Origin: Sulfolobus acidocaldarius SUSAZ | GTDB taxonomy: Archaea > Thermoproteota > Thermoprotei_A > Sulfolobales > Sulfolobaceae | Direction: 5' to 3' | Assembly (NCBI GenBank): GCA_000508305.1 | Contig: CP006977.1 | Span: 776,621 to 840,620, forward strand | DNA: 64,000 bases | Shown here: positions 1 to 64,000 of the stretch, one piece after another | Numbering within the stretch: the first letter of the stretch is position 1 | How the letters are laid out: each line of letters starts with the position of its first letter | The notes under the pieces: model-generated | Database searches by the model: none | Seen by the model: the letters and a program-made list of their open reading frames with translations, nothing else | What the model was told of the DNA's origin: nothing | Made by a program: the position numbers and the translations under genes

Positions 1-195
1 TAACAACTATTTAAGTCATCTATGAATATAGGTCTAAAAATTAAAAGCCTACATGATTTATTTAAATAATAAATACAAATATTTTTCTCCCCTTCGGCTA
101 CGTTATTTCATTAACTCTTCCCTTAAATTATTACTTTTTAGACTACTGAATGAATAAACATAAATACACGATATTCTTTAATATCATTGTTCAAA

Positions 196-1107
196 ATGAC
201 AATTAAGGTTAAAAATATTTCGAAAAAATATGGTAGGATTACAGCCATACAAGATGTTTCCTTTGAGGTAAAGGATGGAGAAATTGTGGGATACGTAGGT
301 TTAAACGGTGCTGGTAAGACAACGACCATTGAGATTATATCAGGTGTGAGGTCTCCTGATCAAGGAGATGTGGAAATTGATGGACATAGTATTGTAAAGG
401 AAAAGAGGGTCGCCTCAAAAAATTTAGGATGGGTTCCTGAATTACCTATTTTTGAGCAGGACGCAAAAGCTTTAGATTACTTCATTTATTTAGCGGGGTT
501 TTACGGTATTAGTACCGAAGAGGCGAGAAGAAAGGCGCAGGAATTGTTTAGCATGGTCGGGTTAGAAGGGAGAGAGAAGGATAAATTGAAGAATTACTCC
601 CAGGGAATGAAAAAGAGGTTTGCTCTTGCCGTGTCTATGTTATCAGATCCTAAGAACTTTTTATTCGATGAAGTCTTAAATGGTCTTGACCCACAGGGTA
701 TTGCATTTTTTAGAGATTTAGCCATACGTTTTAAGAAAGAAGGAAAGGGTGTTCTTTTCTCATCCCATATATTAACCGAAGTAGAGAACATAGCAGATAG
801 GGTTATCTTTATTCATAAAGGTAGGATAATGAAAGAGATGACAATAGATGAAATCAGAAATTATGCAGGCTCAAGTAATGTCAGGGTCATATTACAGAAA
901 CCTGACGATACTGTAATAAAGGTAGCTGAAAAGTATGGTATACCTAGAATAGAAGGAAACACACTTTATATATCTGATTTCAAGGGAGACATGCAGAGTC
1001 TGTTTTCAGATCTAGCACAGTATGGAGTTAATGATATTGGAAAGGTAAGCAACAACTTGGAGGAAATATTCTTTAAGATAATAGGTCTTTACAATCAAGG
1101 AGCTTGA
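196..1107 (+). CDS. ABC transporter ATP-binding protein
   Basis: This is the nucleotide-binding subunit of an ABC transporter, most like the CcmA/NatA export-type ATPases, and would act at the inner face of the membrane. Walker A is GLNGAGKTTT (near residue 37), the signature is YSQGMKKR and Walker B reads FLFDEVLNGLDP, where the usual proline after the Asp-Glu pair is a valine. The switch histidine lies in FSSHILTEVE. A C-terminal tail of about 90 residues is typical of this branch. A TTG nine bases upstream could extend the frame, but the ATG at 196 begins the conserved MTIKVKNISKKYG start. No permease gene follows, and nothing is visible in the 195 bases before it, so its partner must lie outside the window or elsewhere. 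The substrate is unknown. Confidence 0.9.
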   Translation: MTIKVKNISKKYGRITAIQDVSFEVKDGEIVGYVGLNGAGKTTTIEIISGVRSPDQGDVEIDGHSIVKEKRVASKNLGWVPELPIFEQDAKALDYFIYLAGFYGISTEEARRKAQELFSMVGLEGREKDKLKNYSQGMKKRFALAVSMLSDPKNFLFDEVLNGLDPQGIAFFRDLAIRFKKEGKGVLFSSHILTEVENIADRVIFIHKGRIMKEMTIDEIRNYAGSSNVRVILQKPDDTVIKVAEKYGIPRIEGNTLYISDFKGDMQSLFSDLAQYGVNDIGKVSNNLEEIFFKIIGLYNQGA

Positions 1108-1335
1108 AAAAATAAAAAGTGATCCTGTATACTTTTAAAATGTCAATATTTTGCAATCAATTTGAGTTAAAACATAGACTAAAATTAAGTATTTTCTTTT
1201 ATGAAATCGAATAAAATAGTTTCATCTTTAAATGTTCATCCATTGTAACATGACGAGAAATTGATTCTTATTACCTCAAAAGATTCGTTTTCTGAAATCT
1301 AACATCGTAGTTAATTCGTCGAAAAAATTAAAACT

Positions 1336-1345
1336 ATTAATTTAA
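1336..1345 (+). promoter_or_regulatory. TATA box of the aminotransferase gene
   Basis: The run ATTAATTTAA is centred about 27 bases before the ATG at 1368. That is the usual archaeal spacing between TATA box and transcript start, so this mRNA is probably leaderless. Confidence 0.5.
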
Positions 1346-1358
1346 GCTTGGGCGATAA

Positions 1359-3085
<1,727 letters not shown>

Positions 3086-3202
3086 TGTGTTTTAATATCG
3101 CCAATAGGGTAAGCCTTTAGGTGTGATGATATTTTTGTTGATGTTTTATAATCTAAAAAGAGATTTTTTTATACCTACACAACATAAAATATATCATGTG
3201 TA

Positions 3203-3709
3203 ATGAATATGAGGCATACTTATCATCCTCCTGACGAAGAGGATTTTCTATCTAAGTATGTTAGCCAAAACGATATAGTAGCTGAATTAGGTTGCGGAAG
3301 CGGGTTCTACTGTAAAAAACTAGTTAAACTAGCTAAGAAGGTCTATTGCGTCGACATAGACTGTGGGGCGCTTGAAGCCGCAAAGTTGTCAGTTGACACT
3401 AAGGCAGTATTTTTGTGCGAATCAGCTGATAAAACCTCAATACTGGATGCAGAGATAGACGTTGTGTTGCTTGCTAACTCATTTCACGATATGGATAATA
3501 AGGAAGAAGTGGTGAGGGAGATTATGAGGATACTTAAAGACAAGGGCAAAGTTGTAGTAGTGGACTGGAAAAAGGAGAAAACGGAAATAGGACCTCCTGT
3601 TAACATTAGATTTTCAGAGGAAGATTATGTCAGGTATTTTAAAACATTCAAATTAACCGATAAGTTCTTTCCTTCAAGGTATCATTATGGGTTGGTGTTT
3701 GTCAAATGA
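3203..3709 (+). CDS. class I SAM-dependent methyltransferase
   Basis: A small Rossmann-fold methyltransferase of 168 residues. Motif I, the SAM-binding glycine loop, is VAELGCGSGFY (about residues 27-37). The acidic end of strand 2 is VYCVDID, followed by a motif IV-like LLANSFHDMD and the KDKGKVVVVDW strand. This architecture fits the Methyltransf_11/31 type that acts on small molecules or lipids. The ATG at 3203 lies soon after a T-rich, TATA-like stretch. The downstream START-like gene begins in an ATGA overlap, so the two are one transcript and probably work on the same compound. The substrate is not predictable. Confidence 0.85.
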   Translation: MNMRHTYHPPDEEDFLSKYVSQNDIVAELGCGSGFYCKKLVKLAKKVYCVDIDCGALEAAKLSVDTKAVFLCESADKTSILDAEIDVVLLANSFHDMDNKEEVVREIMRILKDKGKVVVVDWKKEKTEIGPPVNIRFSEEDYVRYFKTFKLTDKFFPSRYHYGLVFVK

Positions 3710-4110
3710 TCAGATTTACGGTATGTAAAGATTTTCCATCAGATACTAAAAACCGGGTGTGGCAGATTGCGAGTGATGTCAAGAGAATGACAGAGTTTTG
3801 GAGAGGAATCAAAGAACTTAATGTGGTCAAAAATGGAGATTTCTATGAGGGGTCTGTGCATTTTGCATTTCCTGCATTAGGGAAAATTAGGATAGAAATC
3901 GAGAACTCATTAGTTAGATTAGTTTACCTTTCTGGACCTATGGAGGGTACACAGGAAATTTCAGTCAATGAAACAAAATTATGTTCTAACTGGAATGTGA
4001 AACTCAACTTTCCTTATTTATTGTTTGAGCGATGGATAAGAGATCACTTTGAACAAGGAGCTAAGAATGCTCTCAAAAGAATAGTGGATTCAGCGCAGGA
4101 CTCAAGTTAA
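3706..4110 (+). CDS. SRPBCC/START-like ligand-binding protein
   Basis: A 134-residue protein with the pattern of the SRPBCC (START, Bet v 1-like, polyketide cyclase/dehydrase) superfamily. An N-terminal strand is followed by a helix starting near SDTKNRVWQIASDVKRM, a run of beta strands, and a long C-terminal helix (ERWIRDHFEQGAKNALKRIV). Such domains bind hydrophobic ligands in a cavity. It overlaps the methyltransferase stop by four bases (ATGA), so the pair is likely coupled. I see no catalytic residues I can name. The assignment rests on pattern rather than a single motif. Confidence 0.65.
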   Translation: MIRFTVCKDFPSDTKNRVWQIASDVKRMTEFWRGIKELNVVKNGDFYEGSVHFAFPALGKIRIEIENSLVRLVYLSGPMEGTQEISVNETKLCSNWNVKLNFPYLLFERWIRDHFEQGAKNALKRIVDSAQDSS

Positions 4111-4186
4111 ACTCATCCATCGTTCATCCAGGCGTCTCATCATATCCGCTTTTTTATAATAAAGCTGTGAGATAAAAAGTATCGTT

Positions 4187-4633
4187 TTACTCGATTAGAT
4201 AACTATTGTGGTTACTCCTATTGACCTCATTATATATTAATGTCCGTGCCTTTTCATAATATTCTCTCGGAAGTAATGTTCTGGGTTTAAAGTCAGCAAA
4301 GTCCTCCGGATATCCGTTTTCCCATGTGGGAATTATGTGTACATGAAAGTGGAAGACAATTTGCATTGCGCTTCTTCCTGCATTACTTACTACTCTGATT
4401 CCATCCGCTTTTACAGCTCGCTTTATTGAGTTTGCCAACATCTTTATTGTTTTTCCTAAGTCATTAAGGTGAGTCTCGCTCGTATCTAATATATTTTCGA
4501 AGTGGGCATTTGTAACCAGTAGTGTATGACCGGGTGCAATAGGATACTTATCTAAAAATGCTGTATAATAATTATCTCTATAAACTATATAACCTTCTTC
4601 TTCCCCATTCACGATTTTACAAAAAACACACAT
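4187..4633 (-). CDS. HIT family nucleotide hydrolase/transferase
   Basis: A 148-residue histidine-triad protein. The catalytic triad motif is HFHVHIIP near residues 94-101, and the N-terminal CVFCK gives the CxxC zinc pair common in Hint/Fhit-like members. APGHTLLV is also typical. HIT proteins hydrolyse or transfer nucleoside phosphates (for example AMP-lysine, ApnA or nucleoside phosphoramidates) in the cytoplasm. Length is normal. It stands alone on the minus strand and converges with the SRPBCC gene. The exact substrate is open. Confidence 0.9.
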   Translation of the reverse strand: MCVFCKIVNGEEEGYIVYRDNYYTAFLDKYPIAPGHTLLVTNAHFENILDTSETHLNDLGKTIKMLANSIKRAVKADGIRVVSNAGRSAMQIVFHFHVHIIPTWENGYPEDFADFKPRTLLPREYYEKARTLIYNEVNRSNHNSYLIE

Positions 4634-4770
4634 TTACGAGATAAATTGAGAGCTAGCTTAAAAATTTAAATATTGTGTTTTGTTAAACTTTGTTATGGGA
4701 AAAATTTTAGACGAAGATGACTAAAAAACTAGATTTAGAACTTAAGTTTATTAATCTTCTCTCTGGTCAT

Positions 4771-5970
4771 CTAAATTTTAATTCCCATGAATCTGTAAAA
4801 GAATTGCCTTGCCGCGGATACTCTTTGAATGTCATTAGTTCCCTCATACGTTTTCAGAATCTGTAAATCTCTCAATAGCCTTTCTAGTCCTACTGAATTT
4901 GATACACCATATCCACCATGAGCAGTCATTGCTCTCATTACTATTTTCTCTGCAGCTTCTGTGGCATAGAATTTTGCTAATGATGCTGCTACTATATATT
5001 CATTACTCTTACCTTTATTATATAATGATCCTGCCCAATACGTTAGGAACCTGGATGTTAGTAGATCTGCAAATGATTCGCTTACTTTTTGCTGAACTAT
5101 CTGAAACTCAGCTATAGGTTTATCAAATGCCCTCCTCTGAAGGGAGTAATTAACAAGTTTCTCAAAGGCACTTTGTCCAATTCCAACAGCCTGAGCTGAG
5201 ACTATTGTCCTAGCATAATCAAAGGACTCTACTGCATATTTGAACCCCATCTCTTCTTCTCCTATAACGTTTTCAGCTGGCACTTTTACGTCCTCAAGTA
5301 TTATTTCAGTAGTGTGGGAAGCCTTTAGCCCTGTTGTCTCTATTCTGCTCAATGTTTTAACTCCCCATTCCTTCTCCACAAGGAACATGGTTATCCCCTT
5401 CCACCTTGCACTATTAGAAGGAGGAGACGTCCTAGCAGTTAAGACGAAATAGTCCGCTATATCTCCATTTGTTATGAAGATTTTCCTCGCATTGATTATG
5501 TAGTGATCATTTACTTTTTTTGCTGTAGATCTTATACCTGCTACATCTGTTCCAGCCTCTGGTTCAGTATTTGCGAATGCACCTATTTTCTCCCCCGTAG
5601 CCGTAAGAGGTAAATATTTTTTCTTCACCTCTTCCTTCCCGTACTTATATATTGCTCTATTTAACATCCAATGAACAAGGAGTAAGGTGGAGAAAGATGT
5701 CCAAACTCTCGATAATTCTTCAGAAATAACAAGTAAAGATAAGTAATCACTTCCTTGACCTCCTAGTTCAGTGGGAACATCAGGTCCATAAAGCCCTAAT
5801 TCTTTAGCTCTCTCTTTTAACACTTTAGGTACATCTCTTTCACTTTCACCTTTATCTACATAACCTGAAACCTCTTTTTCAGCGAACTCCCTTATGGTCT
5901 GTCTTAAGATTTCATGATCCTGAGATATTTCTAACTTTAGATCCTCAAGAGACTTTAAAGGAAACACCAT
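4771..5970 (-). CDS. acyl-CoA dehydrogenase
   Basis: A full-length FAD-dependent acyl-CoA dehydrogenase of 399 residues, which puts the alpha,beta double bond into an acyl-CoA thioester. Marks are FANTEPEAGTD (flavin and substrate loop), KIFITNGDIADYFVL, the AVGIGQSAFEKLVNYSLQRR helix and, near the C-terminus, YEGTNDIQR, whose Glu is the position of the catalytic base in short and medium chain enzymes. It is transcribed alone, upstream of no close partner, and faces the HIT gene in the same direction with about 140 bases between them. It could serve fatty acid or branched-chain amino acid breakdown. Confidence 0.92.
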   Translation of the reverse strand: MVFPLKSLEDLKLEISQDHEILRQTIREFAEKEVSGYVDKGESERDVPKVLKERAKELGLYGPDVPTELGGQGSDYLSLLVISEELSRVWTSFSTLLLVHWMLNRAIYKYGKEEVKKKYLPLTATGEKIGAFANTEPEAGTDVAGIRSTAKKVNDHYIINARKIFITNGDIADYFVLTARTSPPSNSARWKGITMFLVEKEWGVKTLSRIETTGLKASHTTEIILEDVKVPAENVIGEEEMGFKYAVESFDYARTIVSAQAVGIGQSAFEKLVNYSLQRRAFDKPIAEFQIVQQKVSESFADLLTSRFLTYWAGSLYNKGKSNEYIVAASLAKFYATEAAEKIVMRAMTAHGGYGVSNSVGLERLLRDLQILKTYEGTNDIQRVSAARQFFYRFMGIKI

Positions 5971-6089
5971 AATTAATGAATCCAGTCATAACTTTTAAAT
6001 GTTTAGAAGTAAAAATTATGATATTTTAAAGCCAAAGCAAAATCAAGATGTGAAAAATTACTTTAAAAAACTTTTCGTCGTTAATCCTT

Positions 6090-7349
6090 TCAATTCTTAC
6101 CTTTGAATAAGAGACACTTTACAAGTCTTCCATCACTCATATTATACAGTTTAGGTTCTTCATAGTCTCTCAATACTACGGAAACATCTCCTGAACCGTC
6201 AGCATTTATACTTTTGATGGAACTAAAGCTCTTAATTTCATTTTCTTTTGAGGTTATCATCTTCAACTTTTCGTCACTTATTCCTCTTACTTTCATCTCC
6301 TTATCACTTATTACGTCAATTACAATTTCACCCTCAGTTAGATCGTAGTATTTACTTTCTATAAGATACTTTAGATCTATTGCCACTTCTTCAGCAGTCC
6401 ATCCACAGTCACCAAAAGCATATGGACATCTTGGGTGGAAGTTACACCCCTTAGGTAGGTCAACTAGATTTGGAGGCTCTCCTCTGAGTACAATCCTATT
6501 CATCTTACTACCGACCTTTGGAACAGCAGATAGCAGGGAGATTGTATAAGGATGCTTAGGATTTTTCATTATCTGTTCCTTTGTACCTGTTTCAACGATA
6601 TGTCCTGCATACATCACGTATATTCTATCGCTCAGATATGAGGCAACTGCAATATTGTGAGTGATCAGTAACATGGATATTTTTAGCTCTCTTTTCAATT
6701 TTCTAAGGAGATTAAGTATCTGAGCTTGGGTAGATACATCTAAAGCACTGGTTGGCTCATCTAAAACCACAAATTTTGGATCAGTGGATATTGCTCTGGC
6801 AACTGCTACTCTCTGTCTTTGTCCACCTGAGAGTTCATGGGGATATCTGTCAGCAAAACTCTTAGGTAAACCTACAGCCTCTAATAACTCCAGAACTCTC
6901 TTATTAGCTTCCTCTCCTCTCAAATATCCAGTGGAAATCATGGGTTCTTTTATAATATCAATAATCTTCATTCTGGGATCAAGGGAGGCATAGGGATCCT
7001 GAAAAACCATATTTACATGTCTTCTAAATTCCTTAGCTATTTTGCCTTTAAATATATCATGAATACTTTCTATCTCTGCTTTTCTCGATTGGTTGTCAGT
7101 TGTCTCGTATTCTTCTAACACCTTATCTTCAACGTTAAAGAGTATTTTACCGCCTGTAGGGTTCTCTAGCCCTACTAACATCCTTCCCAATGTAGTTTTA
7201 CCAGATCCGCTCTCTCCCACTAATGCTATGACTTCCTCTTCCTTGATTTTTATGTAAACGTCCTGAACGGCTTTAACTACAGCCTTATTCCTTTCAAACA
7301 TTCCTCCTGAAACGAAATGTTTTGTAATATCATACCCAGCCATGATCAT
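6090..7349 (-). CDS. oligopeptide/dipeptide-type ABC importer ATPase (OppF/DppF-like)
   Basis: Second ATPase of the importer, cytoplasmic. Walker A is GESGSGKTT, the Q-loop is MVFQDPYASLDP, the signature is ELSGGQRQR and Walker B is FVVLDEPTSALD. It starts with an ATGA overlap on the previous gene. At 419 residues it is about 90 longer than usual. Part of the excess is a charged insert between Walker A and the Q-loop (about residues 75-110). The rest is a C-terminal insert that splits the Cys cluster: NFHPRCP and GDC are followed by some 95 residues before the last VKCLLF cysteine. In related Dpp/Opp ATPases these cysteines hold a [4Fe-4S] cluster. The product is last in the operon. Confidence 0.9.
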   Translation of the reverse strand: MIMAGYDITKHFVSGGMFERNKAVVKAVQDVYIKIKEEEVIALVGESGSGKTTLGRMLVGLENPTGGKILFNVEDKVLEEYETTDNQSRKAEIESIHDIFKGKIAKEFRRHVNMVFQDPYASLDPRMKIIDIIKEPMISTGYLRGEEANKRVLELLEAVGLPKSFADRYPHELSGGQRQRVAVARAISTDPKFVVLDEPTSALDVSTQAQILNLLRKLKRELKISMLLITHNIAVASYLSDRIYVMYAGHIVETGTKEQIMKNPKHPYTISLLSAVPKVGSKMNRIVLRGEPPNLVDLPKGCNFHPRCPYAFGDCGWTAEEVAIDLKYLIESKYYDLTEGEIVIDVISDKEMKVRGISDEKLKMITSKENEIKSFSSIKSINADGSGDVSVVLRDYEEPKLYNMSDGRLVKCLLFKGKN

Positions 7350-8704
7350 TTGTTATCACCACCATATAGGAAACATGCTACCTTATGACCATTCCTAACT
7401 TGATACATTAAGGGAACAGAGTTCTTACATTTCTCCATTACAAATGGACATCTTGGGTGGAACATGCATCCTGATGGAGGAGTCCTCATATCTGGTACTT
7501 CTCCAGGTATAGGAGATACCTCTTGCGAATCAATAGTTGGGACAGCTCTGAGTAGTGACTGCGTATAAGGATGTAGAGGATTGGTTACTACGTCTTCTAC
7601 ATTCCCTACTTCAACTACCCTACCAGCATACATCACAGCTATCCTATCTGAAATTTCATACAGTACTGATAAGTCGTGCGATATAAATATAAATGTAGAG
7701 TTATATTTCTTCTTGAGAGACCTAACAAGCTCTAAAACCTGGGCTTGTACTGTTACATCCAATGCGCTTGTCGGCTCGTCCATAATAATCAATTCAGGGT
7801 TGTTGACTATTGCAATTGCAATTGCCACCCTTTGTCTCATTCCTCCAGATAGTTCATGTGGATACATGTATACTACTTTCTCAGGATTAGGTACATTCAA
7901 CATTGTGAGTATCTCGACAGCTTTTCTATATCCCTCCTTGATTAGAGTGGATTTAAGTCTCCTGGATATTATAGGAATTCTACTTATATTCCTTACCCTA
8001 TTTGTCTCTGCTACGTTCTCAAGGAAATTACGTACAAAACCTGAGAGTTTTTCACCTTCTAAGGATAAGATTAGTTTTTGTTTCTTAGCCTTATAAATGT
8101 CATTTCTCTCCCATATAAACAGGATCTGGTCTTCTAGTCCCTCTAGTCCTTTAGATTTAACAAATTCATTTAGCTTTTCCACATAGGTTTCCTTGTTTTG
8201 CTCAAGTAATCTTATTATCTCTCTTAGCTCATCCTTTGTAACTTTGCTTCTAGCTAATATTCTCTTGGCTAGTAGGGCTGGGTTGTGATAGTATATGGTT
8301 TCTCCAATTTGGTAACCAATTTGCAAAACAGGATTAAGAGAGGTCATAGGGTCTTGGAACACTATTGCTATCTTAGATCCTCGGAAGGCTTGAAGCCTGT
8401 TATCCAGCTCTTTAAACGCCCTCTGATTCCTCTTCTTATTAAAACCTTTGTCACCGACCTCTCTTAACTCTCTGACAAGGTCTATATCCTTAAACCTTAC
8501 TTCCCCTTTCTTTATCCATGCATTTGGTGGTAATACACCAGCGATTGTTAGGGCTAATGTTGATTTCCCTGAACCGCTTTCGCCAGCTACTCCAAGAACT
8601 TCCCCTTCTTTAACGTCTAAGTCAACTCCGTTTAACGCATTATATACCCCTATTCTCGTCACGAAACTTAAATATAATTCCCTTATGGTTAACACATTTG
8701 TCAT
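7346..8704 (-). CDS. oligopeptide/dipeptide-type ABC importer ATPase (OppD/DppD-like)
   Basis: First ATPase of the importer. Walker A is GESGSGKST, the Q-loop is IVFQDPMTSLNP, the signature is ELSGGMRQR, and Walker B is LIIMDEPTSALD. The C-terminus carries the family's cysteine pattern (GCMFHPRCP, EKC and VACFLY), which in relatives binds [4Fe-4S]. Its 452 residues exceed the usual 330 because of a charged, helical insert of roughly 120 residues between the Q-loop and the signature (about residues 140-260), rich in Lys, Glu and Arg. It overlaps both neighbours by four bases (ATGA), as expected for subunits made in fixed ratio. Confidence 0.92.
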   Translation of the reverse strand: MTNVLTIRELYLSFVTRIGVYNALNGVDLDVKEGEVLGVAGESGSGKSTLALTIAGVLPPNAWIKKGEVRFKDIDLVRELREVGDKGFNKKRNQRAFKELDNRLQAFRGSKIAIVFQDPMTSLNPVLQIGYQIGETIYYHNPALLAKRILARSKVTKDELREIIRLLEQNKETYVEKLNEFVKSKGLEGLEDQILFIWERNDIYKAKKQKLILSLEGEKLSGFVRNFLENVAETNRVRNISRIPIISRRLKSTLIKEGYRKAVEILTMLNVPNPEKVVYMYPHELSGGMRQRVAIAIAIVNNPELIIMDEPTSALDVTVQAQVLELVRSLKKKYNSTFIFISHDLSVLYEISDRIAVMYAGRVVEVGNVEDVVTNPLHPYTQSLLRAVPTIDSQEVSPIPGEVPDMRTPPSGCMFHPRCPFVMEKCKNSVPLMYQVRNGHKVACFLYGGDNK

Positions 8705-9579
8705 ATGCTACTCCTCCTTCTCGGGTCTAACAAATCTCTTAACCCATCTCCCATTAAGTTAACTGCTAACGCAAATATAGTTATGGCTAATCCTGGAAAT
8801 ATTACAGTCCAAGGAGCAGTCTGAATGTATTGTAATCCTAGGCTTGTAAGATAACCTAACTCTGGTAAGTTGGGGTTTGTAATTAAACCTATGAAAGATA
8901 AAACCGAAAATATAACCATTATTGAGCCTAGATCTAATGATATCTGAACAAATATGGGTGGAAGCACATTAGGTAGGACATGTTTAAACATAATCTTTAG
9001 TGAACCTACATTAGAGACTTTTGCAGCATCTATAAATGGCATCTTTTTAATTGAGAGTGTCTGTGCTCTCGCGTATCTAGCATATAGGGGCCACCAGACA
9101 ATAATTAAGGCAATTGACATACTTTCAGTGGTTCTGCCTAGGACAAAGCCAATAGCTAATGCTAGAACTAAGTAAGGAATTGCAAAGAATATATCAGTTA
9201 TTCTCATTAATATGTCATCCATAATTCCACCTCTATATCCAGCGATAATTCCTATGACGGAACCGATTATCGCACCTCCAATAACGATAATTACAGAATA
9301 GTACAAGTCGATTCTTATGGCAGCTAAAATTCCCTTTAGCAAATCAATTCCTGGATATGTTGTACCTAGAGGGTGATGAGGAGATGGAGGCTGAGGGACT
9401 GGATTAATGAAATTCATTTGTAATTGATTGGGATTCTGTATGCCTAATAATCCTGGGCTAACTTCGACTATAATAGCGTCAATAACATATGCTAAGAAGA
9501 TTATAAGCCCAATAACTGCAGTAGGATTTGAAAAGAATATTTTTAAACTAAGTTTAATTTGACTACTCCTCTTTTCCAT
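8701..9579 (-). CDS. ABC importer permease (OppC/DppC-like)
   Basis: A 292-residue inner permease with about six membrane helices. The first lies near residues 12-32 and is followed by an extracytoplasmic loop. The coupling-helix signature for contact with the ATPases is present around RAQTLSIKKMPFIDAAKVSN (EAA loop region). GTTYPGIDLLKGILAAIRIDL is characteristic of DppC proteins. A Shine-Dalgarno motif sits 6-11 bases before the ATG. It forms the channel with the upstream OppB-like protein. Confidence 0.9.
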   Translation of the reverse strand: MEKRSSQIKLSLKIFFSNPTAVIGLIIFLAYVIDAIIVEVSPGLLGIQNPNQLQMNFINPVPQPPSPHHPLGTTYPGIDLLKGILAAIRIDLYYSVIIVIGGAIIGSVIGIIAGYRGGIMDDILMRITDIFFAIPYLVLALAIGFVLGRTTESMSIALIIVWWPLYARYARAQTLSIKKMPFIDAAKVSNVGSLKIMFKHVLPNVLPPIFVQISLDLGSIMVIFSVLSFIGLITNPNLPELGYLTSLGLQYIQTAPWTVIFPGLAITIFALAVNLMGDGLRDLLDPRRRSSI

Positions 9580-9584
9580 TTACT

Positions 9585-9590
9585 TCACCC
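9585..9590 (-). promoter_or_regulatory. Shine-Dalgarno site of the OppC-like gene
   Basis: On the minus strand the bases read GGGTGA, complementary to the 3' end of archaeal 16S rRNA, ending five bases before the ATG at 9579. Internal operon genes in Sulfolobales use such sites, while first genes are leaderless. This supports the chosen start. Confidence 0.55.
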
Positions 9591-10645
9591 TAATATCTTA
9601 TTCTAGGATCAATTAGTGCGTAGATTATATCTAGCAGTAGCGAGGCAATTACGAATACTATTCCAAATATGAGGGTGGAAGCCATAATTCCTCCCACGTC
9701 ATTGTTAAGCAGAGCTTGAGTAGTCCAATATCCCATGCCTGGATAGCTAAATATATCCTCAATGACAACTGCTCCACCTAAAAGTGATGCTACGGTATAT
9801 CCATAGAGAGTTAAAACTGGTATCAATGCATTCCTTCTAGCGTGTAAGTTAATCACCACCTTTTCAGGGGCTCCCTTCGCCCTAGCAAGCCTTATGTAAT
9901 CTTGATCCAACACCTCTAACATGGAAGCTCTTAGTATTCTCATTACACCTGCTATAGTAGATAACGCCAAGGTTAATGCCGGTAAAATTGCGTGTAAGAT
10001 TGCGTTTGCAAAAGCTGATAGATTTCCGTGTATTAAAGCATCAATAATTACAATATGTGTAGGATAAGATATACCATTAACATACCAGTTGAGATTGGAG
10101 GCTATTGTAGGACTTAAAGAGAACGCAAAAGGCAGCACTCTTAGATAAACGCCAAAAACTAGAATTAATAAAAATGCAACTAGATAGATTGGCATCGAGT
10201 ATAGTGCGAAGGAGATAACTCTTACACTCTGGTCAAACGCACTATCACGTTTTACAGCAGACCTAACACCTATTGGAATTCCAATTATCCATATTAGTAT
10301 TGACGCTATAATTGTAAGTAAAATAGTGTTAGGTAAAAACAACGCTATAGCACCAGACACTGGACCGCTATAAATAGGAGTGTTCGTATACCCTAAGTCA
10401 CCTGAAAATACAGCTGCCAACCAATAAAAGTATTGTACATATATTGGATCGTTAAGGTGAAATCTTTGGGTAAGTTGCTGAATAACTTGTTCTCTTGCCG
10501 GTCCTGTCAATCTTGGATTAATATATTCAGACAGTAATAAGTTATTACCTGCAGTGTGTAGCAATATGAAAACTATAAAAGTCAATCCAATTATGGCTAT
10601 AAAAGCGAAAATAATTCTCTTGGCTATAAATAACCATAATTTCAT
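9590..10645 (-). CDS. ABC importer permease (OppB/DppB-like)
   Basis: A 351-residue permease with about six membrane helices. The first is at residues 8-28, and a large extracytoplasmic loop follows (about 30-105), as in OppB. The conserved region RASMLEVLDQDYIRLARAKG is the EAA-type coupling loop seen in all Dpp/Opp permeases, and GGAVVIEDIFSYPGMG is the family's C-terminal signature. A strong Shine-Dalgarno site precedes the ATG. The gene ends ten bases before the next permease starts, in the order binding protein, B, C, D, F. Confidence 0.92.
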   Translation of the reverse strand: MKLWLFIAKRIIFAFIAIIGLTFIVFILLHTAGNNLLLSEYINPRLTGPAREQVIQQLTQRFHLNDPIYVQYFYWLAAVFSGDLGYTNTPIYSGPVSGAIALFLPNTILLTIIASILIWIIGIPIGVRSAVKRDSAFDQSVRVISFALYSMPIYLVAFLLILVFGVYLRVLPFAFSLSPTIASNLNWYVNGISYPTHIVIIDALIHGNLSAFANAILHAILPALTLALSTIAGVMRILRASMLEVLDQDYIRLARAKGAPEKVVINLHARRNALIPVLTLYGYTVASLLGGAVVIEDIFSYPGMGYWTTQALLNNDVGGIMASTLIFGIVFVIASLLLDIIYALIDPRIRY

Positions 10646-10650
10646 ATAAA

Positions 10651-10657
10651 ATCACCT
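10651..10657 (-). promoter_or_regulatory. Shine-Dalgarno site of the OppB-like gene
   Basis: The minus strand reads AGGTGAT, a near-perfect match to the archaeal anti-Shine-Dalgarno, ending five bases before the ATG at 10645. It marks this gene as an internal cistron translated from the binding-protein transcript. Confidence 0.6.
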
Positions 10658-10713
10658 TTTAAGTGTGAGATTAAAAAATTAATTCATGTCTTTTAACTAA
10701 ACCCCCTTTCAAT

Positions 10714-13317
10714 TTACCCTTTTACCCACCAGAAGTAAAGTGAGTCTCCAGCACCACCTATCTGTGGATTCTCCTCATACGATATCTGTCCATTGTAGCC
10801 ATTCATATATGGTTTTACAACCCAGAACGCATTAGGTTGATCAAGATATATGTACATGTAGAGGTTTATTGCAGTCTGTTCTACTTGTTTGTATAATAAT
10901 GCAGCTTGTGTAGAATTTGTAGCACTATCAGCTTGAATTATCAAGTTGTTAAGTTGCTGGTACATTTGAGCCTCATTTGTATACCCTAATTGTTGTAAGT
11001 AAGATACATACCAGCCATCTGGTGCAGGATAAGTTCCATTCTCTTTATACATTGCATCAACAAAGTCAGATGGATATGGATAATCTGCAATCCATCCAAG
11101 ATAATACATGGGCATAGGGTTCTGTCCAGGAACCTGTAGTCCTATTATTGTCGAGAATGGTTCGTATAATGGTTCTATCTTTATGTTAGGGTCTATTTGC
11201 TGCATGGCTTGAGCAAACATCTGTACACCTGCATAGTCAACTGTATCTCCTGAGGGTACAATTATGGGGAAGTATACAGATTCATTATACACTCCTGATT
11301 GAATCAAAAGCTGTTTAGCATATGTCAAGTTAAATGTAGGTACACCTGTAAATTCTGATGGTGGGGTGTAATAGGGTAATCCTTTGATAATAACTCCCGC
11401 GTAAGGCTCTCCGAAGTCAAAACCGTATTTAGCGTTTCCTAAAATGTTCTCTATATAGTTTGTGTAGTTAAACGCATATGCAAACGCTTCTCTAACATAT
11501 AAGTTAGCGAAGTAGTTTGGAGGTATATTATAGTTTGGACCTAACTGTTTTAATCCACTTGTAGATATGTTGAGGTTGAATACGAAGAAGAACTCTGACA
11601 GAGTTGGGAACTGGTATATAGAGGCTTGTCCTTGTGCAACTAAAGGCTTTAATGAGGCAAAATAGTTTGTGGGTAGACCAGTAACAATATCAGCCTGTCC
11701 GCTCGTGAAAAGGTTATAAGCAGTTTGTGGATCCTTTACCCATTCTATTACAACAGTATCATTCGGTTTTGGTATACCAGGAACTCCTGGGAAGTAGGGA
11801 TTTGGAGTCAATACAACATACTGTCCTGGAACATATTGCTTTATCATGTAAGGACCAGATGCCAATGGATTATTCTCTACTTGAGTGTTATAGTGTCCCT
11901 CAATTGAAGTATTCTCATAGGCTAAGAAGCCTTGAGGAGTAAATGTTATTCCATCACCTACACTCTCTAACCATTTTGCACTCAATATACCAGCAGTCAA
12001 TGGATCTGCTATTGCAGTGAAGAATAGGTTAGGGGGAGTCGATTTGTAAAGATGGAATGTCACTGTATTAGTTGCATTATCATATGTTACAGCGTTCATG
12101 ATCTCCTGGAAACCTTGAGTTGGATTAGAGCTTGATACAACTGGTACGCCAATAGTAGCACCAGGTATCAAGTATTGTGCCAATATCCATGTTCCTGTAC
12201 CGGGAGTACCGCCTACAGTTAATAAGGCTCTTACTATAGAATACCAGACATCGTATGCTGTTATTGGACTTCCATCCGCGAAGTATAGTCCAGACCTTAT
12301 CTTAAACGTGTAAGTTGTGTAATTACTATTGATACCTCCATTCTGAACAGTTGGAATTTGTGCTGCTATAAATGGAATAAAGCTTGTCGTGCTTGAACCG
12401 TTGTATATTAATAATGTACCTATAATGTTACTAATTACCTCGAAGCCTACGCTCTCATAATCAATATCAGGATCGAATGAATAAGGTCCACCAGGGACAT
12501 TTTCAGCCACTGTTATAGTACCTGGGTTTGGTACGTTTCCTGAGAACTTGAATTGAGCATAAGGTCCTACTGCAACAGTATATAATGTGGAGAAGTTATA
12601 TGCTTCACCTGAACTCACATTTAGAGTTGTTAAAGTTAGTTTCACCACATAAATGCCTGGGGAGTTATATGTAATGTTAACGGGATTAATTGTCGGAAGT
12701 AGTGTGCTACTATTAGCCTTAATAGTTAGAGTTTGCCCATTTCCAAAGCTCCAGGTATAAGACTGGATTGTCATGTTTTGACCTGTTGGTGGCTGTAAAA
12801 ATCCAGCATAGAAGTATGCAGTCTCCCCTGCTTTAAAGAATGGTGCAGTGGGATTCTTGGTTGTGTTGAATGTTATTAAAGGCACTGATGCAATACCTGC
12901 TTCGTTAGATGGAATATTTGCTTCAACAGTAATTGGAAGTAATGATGAGTTTGTTGTTGATACAAGTTTATTGTTAACATACTCGTTAATCAGAACAAGG
13001 TAGTGTCCAGGATATTGATATGTATATGAAAATGAAGTAGAAGTCCCAGTAGCTGTAAAGTTTTTGATCACCCCGTCTCCAAAATTAACTGTAATAATCG
13101 CATTCGGCTGTGTATTATAAACTGTAAAATTTTCCGGTGTGCCTTGAAGTATAACAAACGATGTTGGTGCAAGTGCTACCGCCTGTATTGAAGAGGAGGA
13201 TCTACTCGTCATAAGAAAATAGGCAGCTACTGCAGCTATAATTATTACGACCACTACTATTACTGCTATTATAGTTCTAGAAATTCCTCTCTTAGACCTT
13301 TTACCGGTTTTTTTCAT
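10714..13317 (-). CDS. ABC importer solute-binding protein with PKD-like domains (SBP family 5)
   Basis: The lipid- or helix-anchored substrate receptor of the importer, exposed outside the membrane. An N-terminal basic stretch and one membrane helix (about residues 14-37) are followed by two PKD-like beta domains. The first carries VNFGDG and a YPGHYLVLINEY strand. The second carries YTWSFGNGQ and SPGIYVVKLTL. The family 5 (DppA/OppA) domain fills the rest, to residue 867. It includes TFKIRSGLYFADGSPITAYD and GPYMIKQYVPGQYVVLTPNPY. I chose the ATG at 13317 over the one at 13341 because a TATA box lies 26 bases before it. Its size exceeds usual relatives (about 550) because of the PKD part. 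Peptides or oligosaccharides are both possible ligands. Confidence 0.9.
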   Translation of the reverse strand: MKKTGKRSKRGISRTIIAVIVVVVIIIAAVAAYFLMTSRSSSSIQAVALAPTSFVILQGTPENFTVYNTQPNAIITVNFGDGVIKNFTATGTSTSFSYTYQYPGHYLVLINEYVNNKLVSTTNSSLLPITVEANIPSNEAGIASVPLITFNTTKNPTAPFFKAGETAYFYAGFLQPPTGQNMTIQSYTWSFGNGQTLTIKANSSTLLPTINPVNITYNSPGIYVVKLTLTTLNVSSGEAYNFSTLYTVAVGPYAQFKFSGNVPNPGTITVAENVPGGPYSFDPDIDYESVGFEVISNIIGTLLIYNGSSTTSFIPFIAAQIPTVQNGGINSNYTTYTFKIRSGLYFADGSPITAYDVWYSIVRALLTVGGTPGTGTWILAQYLIPGATIGVPVVSSSNPTQGFQEIMNAVTYDNATNTVTFHLYKSTPPNLFFTAIADPLTAGILSAKWLESVGDGITFTPQGFLAYENTSIEGHYNTQVENNPLASGPYMIKQYVPGQYVVLTPNPYFPGVPGIPKPNDTVVIEWVKDPQTAYNLFTSGQADIVTGLPTNYFASLKPLVAQGQASIYQFPTLSEFFFVFNLNISTSGLKQLGPNYNIPPNYFANLYVREAFAYAFNYTNYIENILGNAKYGFDFGEPYAGVIIKGLPYYTPPSEFTGVPTFNLTYAKQLLIQSGVYNESVYFPIIVPSGDTVDYAGVQMFAQAMQQIDPNIKIEPLYEPFSTIIGLQVPGQNPMPMYYLGWIADYPYPSDFVDAMYKENGTYPAPDGWYVSYLQQLGYTNEAQMYQQLNNLIIQADSATNSTQAALLYKQVEQTAINLYMYIYLDQPNAFWVVKPYMNGYNGQISYEENPQIGGAGDSLYFWWVKG

Positions 13318-13339
13318 GACTAGATCAAAATAATAGATC

Positions 13340-13347
13340 ATTTAATA
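13340..13347 (-). promoter_or_regulatory. TATA box of the importer operon
   Basis: On the minus strand TATTAAAT lies centred about 26 bases before the ATG at 13317. It would place the transcript start at that codon and would lie over the alternative upstream ATG, which argues for the shorter protein. Confidence 0.45.
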
Positions 13348-13525
13348 GCTATAAATGTTACTAATTAAAGGTTTCTGATTAAATTTTAATAATCAAAACC
13401 ACTTTCTAACGAATAGAATCTCATTAATTTATTAAATGAAGTTAGAGAAATTAAGGTTTATTAAATTCTATCCTACGTACGGGTATATTGTAAACTCAAA
13501 TAAACTCTTATCTGCAATAAAATGA

Positions 13526-13533
13526 TAAATTTA
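13526..13533 (+). promoter_or_regulatory. TATA box before the gene at 13559
   Basis: TAAATTTA is centred about 29 bases before the ATG at 13559. With this box the transcript would be leaderless from that ATG, so the GTG at 13541 is unlikely to be used. Confidence 0.45.
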
Positions 13534-13558
13534 ATTACAAGTGTTTTATGATAAAACC

Positions 13559-14404
13559 ATGGCTAGTGGTACATACATTATTAACCATGAGGATAAAGCG
13601 ATTGTGTTCACAGGTAATTACACTGCAATATTTGAGAGAAATGTAGTGAGAGGAAAAATAGAAATATCGCAAGGTTTGAAAGCTGAATTTGAGGGGAAAG
13701 TAAATAAGTTACCAACAAAAGTTCAGGAAGCACATGAAATCATAAAGTCGCTATTTGTGAGCCCGCCATTAAATGTAAAGCTTGGTTATATGGTTGAGGT
13801 AGAGAACGACAAGGTAAAGTTAAGGGCATGGGGAGTTATAATCAACGATGTGAAGTCCCTCTTTAACAGATTATCAGAAATGAAAATATTTCCAGTTGAC
13901 TTTAATGCTCTTTCCTTAAAATATTCTTTGCCTATAAAGGTTATTAAAGATATAATAGAGAAGAAACCATTTGAATTTGAAGATGAGGTATATAAAGAAT
14001 TTTTGAAGAAGTTCGGTAGCATGTTACCTAGGGTAGAGGACTTTAAAGACTTCAGGATTATAATAAACGTTTCCAGGGAATATGGTACAGTTATCCTACT
14101 CTTCAATGGGAATATAATATATTCGTCTAGAATAAATTACTCAACCGTTTCACATTATCTACTACTCTCCCCAAAGGAATTAATGGAGGAGTTAGTCTTT
14201 TCTATCGAGGGACTTGTGAACTTACTAGGGAAGGCTAAAAATGATTTGATTTTGCCTGGTGTCGTTGAAGGAAAGCTAAATCAAGATGTCTTCCAAATAA
14301 GGTCTGTGAATGAGGAGTTAAACTTACCTGTCAAGAGCATTGACGATATATCGAATTTCGTTCAGAAGCTGAGGAAAGAAATTTTTAACTCTTTTACGAG
14401 TTAG
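13559..14404 (+). CDS. hypothetical protein, soluble, 281 residues
   Basis: I do not recognise this protein. It starts MASGTYIINHEDKAIVF at the ATG that fits the TATA box. A GTG 18 bases earlier keeps the same frame. It has no membrane helix or signal peptide. The first 90 residues look all-beta, and the middle is mixed. The last third has a strand-rich piece (VILLFNGNIIYSSR) and then a helix-rich end. The next gene starts 18 bases after its stop in the same direction, so the two probably form an operon. It faces away from the importer promoter with about 240 bases between the starts. No function can be assigned. Confidence 0.75.
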   Translation: MASGTYIINHEDKAIVFTGNYTAIFERNVVRGKIEISQGLKAEFEGKVNKLPTKVQEAHEIIKSLFVSPPLNVKLGYMVEVENDKVKLRAWGVIINDVKSLFNRLSEMKIFPVDFNALSLKYSLPIKVIKDIIEKKPFEFEDEVYKEFLKKFGSMLPRVEDFKDFRIIINVSREYGTVILLFNGNIIYSSRINYSTVSHYLLLSPKELMEELVFSIEGLVNLLGKAKNDLILPGVVEGKLNQDVFQIRSVNEELNLPVKSIDDISNFVQKLRKEIFNSFTS

Positions 14405-14422
14405 TACACGTGGAGAAGTTAA

Positions 14423-14734
14423 ATGGTAAGTATTAAGGGTTTACATGAGAGAGTTAGATCTATTCTTGACGATATCTACATTGAGTCTCATGAGGTTAGG
14501 GGAGTGAGAAACGGTTTTGAGATAATACAAAAATATTCTAGGGATAATTACGTGGAGAAAGAGGAACTCTACATAAATAAAAAAGACTATAGTATAAGCT
14601 TGTACATTGATTCAATTGGAACTGGCTCCTTAACTATTGTTAAGGATGGAAAGATTGAGGCAAAGAAAATTAGTAGTGAAGAACTAGAAAAGACCATAAA
14701 GGAAATTATGGCAATTCTGGGAGATAACTCATAA
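14423..14734 (+). CDS. hypothetical small acidic protein
   Basis: A 103-residue protein that I do not recognise. It is predicted soluble with a helix, a beta-rich centre (YSISLYIDSIGTGSLTIVKDG) and a C-terminal helix ending in EKTIKEIMAILGD. It lies 18 bases downstream of the previous unknown gene and is preceded by TGGAGAAG, a weak ribosome site. Shared strand and close spacing suggest joint function with that gene. Confidence 0.65.
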   Translation: MVSIKGLHERVRSILDDIYIESHEVRGVRNGFEIIQKYSRDNYVEKEELYINKKDYSISLYIDSIGTGSLTIVKDGKIEAKKISSEELEKTIKEIMAILGDNS

Positions 14735-14781
14735 TTGATTGTGAACGACTAATGTTAAGTTAAAAGTAGAGTTAAGTTAGC

Positions 14782-16683
14782 TTACGAGAGAATCTGGACT
14801 ATATCGTCACTGGTCAGCCTCTTAGTTGGATCATTTAATATGGTTCCCTGTATTACTCTAGTAAGCTCAGGAAGAGTATTCATTGGTAGAGAAGGTTTGA
14901 AACCTTCTAAAACCTTCTTGGAATTGTCTATCTCTGCAAGTGCACTATTTAATTTATTTTGAAGGTAAAGATCAACGGCACTCTCTATATATTTTGTGAC
15001 GGGGCTTATATTTCCGGTAAGTAGGTAATAGGCAGTGACGCCTAGGGCATAATTATCCATGGAGGGTTGTGCCCCTTTTCCTGTTATTACTGCCTCTATT
15101 TGCTCTGGAGGTGAATAGGCTGGTGTTGCTTGTGAGATCTTCTCTCCTACTCTTACTGCACTACCTAAGTCTCCTAGTTTTATAATTCCACTACTATTTA
15201 TCTCGTCCAGTAACAACTTCTGATCTTTTGGAGGCTTTACAGAAAGAAATATGTTTCTCGGCTTAACGTCTAAATGCACATATCCTCTCTTGTGCAAATA
15301 CTTTAAGGCTAATCCAACTTCTCTTATTATTGCTTTCACTATATACTGAAAATATGGACTACTCCTTATTTCATTTATAACGTCAGCGATCGTTCCCCCA
15401 TCCATGAACTCCATTATTATAGCCGGTGGATAATTGAAATAAGCCTCGGCATTTCCTTTGATAATTGAATTAATATAATTACTGTCAGCGTATATACCAT
15501 AAATACTAACTATTTTATCGTTCTTGGATAGTTCCTTTAAATTCTCAGATTCCTTAAACAATGTGTCAAAAGAGGATTTAGATAAATTTTCAGGACTCAA
15601 AATCTTTATAGCATAATATTTACTTTCTCTCTCTGCTTTCACTACATATCCATTTCCTCCCTGTCCTACTACATCTATAACCTTATACCCATAAATTTCT
15701 TTGTTTATCCATATTCTTGGATCCCAATTATTAGGTGGAGGTAAAGATATCTTCTGCTTAAGTGTAGGCTTGTATAAGCTCTTAAAATTTATAGTAACAG
15801 TAGAGCCTCTCTTAGCTATCCCGCTATCTGTAACTGGTTTAAAAATAACATCTCCCACTGCAACCTCTTCAACTTTCCATTTTAGATATTGTTCATTTAG
15901 TGCTGGTACCACTAGCTGTTGTCCCTCAATTATATCATACTCCTGTCCATTAACATTAAGTTTAGAGTTTATCCCTGTCGGTAGACCTGATATCCTGAAC
16001 ACACTTATACAGTGAGGGTATTTGTCAAAGGGTATAGTATCGCTCTTTTTGAATTTTATTACAATTGTTTGTCCTTTCCTAATTTTCCCACTAACTACAT
16101 CTGGCAAATAATAAGTGTTTTCAACTAATTGTGGACACAAGAGGTAATCAGCAGATTTTTCCTTCACAGTTACCCTATTTCCCCTCTCTTTCTGAAGAGT
16201 TCCATTAATTTCTATGCTCCATTCTGCTCCCTTTGGTAAACCCTTTACTACTATTGTAGTTGGATACCCTCTTCCTGATAAGTTAAAGTAAGCTAAGCTC
16301 GTTAACGTAGCAAGGTAAATGGGTAATTGTAATGTGGGAAATACTAACGAAGATATAAATCCACCAATAATGCAGACTATTCCCCATACTTCAGGTATGA
16401 CGATTCCAGGTAACCCTAACAGGAAGGGTAATAGTAATCCTAAATAAGGAATAGTGAACAATGAGTAATTACCAGTTTGACCTTGGACACTGAAAACAAG
16501 TGATATTGCTACTATGAAAATTCCGGCAATTATTGAGACCCTTTTTATAAAGGCTGAGATAAAGGATAATATAATTCCCAACGTTATTATTCCTACATAC
16601 GCTGGAGAAAATTTTAACTCATAATAGAATATAGGAAGTATTACCAGAGTTATTGCACTACTTACTAGTAATTTCCTGTTCAA
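14782..16683 (-). CDS. membrane Ser/Thr protein kinase with PEGA-like domains
   Basis: A Hanks-type protein kinase anchored in the membrane. About five helices span residues 5-133. Two related beta domains follow (about 140-214 and 220-302), each opening with a GLPKG or GLPTG turn as in PEGA domains. The kinase lies at about 332-620. Visible parts are the glycine loop GQGGNGYVVKA, the ATP-binding lysine in YAIKIL, the catalytic loop HLDVKPRN (HLD in place of HRD), DLG in place of DFG, and the YSPPEQI substrate-lobe motif. The TTG start shares four bases with the stop of the RNA methyltransferase upstream. In crenarchaea such kinases regulate archaella and other surface processes, and the target here is unknown. 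It is last in the Elp3-Nsun operon. Confidence 0.9.
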   Translation of the reverse strand: MNRKLLVSSAITLVILPIFYYELKFSPAYVGIITLGIILSFISAFIKRVSIIAGIFIVAISLVFSVQGQTGNYSLFTIPYLGLLLPFLLGLPGIVIPEVWGIVCIIGGFISSLVFPTLQLPIYLATLTSLAYFNLSGRGYPTTIVVKGLPKGAEWSIEINGTLQKERGNRVTVKEKSADYLLCPQLVENTYYLPDVVSGKIRKGQTIVIKFKKSDTIPFDKYPHCISVFRISGLPTGINSKLNVNGQEYDIIEGQQLVVPALNEQYLKWKVEEVAVGDVIFKPVTDSGIAKRGSTVTINFKSLYKPTLKQKISLPPPNNWDPRIWINKEIYGYKVIDVVGQGGNGYVVKAERESKYYAIKILSPENLSKSSFDTLFKESENLKELSKNDKIVSIYGIYADSNYINSIIKGNAEAYFNYPPAIIMEFMDGGTIADVINEIRSSPYFQYIVKAIIREVGLALKYLHKRGYVHLDVKPRNIFLSVKPPKDQKLLLDEINSSGIIKLGDLGSAVRVGEKISQATPAYSPPEQIEAVITGKGAQPSMDNYALGVTAYYLLTGNISPVTKYIESAVDLYLQNKLNSALAEIDNSKKVLEGFKPSLPMNTLPELTRVIQGTILNDPTKRLTSDDIVQILS

Positions 16684-17783
16684 TTCTGATCATCTAATGT
16701 TATGTTTTTAGAGAAATTAAATTTTGCAATGAAAAAGCCTTCTGTACCATGGATGTTAGGATAAAATCTGACTACTCTTTTCCACACCTTACTCCTCTTA
16801 TAGCCGTAATTAGTTGTATCTATGGATATGGGCGTCAGAAAAGCCTCATACTTTTCAGCTATCTTTTCGCCTTCTTCCGGAAATAATGAGCAAGTGGAGA
16901 AGACTGTAGGAACCTTGAATTTCCTTATATTCCATAGAATATTTCTTTGGAGTCTGCTTAATCGCATCAAATCTTTTTTGGTTATTCGTAAGAAAATTGA
17001 GGGATCTGCAACAAACGTTCCACTATTAGTACATGGTGCATCTATAAGAACTTTGTCTGCCTTAGTGATGGGAACATTTGAACCATCACCTATAACTAAT
17101 TCAACATTCTCGACACCTAGTTTATTCATTAGATCTTGCTGGACCTTTATCCTCTTTGAGGATATGTCGATCCCTATTACCAAGGACTTATTATTGGTAA
17201 TCTGTTGTATTAGAGATGTCTTTATACCAGGGGCGCATCCTATCTCCAGTATTTTTTCATTAGGTTTCGGATCTAGAAAGATAATACTGTAAACACTGGC
17301 TTTGTCTTGAATTAAAATTTCTCCGTTTTTGAACTCCTCTAGATCTGAAATCCTTCCCTTTGTCTTTATCACTCTAAATAAAAATTCAAACGAATCTTTT
17401 TGAAGTACAACCCCCTTCCTCTCCAGTTTCCTCCTCACATCTTCCACATCAGCTTTAAGTGTATTTACCCTTATCCATTGCTGTCGCGTCCTCACATTTA
17501 AGTCCCCCATTATTGATTGTAGTCTTTCCTCAGCCCATTTTGGAGGCTTAAATGGAAAGTCTGAATTCAAGGAGACACTTATGATGTCTTCAATATCCCT
17601 TTCAGGGTATAGAAAGGTCGCATAATAGTAGTTCCATAGAACTCTTAAGAATTTGTTAAATAGTTTCCTCCTATTTACTTTATGGTTTAGACTTTTTACA
17701 GCTATATCGAAAGCCTTTTCAGGAGACGTCTTTCTTTCAATTATGAGCTTAATAGCAGTGGAAAAAAGCTGTACTTCACTCAT
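16680..17783 (-). CDS. NSUN/Sun family RNA cytosine-5 methyltransferase
   Basis: A 367-residue SAM-dependent enzyme that methylates C5 of cytosine in tRNA or rRNA. The SAM loop is EIGCAPGIKTSL (about residue 176). The two mechanistic cysteines of the NOL1/NOP2/sun family are both present, in DAPCTNSG (release of product) and FSTCSLFPEEGE (attack on the base). The N-terminal 100 residues are helical, like the NusB-like or substrate-recognition domain of relatives, and RVNTLK marks the start of the RFM fold. It overlaps Elp3 upstream by ATGA and the kinase downstream by TTGA. Which RNA position it modifies is not visible. Confidence 0.92.
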   Translation of the reverse strand: MSEVQLFSTAIKLIIERKTSPEKAFDIAVKSLNHKVNRRKLFNKFLRVLWNYYYATFLYPERDIEDIISVSLNSDFPFKPPKWAEERLQSIMGDLNVRTRQQWIRVNTLKADVEDVRRKLERKGVVLQKDSFEFLFRVIKTKGRISDLEEFKNGEILIQDKASVYSIIFLDPKPNEKILEIGCAPGIKTSLIQQITNNKSLVIGIDISSKRIKVQQDLMNKLGVENVELVIGDGSNVPITKADKVLIDAPCTNSGTFVADPSIFLRITKKDLMRLSRLQRNILWNIRKFKVPTVFSTCSLFPEEGEKIAEKYEAFLTPISIDTTNYGYKRSKVWKRVVRFYPNIHGTEGFFIAKFNFSKNITLDDQN

Positions 17784-19174
17784 TTTAAATCCTTTGCAAC
17801 GTAAGGATATTCGTTGTGATATCCCTTCTTTCTGTAATATTCTCTAACACCAATCCCTGAAAGTACTAGAATCTTTTTCACATCAAATTCCTCTGCTGAT
17901 ATTCTTTCAGCCTCTGCTAATAGTCTTCCTCCATATCCCTTATGTTGGAAGGAAAAATCATCCCAAAGTCCCACTGGAGTTTCTGGTCCGTAGATATGTA
18001 ACTCCCTCACTATAGTGACGTCATCTCTATTACTTGGCTTTCTTAACCTGAGATAGCCCACCAGTGTATCGTCGTCATATTCGTAAGATAAGAACACCTC
18101 TATACCTCCACTGGCTTCATACTCATATCTCTTTAATTTTGGTTCACCAGTGGGTAACTTTCCTGTATGTATCCATTTTATTCCCACTTCTCTGTGTCTT
18201 ATTTCATTGATTTTAATGCCCTTCTGTTTTGCCCTATTCTCAACTAGTTCTCTGAGGTTCCCTTTCTTATTACCATCAATAATAATGGTAGCCGGTATGT
18301 CTCTCTGGACTCTCATTACTCTCACCCAAGGTGGTATCAACTTATAGATTTCAGAAATAAGTTCAATTAGTGTTTCAGTATCATAGGGTTTGTAAAGACC
18401 CCTCTTCCACAGTTCAGCTAATGGGGCAGTCTCCACTACTAGAGTTGGATATATCTTCAACATATCTGGTGAAAAATCGGGATCAGAAAATATTCTCTTG
18501 AAAGACTCTAGATCCTTATCAGGGTCACTACCGGGCAAGCCAAGCATCATGTGATATACTACTTTAAATCCATTGTCTTTTAGAATTTTAGTAGCTTCTA
18601 TTGAGTCTTTAACCGTGTGACCCCTGTTGCTCCGAGTCAACAGATCGTCGTATACTGTTTGAACTCCCAATTCAACTTTTGTTACCCCAAGTCTAAGCAT
18701 TTGCTTCGCATGAACCTCTTTACTCCAGTCTGGTTTAGTTTCAACAGTTAATCCAACACATCTTATTGAGGCAGTCTCGTTTCTCAGTTGCGCATCCTCT
18801 AAGAACGTAAAACCTGGTTTTTGGCTAGAGGGGTATCTATTCATAGCCTCTAGGGCTTGAGTAACAAACCAATCTTGATAATCTATGGGAGTAGCAAGAA
18901 ATGTTCCTCCCATGATTATAAGTTCGATCTTGCTTGGGTTGTGACCATTAGCCTCATATTGCCTGAGGCGAGATTGGACTTGGTAAAACGGTTCATAATT
19001 GTTCTCTATTGCCCTCATCAATGTAGGTTCATTTCCATAATAGCTCTGTGGTGTACCGTACTCAACACCTCCTGGGCAGAATATACATTTTCCATGAGGG
19101 CATCTATGGGGATGTGTCATTACTGACACTATTGTTACTCCGGAGATCATTCTAACCGGCTTTTTGATTAGCAC
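17780..19174 (-). CDS. elp3: Elp3-type tRNA U34 carboxymethyl synthase (radical SAM + GNAT)
   Basis: Catalytic Elongator homologue that makes cm5U/ncm5U at the wobble base of tRNA. The [4Fe-4S]-binding cysteines sit in HRCPHGKCIFC (residues 23-33). The radical SAM core runs to about 290, with IIMGGTFLATP and HMMLGLPGSDPD. The C-terminal GNAT domain has HKGYGGRLLAEAE and YYRKKGYHNEYPYVAKDL, which closes nearly all Elp3 proteins. Translation starts at GTG. The N-terminal helical domain of about 80 residues found in other Elp3 proteins is absent, and an in-frame stop lies nine bases before the start, so this is not an annotation error. It is first in a three-gene operon with 4-nt overlaps. Confidence 0.93.
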   Translation of the reverse strand: MLIKKPVRMISGVTIVSVMTHPHRCPHGKCIFCPGGVEYGTPQSYYGNEPTLMRAIENNYEPFYQVQSRLRQYEANGHNPSKIELIIMGGTFLATPIDYQDWFVTQALEAMNRYPSSQKPGFTFLEDAQLRNETASIRCVGLTVETKPDWSKEVHAKQMLRLGVTKVELGVQTVYDDLLTRSNRGHTVKDSIEATKILKDNGFKVVYHMMLGLPGSDPDKDLESFKRIFSDPDFSPDMLKIYPTLVVETAPLAELWKRGLYKPYDTETLIELISEIYKLIPPWVRVMRVQRDIPATIIIDGNKKGNLRELVENRAKQKGIKINEIRHREVGIKWIHTGKLPTGEPKLKRYEYEASGGIEVFLSYEYDDDTLVGYLRLRKPSNRDDVTIVRELHIYGPETPVGLWDDFSFQHKGYGGRLLAEAERISAEEFDVKKILVLSGIGVREYYRKKGYHNEYPYVAKDLK

Positions 19175-19270
19175 AGGTAATTTTTATGGTGCTAATTAAT
19201 AATCCTGTTGATTCTACAGTTATGATTTTTAGAGATTAAAGTTTTAAACAATGAGTATTTACTAATTGTT

Positions 19271-20602
19271 ATGAAGCTCACTTGGCGGAGCGTCTTAATA
19301 GCCGGTATGGGAGTATTCACTGATGGTTATAATCTTTACTCACTTTCCTTGGTAATATATTCCATATCAAATTTCATTCAGCTGAATAATGTAACGTCTG
19401 GTTTACTCGTAGCTGGAAGTTATTTTGGTGCAGCCATATCTGCATTGATATTTGGACTAATTTCCGACTTTCAGGGAAGAAAAAGGATGTATGGAATTGA
19501 TGTGACTTTAATGACAATAGGAGCTATTTTGCAGGCATTCTCTCAGAACTACACAGAGTTATTCTTATCAAGGTTATTGCTAGGAATGGGGATTGGTGCA
19601 GATTATGTGTTATCTCCTGTTATTGTAGCTGAAAATGCAGATAAAGACAAAAGAGGAAAAGCAATGGTCATAACATTTGCCGTAATGTGGGGTTTAGGTG
19701 CAGTAGCTGCGGCTTTTGTAACTCAACTCTCTTATCTCTTACCGTCTTCTCTCGGCTGGAGATTAGTGTTAGGTTTGGGTGCAATTCCTGCCCTTAGTGT
19801 AATCTTAGCTAGAAGAAAATTGAGCGAGACTTTACTATTTCTCACCAAGGTAAAACCAGATAGTAACGAACTGAATAGATTGAAATTTGATGGAGTGGAT
19901 GTGAAGGTTAACGTTGATGAATCTTCCTTCCTAATGAGATTAATAAAGTCAATGAGATTCATTATTATTGCAGCAATTCTTTGGGTTCTGTATGACATTT
20001 ACTCATCCACCTTTGCAATATATGGTCCAATTACAATAGCCAAAAACCTGGGCTTATCGCCAATTATGTTCACTTATGTCGCCCAATTCTTCGCCGGAAT
20101 ACCTGGACAATTAATTTGCATCTTCCTAGTGGATAAAATAGGTAGGAGGAAGCTCATAGTTTTAGGTTATGCCGGCGTCGCATTGTGGTTAGTGATGTAC
20201 TCACTTTTGTTGATTGACCCATTTATATTTGGTTTGTCTAAGACGAGTACATTAGAGGGAACAGGTGCTGTTTTAGGTTTTTCGTTTTACATGCTTAACT
20301 ATCTATTTTCAGCAATAGGTCCAGCATCAATAATTGGCTCAGGCATGATAGCTCCTGAATTATCCTTTACTAAAGTGAGGGCAACTTCCCAAGCTATAAG
20401 TGTAGCTGTAGACAGAGCTGCATCTGCTACAGTAATATCGTTATTTCCTTCCCTGGTCAACATAGTAGGATTAGGAGTAATGGTAGGAATTTACGCCTCT
20501 GTAGCATTTGTTTCGAGTTTGATAGTTATGTTCTTTGTACCTGAGACAAGGAGCAGAGAATTAGATTTTGTCTCTGAAGGAAGAGAAGCTAAAATTACTT
20601 AA
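19271..20602 (+). CDS. MFS transporter (phosphate/metabolite:H+ symporter type)
   Basis: A 12-helix major facilitator protein of 443 residues. The start [27 protein letters not shown], with its Asp-Gly-Tyr in helix 1, is characteristic of the Pho84-like and sugar/metabolite symporter branch. Loop 2-3 has [15 protein letters not shown] (family GxxxDrxGRr signature). [17 protein letters not shown] continues in helices 4-5, and the second half repeats [12 protein letters not shown]. Substrates in this branch include phosphate, sugars and organic acids, and I cannot choose between them. It is divergent from elp3, and the 96 bases between hold both promoters. Confidence 0.88.
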
Positions 20603-20632
20603 TCTCTTTAGAGAGGAACTGTAAATTCCCTC

Positions 20633-20797
20633 TCAAGACTGTGTTGATGAGGCTAGTTTCCCTACTATTTCGTCGTATAATAAAGTTCTTATTATCTCCT
20701 CCATTGCCTCATCAAAGCTTATCCCTTCACTTAACGCGTAAATTTCGACCTTTCTTTCTATCTCGTCATCAAGGTTCAAAGTAACTTCTACTTTCAT
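20633..20797 (-). CDS. ribbon-helix-helix (CopG/Arc-like) small protein
   Basis: A 54-residue protein that starts MKVEVTLNLDDEIERKV and ends in a helix with LLYDEIVGKLASS. The opening beta strand of alternating residues followed by two helices (DDEIERKVEIYALSEG and SFDEAMEEIIRTLLYDE) is the ribbon-helix-helix fold of short dimeric DNA-binding regulators or antitoxins. It lies 30 bases after the MFS stop on the opposite strand. No toxin gene is adjacent, so a stand-alone regulator is more likely. The target is unknown. Both start and stop are clear, and the codons are as in neighbours. Confidence 0.75.
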   Translation of the reverse strand: MKVEVTLNLDDEIERKVEIYALSEGISFDEAMEEIIRTLLYDEIVGKLASSTQS

Positions 20798-21035
20798 AAT
20801 TAAATAGATGTTGAAAATATTATAAGGAGTTAACTATCGTAAATTCATAAAAAATTCGAAAATGTATATGATGGGGTAATAACTTTTTTGTAAAATTTAC
20901 TTTCATTTCTCGCCACTAAACTAACGTTATCCCAGGATTATTTAAAAACGTTAAATAAGTATGCATTAACGTAATACCATAACCGATACTCCTAAAAAGG
21001 TAGTACATATTATTACAAACTTCGAACTTGATTCT

Positions 21036-21692
21036 CTAAATCAAATTCATGACTTCTATTGCATCGTCTAGCTCATAAGCCTCAGGGGTGAAGCCTCCCT
21101 GACTTATAAACGGTACATACTCTAATGCGTTTCTAGTCTTAATCTCCACATCCTTCAAGTTAAATAGTATTTTCGGATTATCTAAATCATCTTTCCACAC
21201 GTGGATGTGAAATCCCCTTTTGGTTATAACAACAAGTCTAGCCTTTATTCCTGAAAGTTGTTGAATTATTGATGGATTTTTAGAGTCTATATCAAGCATG
21301 AACATCCTGAAATCGACGTTCTTAGCTAATTCTGAATAATATATTTTCTCTATATCATCCTCTTTATCACAATTACTTACATATCTACTGACAGTGTTTC
21401 TTGACGCTTTCTTCATATTTATGGGATTAAGTACATGCATTATTTTAATCCAATCCTTATCTATCTTAACTCCCCTTACCTGAAACTCAACATTATCTCG
21501 TATTGCGGATAAAATACTCACAGTCTTTAACGGATCCTTTGACTTTAGCCTAAACAATACTTTATCTATATTTACGCCTATTTTTTCCTTGATACCTCTC
21601 TCTCGAGATATCAGGTAAAACAGATAGGTTTCATTTACTTCAAGCCTAGGTAAATATTTGATTAGATATTCCTCAAGTGAAAGTTTTCTCAT
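21036..21692 (-). CDS. primase-like (archaeo-eukaryotic primase superfamily) protein, candidate
   Basis: A 218-residue protein without close relatives that I recognise. Three short motifs occur in the order and style of the archaeo-eukaryotic primase (AEP) catalytic core: a hydrophobic strand ending FMLDID (about residues 131-136, motif I), [10 protein letters not shown] (about 157-166, like the sxH motif of PriS), and a later R-x-x-L-x-Y-V-P-F-I-S stretch (about 187-197) resembling the PriS segment after motif II. The frame can be opened 14 codons earlier at 21734, but a TATA-like run at 21712-21726 fits the ATG at 21692. It stands among other small minus-strand genes. If the call is right it would bind nucleotides and metal. 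It lacks the zinc stem of PriS. Confidence 0.6.
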
Positions 21693-21800
21693 TATCTGTT
21701 CCCTTTGCGTACTAAATAATAATTTTTGAGTCATGCCTTCATCAAATAGTCAATACTCCACGCTCGTACGTCTAAATTTCTGCGATCCTAAATAATAAAA

Positions 21801-22220
21801 TTAGCAAGAGTACATCTGAATTTCATTGAAACTTGCACTTTCTAATAATATACCTGAATGTAAACTACCTAATACATACCTTAAAAATGGTAATTTATTA
21901 TACGATAGGCTATGAACCTCTCCATTTACGAAAACCATAATGTCTTTTTTATTATGGTCAACATATAATAGAAAATTCTCGTAATCAATCTTCTTTACCA
22001 GTCCTTCTATGGTGATTCTCCCAACTAGTACACTTCCACAACTTTCAATAAACTGAGAAAGATCAACTCCATCTAGTCTGAAAACTAACATAGGTTTTGC
22101 AAAATTAATCTTGTACCCTTCTGGAATTTTTTTGACCTCCTTTATCTTAGATCCGTCTATTACAAATTTCTTGTCCTTAGTTATAAACGCAATTTTGTTG
22201 TTATTATTATTATCATCCAT
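21801..22220 (-). CDS. hypothetical protein, beta-rich, 139 residues
   Basis: I do not recognise it. The N-terminus has a short asparagine run (MDDNNNNN) coded by repeated AAT/AAC triplets. The rest alternates short strands (FVIDGSKIKEV, MLVFRLDGVDL, VLVGRITIEGLVKKI, IMVFVNGEVHSLSY), which suggests a small beta barrel. There is no membrane helix. A TATA-like ATTAAAATATT lies about 27 bases upstream of the ATG. It is followed by the primase-like gene in the same direction after about 110 bases. Confidence 0.6.
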   Translation of the reverse strand: MDDNNNNNKIAFITKDKKFVIDGSKIKEVKKIPEGYKINFAKPMLVFRLDGVDLSQFIESCGSVLVGRITIEGLVKKIDYENFLLYVDHNKKDIMVFVNGEVHSLSYNKLPFLRYVLGSLHSGILLESASFNEIQMYSC

Positions 22221-22349
22221 AATAAAAGATAATAGGAAACCAATATTTTAATCTTTTCGACGGGAAAATATGAATATAGACTAGCTATATATTATCATTT
22301 ACTATATTGAGTTTATATATCACTATATAGCACTATAAAGAGAGTTAAG

Positions 22350-22574
22350 ATGAGGATAAAAGATGCAATAAATAAGGTTTTTTGGACAGAAAGTAGTTCT
22401 CTAGGTAGGTTCAGGCTAATCTTGAGGGACAGAAAGAAGGGTTCAATAGAGGTTCCATTTTCTGACATATTAACTGTAGATAATAATTACATTTATCTAA
22501 AAGATGATACTATAATTCCTCTTCATAGAGTAATAGAAATTAGAAAGGATAATGAGACGTGGTGGAGGCGTTAA
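22350..22574 (+). CDS. DUF504 (MJ1316-type) RNA-end recognition domain protein
   Basis: A 74-residue single-domain protein of the DUF504/UPF0248 family. The start MRIKDAINKVFW, the central IEVPFSDILTV, IPLHRVIEIR and the closing ETWWRR are the family pattern. This domain (MJ1316) has been proposed to recognise cyclic or modified RNA ends and is found fused to RNA ligases, tRNA enzymes or phosphoesterases in other organisms. Here it stands alone, with normal length. Several overlapping TATA-like boxes (22311-22330) precede the ATG. It converges with the thermopsin gene, and only seven bases lie between the stops. Confidence 0.85.
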   Translation: MRIKDAINKVFWTESSSLGRFRLILRDRKKGSIEVPFSDILTVDNNYIYLKDDTIIPLHRVIEIRKDNETWWRR

Positions 22575-22581
22575 GTAAATC

Positions 22582-24204
22582 TTATTTTCTCTTTATTAAG
22601 ATATATAAGATAAGGATGACAAAGATCAAACCTATGAGCGTTCCTATGTTTAAGTAATTAGGATATAATTTTAAGCTCTCATTTATAGGTTCTGTAACTA
22701 TTATGCTTTCCCCTGGGTATAGTTTTAATGTTCCGACATAAACACCTGAATAATAAAACGGTATATTTCCATTTACTTCTATTTTCGAACCATTATTAAC
22801 CCATTTGCTAACTCCATTTATGGTAACTAAATATTGAATCTTAGTATGTACTGATACGTTTAAAGGACTACTTACGGTAAAATTCAAGGATGGTGTAACA
22901 TTTAAAATTATTATTCTCGCATAATTTGATTCGTAATACGTGAGATTTTGTATTATAACTCTTGTGTCTGCTGGGTACAAACCTGTAGTTAAAGTTGTGT
23001 TTGCGCCGTTCACTTCAGCACTTGTAGGTATTTGGGAGTTAACAGTGACGAAATACAAGAACTGATAGTCTGGTATTATAGTTACATTTTTGAACCATGA
23101 GGAGGGGTATATGGTTATCGTATTATTGTTAGTTTTTAGCATGGCTATAGCTGTCCTGTTTATGGAGAAGTCATTGAACATTGTTATTACCAAAGGCGAA
23201 TTAATATAACTTGAGTAATTGTTCAGTAACTTATTGTTCACAACTAAAGGTACCTTACTTGATATGGTAACATATGTAAATGAAGGCTGAGGTGGGGTAA
23301 AGTTAGCATCAAGTAGCTGGAAGTTCTCTGAGCCAACTCTTACTAAGGCATAACCCTGATTACTTAATGACACATTCAGGTTGTTAGCTCCTTCAGCCGT
23401 GTCAAATCCGTAGTCAAAGACATTTTTGAAAGATTTCCATTCCTGATTTGATAAATAATATATTGCCAAAAGACTCGACATATTTTCAAAGTTAGTTTTT
23501 TCTCCGTTAGAGAGTCCTCCCCAGACAAGTTCGCAATCTTCTATCATTCCTAGATAAGGAACATTTCCTATCACCTGACTAGGAGTATAAGAGTCATTAA
23601 TAACTATAAATGCACTCTTAACCCCATTCATTCTAAGTTGGACCTCATCATAAGTTTTAACTAGAGGGGGAACAACAGTTGAATTTTGAACAATTACATA
23701 CCCAAACTCAATTGTAACTAGGGATTGGGTATATGAGGTATTTATAAACATGTAAAACGAAAAGGGATAACTATAGCTAATAGGGTTACCTGAACTGTAT
23801 ACATAGAAGCTTTGTCCATAAGGACCGTTGGATATTGTGTATACTTGACCATTTCCTTTAACGTTAGATATTTGGGTAAAGGGCTTCGTAACATTCCATA
23901 CATTGTCTAAAAAATAAACTACTTTATCATTAGTTAAAAATGATGCAACATTTTGCAACCAGAAGTAGTAGGTTTTAGATGTGGTAGTGTTCACTTGTAG
24001 CATTACATTAAATTGTAGAGATGCTCCATAAGGATTTTCTGATGAGTTACTATAAGCTAGCAAGGAAGTTATATTTGCGTAAGCTAGTACGGATGGGGTG
24101 AGTATTGTCCCCTGATAACTTGATATTCCAACGGGGACAGCTGAAAAATGACTGCAAAATGCACAGATTAGGAGTGAGAGCACTACATAAGCTAATTTTT
24201 TCAT
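22582..24204 (-). CDS. thermopsin-family acid protease (peptidase A5), membrane-anchored
   Basis: A secreted, acid-active protease of the thermopsin family, which is nearly confined to acidophilic archaea. The signal peptide covers about residues 1-25, and the mature part starts near [27 protein letters not shown] and [14 protein letters not shown] are the family's N-terminal core, then [12 protein letters not shown] and a DNVWN strand. A C-terminal helix (about 517-537) followed by IKRK should anchor it to the outside of the membrane. The many Asn-x-Ser/Thr sites suit N-glycosylation. A TTG six bases upstream is possible, but the ATG at 24204 fits the TATA box. It would digest peptides that the importer at 6-13 kb could take up. 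Active-site residues of this family are not certain. Confidence 0.88.
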
Positions 24205-24598
24205 GCTCAAAGATCCCTCATGTTATCACATTTATAAATATTTTGAAGAAAAACCTAATACTAATATTATTTCATGACCGTTATAGATTTGTAGTCGATA
24301 CATATGATCAAAAGATATCTAACCAAAAAAATTTTGTAAGCTGAGATTTTTTAATCCCGGTTGATATATTTGATATGTATACGGTTTTAACAAGCTTTAT
24401 CTGATAGTAACTAATAATAGACTAGCTAATTTAATGGGAAAGTAATGTCTTATGCAGAGTAGTTAGGATATACTACAAGACCATGTCATATTCCTTGAAT
24501 ACATGAATTATTTCCCAATGCAAGGTTTATCTTTTTTTATGGTATTTGAGAAAAATTTTAAATACAAGAGAATTGAGTAGTGGATAAGGTCTCATTGG
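24205..24598. other. intergenic, divergent promoters
   Basis: This A+T-rich stretch separates the divergent thermopsin and MinD-like genes. I see TATA-like runs on both sides (24231-24240 on the minus strand, 24557-24565 on the plus strand) and no believable gene, repeat or RNA. Confidence 0.6.
24231..24240 (-). promoter_or_regulatory. TATA box of the thermopsin gene
   Basis: The minus strand reads TATTTATAAA, centred about 31 bases before the ATG at 24204. It supports that start within a few bases. Confidence 0.5.
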
Positions 24599-25897
24599 AT
24601 GACATATAGAATAAGCGTACTAGGTGTTAAGGGAGGAATTGGAAAGTCTACAATAGCGTTGTCGCTTGGAAAGGCTTTAGCCTTAAAAGGGAAAAGGGTT
24701 CTGTTAATTGAAAGGGATATGGTTGGTTATGCTTCCTTTGCATTAGGAATTAAAGCAAAGGGCATATTGGCTAAATTATCTGACGGGGAAGAGAATTTTG
24801 GAGAAAGTTTTAAAAAATTATCCTTTGGGGATGGGGAATTAGCATTATTAAAACTTTATGGCGATGGAGAAAGAGTGAAGGATGACCTTAACAAGGTTAT
24901 GTCAGATACTTCACTGAGGGAAAAACTTAATATTCTAGCAAATAAGTTCTTACCCGGATACGAGTACTATATTACAGACAATCCACCGTTAATAAGTTAC
25001 AATGATTTAACACTTAAGGTCGAACTTGAACTATTTTACTCGATTATGCCTAATCCTAAAGTCCTGAGAATTTTCGTTTCATCAGCGTCCCGAAATATAA
25101 TAGACTCTACAATTCATTATCTGAAGACCTTTGAAAGTGATGTCAATTACAAAGGTGTTCCTTTAGCTTTCATAATAAACATGATCCCCTCATTGGACGA
25201 AGTGGATAGAATTAAGCAAAAGCTTCGGGAAATAGTTACTGAACTAGGCGTTGTTTATGGAATAGCTATCCCTTTATATAGGGAGATTGTGGAGAAATCA
25301 CAAGAGAATATCTTAGACTTGCCCGTTGTCGATGAAATAAACTATTTAGCAGAGAATATTATAAATGAGAGATTTCAAAACAGGACTGTGTATATATCTG
25401 CACAAAGGGCAGATGCTTTGAGTGGTGTTACATTGATAACACAGGAACCAGGGGGAATGGGGGTTCTTTCAATAATAAATTCTATAAATAAGGCAATAGA
25501 GGAGGGGTCGTACATTGTGGTAGTCTACACTAAGGAGAGAATTGCAGAAACATTGAAGTCAAATGGTGTAAAATTTATAGGAATGTCGATACTGCCGAAA
25601 TACAGGGAAGAGAGATTCAAGATGAAGACTATTGCTGACGTGCTTAAGTTGGCTCATAGGTTGGCAAATGATATTACCTACAAAATTCAAGACTTTGAGA
25701 ATTCAGTAATCATTCTTTACAGGACTAATGATATTTCTCCTGCTGTGGACAATACTGCCTACTTAGATGAGTTTTGGAATGCGTTTATAAACTCAATAAG
25801 AAACAAGAAGAATGTGAAAATTGTATTCATATGTGATAGAATTAAAGATGAGTGCGATGTGGTAAAATCTTATGCTGATAAAGTCATAGAAGTGTAG
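24599..25897 (+). CDS. MinD/ParA-like ATPase with C-terminal degenerate KaiC-like domain
   Basis: A 432-residue P-loop protein. Residues 1-260 match MinD/ParA/BcsQ ATPases: the deviant Walker A with two lysines, VKGGIGKST (about 9-17), the switch-like VLLIERDMVG and the YYITDNPPLIS strand. These proteins dimerise with ATP on membranes or DNA to place other complexes. The remaining 170 residues are unusual: VTLITQEPGGMGVLSI looks like a KaiC/RecA Walker A that has lost its Gly-Lys-Thr, and NSVIILYR resembles a Walker B strand. The glycosyltransferase gene starts five bases after its stop, so they are one operon. In bacteria BcsQ, a MinD-like protein, accompanies cellulose synthase BcsA in the same way, which suggests a role in placing or regulating the enzyme. 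Confidence 0.82.
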   Translation: MTYRISVLGVKGGIGKSTIALSLGKALALKGKRVLLIERDMVGYASFALGIKAKGILAKLSDGEENFGESFKKLSFGDGELALLKLYGDGERVKDDLNKVMSDTSLREKLNILANKFLPGYEYYITDNPPLISYNDLTLKVELELFYSIMPNPKVLRIFVSSASRNIIDSTIHYLKTFESDVNYKGVPLAFIINMIPSLDEVDRIKQKLREIVTELGVVYGIAIPLYREIVEKSQENILDLPVVDEINYLAENIINERFQNRTVYISAQRADALSGVTLITQEPGGMGVLSIINSINKAIEEGSYIVVVYTKERIAETLKSNGVKFIGMSILPKYREERFKMKTIADVLKLAHRLANDITYKIQDFENSVIILYRTNDISPAVDNTAYLDEFWNAFINSIRNKKNVKIVFICDRIKDECDVVKSYADKVIEV

Positions 25898-25902
25898 TTT
25901 TT

Positions 25903-27405
25903 ATGGCTAAGGTATTAAACGTGCTGTTCTTTTTATCGCCTTTGATAATATCGGCAATCGTAACTTATTTAACTTGGGTTAGGATCGAGACAGTTTGGAT
26001 AGACTTCGGTCTATGGTTAGCTATAGTAACGTCATTTTATATTTTCCTCAATTTTTACCTACTTTTAAGAAGGAGTAAGAGATACAGCCTTAAAATGGTT
26101 GATGAGGTCAAGGGTTTCAAAATAGCTGCGTTTGTAACTTCATTCAATGAGGATCCAGAAATAGTAAAGAGAACTTTAATATCAGTGAAGGACGCTGTAA
26201 ATGCTCGTGGAGATGTATTTTTATTAGACGACTCTACTGATGAAAATATTTCTAGAGAATTAAAGAAATTTTGTGAAAAGAATAATATAAATTATTTTCA
26301 CAGAAAAGATAGAAGAGGTTATAAAGCAGGTGCTATAAATGACGCCTTGAAAAGAATTGAGGGATATGATTTAGTAGCAATATTTGATGCAGATCAGAGA
26401 CCTGTACAAGACTTTTTCAAACAAGTTCTACCTTATTTTGATGATCCTCAAGTAGCCTTTGTACAGGTTCCTCAAACTTACTCTGAAAATTATTCAGGCA
26501 TCTCCTCGGGGGCAAAGTACCAGCAGGAACCGTTTTTGAGAGTTATAATGAGGGGCAGAAGCGATAGGTCAGCGTTCTCTCTGGGCTCAGGAACAGTTTT
26601 CAGGATACAAGCTTTAAGAGAGGTAGGGTATCTACCTGAAAATAGTATTACAGAAGATGCAGCAGTCTCTATAAAACTTCACTCTAAGGGTTACAATTCC
26701 GTGTACGTTGATTTACCGCTAATATGGTATGGAGAACCCCCTCAGGATCTTAATGCGTACTTAATTCAACAGTCCAGATGGGCTCTCGGATACTTCCAAT
26801 TGACAAAAGAAATAATTAATGCTGATTTAAGTTTCTCAAAGTATTATGATTATTTTGCAGGTTTCCTTTACTGGATAAAGGAAGGTCCATTAGCAATAAT
26901 AGAGTTTATTTCACCTATTGTATTCTTACTGACAGAAATACCTATTCTCCGAATTAATCCCATTCTTTACTTACTAGTATATCTCCCCTATCTTTTCATC
27001 AGTATAGGAATATTCGTGGCTGGAATAAGAGAGGAGACAGAATATGGGCTAATGGGGTTCTTTTACCATCAATGTGTGGAATTTTTAGAATTTACCGCAG
27101 TAACTGGGTCCTTCATATCTTGGTTATTAGGCAAGAAAAGACCATTTAGAGTAACGCCTAAGGGAAGTGGAAGACTTAACCTCAGAATATTATTACCTTA
27201 TATTGTCATTTTGCTATTACTCGTCGTAAGTACCGTGAAAGGAATTTTCTGGTTGGTTTCTGCAAATCCAAGTTTCCTTCTATACTACTCAATAATTGTA
27301 AATATATTTTGGGCAATTTATCATATCCCCTTCTTCTTGGGAGGAATCTTAATTTCTACTAGATTTAAGACTAGAGAGGATTTAACAAAAATAGTATATT
27401 ATTAG
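25903..27405 (+). CDS. processive family 2 glycosyltransferase (cellulose synthase-like)
   Basis: A 500-residue membrane glycosyltransferase. Two helices lie at the N-terminus (about 5-27 and 33-53). The GT-A domain has all the marks of BcsA-like processive enzymes: FVTSFNEDPEIV, LLDDSTD, the metal-binding FDADQRP, TEDAAVS with the catalytic Asp, and QQSRW, the QxxRW motif that holds the growing chain. At least four helices follow in the C-terminal third. There is no PilZ domain. It should polymerise a nucleotide sugar and push the chain through the membrane. Tight linkage to the MinD-like gene implies a shared polysaccharide (biofilm or cell surface) role. The sugar is unknown. Confidence 0.88.
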   Translation: MAKVLNVLFFLSPLIISAIVTYLTWVRIETVWIDFGLWLAIVTSFYIFLNFYLLLRRSKRYSLKMVDEVKGFKIAAFVTSFNEDPEIVKRTLISVKDAVNARGDVFLLDDSTDENISRELKKFCEKNNINYFHRKDRRGYKAGAINDALKRIEGYDLVAIFDADQRPVQDFFKQVLPYFDDPQVAFVQVPQTYSENYSGISSGAKYQQEPFLRVIMRGRSDRSAFSLGSGTVFRIQALREVGYLPENSITEDAAVSIKLHSKGYNSVYVDLPLIWYGEPPQDLNAYLIQQSRWALGYFQLTKEIINADLSFSKYYDYFAGFLYWIKEGPLAIIEFISPIVFLLTEIPILRINPILYLLVYLPYLFISIGIFVAGIREETEYGLMGFFYHQCVEFLEFTAVTGSFISWLLGKKRPFRVTPKGSGRLNLRILLPYIVILLLLVVSTVKGIFWLVSANPSFLLYYSIIVNIFWAIYHIPFFLGGILISTRFKTREDLTKIVYY

Positions 27406-27469
27406 TTTTATTACATCAATTCTCATAAAAGATTTATATAGTTTAAAAAGGAATAAGATACTGATAAAA

Positions 27470-27781
27470 TTGGTCGTTTTCATCGTTTTGTCAAGTTTAA
27501 CTGATGAAGGCGCCAAAACCATAGTCGGTAAACCAGAGAGAATAAAAGAGGTAAATGAAGAACTTGCGAAAATAGGGGCTAAGGTTAAAGAACAATATGT
27601 AGTATTTGGTGACATGGATTTTGTGAATATAGTGGAAGCTGAAAACGTAGAAAGCTTTCTAAAGGCACTAGTAGAACTGAATAGTAGAGGAACAGTTAGG
27701 ACTAGAACCTACATGGCAATGCCTGTTGATGACGCTATTAAGGCAATGAAGACAACTCCTTCCATAGGTCACCCAAAATAA
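27470..27781 (+). CDS. GYD domain protein
   Basis: A 103-residue protein of the GYD family (dimeric alpha-beta barrel, ferredoxin-like). LSSLTDEGAKTI, YVVFGDMDFVNIVEA and VRTRTYMAMPVDDAIKAM give the usual layout. It begins with TTG. The function of the family is not known. Relatives are often near oxidative or metabolic genes. Length is normal. It is a separate unit 64 bases after the glycosyltransferase and may be read from its own promoter, since a TATA-like TTATATAGTTT lies about 30 bases upstream. Confidence 0.85.
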   Translation: MVVFIVLSSLTDEGAKTIVGKPERIKEVNEELAKIGAKVKEQYVVFGDMDFVNIVEAENVESFLKALVELNSRGTVRTRTYMAMPVDDAIKAMKTTPSIGHPK

Positions 27782-28130
27782 AAAGATAAATATTTTATTT
27801 TTTCCTTCTTTTGAGTTTAATTGTACTTTATTTAGTAAGGTTGAAAACTTATGTAAAATCCTCTGAGTCGTAAGTAATTTTAAATTATAAACTCACAGCC
27901 CAGTTTTAATAGTAAATTATTTGTTTAGGTTATCTATTTACTATATTAGCAGAGAATAATGAAAAACTTCTACGTTTTCCTGTAAGTATCTACATTCCTT
28001 GAACGAGTATATTTTCTAACTGTTTCAACACATAAGAAAATCCTCTTATCTGTCCTTCATGTCAAGTACATTTCAGGGTCAAAATAATATAATCCTTTTA
28101 TATTCTCTATTGAATATAGGTAAATATAGT
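27782..28130. other. intergenic region
   Basis: It holds a T-rich run right after the GYD stop (27791-27806, a likely terminator) and the TATA-like CTTTTATAT at 28095-28103 that fits the ATG at 28131. Nothing else is supported. Confidence 0.5.
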
Positions 28131-28781
28131 ATGTTGATTAGAATAGGGAAAATATCCAAGGATGAGGAAGAATATTACTTTGTATTTGACAAGGCTTGGA
28201 GATATGTGAAGTTGAAGGACAAGACATGGCACTCAGCGAGGTCTATAAGGTATTTAGAGGGAGAGATTGACGAGAATCAAGGAAGTTTAGTCAAAAAAGT
28301 TTACAAAAGGCGTAATAAGGTTGTGAGTGTCGAATACTTTTTATTTGAGGGAGATACTCTCAGGGATATTCAATGTTCTCCCCGATTAAGACTTTCTTAC
28401 GGAGAAATCTACGTTTGCGAGACAGCTTCATTAAGGATATATAAATTTGACAACAGATACTTTGAGGACAAAAACAGCCTAGTAGACTATATCATCTCCA
28501 GCGTGAGAAGAAATATAAGAAACAGAGTAGAAAACGAGACCATTAAATTAAAAGGAGTTTTAGAAGGAGAAAGTGAAAAGGCGTATTTGATAAAGTTTGA
28601 TAGCAAGAAATTATGGGTTCCAAAGAGTATAGGGATATATTATGATTCTGGGGACGTGGAAATTCCTATATGGTTCGCAGAAAAGCAAGGTTTGATAAGT
28701 AAGAGGAGCAATGAAATTAAAGTGAATGCGGAGTATAAGAAAATGGAAGATGAAATAAATAGACTTATTTTTGAACTTTAG
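28131..28781 (+). CDS. hypothetical soluble protein, 216 residues
   Basis: I do not recognise it. It begins MLIRIGKISKDEEEYYFVF at an ATG placed about 30 bases after a TATA-like box. The frame is open for 24 codons further upstream, but that part reads as low-quality coding sequence. The N-terminal 90 residues are beta-rich with many Lys and Glu. A Cys pair may exist in IQCSPRLRL and IYVCETASL. The middle carries a basic helix (SSVRRNIRNRVENE) followed by a small beta unit (LKGVLEGESEKAYLIKF) that resembles a beta-barrel nucleic-acid or sensor domain. It is transcribed alone. Confidence 0.65.
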   Translation: MLIRIGKISKDEEEYYFVFDKAWRYVKLKDKTWHSARSIRYLEGEIDENQGSLVKKVYKRRNKVVSVEYFLFEGDTLRDIQCSPRLRLSYGEIYVCETASLRIYKFDNRYFEDKNSLVDYIISSVRRNIRNRVENETIKLKGVLEGESEKAYLIKFDSKKLWVPKSIGIYYDSGDVEIPIWFAEKQGLISKRSNEIKVNAEYKKMEDEINRLIFEL

Positions 28782-29137
28782 TCCTTTTAAATTATGATAT
28801 GAAACTACAGGTTTTCTGGTTAATTTACTGTGAACAACACATCACATATATTTTACAAATAATGTATCTGCAGTATACTGTATCTTTTAAGGTAAGTTGT
28901 GTGTTTTAAATAAAATACCGACTTGTTCTTATTTAGTATTTTAACATATAATAACCTCTATACACTCCATCGAAAATATGTTCACTTAAGAATAATATAT
29001 TCAAAAAGCGGAGTATGTTATTACTATAATAGAACTAAAAAGCCCAATTTTTATCTATAAGAATTCCATTTCATTAAGGTTTTTAATTGTTAAAAAAGTA
29101 AAGTAACGAATTTAATTATGTATGGCAAAAATAATAT
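28782..29137. other. intergenic region
   Basis: A+T-rich, with no convincing ORF on either strand. The TATA-like TTTAATTA at 29111-29118 lies about 23 bases before the acyl-CoA synthetase ATG. Confidence 0.5.
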
Positions 29138-30805
29138 ATGGAAATTGTCAAAGGAAGACCTTCAACCATGAATGATTCGTATCAACTTAATGTGCATAAG
29201 TTACTTGAACATGCTGCAAGAGTTCATGGAGATACAGAAGTAATTTCTGATAGGAGATTACAAGGAGGTTTCCTGCATAAATTCACATATAGACAAATCT
29301 ATGAAAGAGTAAATAGAATAGCTAACGCATTTGAAAGAGAGCTTAACCTGTCTCCAGGGGATATCGTCGGTGTCCTCGATTGGAATGACCATAGATACTA
29401 TGAGTCCTATTTCTCTCTACCATCAATAGGAGCAGTGACTTTAGAACTTAACATAAGGCTACACCCTACAGAGTTGGGCTATATTGTAAAGCACACTAAA
29501 CCTAAGGGTCTACTGGTTGATGACTCGTTATTGCAACTAGCTGAGGTTTTGTCCAAGGAATATGATTTTAGCTTTGTCCTGGTGATGAGTGATAAACCTG
29601 TAGAGGAAATAAAGACTAACCAAAGAGTTCTAGGTTATGAGGAATTGGTGAGGTCCAATTCTCCGAACAGACCTTCTATTACTGTTGATGAAAGCTCTGC
29701 AGCGACTGCAGCCTTTACTTCAGGTACCACAGGTCTGCCTAAGGGAGTTTTTTACTCTCATAGATCAATAATTCTTCATGCCATGGCAGTAGCAATAGGG
29801 AATTCTCTAACTCCCTCAGACGTTGGTCTACAAATAGTTCCCATGTTTCATGCAAACGCATGGGGAACTCCTTTCGCAAGCACGATGATGGGAATGAAAA
29901 TGATTTACCCAGGGAGATATACTCCAGACACATTGGTAGAACACATTGTCACCCATAAAGTAACTGTGACAGCGGGAGTCCCTACTATACTTCTTGAAAT
30001 CGTAAGAAGATTACAGCAAATGGGAGTGAAAACCCCTGGTTTAAGAATAACTAGCGGTGGAAGCGAACCACCATCAGCATTGGCGAAAGCCTTTATGGAA
30101 TTAGGAGGAAGAGTGATTCAGGGATATGGGGCTACTGAAACAAGCCCTTTAGTTTCGATGGCTCTTCCAAAAGCTGAATTGAAAGAACTAAGTGATATAG
30201 AGAGATTTGAGAGAATGAAACAAGGGTTACCGATTTTCGGCGCAGAGGTTAAGGTTGTTGACCCAATTAGTAATCAGGAGTTGCCATGGGACGGTAAGAG
30301 TTTTGGTGAGATTTGGCTTAGAGGACCCTGGATTGCCAAAGAATACTATAATGATCCGAGAAGTTCAGAGAGGTTCACCCATGATGGTTGGTGGAGGAGT
30401 GGTGATGTTGGTGTTGTTGATCCTTTGGGCTATGTTAAACTAGTTGACAGGTTAAAAGACGTGGTTAAAAGCGGTGGTGAGTGGATTAGTAGTATTGATT
30501 TGGAGAACTTTTTGATGGCTCATCCTTATGTTAGGGAGGCTAGTGTTGTTGGTGTTCCTCATCCTAAGTGGGGTGAGAGACCATTAGCTGTGGTCTCACT
30601 TAAACCTGAGTATCAAAGTAAGGATAAGGAAGAGGTAAAGAAAGAGTTGAAGGAACATCTTTTGAAGAGGTTTGCAAAGTGGCAGTTACCAGATGATATT
30701 GTTTTTGTTGACGAAATACCTAAAACCAGTGTTGGTAAGTTCAGAAAGGAAGAAATAAGGAACAGGTACAAAGACATTTATGTGAAAAGTGAGGAGAAGA
30801 TATAA
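29138..30805 (+). CDS. AMP-forming acyl-CoA synthetase (medium/long-chain type)
   Basis: A 555-residue ANL-superfamily ligase that activates a carboxylic acid with ATP and CoA in two steps through an acyl-AMP. Marks are the P-loop FTSGTTGLPKGV (about 193), GYGATETSPL, the Asp-containing GWWRSGDVG, DRLKDVVKSGGEW (hinge) and the catalytic lysine in PKTSVGKFRK near the end. Its fold parts and length fit fatty or short-chain acid ligases. It is preceded by a promoter and transcribed alone. It resembles the second ligase at 57.5-59.0 kb in overall plan but differs in many residues, which suggests different substrates. Confidence 0.92.
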   Translation: MEIVKGRPSTMNDSYQLNVHKLLEHAARVHGDTEVISDRRLQGGFLHKFTYRQIYERVNRIANAFERELNLSPGDIVGVLDWNDHRYYESYFSLPSIGAVTLELNIRLHPTELGYIVKHTKPKGLLVDDSLLQLAEVLSKEYDFSFVLVMSDKPVEEIKTNQRVLGYEELVRSNSPNRPSITVDESSAATAAFTSGTTGLPKGVFYSHRSIILHAMAVAIGNSLTPSDVGLQIVPMFHANAWGTPFASTMMGMKMIYPGRYTPDTLVEHIVTHKVTVTAGVPTILLEIVRRLQQMGVKTPGLRITSGGSEPPSALAKAFMELGGRVIQGYGATETSPLVSMALPKAELKELSDIERFERMKQGLPIFGAEVKVVDPISNQELPWDGKSFGEIWLRGPWIAKEYYNDPRSSERFTHDGWWRSGDVGVVDPLGYVKLVDRLKDVVKSGGEWISSIDLENFLMAHPYVREASVVGVPHPKWGERPLAVVSLKPEYQSKDKEEVKKELKEHLLKRFAKWQLPDDIVFVDEIPKTSVGKFRKEEIRNRYKDIYVKSEEKI

Positions 30806-31143
30806 TATCACCTTAATGATTCTAGTAATTCCATTCTTTTTAACTCTCTGATATACCAAGAGAGTACTTTAACTTTTTTATATCTAAAAATTAAGAGAAC
30901 GTATTTGTTTAAACATTAAATATTTCTAAGGAGAAGGAGTAACATGCATCTATTATATTTTGGGTACAAATGCAATTAGCGATATTTAGTCTAAAATTTA
31001 ACTCGGATTTTCTAAGGAATCGTATCCGAATTCTGTTATTAGACTAGTTTAAATATAACCTTTAACAATAGATGTGAAATTGGTCTCGTCTTCGTAGATA
31101 TAGTGAAAAGTCTTAATACATTTAGATGTGGCTTATATAATAA
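30806..31143. other. intergenic region
   Basis: No gene or repeat is seen. TCTTAATACA at 31111-31120 could be the TATA box of the following membrane protein gene, about 28 bases before its ATG. Confidence 0.45.
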
Positions 31144-31998
31144 ATGAACTTAAATTCACATATCCTGTTAGCCTTAGCCTTAGGGCTGGCTCTCTTTCAT
31201 AGAGTGGATTTAGCTGTATTGGTTGGAATAGGAGCAGCAATACCTGATTTAGACAGAGAGTATGCTTTATTGAAGAGGGACATTTTTAGAAGAATGCAGT
31301 TACACAGAGCATTATTTCATAACATATTTTTCATCATTGCACTTTTCCTATTTAATAAATATATTGGAATAGGGGCTTTAACCCATGTTATTTTTGATGC
31401 TTTTACAAGCCCCTCTGATAGGGGTGTGGAGTTATTTTTTCCCTTGACCAGATTGGTAAAGGAGTATAAATTAAATTACGAGGGGAAAGAGTCTGGGAGA
31501 GGTAAGAGATCAGCATGGTATCTTGAGGATCCTACTAGATTAGTTGAACGTACTGCTGATAAGGATCTAAGAGAGCCTAAAAGGGAACCATGGAGAAGAA
31601 TATATGGACCATTTAAGAACTCAATGTTAGTTGATTGGGCAGTATTTTATGCTTCTGGAGTATATATTATACTAAATGAACAATTGACAATAGGATTTCT
31701 AAATTGGCTGATTCAGTTTCTTTATGTAGTCTTCGTTAAGTATATTATAATCTCCCTAGGGATAGTCATGTTTTATGTGGCTGGAGAGGTTTGGAGGAGA
31801 AGGAATGTTGGGAGAAGACCAATAATTGTCACAATGACTGTAGGGTTCATATTGATCCTATATCAAGGGAGTCAGCTGTTCTCTCCATTATTAATAGGCT
31901 CACTTGAACCTATTTATCTGATAATTCCATCCTTTATAATCGGAATTATTCTGGCTTACATACACGTTAGGATAAGGAAGAAGGATGTGGTTTTATGA
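31144..31998 (+). CDS. DUF457/YdjM-like membrane protein, putative metal-dependent hydrolase
   Basis: A 284-residue integral membrane protein of the DUF457 (YdjM, LexA-binding membrane-bound metal hydrolase) family. The pattern of conserved polar residues in membrane segments is clear: MNLNSHILLA, IGAAIPDLDREY, LHRALFHNIFF and LTHVIFDAFTSPSDRG, where His and Asp residues probably bind metal. A polar middle part (about 100-160) and three or four C-terminal helices follow. The extra C-terminal region is longer than in bacterial YdjM. The reaction is unknown. Confidence 0.8.
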   Translation: MNLNSHILLALALGLALFHRVDLAVLVGIGAAIPDLDREYALLKRDIFRRMQLHRALFHNIFFIIALFLFNKYIGIGALTHVIFDAFTSPSDRGVELFFPLTRLVKEYKLNYEGKESGRGKRSAWYLEDPTRLVERTADKDLREPKREPWRRIYGPFKNSMLVDWAVFYASGVYIILNEQLTIGFLNWLIQFLYVVFVKYIIISLGIVMFYVAGEVWRRRNVGRRPIIVTMTVGFILILYQGSQLFSPLLIGSLEPIYLIIPSFIIGIILAYIHVRIRKKDVVL

Positions 31999-32247
31999 CA
32001 TTAAAATCAGTTCATCTAGTATTTTTGAAAAATTTCAATTCTTTATGCTAATTTCAATTATTTAGTGCATAAACCAACTCTAAACGAATATTAATCTAGA
32101 CTATGAAATAATTCCTTTTTTTGAATTTACCTTAATCTAACTTACATATATTCGTTTTCTTCTGTTTATCTACAAATTAATAAGGGTGAATATAAAAGGT
32201 TACAAAGTAAGACAGATTTTATTAGTAACAAAGGAAGTAATTAGGTT

Positions 32248-32442
32248 ATGAATAGAAAATACACCACGCTACGAGTTATAAAATCTACAGCGTGTATATT
32301 AAAGAGGATAAAAGATGAGAAGAATTTATCCTCTATTGACGATACTATTAGATATCTAATAGTTGTGGAAAGGCTTAATGTCAGAGATATCTCAGAAGAG
32401 GAAAAGAGAAAGTTAGATAAAGTGTTTAATGGGTGTAATTGA
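32248..32442 (+). CDS. VapB-like/ribbon-helix-helix antitoxin-like small protein, orphan
   Basis: A 64-residue protein. The start KYTTLRVIKSTACILKRIKDE followed by SSIDDTIRYLIV is the short strand-helix-helix pattern of archaeal VapB/CopG antitoxins. Such a protein would repress its own promoter and neutralise a PIN-domain toxin. However, no toxin ORF follows: 199 very A+T-rich bases separate it from the next gene. It may act as an independent regulator, or its toxin has been lost. Cysteines at residues 16 and 63 are unusual for this class. Confidence 0.65.
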   Translation: MNRKYTTLRVIKSTACILKRIKDEKNLSSIDDTIRYLIVVERLNVRDISEEEKRKLDKVFNGCN

Positions 32443-32641
32443 AAATAATAAATAAAAGATTGGGCAGAGATTACCCTTAATTTATTACTAAGGGCTAATC
32501 TAGAAAAGATCTTTATTTTATTGATTTATAAAGGATTTATTTAAAATTTAATTTAAAAAAATATTAAAAATTTTTCTAAATTATTTTCAATTAATCCTTT
32601 TATACCTAGATTTTTATTGAACTATTATACTTCAATTAATT

Positions 32642-34054
32642 ATGAAAGCTTTTCCTGACAAACCACTTAGTAAACAAGATATTTATGAAATAGCTAAAAC
32701 CTACTCTCGTAATGACAATGAACCATTAAGTGGAAGAATGTGGGGTCATATTTACTCACTTGGATTACCAGAGGAGGTAATAGAGGTTTCAATGACCTTA
32801 TATAACCAATTTATAAACAAAACAATGTTAGACTTCACCGTATATCCTAGCGTACTTAGGTTCGAAAACGATATAATCGCTATGGCTTCTTCTTTACTGG
32901 GAGGTAGTGAAGAGACAGTTGGTAACTTCACATTTGGAGGCACCGAAAGTATAATGGTAGCCACGAAGGCAGCTAGGGACTATTTTTTAAAGAGAGATAT
33001 TAATGTTACTCCTGAAATTTTATTACCGGTTACTGCACATCCCGCATTCAATAAGGCTTCTGACTATTTAGGTATGAAAGTCACTCCCGTAAAAATAGAC
33101 CCTGGGAGGACTACTATTGACCTTGAGGACTTAAAGAGCAAGCTAAAAGAAAACACAGCAATGTTGGTAGCTTCAGCCCCTAACTATCCGTTCGGAACCA
33201 TTGATGATGTTAAAGCTTTGTCTGAGATTGCGCAAGATAAGAAGGTATGGCTACATGTAGATTCTTGCATTGGAGGATTTTTGTTACCTTTCTTACGTGA
33301 CCTAGGAGAGCCAATACCCCCTTTTGATTTATCTTTAGAAGGAGTTACCTCTATATCTGCTGATTTACATAAGTACGGCTATGCCCCCAGAGGAGCCTCA
33401 GTAGTTCTATTTAGAAACTCTTCGTATAGGGAGGGAAGTATTTTTGTGATGTCTAGATGGCCTGGCTATCCGATTGTAAATACTTCGGTGCTCTCCACAA
33501 GGTCTGCAGGACCTTTGGCTGCGGCATGGGGAATAATTCATGGGCTAGGAAAAGATGGTTACCGAAAGCTCGCAAATAGAATCCTAAACACGCGAATCAA
33601 ATTAACCAATGAACTGCCGAAAATGGGCTATAGAATATTAGGCAAACCATTGGGAGGTATAGTTAGTTTCACATCTGAGGAGTTTAATTTAGCTGAATTA
33701 CCAACACTAATGAAGGGTTGGTTTATACAATATCAGCCGGGTTCAAGAATATTAGGATTTCCCAAGAGTATTCACCTGACTATTGCGCCTGGACACGATA
33801 AGGTGGTAGACGAATTCTTAAGAGACTTAGAACGAGCTACTAATGAGCTTAAAGGTAAAAAATCTACCTTACCGCTTCTACAAGATTTCAATGACCTTCA
33901 GAGCATAGCTAGAGCGTTGGGGATTGAGGAGGGGAAGCTTCCTTCGAATCCTACTTTAATTAATGAATTGATGCACGAGATGCCACCTGAGTTAGTAGAA
34001 AATGTTTTAAAATTAGTGATAAATGAATACGTTTTCAAACCATCAAGATCTTGA
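32642..34054 (+). CDS. PLP-dependent lyase/decarboxylase (sphingosine-1-phosphate lyase-like)
   Basis: A 470-residue group II PLP enzyme. The opening LSGRMWGHIYSLG is like sphingosine-1-phosphate lyase and L-tyrosine/aspartate decarboxylases of archaea. FTFGGTESIMVATKAARD holds the cofactor phosphate, HVDSCIGGFLLPF contains the Asp that binds the ring, and SADLHKYGYAPRG has the Schiff-base lysine. The C-terminal half is complete. It could decarboxylate an amino acid (as MfnA does) or split a long-chain base phosphate. The last twelve bases overlap the stop end of the convergent FGGY kinase. A polar tail after residue 400 is rich in Leu and Asn. Confidence 0.88.
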   Translation: MKAFPDKPLSKQDIYEIAKTYSRNDNEPLSGRMWGHIYSLGLPEEVIEVSMTLYNQFINKTMLDFTVYPSVLRFENDIIAMASSLLGGSEETVGNFTFGGTESIMVATKAARDYFLKRDINVTPEILLPVTAHPAFNKASDYLGMKVTPVKIDPGRTTIDLEDLKSKLKENTAMLVASAPNYPFGTIDDVKALSEIAQDKKVWLHVDSCIGGFLLPFLRDLGEPIPPFDLSLEGVTSISADLHKYGYAPRGASVVLFRNSSYREGSIFVMSRWPGYPIVNTSVLSTRSAGPLAAAWGIIHGLGKDGYRKLANRILNTRIKLTNELPKMGYRILGKPLGGIVSFTSEEFNLAELPTLMKGWFIQYQPGSRILGFPKSIHLTIAPGHDKVVDEFLRDLERATNELKGKKSTLPLLQDFNDLQSIARALGIEEGKLPSNPTLINELMHEMPPELVENVLKLVINEYVFKPSRS

Positions 34055-35557
34055 ATTAAGTGATCTATAGGTTTTTTTGAGCCTTTTGTAAACATTTACA
34101 AACTCTCTAAATTTTTTGTTAAGCCTCAGGGAGTTATTTGAGTCTGGCATGAACACTTTATCGATTTCAAACTTTGAGCAAGCTTCTTCAAAGCTATTAT
34201 AAACACCCAGTCCTACTGAAGCTATTGCCCCTAATCCCCTTAACCCTGTCAGTTCAGGTCTCTTAACTCTTTTTACCGGTAGCCCTATGGAATCGGCGAC
34301 TATCTGACACCATGAATCGAAAAGTGCTCCACCACCAACAATATTCACCTCTTTTACGTCTTTAGCTACAAGGGGAAACACCCACTTTATGTTTAATGCC
34401 ACACCCTCCATGACTGCCCTCAATATTTCTGCTTTACTTGTCTCTAAAGAGATATTCAGAATTCCACCCCTTACAGTAGGGTCGTCAATGGGAGATCTCT
34501 CGCCATAAAGCCACGGTAGGAATAGAAGACTCGTTTTATCAACACTTTTTACTAACTTCTCGACCTCCTCATAGTTCCTTTCCATGCCTAAAAGTCTCAT
34601 TACCCATTCAATTGCCCCTCCTGCAACCTCTTGTTCTGCTACATATAGGTATTTTCCTGGTATAGCACTTAGTATACTACCAACGTAATGGAATACATCC
34701 ACTTTTCTTTTAGAAATATGTGACGCTACCCAGTCACTAGTGCCTATGTATATATGCGGTTCCCCTTCCTTTATGGCTCCGGAACCAACAGCTGATGCGG
34801 TAAGGTCTCCTGCTCCCACGAATACTGGTATTTCCCCGAATAACTTAGCTACTTCCCCTTTTATATATCCTGCAATATCTGTAGATTTCCTGATCTCAGG
34901 TAATAGGTTTATGTCTATTTTATAATCCCTTAAAATCTCATCTGACCATATAGCTCTTGCAGTTCTGGTATCAGCCAACCAGGAGAGACTTGCCTCATCA
35001 TGACTAGTAACGAAAACGCCAGAAGCTTTACTGATTAGAAAGCCCTTAATGTCTAATAGCTTATAGGTCTTTGAGAAGATATCCCTTTCGTTTTGAGCTA
35101 TCCAGATAATCTTTGATATAACATCCTTTCCTGTCTTACCGGGTGCACCACCTGTAATCCTGAGGAATTTTAACAGTTTGAGTATGGAGTATCCTTGAAG
35201 CTTAATTACACCTTTCCACAAATCTTCAGGTAGTCCTGATGCTCTTTCATCTAACCAAATTATGGCATTCCTCAGTGGTTCGCCACTTGCATCAACAGGA
35301 ATAACTCCAGCCATATGAGCATCAAAAACTAACCCGCTTATGGTGAATTTGAAGTCCTCTAGAGCAGTTCTACCTAAATCCACTATTGTTTCCCACAGTT
35401 TGTTGGCATCTTGTTCCGCCCACCCCTTTTTAGGATAGTTTACTATTGATTTGGTAGAGACCAATTTTCTTACTTCAAAATCTTTAAGTGAGATTATCCC
35501 ACATTTTGTTGATGTAGTTCCAATATCGAAGGCTATAACGTACTTATCGTCGCTCAT
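34043..35557 (-). CDS. FGGY-family carbohydrate kinase
   Basis: A 504-residue sugar/polyol kinase (xylulokinase, gluconokinase, glycerol kinase family) of the actin-like ATPase fold. FDIGTTSTKCGII is the phosphate 1 motif, IWLDERASGLPEDLW follows in the substrate domain, and VGGGALFDSWCQIVADSIGLPV is the family's C-terminal signature. TGAPGKTG-type loops near residue 137 fit xylulokinase-like proteins. It overlaps the MFS gene by 14 bases at its start, so transport and phosphorylation of the same compound are likely coupled. It also overlaps the PLP gene by 12 bases at the convergent end. The substrate could be a pentulose, gluconate or a polyol. Confidence 0.88.
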   Translation of the reverse strand: MSDDKYVIAFDIGTTSTKCGIISLKDFEVRKLVSTKSIVNYPKKGWAEQDANKLWETIVDLGRTALEDFKFTISGLVFDAHMAGVIPVDASGEPLRNAIIWLDERASGLPEDLWKGVIKLQGYSILKLLKFLRITGGAPGKTGKDVISKIIWIAQNERDIFSKTYKLLDIKGFLISKASGVFVTSHDEASLSWLADTRTARAIWSDEILRDYKIDINLLPEIRKSTDIAGYIKGEVAKLFGEIPVFVGAGDLTASAVGSGAIKEGEPHIYIGTSDWVASHISKRKVDVFHYVGSILSAIPGKYLYVAEQEVAGGAIEWVMRLLGMERNYEEVEKLVKSVDKTSLLFLPWLYGERSPIDDPTVRGGILNISLETSKAEILRAVMEGVALNIKWVFPLVAKDVKEVNIVGGGALFDSWCQIVADSIGLPVKRVKRPELTGLRGLGAIASVGLGVYNSFEEACSKFEIDKVFMPDSNNSLRLNKKFREFVNVYKRLKKTYRSLNSRS

Positions 35558-36752
35558 TTTTTGCCCTCCCCTCTCTTAGAAATAAACTTAACACAAATGA
35601 AACTACATCTAATATAATTACTAAGATCATTGATGGAAGGAAAGGATTATTTGGATACAATATAGGATTTTCTAAAGACCCCATAACAGGTATGAGTAAG
35701 ACTGCTCCTCCTTGTGCTATTAACCATAGAATACTTTGAATTGTTCCAGTCATATTAGGCTCTACCAGTTGTGCAGAGTAATCTAGACCAATGGGCAACG
35801 CTGATACTAAGAAGAATCCCAGAAGGAAAGTGGAGACACTCAATACGATGAAATTGGTGAAGACTGTTATGAAATACAGCATTATAGCTGAGATACCAAA
35901 ATCTAAAAGGAAGAAGATCTTTTTTCTCTGTAGTTTATCTGATAAAAATGGAATGACGATAGAACCGAATATTCCACCAATAAGTATCAGTCCAGCTATC
36001 ACTCCACTGTCAGTTACGCTTATCCCTCTTGGTTCTAATATACTTTCAATCCAGGTTAAAATACCTGTGAAAAAGCCTATACCTATGAAGAAAAGAACAT
36101 TTAGAATTATGAAGTCCGCAGATTTTAATATCCCTTTGACTATACTGAATGAAATCATGTTGGATTCTGCGGAAGTCACTTTCTTTTCCCTTGCTACAAC
36201 TACAAATATCACGAGACTTAGGACAGATATGACTGAGTAGACTGTAAGCATTGTCTGAAATTCAGAAAAATTGGTATCTGGAACCAATATAGGGGTGAAA
36301 ATTAGAGCTGACATTAAACCAAGAAATTGCCCTATAACAGCTAAACCTGTAGCTAAACCTCTCTCTTTATCTTCAAACCATTCGATTACCATTTTCGAGA
36401 TCGAGGTGTAAACGAAAGGTTGCCCTACTCCTGCAAGTGATTGAAAAATTAATAATAATGTAAAGTTTTCTCCTGAGAATATTCTTGCTACTGAAAACAC
36501 AGCCATAATTAATGCTCCAAGGGAAACGGCGTATTTGAAACCTTTTTTATCGGTTATTATTCCAGCAGGTACTGATAAAGGAATGAAAATCAAAGGCCAA
36601 ATAGCTGATAGTAAACCTATGTCCTCTGCTGGGACATTGTATAAGTCTGTCATAATTGGTGTGGTAATTGATGCGAAGTTTAGCCAAAGTAACTGTGAAA
36701 TCGCCGCCACAAACATATATGAACCCAATACAGCCCATTTATAGCGCATCAC
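35544..36752 (-). CDS. MFS transporter, likely sugar/polyol or organic acid carrier
   Basis: A 12-helix protein of 402 residues. The signature between helices 2 and 3 is PAGIITDKKGFKYAV, and a second is PFLSDKLQRKKIFFLLD between helices 8 and 9. Helix 5 has LATGLAVIGQFLGLMSAL. It is first in a two-gene operon with the FGGY kinase, whose ATG lies inside its last codons. A family of fucose/hexuronate-like carriers has the same size, but sequence alone does not decide the substrate. It reads away from the gene-poor interval to its right. Confidence 0.85.
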   Translation of the reverse strand: MMRYKWAVLGSYMFVAAISQLLWLNFASITTPIMTDLYNVPAEDIGLLSAIWPLIFIPLSVPAGIITDKKGFKYAVSLGALIMAVFSVARIFSGENFTLLLIFQSLAGVGQPFVYTSISKMVIEWFEDKERGLATGLAVIGQFLGLMSALIFTPILVPDTNFSEFQTMLTVYSVISVLSLVIFVVVAREKKVTSAESNMISFSIVKGILKSADFIILNVLFFIGIGFFTGILTWIESILEPRGISVTDSGVIAGLILIGGIFGSIVIPFLSDKLQRKKIFFLLDFGISAIMLYFITVFTNFIVLSVSTFLLGFFLVSALPIGLDYSAQLVEPNMTGTIQSILWLIAQGGAVLLIPVMGSLENPILYPNNPFLPSMILVIILDVVSFVLSLFLREGRAKNERR

Positions 36753-37944
36753 GATCTATCTAAATTTGTAGATATACAGTTTATTATATTTACTTATTAA
36801 GTTATGTTAAGCAGAATCATTGCCAAAATGATTTTTGCGTTAAATTATGTGCCTTGTTCTTAGTTTTAAGGTTTTTATGTTAAGAGTTTCTACAGTATAG
36901 TATTTAGATAACTGTTTTTCCTTGATTTTCATGTTGTTATTAAGGTAAACCTTTAAACTAAATTCACTCGTTACTATCTGTTTTCAGTACTGAAATTTAT
37001 CTCTTGTGGATACAAAATTACAAAATTTTAAATTAAAATTTAGTACATGAAAATATATATTTAAACAATTTATGTTCTCTGTTGTCTAACTATCTCACTC
37101 TTTAGTAAAAACGTTGGTTAAAAAGAAAGTTAATTCCCAGGAAGAAATAGAGAACTTTATGTATACATTTTGATAATCTATAACTGTAACTATAAATGGT
37201 AAGTAAACACCTTAGAAGTTCGGTAGAAAAAGACAGTTTTAAATTAAATTTAGCAAGACAAATATATTTTTGTTTCTACCATAATAATAAATTAAAACCA
37301 TTAAATATTTCGCGTGTCATGGCAGAGGTAAGAGTAAAATACATTTTACAACTCCATTTTCCTGAATTTAAGATAACTGACAATAAATGGCACTAGTATC
37401 CGGCAAGACATGATATTATGACTATTGTATGCACTAGGAAGAACAATGAAAGGAATGATGAAAGTAAAAGTTTAGGCAAATATGATTATTATCAAGGTAA
37501 TTGGTATGATTATACCTAGAATAAATGTGATTGTTGTAACCGACACTAGTGGTATAACTAAAGAAGAGATTAGAGCTGTTAATATACCCGTATAAATGTG
37601 TTAAGGTAAAGATTTTCTTTGGTTACACGTCTAGCTGATAAAAATTTTAGTGCCCCACCATCTCTTGGCTTAGTAAAATTAGAATAGGATATGTAGAGCA
37701 TTGTTATTGGGGAAAATGGTCAAAAAGGTGGAGAATTGAGAAAAGAGAGAGGAAACAGTAACTGAGGAGGATATACGTAACGGAAAGTATAATACTTTAT
37801 TATCATCAAGAATCTGAGTCTAAATATAAAAGATAAAATCTTCACTTATCCCTTATAAGGATATATTAAATTCTCGGTAAAGGATTAAAGCTAAGAGTGT
37901 TAATGTAAAAACCTTCTCAGTTGACGTAGAAAGTTTCACCATAT
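36753..37944. other. gene-poor stretch, probably degenerate
   Basis: About 1.2 kb with no convincing gene except a 66-codon frame at 37196-37396. From 37410 to 37840 both strands hold short open pieces broken by stops. One plus-strand piece from 37479 (reading IIPRINVIVVTDTSGITKEE) and another near 37696 (HCYWGKWSKRW) look like coding remains, but no family can be named. The left end holds the promoter of the MFS gene. A decayed gene or old insertion is the likeliest content. Confidence 0.4.
37196..37396 (+). CDS. hypothetical small protein, doubtful
   Basis: A frame of 66 residues that starts with ATG after a TATA-like TATACATTTT run 25-34 bases upstream. It is basic, with a helical second half (NISRVMAEVRVKYILQLHFP). 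I do not recognise it. It lies alone in a degenerate region and could be a remnant of a longer gene. Confidence 0.3.
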   Translation: MVSKHLRSSVEKDSFKLNLARQIYFCFYHNNKLKPLNISRVMAEVRVKYILQLHFPEFKITDNKWH

Positions 37945-38808
37945 CTATGGTTGTGCAGTTACTTGAATATCTATACTATCTCCATTAGCAAGTAATAATC
38001 TCACGGTGTAAAGCGTATTAGAAATCAAGTTTAAGGACATGTTATTAAAGTCTATTGTTATATTGTTAAATCCCTGTTTTAAGTTGTTTGGCGTTATAGA
38101 AGTAGAGACGTAGTTTTTGCCCACTATTTGAGCTTGAGTAATGTAAATATCACCGTCAGAGTATAATGATAAGGTTATAATTCCGTTTCCTCTAATTATT
38201 CCACTTCCCAATGAACTTACCTTTACAGTCTTTTTCGGACTATTTAGTTCTCTTATTACTCTATTTACTCCAATATAGCTCAGAGCATATCCAATTACTT
38301 GAGTGATCAAGAAAGGTAATGCAACCAATATACCAGCGTTTTTAAGTGACCCTTCATTGAATGTCTCTCCAATCCTGTATAATGATATACCAAGAATAAT
38401 TTGACCTATTACAAATATAACATCACCAAAGAGATTTACTGGTAAGACGTAGACTACTGCCCCAATAATCATGATTATCGTTCCAACTTTACCCAAATCA
38501 GAATAGTTTGTCTTAATCTTCTCATTTAAATATCCAGTTAAAATTACGATTGATCCTATTATCGCAATTGCTGTAACGATTATAGGTATGGCATGAATAA
38601 GTGGAGTATTTAACTGTTTAAGGAGCTCTCGTTGTAACTGTGATTGATTTAAACCACTAGCACCATTACTCATGTTGATGTATTTTGCCACAGTGTTAAA
38701 CGCTGTATAAAACACTATTATTATTGAAACTATAAACAGGATCGACGAAAACTCCAAAAAGATTGATCCTATCTTGATTCTACCAAGAGCACTAGAGTTA
38801 GGCTTCAT
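37945..38808 (-). CDS. DUF973 membrane protein
   Basis: A 287-residue protein with about five membrane helices (near 17-40, 75-97, 105-130, 130-150 and 158-180) and a C-terminal beta domain of some 90 residues that should lie on one side of the membrane. The opening SALGRIKIGSIFLEFSSILF and the long hydrophobic core fit the archaeal DUF973 family, common in Sulfolobales. The C-terminal part, SGIIRGNGIITLSLYSDGDI, is immunoglobulin-like and carries an extracytoplasmic look. Function unknown. It is transcribed alone, convergent to nothing near. Confidence 0.75.
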   Translation of the reverse strand: MKPNSSALGRIKIGSIFLEFSSILFIVSIIIVFYTAFNTVAKYINMSNGASGLNQSQLQRELLKQLNTPLIHAIPIIVTAIAIIGSIVILTGYLNEKIKTNYSDLGKVGTIIMIIGAVVYVLPVNLFGDVIFVIGQIILGISLYRIGETFNEGSLKNAGILVALPFLITQVIGYALSYIGVNRVIRELNSPKKTVKVSSLGSGIIRGNGIITLSLYSDGDIYITQAQIVGKNYVSTSITPNNLKQGFNNITIDFNNMSLNLISNTLYTVRLLLANGDSIDIQVTAQP

Positions 38809-39045
38809 CAGTTACTTACTGAATTACTAGTTTTAAAAACTTTTCCTTAATCCATAAAAAGATTGAGTGAAGTACAGATTATAGTTACTGTTCATATTTA
38901 TCCGACATAATTTAACTTACTTATACTTAATTAAATTGGTCAATCTCAGGCTACAAAATTTGGTTTCAATTATATCAACGGGCACTAAAATAATCTAAGT
39001 TAAAGCACTTTCTAGCTTGTAGTAAGCACAAAATTCTATTTATGA

Positions 39046-40758
39046 TTAACGTAAAATAGACCTTACCCTCAACGTTTCCCTGAAGTCCCTGTAGCCATAA
39101 GCAATTCTACTGTTGAAGCCTCTGTTGAGGATGACCATTTCAGTGATTTTTGCTATCAAGGAGTAAATTCTCCCCTTTTCTCCAATTACTGTTATATCCT
39201 TATGTTCTCTGTGAGCTATTTTTAATGGAGGTTCAAATAGTATTATCTGGGTTAGTTGGATGGGTAGTAATGAGTAACCTGCCTTATCGATACCGTTTAT
39301 TTTGGAAAATTCATTATCCCTAGTGTGAAATATGGCGAAACTCATAGGATCAGAGGTGATAAATGGGAGAATTGCTATTATTTTACCTTCCAGTAAATGG
39401 TTTAAGCCAAGAACGTTTATTCCTCTATCTACCTGGGAAGTTCCTTCAGAAGAAAAGTCTATCTTCTTATTTCTCATTAGGTTGTTAATGTAAATAAGTA
39501 GTGAGAAGATTAAGGCTATGGTCTCATGCGCTTTTCTAGTTCTAAGCTGTTCAATATGCTCAAGTAGTATACTGATATTCTCGTTGTAAGAGGTAGAAAT
39601 AAAATTGACAAGAGAATTTAGGGGAATGAACTTCGATATCTCCTCTATTCCCTCTTTACCTGTCTCAAATGCACTTTGGATATTCTTATCTATACCACTT
39701 GTGCCATAGTATGACTTCAATAACTCTTTTTCATAAAACCAAAATATTGATCTATACATTCTAGAAAATAACTTTACGTCTAAATTTGAAAGAAGGAAGT
39801 GTAGTTCATCAAAGGTATTTTGTATTATCTCCTCAGGATTTATTTTAGTGAAGATTACATCCCCTTGCCTAAATGTCAAATTGTTAGATTCTAAATTAAC
39901 GTAATCCGACTCATAATTGTTGGGATTCATTAGCAACCTTAAAGATTCTCTCAAACGTAATTTGGGCTTCTTAGTCTCAACCTCAGAAAGTAGTGAATCC
40001 ACATAAAGTTTAACTATACTATTGGGCAAATTATCTAAAAATTTTTTATTAATATAATAATCATAACGAATATATCCCTTGAGGTTTTCCCCGGGTAGCA
40101 GATGTACATTAGCGAAGTAGCTAGTCTCGTTATTTTTTGAACTATCATTCACTCCGATCCTTAATATCTCCACATCGGTAAGCATAGTGGGAATGGGCAA
40201 GAAACCAAAATCAGGGTTATATCCGTAAATTAATTTATAGTCATTAACCTCTGGAACTACAAAAAGATAATTATCAACTTGCTCTTGTAAAATTTCTTTT
40301 ATTCCTCTTTGAAGGTACAAGTTAAAGCGAGGAAGTTCATAGTCATTAAGATAGTATTTTTTGCTTTCCTCCATTGGATGGCGTGTCAGAAAGATTGAAA
40401 GTAAACACTCACTGTTTGAATTGAAGAGGGATGAAGTTAGAAGTGTTGTATTAGGAATTATGTCTATGCGGAACTTGAGAGAGAATACTCTGTTGTCTTT
40501 AACCCTACGACATTTCACACTGATTATATGTGTTTTAATGTTTGGGTTAAGAGGTGCTCCTAGCACTTCCACAAATCTATTGTCCCCTATCTGAGCCTCT
40601 ACTTTCTTTTTCCCCTCAGTAATATCAAATATTTCGACGCTGTTTACTGTAAAAGGTAGAATCAGTTTATAATATTGCATACGTGTAAGTGAAGGGCAGA
40701 ACTGAAGTCTTGAGGTGTAATTAAAAACTGTGTAATATCCCCTTTCACATATATTCAT
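39046..40758 (-). CDS. unrecognised 570-residue protein near the ring nuclease
   Basis: I do not recognise this protein. It has no signal peptide and no membrane helix. The first 230 residues are beta-rich, starting MNICERGYYTVFNYTSR. The centre (about 250-470) is helical, with KLRLRESLRLLMNPNN and an HIEQLRTRKAHETIALIF stretch. The end again is mixed, closing with SRIAYGYRDFRETLRVRS. A TTG at 40782 could add eight residues, but the ATG at 40758 follows the stop of a tiny upstream frame by a single base, which points to coupled translation. It is one of three minus-strand genes divergent from a Crn1-type ring nuclease, so a defence or signalling role is possible but unproven. Confidence 0.7.
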   Translation of the reverse strand: MNICERGYYTVFNYTSRLQFCPSLTRMQYYKLILPFTVNSVEIFDITEGKKKVEAQIGDNRFVEVLGAPLNPNIKTHIISVKCRRVKDNRVFSLKFRIDIIPNTTLLTSSLFNSNSECLLSIFLTRHPMEESKKYYLNDYELPRFNLYLQRGIKEILQEQVDNYLFVVPEVNDYKLIYGYNPDFGFLPIPTMLTDVEILRIGVNDSSKNNETSYFANVHLLPGENLKGYIRYDYYINKKFLDNLPNSIVKLYVDSLLSEVETKKPKLRLRESLRLLMNPNNYESDYVNLESNNLTFRQGDVIFTKINPEEIIQNTFDELHFLLSNLDVKLFSRMYRSIFWFYEKELLKSYYGTSGIDKNIQSAFETGKEGIEEISKFIPLNSLVNFISTSYNENISILLEHIEQLRTRKAHETIALIFSLLIYINNLMRNKKIDFSSEGTSQVDRGINVLGLNHLLEGKIIAILPFITSDPMSFAIFHTRDNEFSKINGIDKAGYSLLPIQLTQIILFEPPLKIAHREHKDITVIGEKGRIYSLIAKITEMVILNRGFNSRIAYGYRDFRETLRVRSILR

Positions 40759-40759
40759 C

Positions 40760-40873
40760 TCAGTCCTCTCTAGACGATACAAACTGCTTTAACGACCTTA
40801 TCTCAGACCTCTTATAACTGTTTAAGTCTAACATCCTCTTTCTCGATCTTAAAGTTTCAGTTTTTAACTCCAT
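40760..40873 (-). CDS. 37-residue basic leader-like ORF
   Basis: Opens with ATG and reads MELKTETLRSRKRMLDLN, then a helix-like tail ending VSSRED. It stops one base before the ATG of the 570-residue gene. A TATA-like TTTTTTAAAA at 40893-40902 lies about 24 bases upstream. The short length makes it uncertain. It might be a true small protein or only a leader that couples translation. Confidence 0.4.
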   Translation of the reverse strand: MELKTETLRSRKRMLDLNSYKRSEIRSLKQFVSSRED

Positions 40874-40891
40874 ATGTTACATCATAGTTTA

Positions 40892-40902
40892 CTTTTAAAA
40901 AA
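40892..40902 (-). promoter_or_regulatory. TATA box of the 37-residue/570-residue transcript
   Basis: The minus strand has a T-run followed by AAAAG centred about 24 bases before the ATG at 40873, a spacing that suits a leaderless start there. It suggests the 193-residue gene upstream is transcribed separately. Confidence 0.35.
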
Positions 40903-40944
40903 AGATTTCGACAAGAAATTTTGTAATAAAAACTTCATTAAAAC

Positions 40945-41526
40945 TTACGTTAGATTTAAAAACTTCATAAAGTTTAAATACCTATCACAGGTAGATTTTT
41001 CTACATCTCTTACACTACCAGATAGTACAGAAACCTTACCTGGTAAGTTGTCTCTTGCTAGGTTAAGAAATATTATCGCATCATTCTCGCTGTTAATATG
41101 AACAGTATTAAATTTATCGGCGTAATCTATGAAAACTTTTACATAAAATAAACTATCGCCTATATCATGAGGATATGAAATTTTTAGCATCATCATATTT
41201 CTCAAAACTAATGTCAGACTATTCACTTTAGACTTCCTAAAGAGCAAGTTTGCGTATATTGTCTCGGTATTCAATAAGGTTACTAGGTTCCTAAAATCGG
41301 CATTTTCGAGAAAAGATATATCTTCTATTAGCTCTAAACCGGCTTCCAAGTGGTCTGTTTTTATCGAAATTTTGTCCACCTTATTTAGAGTTCTATCTAC
41401 GTAAAATTTTAGTACTTTTATAGGTAGAAAGGGTTCTAAAATCTCACACTCTGTTAAGTCATATATGGTGTCGTCATCAAAAGTGTAATACTTACAATCT
41501 TTAATAATATCATGAAATTTCCTCAT
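40945..41526 (-). CDS. unrecognised 193-residue protein near the ring nuclease
   Basis: I do not recognise it. It starts MRKFHDIIKDCKYYTFDDD and is acidic to neutral, without membrane helices. Strands alternate with short helices (PIKVLKFYVDRTLNKVDKI, LEAGLELIEDISFLENADF, NSLTLVLRNMMML), which could form repeated alpha/beta units. Its TATA box lies just upstream. It is divergent from the Crn1-type gene, with 199 bases between the two starts, so both may answer to the same regulator. Confidence 0.65.
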   Translation of the reverse strand: MRKFHDIIKDCKYYTFDDDTIYDLTECEILEPFLPIKVLKFYVDRTLNKVDKISIKTDHLEAGLELIEDISFLENADFRNLVTLLNTETIYANLLFRKSKVNSLTLVLRNMMMLKISYPHDIGDSLFYVKVFIDYADKFNTVHINSENDAIIFLNLARDNLPGKVSVLSGSVRDVEKSTCDRYLNFMKFLNLT

Positions 41527-41544
41527 TACTTTACTAATTACGCG

Positions 41545-41556
41545 GTTTACATATAA
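41545..41556 (-). promoter_or_regulatory. TATA box of the 193-residue gene
   Basis: The minus strand reads TTTTATATGTAA, centred about 24 bases before the ATG at 41526. It is one half of a divergent promoter pair with the ring nuclease gene. Confidence 0.45.
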
Positions 41557-41698
41557 AATTCTAATTTATGATTAAGTTTTATGTAGAGAATATATTTCAC
41601 GGCATGGGCTTACATTAAATCTTATATAGTTCTTAAATTCCATTTATGATGTTGTATCATATTTTATATTTGTAAAACGTGGTATCCAGAAATCTTAA

Positions 41699-41710
41699 TA
41701 AATATATTTA
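41699..41710 (+). promoter_or_regulatory. TATA box of the ring nuclease gene
   Basis: AATATATTTAAC lies 16-27 bases before the ATG at 41726. The spacing suits a leaderless transcript. Confidence 0.45.
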
Positions 41711-41725
41711 ACTTAAAACTCTACT

Positions 41726-42262
41726 ATGGGAAAACTCGTAGCTACTTTGGGAACTTCACCAGGAGGAATATTAGAGACTTTTCTGCATCTAGTGAAAAAT
41801 GGAGTTGATATTAATGAGATAAGAGTTATAACAACGAGAGATCCTGAGGTTGAAAAAGCATGGAAAATTGTTAAATTAATGTTTGTGTGCTGTTTGAAAG
41901 AGAGGTTCTCTAAGGTTGAGATAATCCAGTTTCCAGTAAGAATAAATGATATAAATACAGAGCAGGATCTTAAGGATTTTAAAGCCTTTGTGAACAACCA
42001 TATCAGCTCCGAGGACTATGTGGATATAACAGGAGGTAGGAAGGGCATGTCTGTAGCTGCAGCATTAGCTGCTAAATCAAAGGGAGCCAAGATAGTCACG
42101 TCCATAATTCCTCAGGATGAATATAGGAGGATAAATGATCTGATAAAACAACTAAAGGAGATTCCAGAGATTAAGGATACAAAGGATTGTAGGCAAGATT
42201 TGAAGAACACTTCCTGTAGCTTAATTTCTAGCAACGCGAGGACCATAATTTTTGAGATTTAA
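41726..42262 (+). CDS. crn1: Crn1-type CRISPR ring nuclease (CARF domain, cyclic tetra-adenylate degrading)
   Basis: A 178-residue CARF-fold protein. The opening VATLGTSPGG (residues 5-14) places a Thr-Ser pair at 10-11, and VDITGGRKGMSVAAA lies at about 89-103. Both match, from memory, Sso2081 of Saccharolobus solfataricus, the founding Crn1 ring nuclease that cuts the cyclic tetra-adenylate second messenger made by type III CRISPR complexes. It would switch off effectors such as Csx1 ribonucleases. The C-terminus, CRQDLKNTSCSLISS to FEI, also resembles that protein. It is stand-alone: no cas gene, CRISPR array or effector lies in the window. Its neighbours are an alpha/beta hydrolase downstream and three unknown genes on the other strand. 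Confidence 0.88.
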   Translation: MGKLVATLGTSPGGILETFLHLVKNGVDINEIRVITTRDPEVEKAWKIVKLMFVCCLKERFSKVEIIQFPVRINDINTEQDLKDFKAFVNNHISSEDYVDITGGRKGMSVAAALAAKSKGAKIVTSIIPQDEYRRINDLIKQLKEIPEIKDTKDCRQDLKNTSCSLISSNARTIIFEI

Positions 42263-42458
42263 TATAAAGTAGCTTTTCAACGTTTTTATATTCATTTCAA
42301 CTCATATATATTTCACATACTAAGACTTTTTCCTAGTACGTTGTCCTGTCTTTAGTTAGTAGTGAATCGTATTTCCCATTTAGACTAATGAATTAAGAGG
42401 ATTATGATTACATTATACTTTTAGTTTTTAAAAGAGTTTTTATTAATACTTTAATGAA

Positions 42459-43268
42459 ATGGATTTTGTTTCTGTTGGAGGAAGGAAATTACATTTTACT
42501 CAAAGCGGAAAAGGAAAGAGGAATCTGGTACTACTTCATGGAATACCAGGTTTCTGCTATGACTTTAGACATAATGTAGATGTTTTATCTAAGAAGTTTA
42601 GGGTGACTAGGATAGATTTCAAGGGATTTGGACATTCTGAAAAAGGGGATTACGATGTGGACGACTTTCGTGTTGAAGTTCAGGCTAAAGAGATAATGGA
42701 GGCTCTTAATAAATTAGATATTCATGACTTTGTTCTTTTAGGTCATGACATTGGCTCAATAGTCTCACAACTCATAGCCCAGGAAACTAATTGTGACCTA
42801 GTTTTAATTAATCCAGCATATAAGGGCATGAGAGGAAGATGGAGAGACATAGCTAATGAGTACTGGTATATTTTCTTCCATCAAATTCCTATCGCTGAAA
42901 AAATGATTATTAGTAACTTGCGAGATTACATCAACTATTTCCTAGATCATCTGACTGTCAGGAAATTTAAGGAGGAGGAAAAAGAAGAGTATTTCAAAGT
43001 ATATGAAGAGCCTTACTCTGTAAGAGCCCTTGTAAATTGGTATAGGGCATATGTCTCTCATTTTAGATGGAACAACATAAGGAAAATAAAGAGTAAAACG
43101 CTGGTATTATGGGCTGAAAACGATCCTCTTTTCCCTACTTCATGGGTTGACAGACTATGGGAGGTATTCGAAGACTATAAGTTGGTGAAAATCCGCGAGG
43201 CAGGACATTGGCCACATGCTGAGAACCCTGAGGAAGTTAATAATGCTATACTTACGTTTTTTGATTAG
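42459..43268 (+). CDS. alpha/beta hydrolase, epoxide-hydrolase/dehalogenase-like
   Basis: A 269-residue alpha/beta hydrolase. The oxyanion motif is LLHGIPGF, the nucleophile elbow LGHDIGS has an Asp rather than Ser, the acid is in WAENDPLFP, and the catalytic histidine in AGHWPHAENPEEV. An Asp nucleophile is typical of epoxide hydrolases and haloalkane dehalogenases, which form an alkyl-enzyme ester. A lid with many Tyr and Trp residues lies between (about 130-200). The lid tyrosines fit epoxide hydrolases better. It is transcribed alone. An insertion-end remnant starts one base after its stop. Confidence 0.85.
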   Translation: MDFVSVGGRKLHFTQSGKGKRNLVLLHGIPGFCYDFRHNVDVLSKKFRVTRIDFKGFGHSEKGDYDVDDFRVEVQAKEIMEALNKLDIHDFVLLGHDIGSIVSQLIAQETNCDLVLINPAYKGMRGRWRDIANEYWYIFFHQIPIAEKMIISNLRDYINYFLDHLTVRKFKEEEKEEYFKVYEEPYSVRALVNWYRAYVSHFRWNNIRKIKSKTLVLWAENDPLFPTSWVDRLWEVFEDYKLVKIREAGHWPHAENPEEVNNAILTFFD

Positions 43269-43306
<38 letters not shown>

Positions 43307-43387
43307 ATTTTGTAAATAATTTATCAACTTAAGTAGACCTTTATAGTTGAGAAGAGAGACGTAAATATCTAGAACAGAATAGTTATT

Positions 43388-43868
43388 ATGATAGTCTCTG
43401 GAATCATGTTGGCGACAACTTATCTGTTGTTCGGAAGTAAGTTTGGTTACGATGTGGCATTTCCAAGAAATATACCAGCTATTATTGCCATATTATTCCT
43501 ACTGGGCTTTTTATACTGCATTATCGATAAATTTGAACATTTTAAGCTTAAAAACCACTAGAAAAATATGGAATATAATTAGTTTCTTACCGTTAATCAT
43601 TAGTTATCTCTTTGGCTTTTCATATTTATACATTGACTTAGGAAATATAGGCTTGAGCAGTCCTTTCGTGAATATAGTTATGCTATCCTATTACGCTTAC
43701 ATGAATGAAGATCCACCATTTTCAATCATGGGGGATGCTAGCTCCTCAGTATCTCCTTTCATACCCCTTATAGTTCTGTTATTCTGGATAGGCCTTTTAT
43801 CAGTATTAGCTGTGATATTCGTTAGAAATCTATATCTTAAGCCCACGGAAGAAGGGAGGTCAATTTAA
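43388..43868 (+). pseudogene. frameshifted ABC-2-like membrane subunit
   Basis: Two frames make up one gene. The first, from the ATG at 43388, reads MIVSGIMLATTYLLFGSK and has a hydrophobic helix near residues 30-45; it stops at 43561. The second runs on with LKTTRKIWNIISFLPLIIS to a stop at 43868 and has two or three more helices. They join across the A-run near 43548, where a single base has been lost or gained. The whole would be about 160 residues with four membrane segments, like a small ABC permease. It is followed at once by the ABC ATPase. Confidence 0.65.
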
Positions 43869-43869
43869 C

Positions 43870-44638
43870 ATGATAGAGCTTAAGAACGTAAAAGTTTATG
43901 GTGAAAAGAAAAAAGAGATTATTAGAGGAGCGACCTTAAGTTTATCTAGTAAGAGTCTACTGTTAGGACCAAACGGTTCAGGCAAAAGCACTTTACTAAG
44001 GGCCATCTGCGGCATAAGAGATTATGAAGGTTCAATTAGAGTTGATGGAATAGAGGTAAAGGGAATCAGAAGGTTCACCAAACTATCATGTAATTTACCA
44101 GAAGCTTATTCATTAGGGGTAAAATTAATAGACAAACTCAATACTAAAGGAAATAAAAGAGTTAGACATTAATTTAGCTAAAAACATACTTAAGGAGGTT
44201 GGAATGAACAATCTAAACCAGAATTATTATGATTTGTCTTCAGGTCAAACTGTGCTATTTAATACTGTGTTAGTATTAGCCTCGTATCCTAAACAAATAA
44301 TTATCGATGAGCCGTTTGAAAACGTCGACTACGCTAAAAGGAAAATAATAGTAAATTGGCTAAAGGAATATGGAGAGGAAGGATTAATAGTTACACACGA
44401 ACTTGATATGCTGAGTTTATTCCAAGAACATGATCTTTATCTGATATTTGAGGGAAAAACATTTGGTCCCATGAAAGTCGACGAGTTCCTGGAGTCTTCA
44501 ATAGTAGAGGAAGAGGACCCCTTAGCTTTAACTGTTGTAGAGATAAAAGGTAAGAAGTTCTCCATAACTAAATGTGATGATCATAGAGATAAAATTAAAA
44601 ACTTAAGAAGTATAGATAAATTATGCTTAGGCGTCTAA
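43870..44638 (+). pseudogene. frameshifted ABC transporter ATPase
   Basis: The first frame (43870-44172) holds Walker A GPNGSGKST near residue 38. The second frame (open before 44204, to 44638) has the signature YDLSSGQT, Walker B IIIDEPFENVD and the switch histidine VTHELD. A shift in the A-rich stretch about 44140-44160 separates them: in the second frame the sequence reads IKELDINLAKNILKEVGMNN, which continues the fold naturally. So the gene was intact until recently, with a length near 255 residues. It starts one base after the membrane subunit stop. The D-loop reads ENVD, a mild departure from the usual. Confidence 0.7.
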
Positions 44639-44653
44639 AGTGAACATGAGGAT

Positions 44654-45256
44654 ATGATTAAAGAGGCTAAGAAGCTAGCTTATTACACCCTTAAAAACGA
44701 GATTAGGAGAGCTTTAGCAAAATACTATCTTTTATGGTCAACTTTTCCAGCATTATATTCACCTATTTATTACATCATTGATAGTCTAAGCCTGAAAAGT
44801 TTTCTTCTATATAGTATTTCATTCCTTATACCTATTTTTATTTATATATCTCTTACCTTCGTCTTTTTTAATAAAGTAGCGAAAGTATGGGGAAAATTCT
44901 ACAAGATTTATCCAGAGATAAACCGTGAGCAAAAGGGGAAATTTTTCATTTTATACTCTCTTATCGGTATACTGTTGTTGATTCTTTTAATTATTTACTC
45001 CTATTATGATTTAAATTCAGTTTTTGAAGAAATTTTGGAAGTGTTCTACGTTGGTCTAGTATTAGTTGGACTATATTATAGTTACAGAATGGTAGGTTTA
45101 AGATATTATGATGTTGTGGCTTTAGTTAGTTTTACAGTATTGATGACTCTTTCAAATCTGAATAACATTATTTCAGTTTTTACCTATTCATTTTTTACAA
45201 TATCTTGGATTTACGCTGGTTATAAATCAATTAATGAGGTTGCTGAAAATGAGTGA
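44654..45256 (+). CDS. hypothetical membrane protein of the decayed ABC operon
   Basis: An intact 200-residue frame starting MIKEAKKLAYYTLKNEIRR. It has about five to six membrane helices (near 25-45, 49-73, 97-117, 127-145, 153-172 and 173-190) and an amphipathic N-terminus. It lies 15 bases after the ATPase and overlaps the regulator start (ATG at 45249). It is probably the second permease of an ABC exporter. It may be without function if its partners are broken. I do not recognise its family. Confidence 0.7.
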   Translation: MIKEAKKLAYYTLKNEIRRALAKYYLLWSTFPALYSPIYYIIDSLSLKSFLLYSISFLIPIFIYISLTFVFFNKVAKVWGKFYKIYPEINREQKGKFFILYSLIGILLLILLIIYSYYDLNSVFEEILEVFYVGLVLVGLYYSYRMVGLRYYDVVALVSFTVLMTLSNLNNIISVFTYSFFTISWIYAGYKSINEVAENE

Positions 45257-45555
45257 AGACCTAAAGAAGATCATGGAGTTACTGAATAACCCTGTGCTCT
45301 CAAATTCATCTAGGCTCGGAATTCTCATTTCATTGTATATTCTAGGCAAAACTACATTTGGTGATCTTCAAAATTCTACAGAAATACCTAAAAGTTCCCT
45401 TCACATGCATTTGCAGATTTTAGAGGAAAATGGGAATGGTTAGTGTAAAGAAGATACCTACTCTTTCAGGTCCTAGGACAATAGTGCAAATAACTGAAAA
45501 AGGTGTAGAGGAGATTAAAAAATACATCAACGTGATCAGGGACATAAAGATATGA
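45249..45555 (+). pseudogene. frameshifted ArsR-like winged-helix regulator
   Basis: The frame from 45249 reads MSEDLKKIMELLNNPVLSN and then the helix-turn-helix of a winged-helix regulator (TTFGDLQNSTEIPKSSLHMH). It stops at 45441-45443. In the next frame the end of the domain continues: MVSVKKIPTLSGPRTIVQI, then a helix to a stop at 45555. One extra G in GGGAATGG (45432-45439) explains the break. Intact, it would be an approximately 100-residue dimeric repressor, probably of this ABC operon. Confidence 0.7.
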
Positions 45556-45568
45556 GATCGTTTAATAA

Positions 45569-45733
45569 AACGAATTTCTCCCACACGGTAAACATGATTT
45601 AGTTTATGGTTCTCAGTTACAGAACCCGGGAAAAAGAGTTAGACTAACTGTTACCACTTCCACAAATATTCCATCAATAGTTGGCTTAAAATTCCTGAGC
45701 TTTGAGGGTAAGCCATTGCTTAAAATATTATAA
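45569..45733 (+). pseudogene. orphan C-terminal coding fragment
   Basis: Open for 54 codons with no start codon. The end reads PGKRVRLTVTTSTNIPSI, then VGLKFLSFEGKPLLKIL and a stop at 45733. The regular polar and hydrophobic pattern looks like the end of a real beta-rich protein. No other part of it is nearby. I cannot name the family. It suggests that this interval has lost DNA. Confidence 0.4.
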
Positions 45734-45763
45734 ATTCTGGTACTAAATGTATATTGAGTAGTT

Positions 45764-46852
45764 TTGGACGAGGAAGAGTTTAGGTCAGCACTTAAAAAAT
45801 GGATTGAAGCTAATTCTCCTGCTGATTTAAAAGGTAGAAGGATTCTCTTCGATACAGTTGAGTTCGATGATTATCAGAAGATTAGAGAATGGCAAAGGAA
45901 ACTGTATAATGCAGGATATCTGGGTATAACGTGGCCTAAGCAGTATGGTGGGCAAGAGCTACCTCCTATCTATGAGGCGATAGCATATGAGGAATTCATA
46001 AAAGCTGGTTTACCATATGGAAGAAGTTTAGGTTCAATAGGATTAATGGTAGCGGCACCTGCAATCCTGAAGCATGGAAATGAGGAACAGAAAAAGAGGT
46101 ACTTACTAAGAATACTTAGCGCTGAGGACATATGGTGCCAAGGATTTTCCGAGCCCTCTGCAGGATCAGATCTGGCATCAGTCAAGACCAGAGCAGAGGA
46201 CAAAGGTGATTATTTTCTAGTCAACGGACAAAAGATATGGAGTAGTTACGCTCATCTAGCCAATTACATGATACTTTTAGCAAGGACTGGTGAAGATAGG
46301 TATGGTGGACTTACGATGTTTGTGGTAGATATGAGACAGACCGGAATAAAAGTCTCTCCCATTTATCAAATCACAGGCAAGAGTGACTTCAATATAGTGT
46401 ATTTAAACGATATAAAAGTTCCTAAGGAGAATGTAGTTGGTAAAGTTGGAGAGGGATGGAAGGTTGCAATGACTGTGTTGAACCATGAGAGATTTACCTT
46501 AGGGATTACAATGCTCTTCACTTCTAAAAGTGCTATAGACAGTCTAAAGGATCCAAAGCTGGAGGAGTTAAGGGATGACATAGAGGGGTTAGAGGCGTTT
46601 TATCGTAGACTCCTGACTAAGCTCAGGAGGGGAGAGGACGTCGACACTGAGGGGGCTATATTGAAACTTGTTGCGTCTGAGATACTTCAAAAAGTCTACG
46701 AACACGCAGTCTCTAATTATGATCTAGAGTTTATCATGAATCAGAAGTGGTATCTAGGAATGTTAAGCTCTAGAGGTAGAACTATTGCTGGTGGCACTTC
46801 AGAGATCTTGAGGAACCTAATTGGAGAGAGAGTATTGAAATTACCGAAATAA
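45764..46852 (+). CDS. acyl-CoA dehydrogenase, large subunit-type
   Basis: A 362-residue flavoprotein. GFSEPSAGSDLASVKT (about 125-140) is the flavin/substrate loop, WSSYAHLANYMILLART and NDIKVPKENVVGKVGEGWKVA follow, and AGGTSEILRNLIGERVLKLP closes the fold as in bacterial FadE-like enzymes. It starts with TTG. It precedes a MaoC-type hydratase by 30 bases. The next ORF on the other strand (47314-48117) is a shortened acyl-CoA dehydrogenase. Pairs of this kind form two-subunit enzymes in actinobacteria that degrade sterol side chains, so the two may be partners here. Length is slightly shorter than usual (about 380). Confidence 0.88.
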   Translation: MDEEEFRSALKKWIEANSPADLKGRRILFDTVEFDDYQKIREWQRKLYNAGYLGITWPKQYGGQELPPIYEAIAYEEFIKAGLPYGRSLGSIGLMVAAPAILKHGNEEQKKRYLLRILSAEDIWCQGFSEPSAGSDLASVKTRAEDKGDYFLVNGQKIWSSYAHLANYMILLARTGEDRYGGLTMFVVDMRQTGIKVSPIYQITGKSDFNIVYLNDIKVPKENVVGKVGEGWKVAMTVLNHERFTLGITMLFTSKSAIDSLKDPKLEELRDDIEGLEAFYRRLLTKLRRGEDVDTEGAILKLVASEILQKVYEHAVSNYDLEFIMNQKWYLGMLSSRGRTIAGGTSEILRNLIGERVLKLPK

Positions 46853-46882
46853 TTTTTTATCATGAATCTCTTTTTCTAAAAT

Positions 46883-47317
46883 ATGTATTTTGAAGACTTT
46901 AAAGTAGGACAAAAGTGGGAGACAAAAGGTAGAACAGTTGGAGAAGCAGATGTGATAATTTTTTCCACCATGACAGGAGCCTATAATCCCTTATTTCTAG
47001 ATGAGGAATACGGCAAGAAGACCAGGTTCAAAGGTAGAATTGCCCCGGGACTGTTGACGGCTTCATTAGCAGTGGGTCTAACTTACCAATTACCAGTGGA
47101 TCCTTTTGGTGAGGGGTTCGTTGCGTTATCTAGACTTGAATTAGAGGCTAAGAAGGCTGTCAAAATAGGCGACACACTGAAGTGTGTGGTAGAGGTCACT
47201 GATAAGAAGGAGAGAGAGAAGAACGGTAGAGTCTTCTTAAACGTAAAAACCATTAACCAGCTGGGAGAAGAAGTAATGAATTTAAAACTAGAGATAGTTT
47301 GTGATAAAAAATCTTAG
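46883..47317 (+). CDS. MaoC-type (hot-dog fold) enoyl-CoA hydratase
   Basis: A 144-residue single hot-dog protein. It starts MYFEDFKVGQKWETKGRTV and has FSTMTGAYNPLFLDEEYG, which carries the (R)-specific hydratase region with the Asp-like and His-like positions replaced by Asn and Tyr. This is typical of non-classical MaoC members. RIAPGLLTASLAVGL is the family's second motif. It would add water across a trans-2-enoyl-CoA or only bind acyl-CoA. The missing catalytic His leaves this open. It is in line with the acyl-CoA dehydrogenase upstream and overlaps the convergent gene by four bases. Confidence 0.82.
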   Translation: MYFEDFKVGQKWETKGRTVGEADVIIFSTMTGAYNPLFLDEEYGKKTRFKGRIAPGLLTASLAVGLTYQLPVDPFGEGFVALSRLELEAKKAVKIGDTLKCVVEVTDKKEREKNGRVFLNVKTINQLGEEVMNLKLEIVCDKKS

Positions 47318-48117
47318 CTGATCTTAAATATCTTCTGAAGTGCTATAATCCTCTTGAGGTGTAAATGTAGATCCAAATCTGATGTGAATCCTATTCCACC
47401 ATGAAATTGAATGGAGTCTAGTGCAGCTCTGAAGGCTTTTCTGTAAGCATGATTTAAAAGATTGTAAGGATTTTCTACATTACCTAGTATGTACCTCGAT
47501 CTAACAAGTTCTAAGCCAATTACGTCGTCTACGACTCTGTGTTTTATTGCCTGGTAAGAACCTATAGGCTTTCCAAATGCTACTCTATTTTTTGCGTATT
47601 CCACTATCTGCTTCATTGTAGCTAAGCCATGCCCAATAATCTGAGCTGAAGCCATAATAACTGCTCTATTGAAGTCCAACTCTAACTTTTTCCAATTCCC
47701 TCCCGTTACTTTGTATATTCTCAAGGTGGGATCGGGTGATTCTACCTCTTTTAATTCTACCTCATCCCTTTTTGCTATTCCTCTAGGGGTGATTATCATT
47801 TCCACTTTGTCTGCCTCAGGAACATAATTTACTCCTATTGTAACTGGGTAGTCTAATCCTAGCATTGCTGTGGTAGATACTGTTCCAGGTAACAGGTTTT
47901 CACCAAGGATTTCATTTATCAAAAGTCCATATACCCTATCGTCCTTGATAAGCTGAAATATTCCCAAATCTTTTATTTTCTCAAATATTTCCTTGACCTT
48001 GATATCGGAGACTTTATCCTTCTTTGCTCCTAAAGTTTTCCATTCTCTATCTAAGAATTCGTTTAAAGAATTCCTAATTAGCGAGAACTCCTCATTGCTC
48101 TCTACGTCTAGTAACAT
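47314..48117 (-). CDS. acyl-CoA dehydrogenase-like, shortened (small-subunit type)
   Basis: A 267-residue protein. It keeps an N-terminal helical part (about 1-75) and a short beta piece. The C-terminal four-helix domain is intact (ASAQIIGHGLATMKQIVEYA, RVAFGKPIGSYQAIKHRV), and it ends QFHGGIGFTSDLDLHLHLKR. This last part matches the small subunits of two-component acyl-CoA dehydrogenases. The middle flavin-binding part is reduced, about 100 residues shorter than standard. It stands on the minus strand and its stop overlaps the MaoC gene by four bases. It probably pairs with the large subunit at 45764-46852. Confidence 0.8.
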   Translation of the reverse strand: MLLDVESNEEFSLIRNSLNEFLDREWKTLGAKKDKVSDIKVKEIFEKIKDLGIFQLIKDDRVYGLLINEILGENLLPGTVSTTAMLGLDYPVTIGVNYVPEADKVEMIITPRGIAKRDEVELKEVESPDPTLRIYKVTGGNWKKLELDFNRAVIMASAQIIGHGLATMKQIVEYAKNRVAFGKPIGSYQAIKHRVVDDVIGLELVRSRYILGNVENPYNLLNHAYRKAFRAALDSIQFHGGIGFTSDLDLHLHLKRIIALQKIFKIS

Positions 48118-48269
48118 TGATTAATATATCTTGGAGAGACATAATATTTTTTACCATAAAGAATACTGAGCGTTAATTCATACCGTTTGTCCGTTTTAAT
48201 GGATGGAAAGGTTGTTTTAGATTCTCTAGGTAAAAAATCATAGACGAGAAATATATTGATGATTTTATG

Positions 48270-49505
48270 TTAAGGCTCCCTTTTTACATCCTCCCATTTA
48301 CCATTAAATAAAATGCGATTCCCCTTTTCTGCTAAGATCTTTCCTTTCCTTATGACATATAAGGGCGGATCAATAAACCTTATCAAGTCTACCACATTAT
48401 TAGAGGCTGTCACTATCAAATTAGCTTCACACCCTACGCAAATACCGTAATTTTTAATTCTCAAGGCTTTCGCCCCATTATACGTTATTAAGTATATTGA
48501 TCTTTTCAACTCTTCATATCCTGTAAGTTGATCAAGATGAATTGCCATAAATAACGCTTGTAACATATTTCCGCTTCCAAGAGGATACCAAGGATCCATC
48601 ATACAATCATAACCTAACGCGACATTCACTCCAAAGTTCAACATTTCCTTTATAGGTGCCATACCTCTTCTTTTCGGATAAGTATCTAACCTACCTTGAA
48701 GGACTGCATTAATTAAGGGGTTAGGTATCACACTTATTCCTGCATTCGCAACATGTGGTAAAATTCTGTATCTGTAAGCATTATCCCAGCTATGCATTGC
48801 AGTTACATGTCCTGCTGCAACTCTACCTGTCCACCCATTTTCCAGTGTCTCTTTAGCTAAGACCTCTAAGAATCTAGAGTTAGGATCATCTGTCTCATCT
48901 ATATGTCCATCAATATCTCGATTATACCTTTTCCCCAATTCAAGTGCAAATTTAATTGACCTCACCCCGTCCTCCCTGGTTAATTCGTTATGAGGAATAA
49001 GTCCAACATTATCTGCACCTTCACTTAATGCTTTATACATTAACTCCTCATTACCCTTATCTACGAAGATCCCATCCTGTGGAAAAGCAGTTATTTGGAT
49101 ATCCATAAGGTCTTTTACGTCCTCTTTGACCTTGAGAAGAGCCCTCAATAGTTTAAGACTTTTCTCCGTTATGTCCACATGTGTCCTCAACCAGAGAGTT
49201 CCAAAGGCTACCATTAATTTGACTGCTGTTACTGCATTTTTGTAAACCTGTTCCTCAGTAAGTTCTTGCTTCAATTTTTTCCATATTTTTATCCCCTCCC
49301 ATAAAGTTCCACTTTGATTTTCTGCTTTAGTGAAGACACTATCTAGATGAAAATGCATATTAAGATATGGTGGTAAAACGAGTTTTCCATTTGCTTCCAA
49401 TACATCCTCTTCTCTCTCACAACTCCCTATACAAGTTATCTTGTCCCCATCTATCTTAATATCAACTATCCTTCCATCTTCCAGTCTAGCATTTTTAATT
49501 AACAT
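48270..49505 (-). CDS. cytosine deaminase-like amidohydrolase (CodA family)
   Basis: A 411-residue metal-dependent amidohydrolase that would deaminate cytosine or a related base. Metal-binding and catalytic residues expected from E. coli CodA are present: HFH at 51-53, HIDETDD at 201-207 (His and Glu), AAGHVTAMHS at 231-239, and Asp300 in GYDCMMDPWYPLG. In E. coli the next residue after that Asp is a second Asp (position 314) which helps select the pyrimidine. Here it is Cys301. GRLDTYPKRRG is also typical of CodA. The change suggests a different base, such as isoguanine or another ring. It is transcribed alone with a start at the ATG at 49505. Confidence 0.88.
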   Translation of the reverse strand: MLIKNARLEDGRIVDIKIDGDKITCIGSCEREEDVLEANGKLVLPPYLNMHFHLDSVFTKAENQSGTLWEGIKIWKKLKQELTEEQVYKNAVTAVKLMVAFGTLWLRTHVDITEKSLKLLRALLKVKEDVKDLMDIQITAFPQDGIFVDKGNEELMYKALSEGADNVGLIPHNELTREDGVRSIKFALELGKRYNRDIDGHIDETDDPNSRFLEVLAKETLENGWTGRVAAGHVTAMHSWDNAYRYRILPHVANAGISVIPNPLINAVLQGRLDTYPKRRGMAPIKEMLNFGVNVALGYDCMMDPWYPLGSGNMLQALFMAIHLDQLTGYEELKRSIYLITYNGAKALRIKNYGICVGCEANLIVTASNNVVDLIRFIDPPLYVIRKGKILAEKGNRILFNGKWEDVKREP

Positions 49506-49775
49506 ATTTTCTTGATATTATTAGTTTTTAAATTATTAACTATTGTCAAAATAACTTAGCTGAATTTGAGGAAAGATTTAGACAGATTGTGGACATCTTG
49601 TATCGAGTTAAAGACACACGTTAAACTTTCTGCTTCTGTGTTTGCCTAGTAAACCTTTAAGAGTTGTTTTGATTTGTATAATGAAAAAGAATACACTATT
49701 TTTAGACTAATTCTTCTTGATATGGATAAAAATTTTTAAACATAAATTTATCTCTCATTTGATTGACTTTGCCTT

Positions 49776-50729
49776 ATGGCTAAGAACTGCCCTAGATGCG
49801 GTAAATCTGTCCCAGATGATGCCAGATATTGTTATAGTTGCGGTTATTATTTTGGCTCTGTTCAAGTACCAAAACAGGATACACCAGTTACAGTTAGCGC
49901 AATGGCTAGCTATATACCTAGACTCCTGAAGATTGGTAAATTGATACTTGGCATCTCAATAATTTTCGCTGCGATTGCGGGTATAGTCTTTCTCTCCCAT
50001 TTGATCCAGTTAAATCCTAGTGGAGGAATAATTTCCGGTTCAATAATAGGAATACTGGGACTAATAGCGTATCTAATTTCCCCTATTTTTTCCATGTTTA
50101 GGGCTGATTTATCCGTAAATAAGATTAGTATACTTACTGGGTTAGGTTTTTACTTTTTAATCGGACTATCTTCAATAATCATATCCATATCAACTCCGAT
50201 TTCATTTCCCTTTGGAGTAGCTGGCGGTATAGTGGTAATCTTAGGTGTCATATTAACCTTAATCTCTGGTTATATAGCAGAGGGTAACAAGTTAGTTAAA
50301 GTAATTCTCCAAATGATTGGAGTCATTCTGATCTACGTTTATACGTATAGTACAGGTAGATTTTTAGTGGTAAATTACGAGTCGACCTTATGGGGCGTTG
50401 CTGTAATATTAGCACTTGTACCATCTTTAGTGTCCAGCATCTCGGAGGGGGAATTAATAGCTGTAGACAACCCTATGACTAAGGGTGAGGTTGGGGAGTT
50501 GATTAATAATAGCATGCTAGGTTTAGGTTTATTGATTTTCTCTATTGGTATGGTACTGACTGGTTCAGTTCAGGTTTCCTTCCCACCGTCTCCTGGTTTA
50601 TTAGATGCAGTATATGCTCTTAGTATAACTTCCGGAATATTGGCTATAGTTGGAGGAATAATAGGACTAATCTTATCGATATTTGTAATAATTTATATAA
50701 TGACAAATAGAAAGATGCCAAAAATGTAA
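49776..50729 (+). CDS. DUF973-like membrane protein with N-terminal zinc ribbon
   Basis: A 317-residue protein. The N-terminus is a double CxxC zinc ribbon, NCPRCGKSVPDDARYCYSCG (residues 4-23), as in many archaeal membrane proteins. From about 50 the protein has eight or more membrane helices. The region PRLLKIGKLILGISIIFAA starts the DUF973 type core. No enzyme motif is seen. It faces a small membrane protein gene convergently. A TATA-like box may lie in ATTTTTAAACATAAA about 40 bases before the ATG. Confidence 0.75.
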   Translation: MAKNCPRCGKSVPDDARYCYSCGYYFGSVQVPKQDTPVTVSAMASYIPRLLKIGKLILGISIIFAAIAGIVFLSHLIQLNPSGGIISGSIIGILGLIAYLISPIFSMFRADLSVNKISILTGLGFYFLIGLSSIIISISTPISFPFGVAGGIVVILGVILTLISGYIAEGNKLVKVILQMIGVILIYVYTYSTGRFLVVNYESTLWGVAVILALVPSLVSSISEGELIAVDNPMTKGEVGELINNSMLGLGLLIFSIGMVLTGSVQVSFPPSPGLLDAVYALSITSGILAIVGGIIGLILSIFVIIYIMTNRKMPKM

Positions 50730-50766
50730 AAATTTTGTCTTGAAAAGTAAGAAGGGAGTGTCCTTT

Positions 50767-51090
50767 TTACTTAGAAATTTTAGTGGCTTTAGCACTTCCA
50801 AGTCCTTTCATCAGACCACCGATTAAACCTAGCAAAGATAGCAGAGATAGTACAGATGGTCCTAATGCGCCAAGTATTCCACCAGTTATCATTAAGCCTT
50901 TATTGTCTCTTATTCCGCCATAAATGTCAGCCAATCCACCTATTATGCTGATTATACCTAAAGCCATTAACACACCTGAGTCAATTGAAACGTAATATGT
51001 TAATAAAGGCTTATTGATTACTAGGCTAGTTATAGCTATTATGAGTGCTAAAAGACCACCAATTATTGATAATATTCTTGAGGGAGTCAT
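50767..51090 (-). CDS. small membrane protein with glycine-rich helices
   Basis: A 107-residue protein that starts MTPSRILSIIGGLLALIIA. It has four hydrophobic segments rich in Gly, Ile and Leu, several with GGI or GGL turns (GIISIIGGLADIYGG, MITGGILGALGPSV). It ends in a short basic tail. I do not recognise it. It may be a membrane partner of the DUF973 protein whose gene converges on it, with 37 bases between the stops. Confidence 0.6.
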   Translation of the reverse strand: MTPSRILSIIGGLLALIIAITSLVINKPLLTYYVSIDSGVLMALGIISIIGGLADIYGGIRDNKGLMITGGILGALGPSVLSLLSLLGLIGGLMKGLGSAKATKISK

Positions 51091-51417
51091 ACTCGATCAC
51101 TAATGATGTCCTCAACCGGTGAACTAAAAAGATTACCTTTCAAATAAGAAAAAGGTTTATTAAATGATAACTTTTTATTCGTAGAACTTATATATTAACT
51201 ATTTGGCGATTTTGGGTAAAAAAATAAAGTGAACATAGGAGAGTTATAAGACGGAGAAAATTATAGAAGCTGTACCTTGTTCAAGTAACTGATTTTTGTA
51301 GAATTGCTTAAACGGGAAAACTCTATAATTTCAAAATTTTTAATATTAAGAAAAGTAAAAATTAGGATATCTTTTATATTAGGAAGATTTAAAAGATGGA
51401 AATGCGAAAATAAGACT
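51091..51417. other. intergenic region with TATA box
   Basis: A frame from 51304 is open into the DsrE gene but looks non-coding. The box ATTTAAAAG at 51387-51395 fits a leaderless start at 51418. Otherwise nothing is seen. Confidence 0.5.
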
Positions 51418-51750
51418 ATGACAAAGGTTCTCTTCTTAATAATGTCTGGAGATGAAAAATTCGAGTTGGCTATGAGAATGGCTTACAACTCAGCTAAAAA
51501 CAAAAGGTATGAGGATGTCAAGGTGATCTACTTTGGACCTAGTCAAAAAAGGCTAACCCAACTTCAGGGAGATCTTAAAGATATGTTTCAAGAAATGTTA
51601 CAAAACAAGTTAGTAGATTCCGCCTGTATAGGTGTTGCCGAGAGAATGAACCTGGTTCCAGATCTCAAAAATATGGGGGTCAACCTAGTACCTGTAGGAG
51701 AGAGAGTTGCCCATTACGTAAATAATGGCTATGAGGTCATAACGTTTTGA
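51418..51750 (+). CDS. DsrE/DsrF-like protein
   Basis: A 110-residue DsrE-superfamily protein with a Rossmann-like alpha/beta fold. It begins MTKVLFLIMSGDEKFELAMR, with AYNSAKNKRYEDVKVIYFG as strand 2 and DSACIGVAERMNLVPDL, whose Cys is in the place of the sulfur-binding Cys of DsrE proteins. Such proteins carry or sense sulfane sulfur. It is followed by a membrane gene that shares its stop (TTGA). The 38 codons upstream in frame lack coding character, so I trimmed the start. Confidence 0.72.
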   Translation: MTKVLFLIMSGDEKFELAMRMAYNSAKNKRYEDVKVIYFGPSQKRLTQLQGDLKDMFQEMLQNKLVDSACIGVAERMNLVPDLKNMGVNLVPVGERVAHYVNNGYEVITF

Positions 51751-52091
51751 AGACATTATGGCTAACTGGAGCTGGCGTAAGTATACTAGAAATACTAATC
51801 GGAAACTCCATGGTTTTTTATGGAGTCTCAAATATTCTTATAGGAATTCATGCGATAATAGCAGCGGTTCTTTTAGTAATAATAATTTACGGTTTAGCTA
51901 GAGCTAAAGACTCTATAAAGAGAAGAATGCTTGTGGGCAATTTAGCTCTTCTAATACTTACTGCAGTACTTGGCATCGTTTATCTACAGTACTTTAATAT
52001 TCCTTTGTTGATTGTCCACCTGTTGCTGGCTTTGGGACTTTTATCCAACTTCTCAGTTATGTACGGTCTCGAAACTTCCACACGTCAATAG
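51747..52091 (+). CDS. small membrane protein coupled to DsrE-like gene
   Basis: A 114-residue protein with four hydrophobic segments (about 4-25, 30-48, 62-82 and 85-105). It has a basic loop between segments 2 and 3 (ARAKDSIKRR). The start is a TTG that overlaps the stop of the DsrE-like gene. I do not recognise a family. It might move sulfur or electrons in the membrane with its neighbour, but no motif shows it. Confidence 0.65.
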   Translation: MKTLWLTGAGVSILEILIGNSMVFYGVSNILIGIHAIIAAVLLVIIIYGLARAKDSIKRRMLVGNLALLILTAVLGIVYLQYFNIPLLIVHLLLALGLLSNFSVMYGLETSTRQ

Positions 52092-52106
52092 ATTTTTTAT
52101 ATATAG

Positions 52107-52916
52107 CTAATGATCCACTACTTTTACCCTCCTAGTCATGGGAAGGTTTTTTATGAGGGTTTTCGCCTCCAGTTTTTTCAGATTAATCTCCACCAAGGAT
52201 GATGTAGAATAAACTATGTTTTCGTTGTCTATCTTTGATATTGCTGTTACGCCAAATGTAGGGCTTGGAAGTTGAAGATTTAATCTCTCCCATCTGTATT
52301 CCTTGCCAAGAAATAGTGGTCTCTTACTCCTAACTTGGGCTAATATTAATTCGCCTAAATCTTCAATACCATGAAAGTAGCCCTTCTCTGTCAAATGAAA
52401 ATTTTCCAGATCCTGAGTCATATATAAACCATCTGCAGTAGTTATGTATAAGTAGTTGCCTTTACTCAAAAGATTATGGGAGTCAGCAAAAAATTTTATT
52501 GGCTTCAGAGATGATAGCTCATCTCCCACCAAGAGATTTCCGTCCTCCACTGAGGCAACTATCTTGTTTTTATATAGAGCAAAATCTGTAATGTGAGCCT
52601 TTGAGTTTAAAAATTTCCAACCTAAGTTCTTTCCCTCATCCTCTAGGTCAAGTATCCTCTTTACCTCATCTACTAAGTACAGCCTAGGTCCCTCAACTGA
52701 AGCTATAATCTTGTCCCCGAACTCATATAATCTCCAGCATGACTCGTCTATTACATTTCTATTATCAACGCTAACTCCATTGTTAGAGGAGCATGTGTAT
52801 AATCTACTTCCCTTAAGGATAAAGTCGTGCATACTCTCTCCGTCACAACAGACTAGCTCTATCTTATCCTTACCCGTTATCTTGTATATTCCGTTTGAAG
52901 TTGCCACTAAGTACAT
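52107..52916 (-). CDS. beta-propeller-like protein
   Basis: A 269-residue protein made of repeated beta units: YLVATSNGIYKITG, RLYTCSSNNGVSVD, KIIASVEGPRLYLVDE, KIVASVEDGNLLVGDE, YLYITTADGLYMTQDL and NIVYSTSSLVEINL. The regular spacing of 40 to 45 residues fits a six- or seven-bladed propeller similar to those of sialidase/BNR or YVTN-type proteins. It has no signal peptide, so it would be cytoplasmic. Function is not known. The ATG at 52916 is chosen over the TTG directly before it. Confidence 0.7.
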   Translation of the reverse strand: MYLVATSNGIYKITGKDKIELVCCDGESMHDFILKGSRLYTCSSNNGVSVDNRNVIDESCWRLYEFGDKIIASVEGPRLYLVDEVKRILDLEDEGKNLGWKFLNSKAHITDFALYKNKIVASVEDGNLLVGDELSSLKPIKFFADSHNLLSKGNYLYITTADGLYMTQDLENFHLTEKGYFHGIEDLGELILAQVRSKRPLFLGKEYRWERLNLQLPSPTFGVTAISKIDNENIVYSTSSLVEINLKKLEAKTLIKNLPMTRRVKVVDH

Positions 52917-52975
52917 CAATTAAGTTTTGCCTGAGAAGTTAAATAATGCTAGTTTAAAATATATATTGATCTTTT

Positions 52976-54166
52976 ATGGAAATAAGAAAATTCACTGTAG
53001 TAGGAGCAGGTTCAATGGGACATGGTATAGCTGAGTTAGCCTTAATTGCAGGATACGACGTGTGGCTTAATGATGTAGCAGAGAACATACTTAAAAACGC
53101 AAAGGAAAGAATAGGATGGAGCTTAAAGAGGTTAAGTGAGAAGGGTAACATCAAAGAGGATCCGGACAAGATATTATCAAGATTGCATTTAACTGTGAGC
53201 CAAGAAGAGGCAATGAAAGATACTGATTTCTTAATAGAGGCAGTGATTGAAGATATTAACGTAAAAAAGAAGGTATTTGAGAAGGCAGATAGTTTAGCAT
53301 CAAAAGATGCCATATTAGCCTCAAACACAAGTAGTTTGCCCATAACCGAGATCGCAACTGCAGTTAAGAGACCAGAGAGAGTTGTGGGGATGCACTTCTT
53401 TAACCCACCAGTGCTCATGCAGTTAGTAGAGATAATTAAGGGAGAGAAGACTTCAGAGGAAACTATGAAAAGAGCATATGAGATGGGTAAAAAATTAGGG
53501 AGAGATCCTATACTCGTGAAAAAAGACGTTCCAGGATTCCTTGTTAACAGGATATTATTCAGAGTAAATGACATATCTTGTCTTCTGGTCGAGAAGGGAA
53601 AGGCAGACGTTTTAGAGGTTGATGCTTCTGCCATGTATGAGTTAGGTTTTCCCATGGGCGTGTTCTTACTTCAGGATTATGCTGGTGTGGATGTGGCTTA
53701 TCTTGTTGGTAAGGCTATGGGGGAAAGAGGGTTTAAGGCTTATGAATGCAAGGCATTTGAACAGTTGTATAAGGCTAAAAATTTGGGTGTGAAGACAGGT
53801 AAAGGATTTTACAGCTATCCAGAGCCCAATAAATTTGTAAAACCATCTATACCAAAGGACAAGGCTAATAAGATTCCTGGTATTATGCTTATAGCTCCTG
53901 CTATAAATGAGGGGGCTTATCTAGTGAGAGAAGGGATTGTGACAAAGGAAGATACAGATAAGGGTTGCAAACTGGGCTTAAATTGGCCTAAAGGTGTGTT
54001 TGAGTATGCTGACGAATATGGGTTAGATAATGTTGTCAAAACTCTGGAGGATTTAAGGAAAGAAACAGGACTAGACTACTTCGCTCCTGATCTTCTCTTA
54101 ACTAAAATGGTAAAGGAAGGAAGATTAGGGAAGAAGGTAGGAAAAGGATTTTATGAATATAAGTAG
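52976..54166 (+). CDS. 3-hydroxyacyl-CoA dehydrogenase
   Basis: An NAD-dependent enzyme of 396 residues for the third step of beta-oxidation. The nucleotide loop is VVGAGSMGHGIAE (about 8-20). VVGMHFFNPPVLMQLVEII follows with the catalytic His, and DVPGFLVNRILFRVND begins the C-terminal part. The C-terminus holds two copies of the 3HCDH helical domain; GKGFYSYPEPNK and GKKVGKGFYEYK mark the ends of both. Many crenarchaea carry this enzyme fused to an enoyl-CoA hydratase domain (about 650 residues). Here the hydratase part is absent, and the MaoC proteins in this window may replace it. It starts with a leaderless-type ATG about 60 bases after the divergent propeller gene. Confidence 0.93.
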   Translation: MEIRKFTVVGAGSMGHGIAELALIAGYDVWLNDVAENILKNAKERIGWSLKRLSEKGNIKEDPDKILSRLHLTVSQEEAMKDTDFLIEAVIEDINVKKKVFEKADSLASKDAILASNTSSLPITEIATAVKRPERVVGMHFFNPPVLMQLVEIIKGEKTSEETMKRAYEMGKKLGRDPILVKKDVPGFLVNRILFRVNDISCLLVEKGKADVLEVDASAMYELGFPMGVFLLQDYAGVDVAYLVGKAMGERGFKAYECKAFEQLYKAKNLGVKTGKGFYSYPEPNKFVKPSIPKDKANKIPGIMLIAPAINEGAYLVREGIVTKEDTDKGCKLGLNWPKGVFEYADEYGLDNVVKTLEDLRKETGLDYFAPDLLLTKMVKEGRLGKKVGKGFYEYK

Positions 54167-54176
54167 AATATATTTT

Positions 54177-54338
54177 TTAAAATGGCAATACACTGTCGTA
54201 GAATCTTTTGGTCTTTTTTATTGATTCCCATTCATGAGGGTATTCTAGTCTGAGGTATTCCTCAGGTAATTGGTCTAATGGGATGAATTTGTGATCATTA
54301 CTCTTTTTCTCCTTTCTGATTATCTCTTGGGAGACCAT
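54177..54338 (-). CDS. 53-residue hypothetical small protein
   Basis: On the minus strand a frame reads MVSQEIIRKEKKSNDHKFIP and then LDQLPEEYLRLEYPHEWESI, ending VLPF and a stop. The strongly patterned, charged sequence looks like a real small protein. No family is known to me. It lies ten bases from the stop of the hydroxyacyl-CoA dehydrogenase gene, convergently. A TATA-like TTTTAAATA about 54371-54379 is a possible promoter with a short leader. Confidence 0.5.
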   Translation of the reverse strand: MVSQEIIRKEKKSNDHKFIPLDQLPEEYLRLEYPHEWESIKKTKRFYDSVLPF

Positions 54339-54581
54339 TTTTGGTCAAATATATATTCTCGTGCTAGATATTTAAAACTTTTGTCAATGAATTTTAAATT
54401 ACCTAGGAATTTTTAAGTATAGTAAGTTACTGTATATAAAAAATGTTTAAATATAACCACTTTTTACGCAGTTTCCGTAAAATCCTAGTTTTAAACTAGT
54501 ATTCCTGCTTGAGGCTGACGAATTTTCTTGTTTACTGCAATTTTCTAATTTTAATTAAATTGAAAGTATTAAATGGTAAAA

Positions 54582-55709
<1,128 letters not shown>

Positions 55710-55745
55710 ACAAGTAAAGACAAACTAAATTTTCTATTTCTTTAC

Positions 55746-56992
55746 TTGAAAAAGGTTATCAGCGTAGGAGGCATATCTCTACGAATTACTGGTGATAAAA
55801 CAGAAGAGCTCAGATTAAAGTACAAGTACAATTTTATGGAAAAGGGATTCCGTGGCTTTATTGTTACTTACTTCTCAGAAAATGTGGTAAAAAAATGTAG
55901 CTTCTGGGGCAGAATATATATTCTGGGGGAGAAGTCGTTATTTGATGAAAGACCAAAGAAGACTAGGGATGAGCTCTTCGATAGGGAAAAGGAGATAGAG
56001 GAAATAAAGAATAACGTAAATAGACCATTACTGGCTATATCTGGTATAAGAAGGATAGGTAAGACATCAACGTTACTTGTTGCCTTAAATGAGTTAAAAA
56101 CAGATTACGTTTTAATAGATTGTAGAAGATTAAAGGAAAACTATGGTAGACAGGATTTATATAGTATCTTCTCTGCCAGTTTTTCATTAATTATAGACAG
56201 GGCAAGGGATATTCTATCTGGTGTAAGGGGAGTAAGTATAGTGGGTAACTCTATAGAGTTTAAGTGGAAGGGTAGACAATCCCTCTCTTTAGCTGATCTG
56301 TTTGACCATTTAAACAAGAAGAGGCTTATAATAGCAATGGATGAAGCTCAAAAATTGGGGGACCACTTTCTACAGAGATCAAGGACGCAATTGCTCACGC
56401 CTATGATTATGATGAAAATCTGACATTCATTTTTACGGGATCGGAAATTGGCTTACTCTATGATTTCTTAGGAGTAGAGGATAAGAACTCACCTCTTTAT
56501 GGTAGATATTACTATTCTGTCACACTTGAAAGATTTAGTAGAGAGATGAGCAAGGAGTTTCTCACTAAAGGTTTCCAGGAAGTAGGTCTAAGAGCTGATA
56601 ATACTGTAATAGATAAATTAGTGGATCTCTTTGACGGAATTCCTGGTTGGTTAACATTTGGTGCAAATAGGTTCTTAGAAGGTGGAAAAATTGATGATAT
56701 AATGGAAATAGCAATAGGCGTTGCTTTGGACGAATAGGAAAAACTCATTGACACGAAGAAGAGGGTATCTGAGATTTCTGCTAGAAGATACAAGTATGCG
56801 CTTAAATGCTTAGGGTCAGGAATGAATACATGGAGTAAATTATTGGAGTGTATTCAGAGAAGCGAGGGGACTACGATCTCAAGTAGTGTACTCGATAATA
56901 TTTTGCTTAGTCTCGAAAAGACAAGTATAATCAAGGATTATGAATTTCTTGATCCAATATATAGGGAAGCTAGTAAGAGGATGAGGGTGTAA
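55746..56992 (+). pseudogene. broken archaeal ATPase (ATPase_2/DUF234 type)
   Basis: Remains of a 415-residue archaeal P-loop ATPase. The first frame (TTG start, to 56423) has LFDREKEIEEIKNN, Walker A SGIRRIGKTST and Walker B LIIAMDEAQ. After a G-run at 56356-56360 the correct frame becomes GPLSTEIKDAIAHAYDYDEN, then FIFTGSEIGLLYDFLG and SPLYGRYYYSVTLERFS, the sensor-type motifs of this family. An in-frame TAG at 56735-56737 interrupts again, and the winged-helix end (to 56992) follows. One lost G and one nonsense codon make it inactive. It lies 36 bases after gdh. Confidence 0.8.
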
Positions 56993-57095
56993 AACTTATT
57001 GAATCAAACAAATGGCGTTTAATAAGTGATGTAAATTCTCGTTTTAACTTAAAAATACTCATGTACATCATTCTATAGTGCTTTTATTAAAGCCT

Positions 57096-57278
57096 CTAAA
57101 AGAAACTGCAAACCCCTAAACCTATCATGAAAAATCCCAGAAACAGTAGGGCAAGCCTTCCAGCTCTTATCATTATCGAAAAGTCTCTGCCTATGGATTT
57201 TACAATACCCTTGTAGATTAGACTCACAATTATAGATTGTGCTAGTAATGAACCAACACCGGTCAATAAAGGACACAT
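57096..57278 (-). CDS. small hydrophobic protein
   Basis: A 60-residue frame with two membrane segments: VGSLLAQSIIVSLIYKGIV and LALLFLGFFMIGLGVC. A basic loop, KSIGRDFSIMIRAGR, lies between them. It starts with ATG. I do not recognise it. A second minus-strand frame over the same DNA looks less natural. It lies in a decayed neighbourhood, so it may also be a remnant. Confidence 0.4.
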   Translation of the reverse strand: MCPLLTGVGSLLAQSIIVSLIYKGIVKSIGRDFSIMIRAGRLALLFLGFFMIGLGVCSFF

Positions 57279-57518
57279 TAGTTAGGTCGAAGAGGGTTGT
57301 AAAGATGCTGAACAGGTAGGGACACTCAAGTATACACTAGAGTTTTAGATGGGACTACAACAACAATTTATAACTCCACGATGGCACAATATCCACACAT
57401 GCCTTAAACTCAATTAAATTTAAAAAATTAAGGGGAAAATCTTAGTTTACTAGATTTTCTACTTATAATTTAAGTTTAAACATTATAGTCATTTCTAGAG
57501 AATATTTTACTTTATATA

Positions 57519-59036
57519 TTACAGTTTATTATCATACTTAGTTTTTAGCATATCTCTTATTACCTTCTTATCCAATTTTCCTGTACTAGTCTTGGGAATT
57601 GAGTCAACGAATATAATTTTCTCTGGCATCCACCAGTTAGGAAATCTTCCTAATGACTTCAAGTATGTTATTATTTCCTCAGCGTTTACGTCTCTATCAG
57701 GCTTCTTTACGACTAAAGCAATTGGTCTCTCTCCCCATTTCTCATCCTTTATGCCAACTACCACAGCTTCAAGTACTTTCTCATATGACATTATAGCGTT
57801 CTCCAAGTCCACTGAGCTTATCCACTCTCCTCCACTCTTGATCAAGTCCTTCAATCTATCAACTACCTTTACATTACCATCAGGGTATATTTTAGCAACG
57901 TCACCAGTCCTAATGAAATCATTCACGATCATATCTGATTGTTTATAATATTTCTTTGTCACGAAGGCACCCCTGGCTACTAGTTCTCCAACACTCTTTC
58001 CGTCCCAGGGAAGGCTCCTGTTATTTTCATCCATTAATCCTATTTCAAAACCGGGCATTGGGTATCCTTGCTTTGATAATTCCTCCACGCTATCACTCTG
58101 GTTTACAGTTGCAATTGCCTCGGTTTCTGTCATTCCCCAAGCATGGTATGTCCTTACGCCTAGCTCTTTCAGTTTTCTCATTAACCCTTGAGGCGGTTCA
58201 GCTCCTCCTGTAACAACAACTTTAAGGGGAGACAGATCCATTTTTTCCCTCTCCACGTAATTTAGGACATCGATCCAAACTGTTGGTGCCCCAGCACCTA
58301 TTGAAACATTATAACGTTTGATCAAGTATACAATATCCTCTGCCTTTGGTCTAGGTCCTGGCAAAACCAGTTTAGCTCCAGTCATCAACGAAGCGAATGG
58401 TAGATCCCATGCGGATATGTGAAACATTGGAACTAAGTGCATGACAGTGTCATGAGAAGATATTCCCACAACGTCCTTAGCCAATAATGATAATGAGTGG
58501 ATAAATATACTCCTATGGCTATATATTACACCTTTAGGTTTTCCTGTGGTTCCTGAGGTAAAACAGGCAACAGCTCCCATTTTCTCGTCAATATCTGGAA
58601 GATCCATTAGAGGCTCAAATGAATTAATTTCGTCATCATATCTTTCATCTAAGACGGTAACATTATCACCTTTATACGAGATGTCCCTATCAATAAATAC
58701 TGCCTTATCTTCCATCTCTTTTATTACATATTCCATCTCTGAGGGATGAAATCTGACATTGACAGTATGCAAAACACCTCCAAGTAAGGGTACGGCAAAA
58801 TAAAGTTCCAAGTGTCTGTGGGTATTCCAGGCTATGGTGGCTATATTTTCACCAGCAAGGTTTTTAGTCCTTAAAAAACTAGCTAATTTTCTCACTCTCT
58901 CAGAGAAATCTTTGTATGTATATCTCACTATACTGTTATGTGTTCTAGATATAATTTCTTGTTCATGATATATATGCTCTACTCTCCAAAAAATTGCTTT
59001 TAAATTAAGATTATAATCCATTATTGTTGAATCCAT
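57519..59036 (-). CDS. AMP-forming acyl-CoA synthetase
   Basis: A 505-residue ANL-superfamily ligase that makes acyl-CoA from a carboxylic acid, ATP and CoA. Motifs are FTSGTTGKPKGVIYSHRS (about 153-170), HAWGMTETEAIA, TGDVAKIYPDGNVKV, DRLKDLIKSGGEWISSVDLE and the lysine in PKTSTGKLDKKV. It is about 50 residues shorter than the ligase at 29-30.8 kb, mainly at the N-terminus. It is the most upstream of a set of minus-strand genes (with MaoC and CoA-transferase) but transcribed separately by spacing. The acid is unknown. Confidence 0.92.
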   Translation of the reverse strand: MDSTIMDYNLNLKAIFWRVEHIYHEQEIISRTHNSIVRYTYKDFSERVRKLASFLRTKNLAGENIATIAWNTHRHLELYFAVPLLGGVLHTVNVRFHPSEMEYVIKEMEDKAVFIDRDISYKGDNVTVLDERYDDEINSFEPLMDLPDIDEKMGAVACFTSGTTGKPKGVIYSHRSIFIHSLSLLAKDVVGISSHDTVMHLVPMFHISAWDLPFASLMTGAKLVLPGPRPKAEDIVYLIKRYNVSIGAGAPTVWIDVLNYVEREKMDLSPLKVVVTGGAEPPQGLMRKLKELGVRTYHAWGMTETEAIATVNQSDSVEELSKQGYPMPGFEIGLMDENNRSLPWDGKSVGELVARGAFVTKKYYKQSDMIVNDFIRTGDVAKIYPDGNVKVVDRLKDLIKSGGEWISSVDLENAIMSYEKVLEAVVVGIKDEKWGERPIALVVKKPDRDVNAEEIITYLKSLGRFPNWWMPEKIIFVDSIPKTSTGKLDKKVIRDMLKTKYDNKL

Positions 59037-59242
59037 TAATTAAAAATTCATTTTAACATTAATAAAGATTAGATTATAATTGCACGATATAAAGCAACCT
59101 AAACGTCAACCCAAGTTATCTTGGAATCCCAGGATTATCTATCACAGAACAATATATCACAACCATTTAATTATAGTCTGAGGTTAGAATTCCACCAAGT
59201 TTCAGCACTAACCTAACTTTAATTTTTATATGTATAACTTCA

Positions 59243-59743
59243 TTATGGTTTCTCAGTACTTTTCTCTTCACTCCACACTGAATTCCTCTTCCTCACCATG
59301 AAAACTCTATCAAATTCCACTATTTTCTCTCCTCTCTGATTGTACCCCCACGTTCTTATTTTGACTATTCCAAATCCAGGTCTACTCTTCGATTCTCTAG
59401 CCTCTATTACTTCTGCTTCACCGTAAATCGTATCTCCTGCGAATACTGGATTCATAAATTTTACGTTCTCTATCCCTAGCATAAAACCGTTTTGACTTGT
59501 TAGTTCAACTAATAACCCTGCTACTATGGCAAGAGTAAGGAATCCATTAACAACAAGCCTCCCTTTGAAAGGTTCTCCAGAAAAATATTTCTCAGTATAG
59601 TCTCTGTTAAAGTGAATTTGGTTAGAGTTGTTTGTCAACAAAGTGAACCATATATTGTCAACATCTGTGAGAGTTCTGCCAACCTTACTTCTGAACCTTT
59701 GACCTACCTTAAAATCTTCAAAGAAAGGACCCTGCTCTGACAT
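59243..59743 (-). CDS. MaoC-type hydratase (dehydratase) domain protein
   Basis: A 166-residue hot-dog protein. It opens GPFFEDFKVGQRFRSKVGRT and has WFTLLTNNSNQIHFNRDYT, close to the classical MaoC hydratase motif: the Asn-Gln and His positions lie in the active site. LVVNGFLTLAIVAGL is the second motif, and DTIYGEAEVIEARESKSRPG the third. It may hydrate mesaconyl- or enoyl-CoA thioesters. It precedes the acyl-CoA synthetase in transcription order, with about 200 bases between. Its tail of 15 residues is charged. Confidence 0.85.
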   Translation of the reverse strand: MSEQGPFFEDFKVGQRFRSKVGRTLTDVDNIWFTLLTNNSNQIHFNRDYTEKYFSGEPFKGRLVVNGFLTLAIVAGLLVELTSQNGFMLGIENVKFMNPVFAGDTIYGEAEVIEARESKSRPGFGIVKIRTWGYNQRGEKIVEFDRVFMVRKRNSVWSEEKSTEKP

Positions 59744-59963
59744 AAGTGAATATTATGCTCATGCAATATAAAGGTTATTTAATGGTCTTCCATGAACTTT
59801 ATTGATAACATGCAAAAAGACGCTCACTTTTGTTAAGATGAGATCTAGATAAAATGAACAATTAACCATACAGTCCTCAGTTTAAAAACATGTTATTCTA
59901 CAACGAGCAGGTGCACAAAAATAGCTAACCACCTAAATTATGATTCCACGGGATTAAGAAAAA

Positions 59964-61097
59964 TCAACCCTTGTTGTTCAAAATAACAATTCCTTTACTT
60001 ATGAACTCCTCAATTTCTTTCTCCCTATAACCTATTTCTTTAAGGACTTCAATAGTATGCTCCCCCAATTTAGGTGCAGGCAGTCCTGTCCCAGGTTCCC
60101 TCTTGTCCTTAACATTGGCAGGGAATCTCACATATCTCAAACTCCTCCTTTCGTAAACCAGTTTATTCCCATACATCTGAAAAGCCTCCGCAAGGTTTAA
60201 TATCGGTGCAACAGGCACATCAGCCTCATTGAGCTTCTTTATCCAAAACTCTCTGGTATTAGTTTCAAATATCTTTTGCAACTCCCTGGCTATATACTCC
60301 CTATTTTTTACTCTACTTTCTTGAGTGTCATATACCAACAAATCCTCCCTGCCTAAGGCTTTACATAAGTTAGTGTACTGCTCATTATTGAATGTTGCAA
60401 CATAGATGTATCCATTCTTTGTCTTGAAGGCTTGATAGGGCACTAAATATCTGTGAGCAGAGCCCATTCTTTTGGGCAAAATTCCTGTGTTCAAGTACAT
60501 ATAAGCATCTTCTAACATTAAGTAGAACTGAGTGTAGATCATTGGTACATCTATGAATACAGGTCCTCCCTGATTATAATACCACAATATTAGAATTGTG
60601 GAGAAAAGTGCAGTAGTTATGTCGGAAATTGAGGTTGCGAACTTCACTGGATTTTCCTCCCCAGTCATATCCATGAGACCACTTAGGGCTAAAATAGTTG
60701 TGTCATAAGCCGGTTTATCAGCCTCTTCTGTAAAGTTACCAAATCCTGTAATAGAGCAATAAATTATTTTAGGGTTTACTTGGTTCTTCACGCTCTCATA
60801 ATCTATGCGCAATTTCTTAAGTGCTGAAGGTCTGTAATTAGTTATTATGACGTCAGCTGTAGCTACTATTTTCTTAAAAATCTCATATCCCTCTGGCTTC
60901 TTCAAATCAATTGATACGCTTCTCTTTCCCTTGTTAACACTGGCAAAGTAAACTCCAACACCGTCTATTTCAGGTTTTACTCCTCTTCTATCATCCCCTT
61001 TGGGCGGTTCTACCTTTATTACATCAGCTCCCAACTCTGATAGGATTTGACCAACTAAAGGGGCGGAAATGTTGTTGCTCAGCTCGACTACTCTCAT
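59964..61097 (-). CDS. class III CoA-transferase (CaiB/BaiF family)
   Basis: A 377-residue enzyme that moves CoA between acids through an aspartyl intermediate. MRVVELSNNISAPLVGQILS, ELGADVIKVEPPKGDD and VYFASVNKGKRSVSIDLKKP are the typical opening. PAYDTTILALSGLMDMTGE follows, with the catalytic Asp in the DTT stretch. A further mark is GLPAPKLGEHTIEVLKEIGY at the end. The ATG at 61097 fits a TATA box at 61121-61128. A TTG at 61118 or ATG at 61112 is possible but less likely. It is near other acyl-CoA genes, so it may activate or exchange an acid for the same pathway. Confidence 0.9.
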   Translation of the reverse strand: MRVVELSNNISAPLVGQILSELGADVIKVEPPKGDDRRGVKPEIDGVGVYFASVNKGKRSVSIDLKKPEGYEIFKKIVATADVIITNYRPSALKKLRIDYESVKNQVNPKIIYCSITGFGNFTEEADKPAYDTTILALSGLMDMTGEENPVKFATSISDITTALFSTILILWYYNQGGPVFIDVPMIYTQFYLMLEDAYMYLNTGILPKRMGSAHRYLVPYQAFKTKNGYIYVATFNNEQYTNLCKALGREDLLVYDTQESRVKNREYIARELQKIFETNTREFWIKKLNEADVPVAPILNLAEAFQMYGNKLVYERRSLRYVRFPANVKDKREPGTGLPAPKLGEHTIEVLKEIGYREKEIEEFISKGIVILNNKG

Positions 61098-61120
61098 GGG
61101 AATTATACTCATTAACAAAG

Positions 61121-61128
61121 ATTTTAAG
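61121..61128 (-). promoter_or_regulatory. TATA box of the CoA-transferase gene
   Basis: The minus strand reads CTTAAAAT, centred about 27 bases before the ATG at 61097. It supports that start against the two upstream codons. Confidence 0.45.
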
Positions 61129-61135
61129 TTTCCTT

Positions 61136-61199
61136 AGGAGGGAGACCTCCTGTTCCTCCCGTTCATTTGACCTTATCCTTTCAAAGCTCCTCGGCTTTG
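61136..61199. repeat. two hairpins in a G+C-richer intergenic patch
   Basis: Two perfect inverted repeats lie close together: AGGAGG-gaga-CCTCCT at 61136-61151 and CAAAGC-tcctcg-GCTTTG at 61182-61199. The patch is richer in G and C than its surroundings. It might be a transcription structure or the end of a lost insertion sequence. No coding role is apparent. Confidence 0.45.
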
Positions 61200-61385
61200 T
61201 AATCCATTGGGTGTAACTAAGGTATTAAGATGGATGATGAACTAGAGTGGTGTAGTGATATAAACCTAGATAAATGAGTTGTTTAAAGATACTCTATGTA
61301 AAAACTCACTCCAAAAACATTTTCTTTTAGAACCAGTTTGTGGAAAAATCATAAATTTTCTTAAGATAAAGCTCTCAATGACTAT

Positions 61386-62918
61386 TTATCTTCCCCTAAC
61401 TTCCTGTGTTATCTTCTTCAGCTTATCCTCACCGATATTTGACACAATTTCAGGTTGAATAGGTTCATTTAACTTAATTCTTGCTTTAACATAATCTTCT
61501 AGCGTGGGTCTCTTCTGAAGGAACCATACAATTAATGCTGCAGATAAAGCTAATATAGCTCCTATCCAAAAAGTTACTGTCCACGCAAATACAGTGATAG
61601 TCTTTACTCCTGTAATTACATTACCTAATGTACCTCCAGACAGAAGCGTTAATATTATTGATGCTCCAAGTCCGGCAAACGTGCCTCCTACACCTTTCAA
61701 CATATATGGTAGACTCCAATTCTTCCCCATACTGTTCTCTCCGAACTGATCAGCGACTAATAGCCAGTTAAAGGTGTACGGAGATCCAGCAGCAAGACCA
61801 GCAATCACAGCAAATACAGCCCATAACCATGAAATATGGGCTAAACCTGCATATAATACGCCCAGGCTTCCCAAGCCTAACATTGCATAGCTTAAAGCTG
61901 CCATTTCCTTTCTCCCAATGTAATTAGATACTAGTCCTTGGAATCCCCTACCTATACCATTGGCAAGAGGAAAACCTATTGACCCAAGTAGCAAGAATAT
62001 ACCTAATTTAAATCCCATTTGGTTTGCAAAAGTTACATAATATGCAGTTGTAAACAGTGATGCAGATAAAGCTAAGGTGAATGATACGAATTGAGCTTTG
62101 CCTTGTCTGGTTGCTATCATTTCCTTAGGGGTAAAGTGGGCTACTGCAGGTGGGTTCACTTTCAACTCTTTAGACTTTAATTTAGCCTGCCTAGCTAGTA
62201 TCGGGTCAACATCTTTAGGCCACCAGTTTTTAGGCGGATCTACTGCGAAAAATGAAGATATCAGTGTCAGTATTGCAATTGTACCTCCTATGATGTAAAG
62301 GACTTCCTGGAAATACGTCCCCTGGAAGTAATACAGGTAGAGTACGATAAATGGGACAGCCCCATAGCCATAGGCACCATCTATTATTCCCAATCTCCAA
62401 CCTCTCTTGTCAGGGTACCATTTGTTTACCATCCCTCCCCCTGCAGCATAACCAATACCTGCTGCTAAACCTCCTATAACTGAGTACCCAAGATATGCAA
62501 TCCATGGTTGGAAAGCGTTTGCAAATAAATAGTAGGCTAGGATCATACTTCCTGCAGCAATCAGTAAACTTCTCCTTAGACTTATCAAACCCTTCTCTCT
62601 AAACCTCTGATAAATATAGGCTGTGACAGTTGATTGAAAAACGGTGTAAACGGTGAATACGAAGAAGGCAGCTACTAGTGACCAGCCATAATGGCTAATT
62701 ACAGTTTTTGAGGCTGCACTCCATCCGTATTGGAATACACTACCAGAGAAGAACGCCAAAAATGCACTGAGTAAAATTAAATTTCTGTTTATTGGATATC
62801 CCAACAACCTCTTTGAAATACTTTTAGGATCCTCCCCGATTCTGTACTTCCTCCCGACATCATCAACTAAAACGGTGTACTCTCCAAAAAGAGAAGGAAT
62901 CTTGCTTTTCTGTTCCAT
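61386..62918 (-). CDS. MFS transporter (oxalate/formate antiporter-like)
   Basis: A 510-residue carrier with 12 membrane helices. The N-terminal tail of about 45 residues and a middle cytoplasmic loop of about 60 (residues 230-275) make it longer than simple MFS proteins. GYSVIGGLAAGIGYAAGGG and VNKWYPDKRGWRLGIIDG are highly typical of the oxalate/formate antiporter (OFA) branch, which exchanges dicarboxylates and monocarboxylates. The second half has GRGFQGLVSNYIGRKEMA. It is transcribed alone, in the neighbourhood of the CoA-transferase, which would suit use of an imported organic acid. Confidence 0.88.
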   Translation of the reverse strand: MEQKSKIPSLFGEYTVLVDDVGRKYRIGEDPKSISKRLLGYPINRNLILLSAFLAFFSGSVFQYGWSAASKTVISHYGWSLVAAFFVFTVYTVFQSTVTAYIYQRFREKGLISLRRSLLIAAGSMILAYYLFANAFQPWIAYLGYSVIGGLAAGIGYAAGGGMVNKWYPDKRGWRLGIIDGAYGYGAVPFIVLYLYYFQGTYFQEVLYIIGGTIAILTLISSFFAVDPPKNWWPKDVDPILARQAKLKSKELKVNPPAVAHFTPKEMIATRQGKAQFVSFTLALSASLFTTAYYVTFANQMGFKLGIFLLLGSIGFPLANGIGRGFQGLVSNYIGRKEMAALSYAMLGLGSLGVLYAGLAHISWLWAVFAVIAGLAAGSPYTFNWLLVADQFGENSMGKNWSLPYMLKGVGGTFAGLGASIILTLLSGGTLGNVITGVKTITVFAWTVTFWIGAILALSAALIVWFLQKRPTLEDYVKARIKLNEPIQPEIVSNIGEDKLKKITQEVRGR

Positions 62919-63259
62919 TTAATTTCCCTCTATAATATAGTTATATTTTATGAAATATAAAAACTTAATATTATCAATCATAATGAAAACTACATATAAA
63001 AATTTCAAAATCAAGGTTGAAGAACTGCTATTCTTATAACTGACATCGTAATCTATCATTACAGTTTGCAAAATAGTCTTGTAACTATTGACGTTTAATA
63101 CTTTTGAAAATTTGCGCCTATAATGATATTTTTACGACTTAATGTGACAGTTTATTGCATTTATGTTAATTCTGAGGACAGTGATTTTCAAAATTTTTTC
63201 AATATAATTTAATAGTTATCGTTGACAAAATTTTTAAATCTAAAAAATAAATTTTATTT
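62919..63259. other. intergenic region, divergent
   Basis: A+T-rich spacer between the MFS gene and a small membrane protein gene read the other way. TTTTTAAATC at 63231-63240 fits as TATA box of the plus-strand gene. No ORF or repeat is supported. Confidence 0.5.
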
Positions 63260-63505
63260 ATGGAAAAGAAAGACGATGATTACGTAATCCATAAAGGGAT
63301 TGTTAACGTATCTGATACTGTTATTTACGTGATTGGCTGGGCAATATTGCTTATAGGAGTAGCAATAGATATTATAGGCATAAGTTCCGAATCTACAGCT
63401 ATTACGGCGGTAGGGATTGCAGCAAACTTGGTGGGCATATTATTAGGTTTATTTAGTGGTGTAATCGGTAATAGGAAGATACCAAAAGGATATGAGGAAC
63501 ATTAA
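63260..63505 (+). CDS. small membrane protein
   Basis: An 81-residue protein with two membrane segments (TVIYVIGWAILLIGVAIDII and AITAVGIAANLVGILLGLF) between a charged N-terminus (MEKKDDDYVIHK) and a short basic C-terminus. Its TATA box lies about 24 bases upstream. I do not recognise a family. Confidence 0.6.
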   Translation: MEKKDDDYVIHKGIVNVSDTVIYVIGWAILLIGVAIDIIGISSESTAITAVGIAANLVGILLGLFSGVIGNRKIPKGYEEH

Positions 63506-63678
63506 TTTAGGATAAAAAGCGAGTAGATTTTTTCTTTATTTAACCAATTAATTTGAATAGGGAAATTGCGTATTGAAGAAAAAATGTATTTATGTTACTC
63601 TAATTTTGGCTTGTCCTATATATGCCTTCCATGTTGACAAAACAACTATTAAAACGTATTAAAGAATATTCTATTAAC

Positions 63679-64000
63679 ATGTACAAAGTGGAATACCCAT
63701 CTACCCAGGTCATATACGGTAAGGACGCCTTAGATTGGTTAGCCAATTTGAAGTCGTCTAAGGTAGGAATAGTTACCACCAGAAGTCTATTGCAGGGTAA
63801 GACTCTTTCATTGGTGACTAGGTTAGTTAATGCAGATGTAATAGAGGGTCCACGGCAGCACGTTCCAGAAGATGACGTTATTGTATTAAAGGAAAAGGTA
63901 GGGAACTACGAGATTATCATAGGATTAGGGGGAGGAAGTATAATTGATGGTCTAAAGTTGGTTTTAGAGGAGAAAACTAAGTACATAGTAATTCCTACAA
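63679..64000 (+). CDS. iron-type alcohol dehydrogenase family protein (5' part)
   Basis: The window ends inside this gene. The first 107 residues read MYKVEYPSTQVIYGKDALDW at the start, then alternating strands and helices, and GLGGGSIIDGLKLV, the nucleotide-binding motif GGGSxxDxxK of the iron-containing/dehydroquinate synthase-like alcohol dehydrogenases. The frame is open 19 codons upstream to an ATG at 63622, but the ATG at 63679 fits a TATA-like ACTATTAAAA at 63645-63654. The metal and substrate residues lie beyond the window. Confidence 0.85.
   Translation, partial: MYKVEYPSTQVIYGKDALDWLANLKSSKVGIVTTRSLLQGKTLSLVTRLVNADVIEGPRQHVPEDDVIVLKEKVGNYEIIIGLGGGSIIDGLKLVLEEKTKYIVIPT

Follow-up and report, generated by a model that had tools for sequence, protein, structure and literature searches.

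The locus and its intact counterpart

The window, which is the whole stretch of 64,000 nucleotides of Sulfolobus acidocaldarius SUSAZ that was analysed, contains four adjacent genes on its plus strand. These are the remnant of permease 1, an ABC-2-type membrane subunit (43378..43868), an ABC ATPase pseudogene (43870..44638), a second membrane protein, here called perm2 (44654..45256), and the pseudogene of an ArsR/HTH_34 regulator (45249..45555). Upstream of them lie a deletion junction (43376..43377, plus strand), a 54-bp remnant of ancestral intergenic DNA (43322..43375, plus strand) and a 47-bp hairpin repeat on the minus strand (43269..43316), the latter being situated between a hydrolase-like gene and the broken operon.

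The window is collinear with a congeneric sister genome, G001, the DNA identity being ca 89–94%, and in G001 the complete operon is found at the same place (G001:C1:869143-871626). Position, order and orientation of the genes are the same as in the window, and the DNA identity over the operon is ca 85%, but in G001 permease 1 is full and has its leader, and all four frames are open. The ABC ATPase there has 256 residues and a PF00005 match of 55.5 bits (cut-off 25), the second membrane protein has 205 residues and belongs to no family, and the regulator is an intact winged-helix protein of 101 residues of the HTH_34/ArsR kind. Permease 1, with 265 residues, falls slightly below the curated cut-off of the ABC-2 membrane family (PF01061 ABC2_membrane, 23.2 bits at residues 3–211, cut-off 26.9), and this match taken alone would be weak support for the permease assignment. 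The ATPase and the ABC-2-type permease genes are adjacent in G001, and this adjacency is retained in the relatives. From the pairing of the two genes, the ancestral function of the operon is predicted to be that of an ABC-2-type exporter. No close NCBIfam match that would point to a substrate reached its cut-off. From its adjacency, the regulator is likely to have acted on the operon to which it belongs.

Among solved structures, ST1066 of Sulfolobus tokodaii (PDB 2pjz) is the relative closest to the intact ATPase of G001 (aligned at 1–253, E 9e-61). While ST1066 is a complete protein, the ATPase gene of the window is frameshifted. No description of the function of ST1066 was found in the literature searched.

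The same gene set is present in more than 10 other related genomes, in some of which permease 1 is divergently oriented. All four genes are open in nearly all of these genomes, which means that the broken state in the window is the derived one. The operon is patchily kept (a search of 41 genomes gave perm2 in 15), and since it is missing from many related genomes, it is dispensable.

Lesions in the operon

The largest lesion is a deletion at the 5' end of the operon. A synteny gap and pairwise sequence comparison show that the window lacks ca 435 bp that are present in G001 (G001:869013-869447), and with them the leader region as well as the start and the first ca 102 of the 265 codons of permease 1. 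The junction was placed by local alignment. To its left, the intergenic remnant aligns to G001:868959-869012, with a score that none of 1000 shuffles reached, and to its right the sequence resumes at about G001:869448.

Besides this deletion, the comparison with G001 reveals five small frame-changing indels in the 2.2 kb of the operon. Alignment of the DNA of permease 1 to the intact gene gives two one-base losses, near 43495 and 43512, after which the family frame is back by ca 43515. A single two-base gap was also considered here and ruled out, as 15 of the 17 bases between the two gaps are the same as in G001. The ATPase gene has lost two bases near 44142. At perm2, whose orthologue in G001 is 74% identical, the ancestral GTG start has lost one base near 44644. 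The GTG is thereby out of frame, and the only possible start is the ATG at 44654, which corresponds to codon 6 of the G001 gene; from there the frame is open for more than 200 codons. The regulator has one extra base at 45432–45434, which divides the HTH_34 profile over two frames (positions 2–42 in the first ORF and 42–77 in the second), and the N-terminal fragment retains a match to HTH_5. None of the five sites is within a G001 run of at least five identical bases, and no in-frame nonsense change was found in any of the genes of the operon.

A previous sequence-only reading had proposed that permease, ATPase and regulator each carry a single one-base shift, while the gene between the latter two stays open. 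That the three frames are broken is borne out by the ORFs, the profile matches and the alignment to G001, and the shift in the regulator was both placed and sized correctly. In the ATPase, for which a site near 44150 had been given, the break is real but its size is two bases, not one. The permease is not shifted at 43548, as had been suggested. Perm2 is open as described, but the loss at its ancestral start had gone unnoticed, as had the deletion at the 5' end of the operon. One shift per gene is thus an underestimate, and the idea that restoring one base in each gene would yield intact proteins fails for the ATPase and for permease 1, the latter being also truncated by the deletion.

Background rate of frame breaks

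The frequency of such breaks in the surroundings was estimated from a comparison of 104 kb of the source genome (G000; one contig, 2.06 Mb) with 140 kb of G001, in which 90 G001 ORFs were mapped. Five gross breaks of frame within genes were counted in this comparison, and four of them are concentrated in 2.6% of the coding length compared (P ~2e-6). Outside the operon, only one gene with a clear frame break was found in ca 85 kb of compared coding sequence. The other ORFs that were flagged differ slightly at their ends, have gaps that compensate each other, or border on a rearranged stretch. The cluster of lesions, set against one other broken gene, does thus not reflect a general error rate.

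The other broken gene, at window positions 55926-56992, codes for an ATPase-like protein of 355 residues and has a one-base loss near 56358 together with an in-frame stop. Its orthologue at G001:882006-883073 is intact.

Origin of the frame breaks

Taken together, the comparisons indicate that a dispensable ABC-2-type exporter operon has very probably been inactivated recently in this lineage. The genes appear to be pseudogenes, in that their frames are broken relative to intact orthologues, and the operon has been hit several times, by the deletion that removed start and leader and by the five indels. Function would have ended either by the loss of the promoter region and the first start, or by one of the frame breaks, whichever came first, and the other genes, no longer under selection, would then have accumulated more lesions. 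Pseudogenes of prokaryotes with indel frameshifts have been surveyed before (PMC3711429). Like those, the genes considered here have breaks that lack a recoding motif and are not conserved across genera, and their products are truncated. Unlike those, the genes affected here are several neighbours in one operon, whose 5' end is also deleted.

The sequence-only reading had left the choice between early decay and sequencing or assembly error, and of these two it is decay that the present results favor. In favor of errors in a functional operon, none of the genes has a stop created by substitution, and dN/dS is low in ATPase and regulator (see below). However, the loss of ca 435 bp is not an indel error, the lesions are concentrated in 2.2 kb on an otherwise clean background, and the indels are of mixed size and sign and lie outside G001 homopolymers of five or more bases. 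We therefore consider errors to be a very unlikely cause. Even less probable, to the point of being nearly negligible, is that programmed frameshifting or transcriptional slippage yields full-length proteins from these genes, which agrees with the doubts expressed in the sequence-only reading. The sites named there are A- or G-rich, and one programmed −1 frameshift has been established in a Saccharolobus gene (PMC8211752). In that archaeal case, however, the Sulfolobales have kept both the slippery site and the sequence around it (PMC8211752), while here the sister and nearly all relatives have a single open frame, such that the frame transition is not conserved. The lesions are also unlike each other in size and sign, permease 1 lacks a start, and the ATPase of another related genome, G024, is broken at another codon, which fits an independent loss and not a conserved site.

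Another option is that the exporter is dead but that a piece of the operon, either the open perm2 or the N-terminal fragment of the regulator, has been retained because it serves a separate function. The more than 200 open codons of perm2 and the HTH_5 match of the fragment would be in line with this. However, with ca 2.3 frame-changing indels per kb, about one in four stretches of 600 bp is expected to be free of them, so the open perm2 is not evidence of selection on this gene. In addition, no other gene of the operon has a dN/dS as high as that of perm2, the ancestral start of perm2 is damaged, and the leader upstream is deleted. Retention of such a piece is accordingly judged to be improbable, and recent decay of the operon as a whole is the reading that we prefer. 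It would follow from it that the genes should be annotated as pseudogenes and not as several short proteins, and that the species has probably lost an exporter which its sister keeps, in what is otherwise an ordinary case of gene loss.

An orthologous ABC ATPase gene in G024 (L019:714-1473) is frameshifted at codon ca 103–107, that is, at a different place, while its neighbours are open, which looks like either a separate loss or an error. The ATPase gene of Thermocladium (L035) is also split, and it was left out as evidence because of the long runs of G and C in that part of the draft.

Selection and age

The dN/dS values of permease 1 (0.199) and perm2 (0.34) are near the top of the region, for which the median over 85 other genes is 0.06, while those of the ATPase (0.106) and the regulator (0.096) are modest. 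Derived amino-acid changes number 63 in the window versus 43, a suggestive excess that does not reach significance (P 0.064). At ATPase positions that are invariant in 13–14 relatives, three changes are found only in the window and none in G001.

An estimate of the age can be made from the intergenic gaps between the two species, which amount to 16.3 per kb for both lineages together, while the frame-changing indels of the operon are all on the window side. On this basis, the inactivation would cover roughly the final third of the period since the two species separated. Such an age fits the lack of in-frame nonsense changes, the fact that dN/dS is high in permease 1 and perm2 but not in ATPase and regulator, and the suggestive excess of derived changes. 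The same lack of nonsense changes, together with the modest values of the latter two genes, indicates that the decay is recent or not complete.

The dS of the operon, 0.37–0.70 for window positions 43378-45555 versus G001:869448-871626, clearly exceeds the median for the region, 0.26. This may reflect weak selection on codon use, or that the operon diverged earlier.

The hairpin repeat beside the deletion

The hairpin at 43269..43316 is absent at this place in G001. It represents the 3' end of a TnpB element (IS200/IS605-type), present as a solo copy, with an HgcC-like RNA, the Rfam model HgcC (RF00062) matching 43256-43387 of the minus strand with 30.4 bits, which is below the gathering threshold of 50. 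At four tnpB genes, the same hairpin follows the TNB domain at a distance of 64–77 bp. G000 has at least 43 similar places, and 39 of the 46 compiled hairpin places lack a TnpB domain within 2 kb. The exact 26-base core of the hairpin is found 17 times in G000 as compared to once in the sister. The copies look like a recent spread of solo 3' ends of TnpB elements. HgcC RNAs of Thermococcus have been described to derive partly from transposase genes (PMC4247193), and nothing on HgcC together with TnpB was found in the literature searched.

The deletion junction is located ca 60 bp from the hairpin element, with ancestral intergenic DNA between them. One could speculate from this proximity that TnpB from a full element, guided by the RNA of the solo copy, cut the nearby DNA and thereby provoked the deletion of ca 435 bp, a scenario to which we assign very little probability. 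The hairpin was noted at L033:6196-6243 and, in L002-L008, near 1501-1557.
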